Shown here in pieces: positions 1 to 5,479 of a DNA stretch of 5,479 nt. Origin of the DNA: Candidatus Endomicrobiellum dinenymphae. Lineage in GTDB: Bacteria > Elusimicrobiota > Endomicrobiia > Endomicrobiales > Endomicrobiaceae. Below the pieces are notes generated by a model that had not been told where the DNA came from, searched no databases, and saw only the letters and a program-made list of their open reading frames with translations. The stretch is from the NCBI GenBank assembly GCA_020328135.1, contig JAIXNA010000076.1, positions 1 through 5,479 on the forward strand, written 5' to 3'. The position numbers and the translations under genes were made by a program. Numbering within the stretch: the stretch's first letter is position 1; the number at the start of each line of letters is the position of its first letter.

Positions 1-31
1 CAACAGAACCTTTTATTTTTACGGCAAGCAA
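1..31 (-). CDS. Possible 5' end of an unidentified minus-strand gene (cut by window edge)
   Basis: On the minus strand a TTG codon at 31-29 is preceded by AGAAGG (plus positions 37-42) with a 5-base spacer, a reasonable ribosome binding site. From there the frame stays open to the window edge and reads MLAVKIKGSV. It would be the next gene after the aminotransferase in the same direction, about 46 bases past its stop codon, so the two could be co-transcribed. Only ten residues are visible, and TTG is a weaker start than ATG, so neither the product nor the existence of the gene is secure. Confidence 0.25.
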   Translation of the reverse strand, partial: MLAVKIKGSV

Positions 32-45
32 TAGACCTTCTTCTT

Positions 46-73
46 GCGCTTTTGTCAGACAAAACAAAAGCGC
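46..73 (-). repeat. Repeat hairpin, copy C (covariant stem)
   Basis: Read on the minus strand this is a perfect 10-bp stem, GCGCTTTTGT paired with ACAAAAGCGC, around the 8-base loop TTTGTCTG. The same loop and the CTTTTGT part of the stem occur in hairpins at 1498-1525 and 3750-3777, but those have GTAC at the stem base where this one has GCGC. TTGG flanks the 5' arm of all three copies, sharing its final G with the stem. The hairpin starts 4 bases after the aminotransferase stop codon. No U-run follows it on the minus strand, so it is not a classical intrinsic terminator, although it could still protect or end the aminotransferase mRNA. Confidence 0.85.
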
Positions 74-77
74 CAAG

Positions 78-1265
78 TTAACTTTTTAGCGTTGCTTCCA
101 TTCTGTTGATTCCTTCTCTAATATTTTCAATAGAAGTTGCGTATGAAAGTCTTATATATCCTTCGGCTCCAAAAGCAGACCCAGGCACTACTGCAATTTT
201 TGCTACGTCAAGCAAATAATCGGCAAATTCAATATCTGTATTAATTGTTTTGCAGTTAAAAGTTTTTCCTAGCAATGCGCTGATATTTGGGAAAACATAA
301 AATGCTCCTTCAGGTTTTGCGCATGATATATTATCTATTTTGTTAAGTCTTTCTACGATGTAATCTCTTCTTTTTTCAAATTCCTTTCTCATCGATTCAA
401 CATATTCTTGCGTACCGCTTAATGCTTCCACAGCCGCCTTGATTGATATTGAAGTAGCATTTGAAGTTGATTGGCTTTGTATTTTAGACATAGCGGAAAC
501 AATATTTTTAGGCCCGGCTGCATAACCTATTCTCCAGCCTGTCATTGCGTATGCTTTAGAAACGCCATTTACTACAATGGTAATATCTTTAGCTTCAAGG
601 GCAGTTTCTGCGATAGATATAAACTTAAAATTATCATATACAAGTTTTTCGTATATTTCGTCTGAGATTATAAAAATATTATTTTTTACGCATATTTGCG
701 CAATTGTCTTAAGCTCTCGCGCTAAATACGTGCATCCGGTAGGATTGGATGGAGAATTGATTATAATGGCTTTTGTTTTTGATGTTATAGCTTTTTCAAC
801 ATTTTCTGGAGTTATTTTAAAATTTGTTTTATCGCTTGTTTTGATTATTACAGGTTTGCCCCCTGCAAGAAGAACCATGTCGGGGTAAGAAACCCAGTAA
901 GGAGCTGGAATTATAACTTCATCCCCATCATTTATTGTAGCTTGAAAAATATTGTAAAGAGAATGCTTAGCGCCGCACGAAACTATAATTTCCTCGGGCG
1001 CGTATGTGAGATTATTATCTCTTTTAAGTTTGTTTATAATTGCATTTTTTATTTCAAGAGTTCCCGCTACGGGGCAATACTTTGTAAAGCCGGAATTGAT
1101 TGCGTCAATTGCGACATCTTTTATATTTTTAGGCGTGTCAAAATCTGGCTCTCCGGCGCCAAAATTAATGACGGCAATCCCTTGTTGTTTTAGCGCTTTG
1201 GCTTTAGCGTCAATTGCAAGCGTTGGGGATGGTTTGATAGACTGTACTCTTTTTGAAATGCGCAT
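78..1265 (-). CDS. aspB: Aspartate aminotransferase, class I PLP-dependent (subgroup I-gamma type)
   Basis: This 395-residue protein has the length and motif order of the I-gamma aspartate aminotransferases (aspB in Bacillus; often labelled aspC). These cytoplasmic PLP enzymes interconvert aspartate plus 2-oxoglutarate with oxaloacetate plus glutamate. Visible motifs are GAGEPDFDTP near residues 36-45, the SPSNPTG segment at 171-177 with Asn174, and SDEIYEKLVY at 201-210 with Asp202 for the PLP ring nitrogen and Tyr205. The Schiff-base lysine is Lys237 in SKAYAMTGWRIGY, Arg245 would bind the PLP phosphate, and Arg372 in YIRLSYA would bind the substrate carboxylate. The ATG is chosen because GGAGGG (plus 1270-1275, minus strand) lies 4 bases upstream. 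The gene is divergent from rplU, with 325 bases between. I found no convincing promoter for it. Exact substrate range (aspartate only, or also prephenate or aromatic amino acids) cannot be read from motifs. Confidence 0.93.
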   Translation of the reverse strand: MRISKRVQSIKPSPTLAIDAKAKALKQQGIAVINFGAGEPDFDTPKNIKDVAIDAINSGFTKYCPVAGTLEIKNAIINKLKRDNNLTYAPEEIIVSCGAKHSLYNIFQATINDGDEVIIPAPYWVSYPDMVLLAGGKPVIIKTSDKTNFKITPENVEKAITSKTKAIIINSPSNPTGCTYLARELKTIAQICVKNNIFIISDEIYEKLVYDNFKFISIAETALEAKDITIVVNGVSKAYAMTGWRIGYAAGPKNIVSAMSKIQSQSTSNATSISIKAAVEALSGTQEYVESMRKEFEKRRDYIVERLNKIDNISCAKPEGAFYVFPNISALLGKTFNCKTINTDIEFADYLLDVAKIAVVPGSAFGAEGYIRLSYATSIENIREGINRMEATLKS

Positions 1266-1430
1266 GGAACCCTCCGTGTATTGGTTGTAAAATCATTTAA
1301 AAAACACCGAAAAAATAATAAAACATTTACTCGAGTTTAAATCTTAGTTTATAGTTGTTACGCCGCCTTAGAGAACTAGTCGACTATCTCATTTTAGTTG
1401 TGAAGCGAAATCGCCTATAAATCTTATAAT
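1266..1430. other. Divergent spacer: diverged left part of intergenic element A
   Basis: No gene is visible between the aminotransferase and rplU. This left half shares scattered, colinear matches with the obgE-moxR spacer: an 11-base A/T stretch at 1310-1320 (3540-3550 there), AATCTT near 1340 (3569), and the 13-mer GTTACGCCGCCTT at 1357-1369 (3592-3604). Lengths between the matches differ by several bases, so any common origin is old. It also holds the perfect palindrome TAGTCGACTA at 1377-1386. GTGAAGCG occurs at 1400-1407 and again at 1463-1470; each copy is followed by four bases and CGC. Confidence 0.5.
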
Positions 1431-1525
1431 ATTTTTCGCAAGTTCTAAAATTGTCTAAAAATGTGAAGCGGATGCGCTCAAGCGTCAAGAATCTTTGGTA
1501 CTTTTGTTTTGTCTGATAAAAGTAC
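1431..1525 (+). repeat. Intergenic repeat, copy A (core)
   Basis: The 95-base core matches 3683-3777, which is also exactly 95 bases. The left block 1431-1461 matches 3683-3713 at 30 of 31 positions (T1454 versus C3706). The right block 1478-1525 matches 3731-3777 in 46 of 48 alignment columns, with one substitution (T1485/G3738) and one extra base near 1493. The 16-17 bases between the blocks are unrelated. The right block ends in a hairpin whose stem is GTACTTTTGT (1498-1507) with ATAAAAGTAC (1516-1525), including one G-T wobble, and whose loop is TTTGTCTG. No coding frame is shared, so the conserved unit looks like a structured DNA or RNA repeat. Confidence 0.9.
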
Positions 1526-1535
1526 GAGAACTCGT

Positions 1536-1564
1536 TTGACATATATTTTTAATTTTTGTAGATT
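1536..1564 (+). promoter_or_regulatory. Predicted sigma-70-type promoter of rplU-rpmA-obgE
   Basis: A consensus -35 box TTGACA (1536-1541) is followed 17 bases later by TAGATT (1559-1564), which matches four of six positions of the -10 consensus. The spacer is almost purely A/T. Transcription would start near 1571, giving a leader of only about 20 bases that contains the rplU ribosome binding site. That leaves no room for an L21 autoregulatory leader RNA. The -35 box lies 10 bases after repeat hairpin A. Confidence 0.6.
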
Positions 1565-1590
1565 ATACAGACTGTGGAGGAGTATGTCAA

Positions 1591-1905
1591 ATGTATGCGA
1601 TTATTAAAACAGGCGGAAAGCAGTACATGATAGAAGAAGGCGCGAGTTTAGCGGTAGAAAAGCTTGACGAGGTAGAAGTTGGTCAAGAGGTTGTCCTTAG
1701 CGAAGTTCTCTTGCTTGTAGATGGCGACAATACAACTATTGGAAAGCCCGTAGTAGAAGGCGCTAGCGTAGTAGCAAAAGTTATTGCGCAAAAAAGAGCT
1801 CCTAAGGTTTTGGTATTTAAAAGAAAACCAAAAAAAGGGTACAAAAAGATGCAGGGACATCGTCAATACGTAACAGAGCTGAAAATTACAAAGATTAACG
1901 CTTAA
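1591..1905 (+). CDS. rplU: 50S ribosomal protein L21
   Basis: The 104-residue product begins [17 protein letters not shown], the hallmark N-terminus of bacterial L21. It ends with the family's basic C-terminal part (residues about 73-104, including [21 protein letters not shown]), which contacts 23S rRNA. L21 is a 50S subunit assembly protein. GGAGGAG at 1576-1582 lies 8 bases before the ATG. Another ATG at 1584, out of frame, opens only a seven-codon reading frame ending at 1607 and sits too close to the Shine-Dalgarno sequence to be a likely start. The gene is first in the conserved order rplU-rpmA-obgE, and 23 bases separate it from rpmA. Its length is normal. Confidence 0.97.
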
Positions 1906-1928
1906 GTAAATTTGTCGGGGGAGAGAAA

Positions 1929-2180
1929 ATGGCACATACTAAAGCGCAGGGTTCGTCAACCAATGGGCGCGATTCGCGCGGTCAAAGACTAGGCGTAAAA
2001 ATATATGGAGATCAAAAAGCCTTTGCAGGAGCTATAATAGCGCGTCAGAGAGGGACTAAGTATCATCCCGGTGTAAACGTAGGAATGGGCAAAGATAATA
2101 CTATTTTTGCAAAAGTTGCAGGCACAGTGAAATTTATTAGAAAATCTGGCGATAGATGTTATGTAAATATCGAGCAATGA
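1929..2180 (+). CDS. rpmA: 50S ribosomal protein L27
   Basis: This 83-residue protein carries the L27 signature: [19 protein letters not shown] at the start, [10 protein letters not shown], and the core [18 protein letters not shown] around residues 40-57. L27 sits on the 50S subunit, with its N-terminal tail reaching towards the peptidyl transferase centre. The protein starts directly with MAHTK and has no cleavable extension of the Firmicutes type. This fits the absence of a prp protease gene between L21 and L27. GGGGGAG at 1917-1923 lies 5 bases upstream of the ATG. Positions 4-9 (TKAQGS) differ mildly from the more usual KKGGGS, which leaves the tail slightly less basic and less glycine-rich. 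Confidence 0.97.
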
Positions 2181-2246
2181 GTTTTAATGGTAAATTGTTT
2201 TAGTGTTTGCGATGGACGTAAGACAGAGATGTGGGATTAAATATAA

Positions 2247-3509
2247 ATGTTTATAGACAGAGTTAATGTTTTTCTTGCAGCCGGTCGCGGTGGCGACGGC
2301 TGTATTTCTTTTAGAAGGGAAAAGTACGTTCCTTACGGCGGACCAAATGGCGGTAATGGGGGCAAGGGGGGCGATATCTATTTTGAGGGCGATCCTCACA
2401 AAACAACGCTTCTTGATTTATCTTACAAACCAAAATTCAATGCTGAAGACGGCGATAAAGGGTTGCCAAGCGATAAATTCGGCAGATACGGCAAAGACTT
2501 GATAATTAAAATACCGCTGGGAACTCTAGTTTTTAAGAATGGAGAGCTTTTTGCAGACTTAAAAACTGCAGGAGAGAAAGTTCTACTTGTTAAAGGCGGT
2601 AGAGGGGGTAGAGGGAATGCTTCTTTTAAAACAGGAAGACATACCGCTCCTAGAATAGCCGAAAAAGGCGAACCGGGCGAAACTGCTGAAATTAATCTTG
2701 AACTTCGTTTAATAGCGGACATTGGTTTTGTAGGTTTGCCAAATGCCGGAAAATCAACTCTTTTATCGCAAATTTCAGCTGCAAAGCCTAAAATTGCAGA
2801 TTACCCTTTTACAACATTAACGCCTAATTTAGGCGTTGTTGATTATAAAGGTAAGCATTTTGTGGCTGCAGACATACCGGGGATAATTGAAGGCGCTCAT
2901 CAGGGCAAAGGTCTTGGCTTTGAGTTTTTAAGGCATATAAGGCGTACAAAAGTCCTTATCCACTTAATAGACGTAAGCGGTTTTGATGGCAAAGATCCTT
3001 ACGAGAACTATAAAATTGTAAATAATGAATTAAAAAAATATTCAAAATATCTCGCTAAAAAGCATGTAATAACGGTTTTAAATAAAGTTGATTTACAGGA
3101 ATCTAAGCAGCATGTAAAAAAATTTAAAAAACATTTAAAAAATAGAAAATTATTCGAAATTTCTGCAGCAACCGGAGATGGCATTGAAGCATTGCTTAAG
3201 GAGACGGTAAAAATGCTTGAAAAACCAATTGCCTTTAATCCCGAAGAAGAAATAGAAACCGCGCCTATAAAAAAATATATTTACGAACCGGAATTTAAAG
3301 TTGCGATTGATGAATACGGCGTGTTTGTGGTTACGGGCGCAAAAGTGAAAACGTTAACAGAAATGACAAAATTTGGCGAAGACGAAGCCTTGAGACGTTA
3401 TCAAAATATCCTAAAAAAAATGGGTTTGGAAATCGAACTTGAAAAAATGGGCGCAAATCCCGGCGATACTGTAAGAATTAACGATTTTGTGTTCACTTTT
3501 GAAAAATAA
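2247..3509 (+). CDS. obgE: Obg/CgtA GTPase, ribosome assembly
   Basis: This 420-residue Obg GTPase acts in late 50S subunit maturation and in growth or stress control. Residues 1 to about 158 form the glycine-rich Obg fold (GGPNGGNGGKGGD at 31-43, KGGRGGRGNASF at 116-127). The G domain follows: G1 GLPNAGKS at 163-170, switch I FTTLTPNLG at 188-196, G3 DIPG at 209-212, G4 NKVD at 279-282 and G5 SAA at 306-308. A C-terminal OCT domain spans about 347-420 (FKVAIDEYGVFVVTGAKV onward). MFIDRV is the usual family start. The ribosome binding site is weak (GGGA, 2233-2236, 10 bases upstream), suggesting lower output than the ribosomal proteins. Residues 284-301 are very lysine-rich. The gene follows rpmA by 66 bases with no terminator or promoter visible between, so it belongs to the same operon. 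Confidence 0.97.
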   Translation: MFIDRVNVFLAAGRGGDGCISFRREKYVPYGGPNGGNGGKGGDIYFEGDPHKTTLLDLSYKPKFNAEDGDKGLPSDKFGRYGKDLIIKIPLGTLVFKNGELFADLKTAGEKVLLVKGGRGGRGNASFKTGRHTAPRIAEKGEPGETAEINLELRLIADIGFVGLPNAGKSTLLSQISAAKPKIADYPFTTLTPNLGVVDYKGKHFVAADIPGIIEGAHQGKGLGFEFLRHIRRTKVLIHLIDVSGFDGKDPYENYKIVNNELKKYSKYLAKKHVITVLNKVDLQESKQHVKKFKKHLKNRKLFEISAATGDGIEALLKETVKMLEKPIAFNPEEEIETAPIKKYIYEPEFKVAIDEYGVFVVTGAKVKTLTEMTKFGEDEALRRYQNILKKMGLEIELEKMGANPGDTVRINDFVFTFEK

Positions 3510-3682
3510 ACGTTTATGATAAACATAGCGCCAAATCGTAAAAAATAATAGAATACCCGCTTGGCTTGAATCTTGGTAGTTTGCGGCTACGGTTACGCCG
3601 CCTTGGAACGTGAGATTATGAGCAAAATATTTTTTAGGATTCATAGTCAATTAGCTCTGTGGAGATGCGTCGCGCTGCTAAG
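3510..3682. other. obgE-moxR spacer: diverged left part of intergenic element B
   Basis: No gene or clear rho-independent terminator follows obgE. Directly after the stop is a small overlapping palindrome (TAAACGTTTA at 3507-3516, then ATAAAC), without a T-run. Further on, the stretch shares colinear short matches with 1310-1369, including GTTACGCCGCCTT at 3592-3604. In this copy GCGGC (3583-3587) can pair with GCCGC (3597-3601) across a 9-base loop. The left arm is not conserved in copy A. Confidence 0.5.
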
Positions 3683-3777
3683 ATTTTTCGCAAGTTCTAA
3701 AATTGCCTAAAAAATAAGAAGGAAATATAGTCAAGCGGCAAGAATTTTGGTACTTTTGTTTTGTCTGATAAAAGTAC
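3683..3777 (+). repeat. Intergenic repeat, copy B (core)
   Basis: This is the counterpart of 1431-1525 and has the same 95-base length. It has a 31-base left block, a different 17-base middle, and a right block ending in hairpin 3750-3777. The hairpin is identical to copy A: stem GTACTTTTGT with ATAAAAGTAC, loop TTTGTCTG. As in copy A, a -35 box follows closely (11 bases after the hairpin, versus 10). It lies in the same orientation, between obgE and moxR. Confidence 0.9.
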
Positions 3778-3788
3778 ATAAAAATATG

Positions 3789-3818
3789 TTGACGCGCGCA
3801 ATGTTCTTGTTGTATAAA
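3789..3818 (+). promoter_or_regulatory. Predicted sigma-70-type promoter of moxR
   Basis: TTGACG (3789-3794, five of six consensus bases) and TATAAA (3813-3818, five of six) are separated by 18 bases. The expected start point is near 3825, inside the hairpin at 3822-3840. The leader to the moxR ATG would be about 45 bases. The promoter gives moxR its own transcription apart from the obgE operon. Confidence 0.6.
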
Positions 3819-3821
3819 TAT

Positions 3822-3845
3822 AGCGCGGTTAGAACGCGCTTTTTT
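3822..3845 (+). terminator. Terminator-like hairpin at the predicted moxR start point
   Basis: AGCGCG (3822-3827) and CGCGCT (3835-3840) form a GC-rich 6-bp stem around a 7-base loop. The last T of the stem begins a run of six T (3840-3845), which is the form of an intrinsic terminator. It could end readthrough transcription from rplU-rpmA-obgE. Its 5' arm begins at or just before the predicted moxR start site, so moxR mRNA would begin within or right at the hairpin. It may therefore serve instead as a 5'-end stem on that mRNA. Confidence 0.55.
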
Positions 3846-3870
3846 GCATAAATAATTGTGGAGGTTTGAA

Positions 3871-4857
3871 ATGACGGTCGATATTGATACATTGAACAAA
3901 AAAATTGTACAGGAAAGTGTTTTTGTTTCAAGACTTTTAAGCGAGATTTCAAATATTATTGTTGGGCAAAAATATGTTTTAGAAAGAATGCTTATAGGGC
4001 TTTTCTCAAATGGGCATATTTTGCTTGAAGGTCTTCCGGGTCTTGCAAAAACTCTTGCGATTAAGAGTTTGGCGTCTGCAATTAAAGCCGATTATAAAAG
4101 AATACAGTTTACTCCTGATTTGTTGCCTGCGGATATCGTGGGTACTTTAATGTATAACCCCCAAAGCGGTAGTTTTTCCGTGAAAAAAGGACCTGTTTTT
4201 ACAAATATAGTTCTAGCTGATGAAATTAACCGCGCGCCGGCAAAGACGCAGAGCGCATTGCTTGAAGCCATGCAGGAAAAACAGGTTACGATAGGCGAAA
4301 CTACGTACGAGCTTCCTGATCCATTTTTGGTTATGGCCACGCAAAACCCTATAGAGCAAGAAGGCGCATATCCTCTCCCTGAAGCTCAGATTGACAGATT
4401 TATGCTTAAGCTTAAAGTTTCTTATCCGACTAAAGAAGAAGAAAAAATTATTCTTGAAAGAATGACGCAATCGTCGCCAAAGATAAATTCTGTAATTACT
4501 TTAGACGATGCGCAGAGAGTGAAAGATTTAATTAAACAGATTTATGTCGATGACAAAGTGAAAAACTACATAGTTGATATTGTGTTTGCTTCCAGAAGTC
4601 CTGAAAAATACAATCTCAAAGAATTAAAAAATCTTATTGCTTACGGCGCTTCTCCAAGAGCGACAATAAATTTAACTCTTGCGGCAAAAGCGTATGCTTT
4701 TTTGCAGGGAAGAGGTTATGTTATTCCCGAGGATATAAAAACAATCGGGCGCGATGTTCTAAGACATAGAATTTTAATTACTTATGCGGCGGAAGTCGAT
4801 TCTCTTACATCAGACGATGTAATTGATAAAATATTTGGCGGCGTTGAAGTTCCGTAG
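3871..4857 (+). CDS. MoxR-family AAA+ ATPase
   Basis: This 328-residue AAA+ ATPase of the MoxR family has the chaperone-like type usually paired with DUF58 and von Willebrand A proteins. Motifs are VGQ at 31-33, Walker A GLPGLAKT at 54-61, Walker B NIVLADEIN at 112-120 (Asp117, Glu118), sensor 1 ATQNP at 156-160, arginine-finger region QIDRF at 173-177 (Arg176), and the sensor 2 region GASPRAT at 259-265 (Arg263). A C-terminal lid domain follows. There is no signal peptide or membrane segment, so it is cytoplasmic. The ATG at 3871 is chosen because GGAGG (3860-3864) lies 6 bases upstream; the in-frame TTG at 3856 precedes that site and would place it inside the coding region. The client is unknown. 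In studied relatives it is the assembly or metal loading of a protein complex or an envelope function. Confidence 0.93.
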   Translation: MTVDIDTLNKKIVQESVFVSRLLSEISNIIVGQKYVLERMLIGLFSNGHILLEGLPGLAKTLAIKSLASAIKADYKRIQFTPDLLPADIVGTLMYNPQSGSFSVKKGPVFTNIVLADEINRAPAKTQSALLEAMQEKQVTIGETTYELPDPFLVMATQNPIEQEGAYPLPEAQIDRFMLKLKVSYPTKEEEKIILERMTQSSPKINSVITLDDAQRVKDLIKQIYVDDKVKNYIVDIVFASRSPEKYNLKELKNLIAYGASPRATINLTLAAKAYAFLQGRGYVIPEDIKTIGRDVLRHRILITYAAEVDSLTSDDVIDKIFGGVEVP

Positions 4858-4978
4858 AGTATAAGTAAAATTTATAGTTGTTATTGCCACGACAAATATA
4901 TGCAAAGTGTTTTACGATGATGGGTAGTCCACGCGGGCGCCTAAACCAATACCTCGACAAACTTTGCCTTCCGCCCTT

Positions 4979-4999
4979 GCATACCTCGTCGAGCTATGC
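4979..4999. repeat. 21-base near-perfect palindrome
   Basis: Arms GCATA and TATGC at the outside and CTCG/CGAG at the inside flank a single central T (4989). Of ten possible pairs, nine are Watson-Crick and one (C4984/C4994) is mismatched. As DNA it would be a good operator-like dyad. As RNA the tight centre would force a small loop. No gene boundary or promoter is close enough to assign it a regulatory role. Confidence 0.6.
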
Positions 5000-5009
5000 T
5001 TGCCGCCAA

Positions 5010-5035
5010 CCCCCCCCCTCTCTCAAAGAAAGGGG
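5010..5035. repeat. Nine-C tract with short hairpin
   Basis: Nine consecutive C (5010-5018) run into an inverted repeat, with CCCCT (5015-5019) facing AGGGG (5031-5035), one C-A mismatch, then TCT/AGA (5021-5023 with 5027-5029) and a CAA loop. Translated on the plus strand this region gives PPPSLKERGI. That string resembles one I have seen in spurious ORF predictions over intergenic CCCCT-AGGGG repeats in other bacteria, so I read it as repeat DNA, not a gene. Confidence 0.55.
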
Positions 5036-5142
5036 AATTAACGGCAACATAGATTCATTCTTTTTCACGAGACAAACGAAGTTTACCATCGAGCGTATTA
5101 ATCGTGGAGCAATCGATAAAATACAGATTTTAGGATAATTCC

Positions 5143-5479
5143 ATGCTAGATAAGGATATATTAAAAAAACAAATACATCGGCTTGAAATAAAATCAAATA
5201 AACTTGCAAATGAGATTTTTGCAGGGCAGTATCAAAGCGTTTTTAAAGGGCAAGGAATAGAATTTGCGGAAGTCAGAGAATATCAAGTTGGCGATGACTT
5301 TAGAAGTATTGATTGCAACGTTACCGCCAGATACGGCAAACCTTATATTAAACTTTTCTCACAAGAAAGAGAACTCACGGTAATATTTCTTATAGACGTT
5401 TCATCATCGCAAAACTTTGGCAGCGTTAATAAATTAAAATCTGAAGTTGCAGCAGAAGCGGCTGCTCTTTTGGCATTTT
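5143..5479 (+). CDS. DUF58 domain protein, VWA-like (partial, 3' end outside window)
   Basis: From ATG 5143, with AGGA (5132-5135) 7 bases upstream, an open frame of 112 codons runs off the window end. Residues 36-77 carry the DUF58 signature: GQGIEF, EVREYQVGDD (43-52), RSID (54-57), ARYGKPYIKLF (62-72) and QERE (74-77). These are followed by LIDVSSS at 83-89, whose Asp85-Ser87-Ser89 fits a DxSxS metal-ion-dependent adhesion site of von Willebrand A domains. There is no signal peptide or membrane helix in the visible part. It follows the MoxR gene in the same direction, the usual pairing, so the ATPase probably acts on or with this protein. Position 58 is Cys where the family normally has Trp (IDWN). 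Nothing visible suggests truncation apart from the window edge. Confidence 0.92.
   Translation, partial: MLDKDILKKQIHRLEIKSNKLANEIFAGQYQSVFKGQGIEFAEVREYQVGDDFRSIDCNVTARYGKPYIKLFSQERELTVIFLIDVSSSQNFGSVNKLKSEVAAEAAALLAF

Follow-up and report, generated by a model that had tools for sequence, protein, structure and literature searches.

A lineage-specific repeat ending in a palindrome lies mostly just upstream of predicted promoters in two Endomicrobiellum symbionts and carries a constrained 22-nt core

A hairpin that occurs three times in a 5,479-nt contig of Candidatus Endomicrobiellum dinenymphae belongs to a repeat that is dispersed in two closely related termite-gut symbionts and is specific to their lineage. 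Its copies are mostly sited just upstream of predicted promoters, which a preliminary description of this DNA had missed, and its 22-nt core is constrained between the sister species while the base of its stem evolves as fast as the flanking DNA. On balance, we favor the explanation that a mobile repeat has been inserted in one direction at the upstream edges of promoters, and that its core is kept as a double-stranded DNA site and not as a folded RNA or a single-stranded hairpin.

RESULTS

Three hairpins in one contig

The window, meaning the whole 5,479-nt stretch analyzed here, is one complete contig of a 1.12-Mb genome (G000; 229 contigs, 90% complete). The sister genome (G020) is that of Candidatus Endomicrobiellum pyrsonymphae PV1, of the same genus; the two have 89–96% identity in the DNA downstream of orthologous copies. 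According to the available part of a genome paper, described endosymbionts of termite gut flagellates have been placed in Endomicrobiellum, including Cand. Endomicrobiellum dinenymphae (PMC11257099). The features of the window are:

46..73, minus strand: copy C hairpin, reading GCGCTTTTGT-TTTGTCTG-ACAAAAGCGC (stem GCGCTTTTGT/ACAAAAGCGC, loop TTTGTCTG)
49-70, minus strand: core of copy C, beginning 7 nt past the aminotransferase stop codon
78..1265, minus strand: aspartate-aminotransferase-like gene, divergent from rplU (model matches below the curated cut-offs of the models shown)
1294..1497, plus strand: longer repeat element ending in copy A, about 205 nt (match 1294-1498)
1498-1525, plus strand: copy A hairpin, GTACTTTTGT-TTTGTCTG-ATAAAAGTAC, with a GTAC/GTAC basal stem and one G-T pair, upstream of the rplU promoter
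1536..1564, plus strand: predicted rplU promoter, TTGACA-N17-TAGATT, 13 nt past the 22-nt core of copy A
1591..1905, plus strand: rplU (ribosomal protein L21)
3541..3749, plus strand: longer repeat element ending in copy B (matches 3541-3657 and 3679-3713)
3750-3777, plus strand: copy B hairpin, GTACTTTTGT-TTTGTCTG-ATAAAAGTAC, the same as copy A, upstream of a moxR-like gene
3789..3818, plus strand: likely promoter, TTGACG-N18-TATAAA, 14 nt past the core of copy B

The window further contains rpmA and obg and, by sequence reading, the moxR-like gene and the start of one more gene; neither the moxR-like gene nor the last partial gene had an NCBIfam match at E 1e-10. The preliminary description had read the three hairpins correctly, including their positions and spelling, the two double changes at the stem base and the G-T pair of copies A and B that is G-C in copy C. 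Its observation that copy C lacks the longer element also holds, as the 260 nt before copy C consist of the aminotransferase gene plus 7 nt, and the only upstream look-alike is the copy's own ortholog; copy C shows that the hairpin is able to stand without the element. Each of the three copies has an ortholog in the sister species, that of copy A being L064.

A dispersed family restricted to one lineage

The 22-nt core, CTTTTGTTTTGTCTGAYAAAAG, occurs in 20 places in G000 at up to 3 mismatches, including 6 exact ones, while its reversed control pattern occurs in 0; the dispersed family with a conserved loop, as first proposed, thus exceeds chance. A scan returning only the three copies of the window had been named as a result that would speak against the proposal, and the 20 places go well beyond it. 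One 4-mismatch place in G000 (L102, plus strand, inside a coding region) was removed as a chance match before the later counts. In G020, 25 fetched stretches contain 27 copies at up to 4 mismatches.

With a covariance model built from the 20 copies, 35 matches were obtained in G020, weak and both-strand ones included; among the 33 remaining genomes of the genus, 10 had 1–2 matches, and 24 genomes from outside the genus had none. Such a search had been proposed in order to count copies and stem covariation: the many copies were found, and covariation across the family was absent. Scanning GTDB contigs for the exact pattern gave 23 stretches, of which 9 come from Cand. Endomicrobiellum pyrsonymphae; the other 14, which by eye have neither the outer stem nor the element, look unrelated. 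The corresponding viral scan returned 1 stretch, probably the same DNA as a Moraxella record of the GTDB scan, given that both contigs have a length of 25,378. As judged by titles and abstract openings, the repeat was not found described in the literature; in the available part of the 2024 Endomicrobia genome paper, the word 'promoter' is absent and 'repeat' is used twice, both times on CRISPR detection (PMC11257099).

One variant form and one possible relative were observed. L041 (G000:C228:2682-2726, minus strand) has a shortened form, CGTACTTTTGTCTGACAAAAATACG, with a short loop and one TTTTG unit fewer; it is followed by a −10-like TACAAT and then by a gene that is nucleotidyltransferase-like by sequence reading. 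In G010 and G032, a diverged hairpin, GGTGTTTTTTTGTTTGATAAAAATAC, that ends beside TTTGACA lies after rplT, named by sequence reading (L046/L047). With a model score of 30–31 bits, it is possibly a distant relative of the repeat or a native terminator.

Copies are positioned at predicted promoters

Pairs of −35 and −10 hexamers were scored out of 12 downstream of the core in 46 of the 47 copies, with copy C left out at its contig end; these counts take orthologs separately, and all promoters are predictions. The best score averages 9.14 over the 46 copies, compared to 7.62 (sd 0.14) in 200 dinucleotide shuffles. A score of at least 9 is reached downstream of 32 of 46 copies, versus 8 of 47 upstream on the opposite strand and 5 of 46 further upstream on the same strand. 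For 23 of the 32 good promoters among the 46 scanned copies, the −35 hexamer starts 8–14 nt past the core, which is the near-constant distance expected of an upstream promoter element; the other 9 start at 2–36 nt. The scan finds no good promoter at 14 of 46 copies; it demands a T at the last −10 position, and copy B scored only 6 there. When orthologs are counted once (30 loci), the three six-base bins covering 24–41 nt contain 9, 14 and 9 −10-like hexamers, with 1.4 expected per bin, and such a hexamer is found at 30–44 nt in 21 of the 30 loci.

Of the 29 loci with a next gene, 25 have it in the same direction, and among the four exceptions the one upstream of rpsO is probably an ORF-calling error; the upstream gene runs in the same direction at 14 loci and in the opposite direction at 11, and is missing at 6. 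Genes behind copies include rplU, dnaN, guaB, aroE, ilvD and purD and, by sequence reading, rpoB, glmU and hrcA; one copy in G020 precedes a tRNA-Ala gene. A classical regulon is unlikely because these genes have no functional theme in common. Places with no evident promoter are copy C, L094/L061 (at the convergent 3′ end of queE), L073 and L077; the sister ortholog of copy C has a promoter score of 9.2 only at offset 32, and the −35 of the left-shortened nrdD copy is 36 nt away, a longer distance than at most copies. At L188, upstream of hrcA in G020, an inverted repeat (TTAGCACT...GAGTGCTAA), which we take to be CIRCE-like, is found directly 3′ of the predicted promoter, and a similar sequence is present in other genomes of the genus.

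The core is constrained between sister species

Across 16 aligned ortholog pairs (one of 17 was left out, being orthologous on the upstream side only), we counted 31 differences in 352 core positions (8.8%), 52 in 566 positions of the promoter region (9.2%) and 51 in 364 positions of the 25 nt that follow the promoter region (14%). The basal stem, taken as three positions on each side, differs at 26 of 95 positions (27%), the spacer at 22 of 93 (24%) and the 120 nt upstream at 346 of 1750 (20%). Accordingly, the core diverges about as much as the promoter region and about a third as much as the basal stem and spacer together (31/352 versus 48/188; p = 4e-7, all 16 pairs), and it changes more slowly than the upstream DNA in 13 of 16 pairs. 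The contrast with upstream DNA is weakened, to 24/264 versus 189/1341 (p = 0.03), without the four pairs that have the most divergent upstream sequence.

Copies were recognized by their core, which is a possible detection bias. This bias is limited, because 17 of the 18 readable sister loci have kept the hairpin; among the 20 copies in G000, the sister locus contains it in 17 cases (one matched on the upstream side only), has lost it in 1 (glmU) and is not comparable in 2. Three positions of the core, namely the first C, the C at position 17 and the last G, account for 13 of its 31 changes, while T positions 2–4 and A positions 18–19 are unchanged. These position-wise changes alone do not separate a DNA site from a hairpin.

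Filled and empty sites point to insertion

The hairpin had been proposed to be the mobile or selected unit, and comparison of orthologous sites, some filled and some empty, points to insertion. At rplU, where 37 of 41 genomes gave a match and 28 of 30 loci of the genus could be anchored, TTGACA is present at all 28 anchored loci and the core and hairpin only in G000 and G020. Upstream of hrcA, rpoB, glmU and an ABC-protein gene, a recognizable promoter is kept, by eye, in three or four of the genomes G032, G010, G004 and G033; in the same four genomes, 65 further upstream regions (15–18 genes each) contain no core at up to 5 mismatches. Five places in total are filled in the sister and not in G000, with hrcA left out of the comparison where the G000 contig is cut. 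Three are nfr, nrdD (a 90-nt insert where G000 has 14 nt) and guaB; at pal, G020 has a copy and G000 has different DNA upstream of the same promoter. At the fifth, purD, loss in G000 is likely because G020 is filled and a loop-shortened copy is present in G033, a more distant genome. Between tRNA-Asn and the guaB hairpin of G020 (L063, G020:C56), about 1 kb of extra DNA, the repeat included, is absent from G000, and a decayed-looking coding stretch lies directly left of the repeat.

The promoter-edge position may reflect either insertion targeting or selective survival. In particular, the repeat could be neutral and mobile and strongly prefer to insert at upstream promoter edges, for example into polymerase-exposed DNA, its core appearing conserved only because the copies are young or because the core served as the search key. 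The filled and empty sites and the clustered distance to the −35 fit this explanation, and of the four copies that G020 has and G000 lacks at nfr, nrdD, guaB and pal, two lie 9–10 nt from a −35. Nevertheless, in the same 16 pairs the basal stem and spacer have accumulated 48 changes in 188 positions against 31 in 352 for the core, and the core is kept at 17 of 18 readable orthologous places; a purely neutral repeat is the less probable reading.

Some of the empty promoters in G032 and G010 (rplU, rpoB) carry another repeat family instead. This family, seen for example at L272, L288, L107 and L227, ends in CTTTTTTCATGCGTTTGTCG, and its right end, too, is constant. Allowing up to 3 mismatches, it was found in 34 and 41 places in G010 and G032 and in 0–3 places in five further genomes (the reversed control gave 0 and 2 for G010 and G032 and up to 1 elsewhere). 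A good promoter (at least 9) lies downstream of 9 of 33 copies examined, which include a few from G020 and G004, 7 of the 9 having their −35 at 18–21 nt, compared to 3 of 33 on the opposite strand; its promoter association is weaker than that of the CTTTTGTTTTGTCTGAYAAAAG repeat. In the window, CACTTTGCATATATTTGTCGTGGCAAT (4868-4908, minus strand) is by eye like the end of this other family, and a nearby intergenic CCCCCCCCC run and CTCTCAAAGAAAGGGG look like further dispersed repeats.

A longer repeat ends in the palindrome

The repeat is up to about 280 nt long; its right end, the palindrome, is constant, and its left end varies. Upstream likeness among copies extends over 200 nt and more in some and over 40–150 nt in others, and is lacking in several, including copy C; for several copies this reach includes flanks common to the ortholog. 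The inserts in G020 measure 277 nt at nfr and 90 nt at nrdD. Queried without the hairpin, the longer element gave 15 matches in G000 and 17 in G020, whereas 5 further genomes of the genus gave none; of these 32 matches, 27 come from places with a hairpin. The remaining 5 are three overlapping ones on contig C221 of G000, one at the end of contig C147, and the G020 copy at glmU, from which the hairpin has been deleted.

By eye, the left end of the longest copies, approximately (T)CAAATCATTTAAA, is not complementary to the right end, hairpin-TACGAAGAA, so that terminal inverted repeats were not seen. No target duplication was visible by eye at the filled and empty pairs of nfr and nrdD, the only two clean pairs, in species that are about 4–11% diverged. 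The longer element itself contains smaller nested palindromes, such as TAGTCAATTAACTC...GAGCTAGTTGACTA, at window 3644-3657 and more fully in L068 upstream of its dnaN copy; together with like pieces in other intergenic DNA, they suggest several layers of repeats. At L088 and L070, whose hairpins have extended stems that are spelled differently, the hairpin may mark or adjoin a rearrangement breakpoint, because the upstream sides look orthologous while the downstream sides differ (PfpI-like by sequence reading in G000; tRNA-Ala in G020).

Stem pairing is not maintained across the family

The main idea of the preliminary description was selection on a folded structure, with compensatory changes as its sign; the hairpin would then be kept by its pairing, as a structured RNA or as a terminator or processing hairpin of upstream transcripts. 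Copy C fits this best. The copy has GCGC/GCGC in G000 and GTAC/GTAC in its sister ortholog, a true double change that is an exception in the family. It may be transcribed, because it lies 7 nt after a stop codon and the next called gene in the sister is convergent and 358 nt further on, a setting in which copy C is also atypical. The clearest compensated stem is therefore found in the copy where RNA pairing could matter, and copy C, a single copy, is the best remaining support for the RNA-folding view. Further, L088 folds with about 20 pairs and zero mismatches.

Across the family, however, the pairing evidence goes the other way. Among the 170 stem cells of 17 ortholog pairs, 9 have both sides changed, and 3 of these 9 are paired in both species, 2 of the 3 being those of copy C. 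The observed covariation score of the 20 copies is reached by 397 of 500 shuffles, which removes compensatory change as a family-wide sign of selection on the fold, and over 47 copies no stem pair is paired more often than its column composition predicts (all p at least 0.09). The preliminary description had held that stems varying without complementarity would count against a selected fold; a GCG left arm occurs in 8 copies, and the matching right arm is present only in copy C and mismatched in the other 7. All 10 pairs are intact, with G-T allowed, in only 16 of 47 copies, and 11 of 25 loci have a divergent upstream gene. The pair-preserving covariation of a structured RNA family was not seen over 20 or 47 copies. 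An intrinsic terminator, a G+C-rich stem with a T run behind it, was rejected: at least 5 T in the 8 nt past the stem are found in just 4 of 47 copies in the sense direction and 3 of 47 in the antisense direction. Taken for the whole family, the pairing explanation is mostly refuted and we regard it as improbable.

In Rfam, the hairpin matched no family (the best, mir-553, scored 25.8 bits versus a gathering score of 82), and 15 fetched loci gave nothing at the gathering score except two tRNAs; among 14 terminator-like sites in the window, none is one of the three hairpins. An inner palindrome, TTTTGTC-T-GACAAAA, was considered as the real dyad; 1 of its 8 pairs weakly co-varies (p = 0.013 and 0.019, uncorrected for the pairs tested), and it was not adopted.

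Searches for a Y1 transposase and a reverse transcriptase were negative

The preliminary description had suggested mobilization by a RAYT/IS200-type transposase, and the search for one does not bear this out: no Y1_Tnp was found in G000, G020, G033, G032 and G064, and G010 has one broken fragment, in genomes that are rated 90–99% complete and may thus lack a gene in the assembly. A REP/REPIN-type element moved by such a transposase that has since been lost would share with the present repeat the character of a small intergenic palindrome family, and REPtrons can be lost by deletion, according to the part of the source available (PMC3733652). The REP tags GTAG, CTAC, CGTC or GACG, however, occur within 12 nt of the stem foot in only 3 of 47 copies, and the repeat has varying left ends with a constant right end; together with the missing Y1_Tnp, this leaves the explanation unsupported and very unlikely.

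The same asymmetry of the ends, including the left-shortened 90-nt insert at nrdD in the sister, is the constant 3′ end with 5′ shortening that a repeat spread by target-primed reverse transcription is expected to have, here from a small RNA with the hairpin as its 3′ end. Against such retroelement-like spread, no RVT_1 protein was found in any of G000, G020, G033 and G032 (0 of 4), and the left shortening may be due to later deletion; we give this route a very small probability.

DISCUSSION

The favored explanation is an insertion followed by retention. A lineage-specific repeat, with the palindrome as its constant right end, would insert in one orientation at the upstream edge of a promoter, and its 22-nt core would then be retained as a putative double-stranded DNA site. 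The core could be bound by the alpha subunit of RNA polymerase, a nucleoid protein or a regulator, altering promoter activity; such binding would account for a core that persists in an otherwise decaying repeat. Three observations speak for a DNA site: the core is placed 5′ of the predicted start, upstream genes can be divergent, and the stem pairs do not covary across the family.

Small non-autonomous bacterial repeats are mostly known at gene 3′ ends or in intergenic DNA with no fixed place. A broader proposition, which we put forward tentatively and with considerable reserve, is that in reduced endosymbiont genomes the repeat targets, in a fixed orientation, the upstream edges of housekeeping promoters, and so delivers a ready-made 22-bp upstream site to some thirty unrelated genes in one lineage. 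With its mostly uniform orientation, its clustered distance from the −35 and a terminal core about as conserved as the promoter region, the family would provide a natural example of promoters rewired in parallel by a repeat in reduced genomes. The effects of single insertions are testable pairwise because related genomes keep the promoters without the repeat.

Comparison with known systems

Several known repeat systems share part of these characteristics. REP and REPIN sequences are defined by a GTAG or CGTC tetranucleotide at one stem foot, in the available part of the source (PMC3733652). The present family resembles those moved by RAYT in consisting of short intergenic imperfect palindromes, within one lineage, with a conserved loop and stem core; unlike them, it has no GTAG or CGTC tag and no Y1 transposase. 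The Correia elements of Neisseria have an inverted repeat, can create promoters at their ends and can influence the expression of their neighbors, according to the abstract (PMC2649163). Like these Correia repeat enclosed elements (CREE), the copies described here are small intergenic repeats beside genes; in contrast, the promoters here exist in relatives without the repeat, and the palindrome is found at one end only.

MITEs and Rickettsia palindromic elements are non-autonomous intergenic repeats that have undergone lineage-specific expansion without coding capacity. The present repeat shares both the lineage-specific expansion and the lack of coding capacity, and differs from them in having no terminal inverted repeats and a constant right end only. 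Finally, UP elements and the sites of class I activators are centered at a position resembling the one seen here. The core is likewise rich in A/T tracts, with its center roughly 58–60 nt upstream of the predicted start; unlike those sites, it is asymmetric and is delivered by a dispersed repeat.
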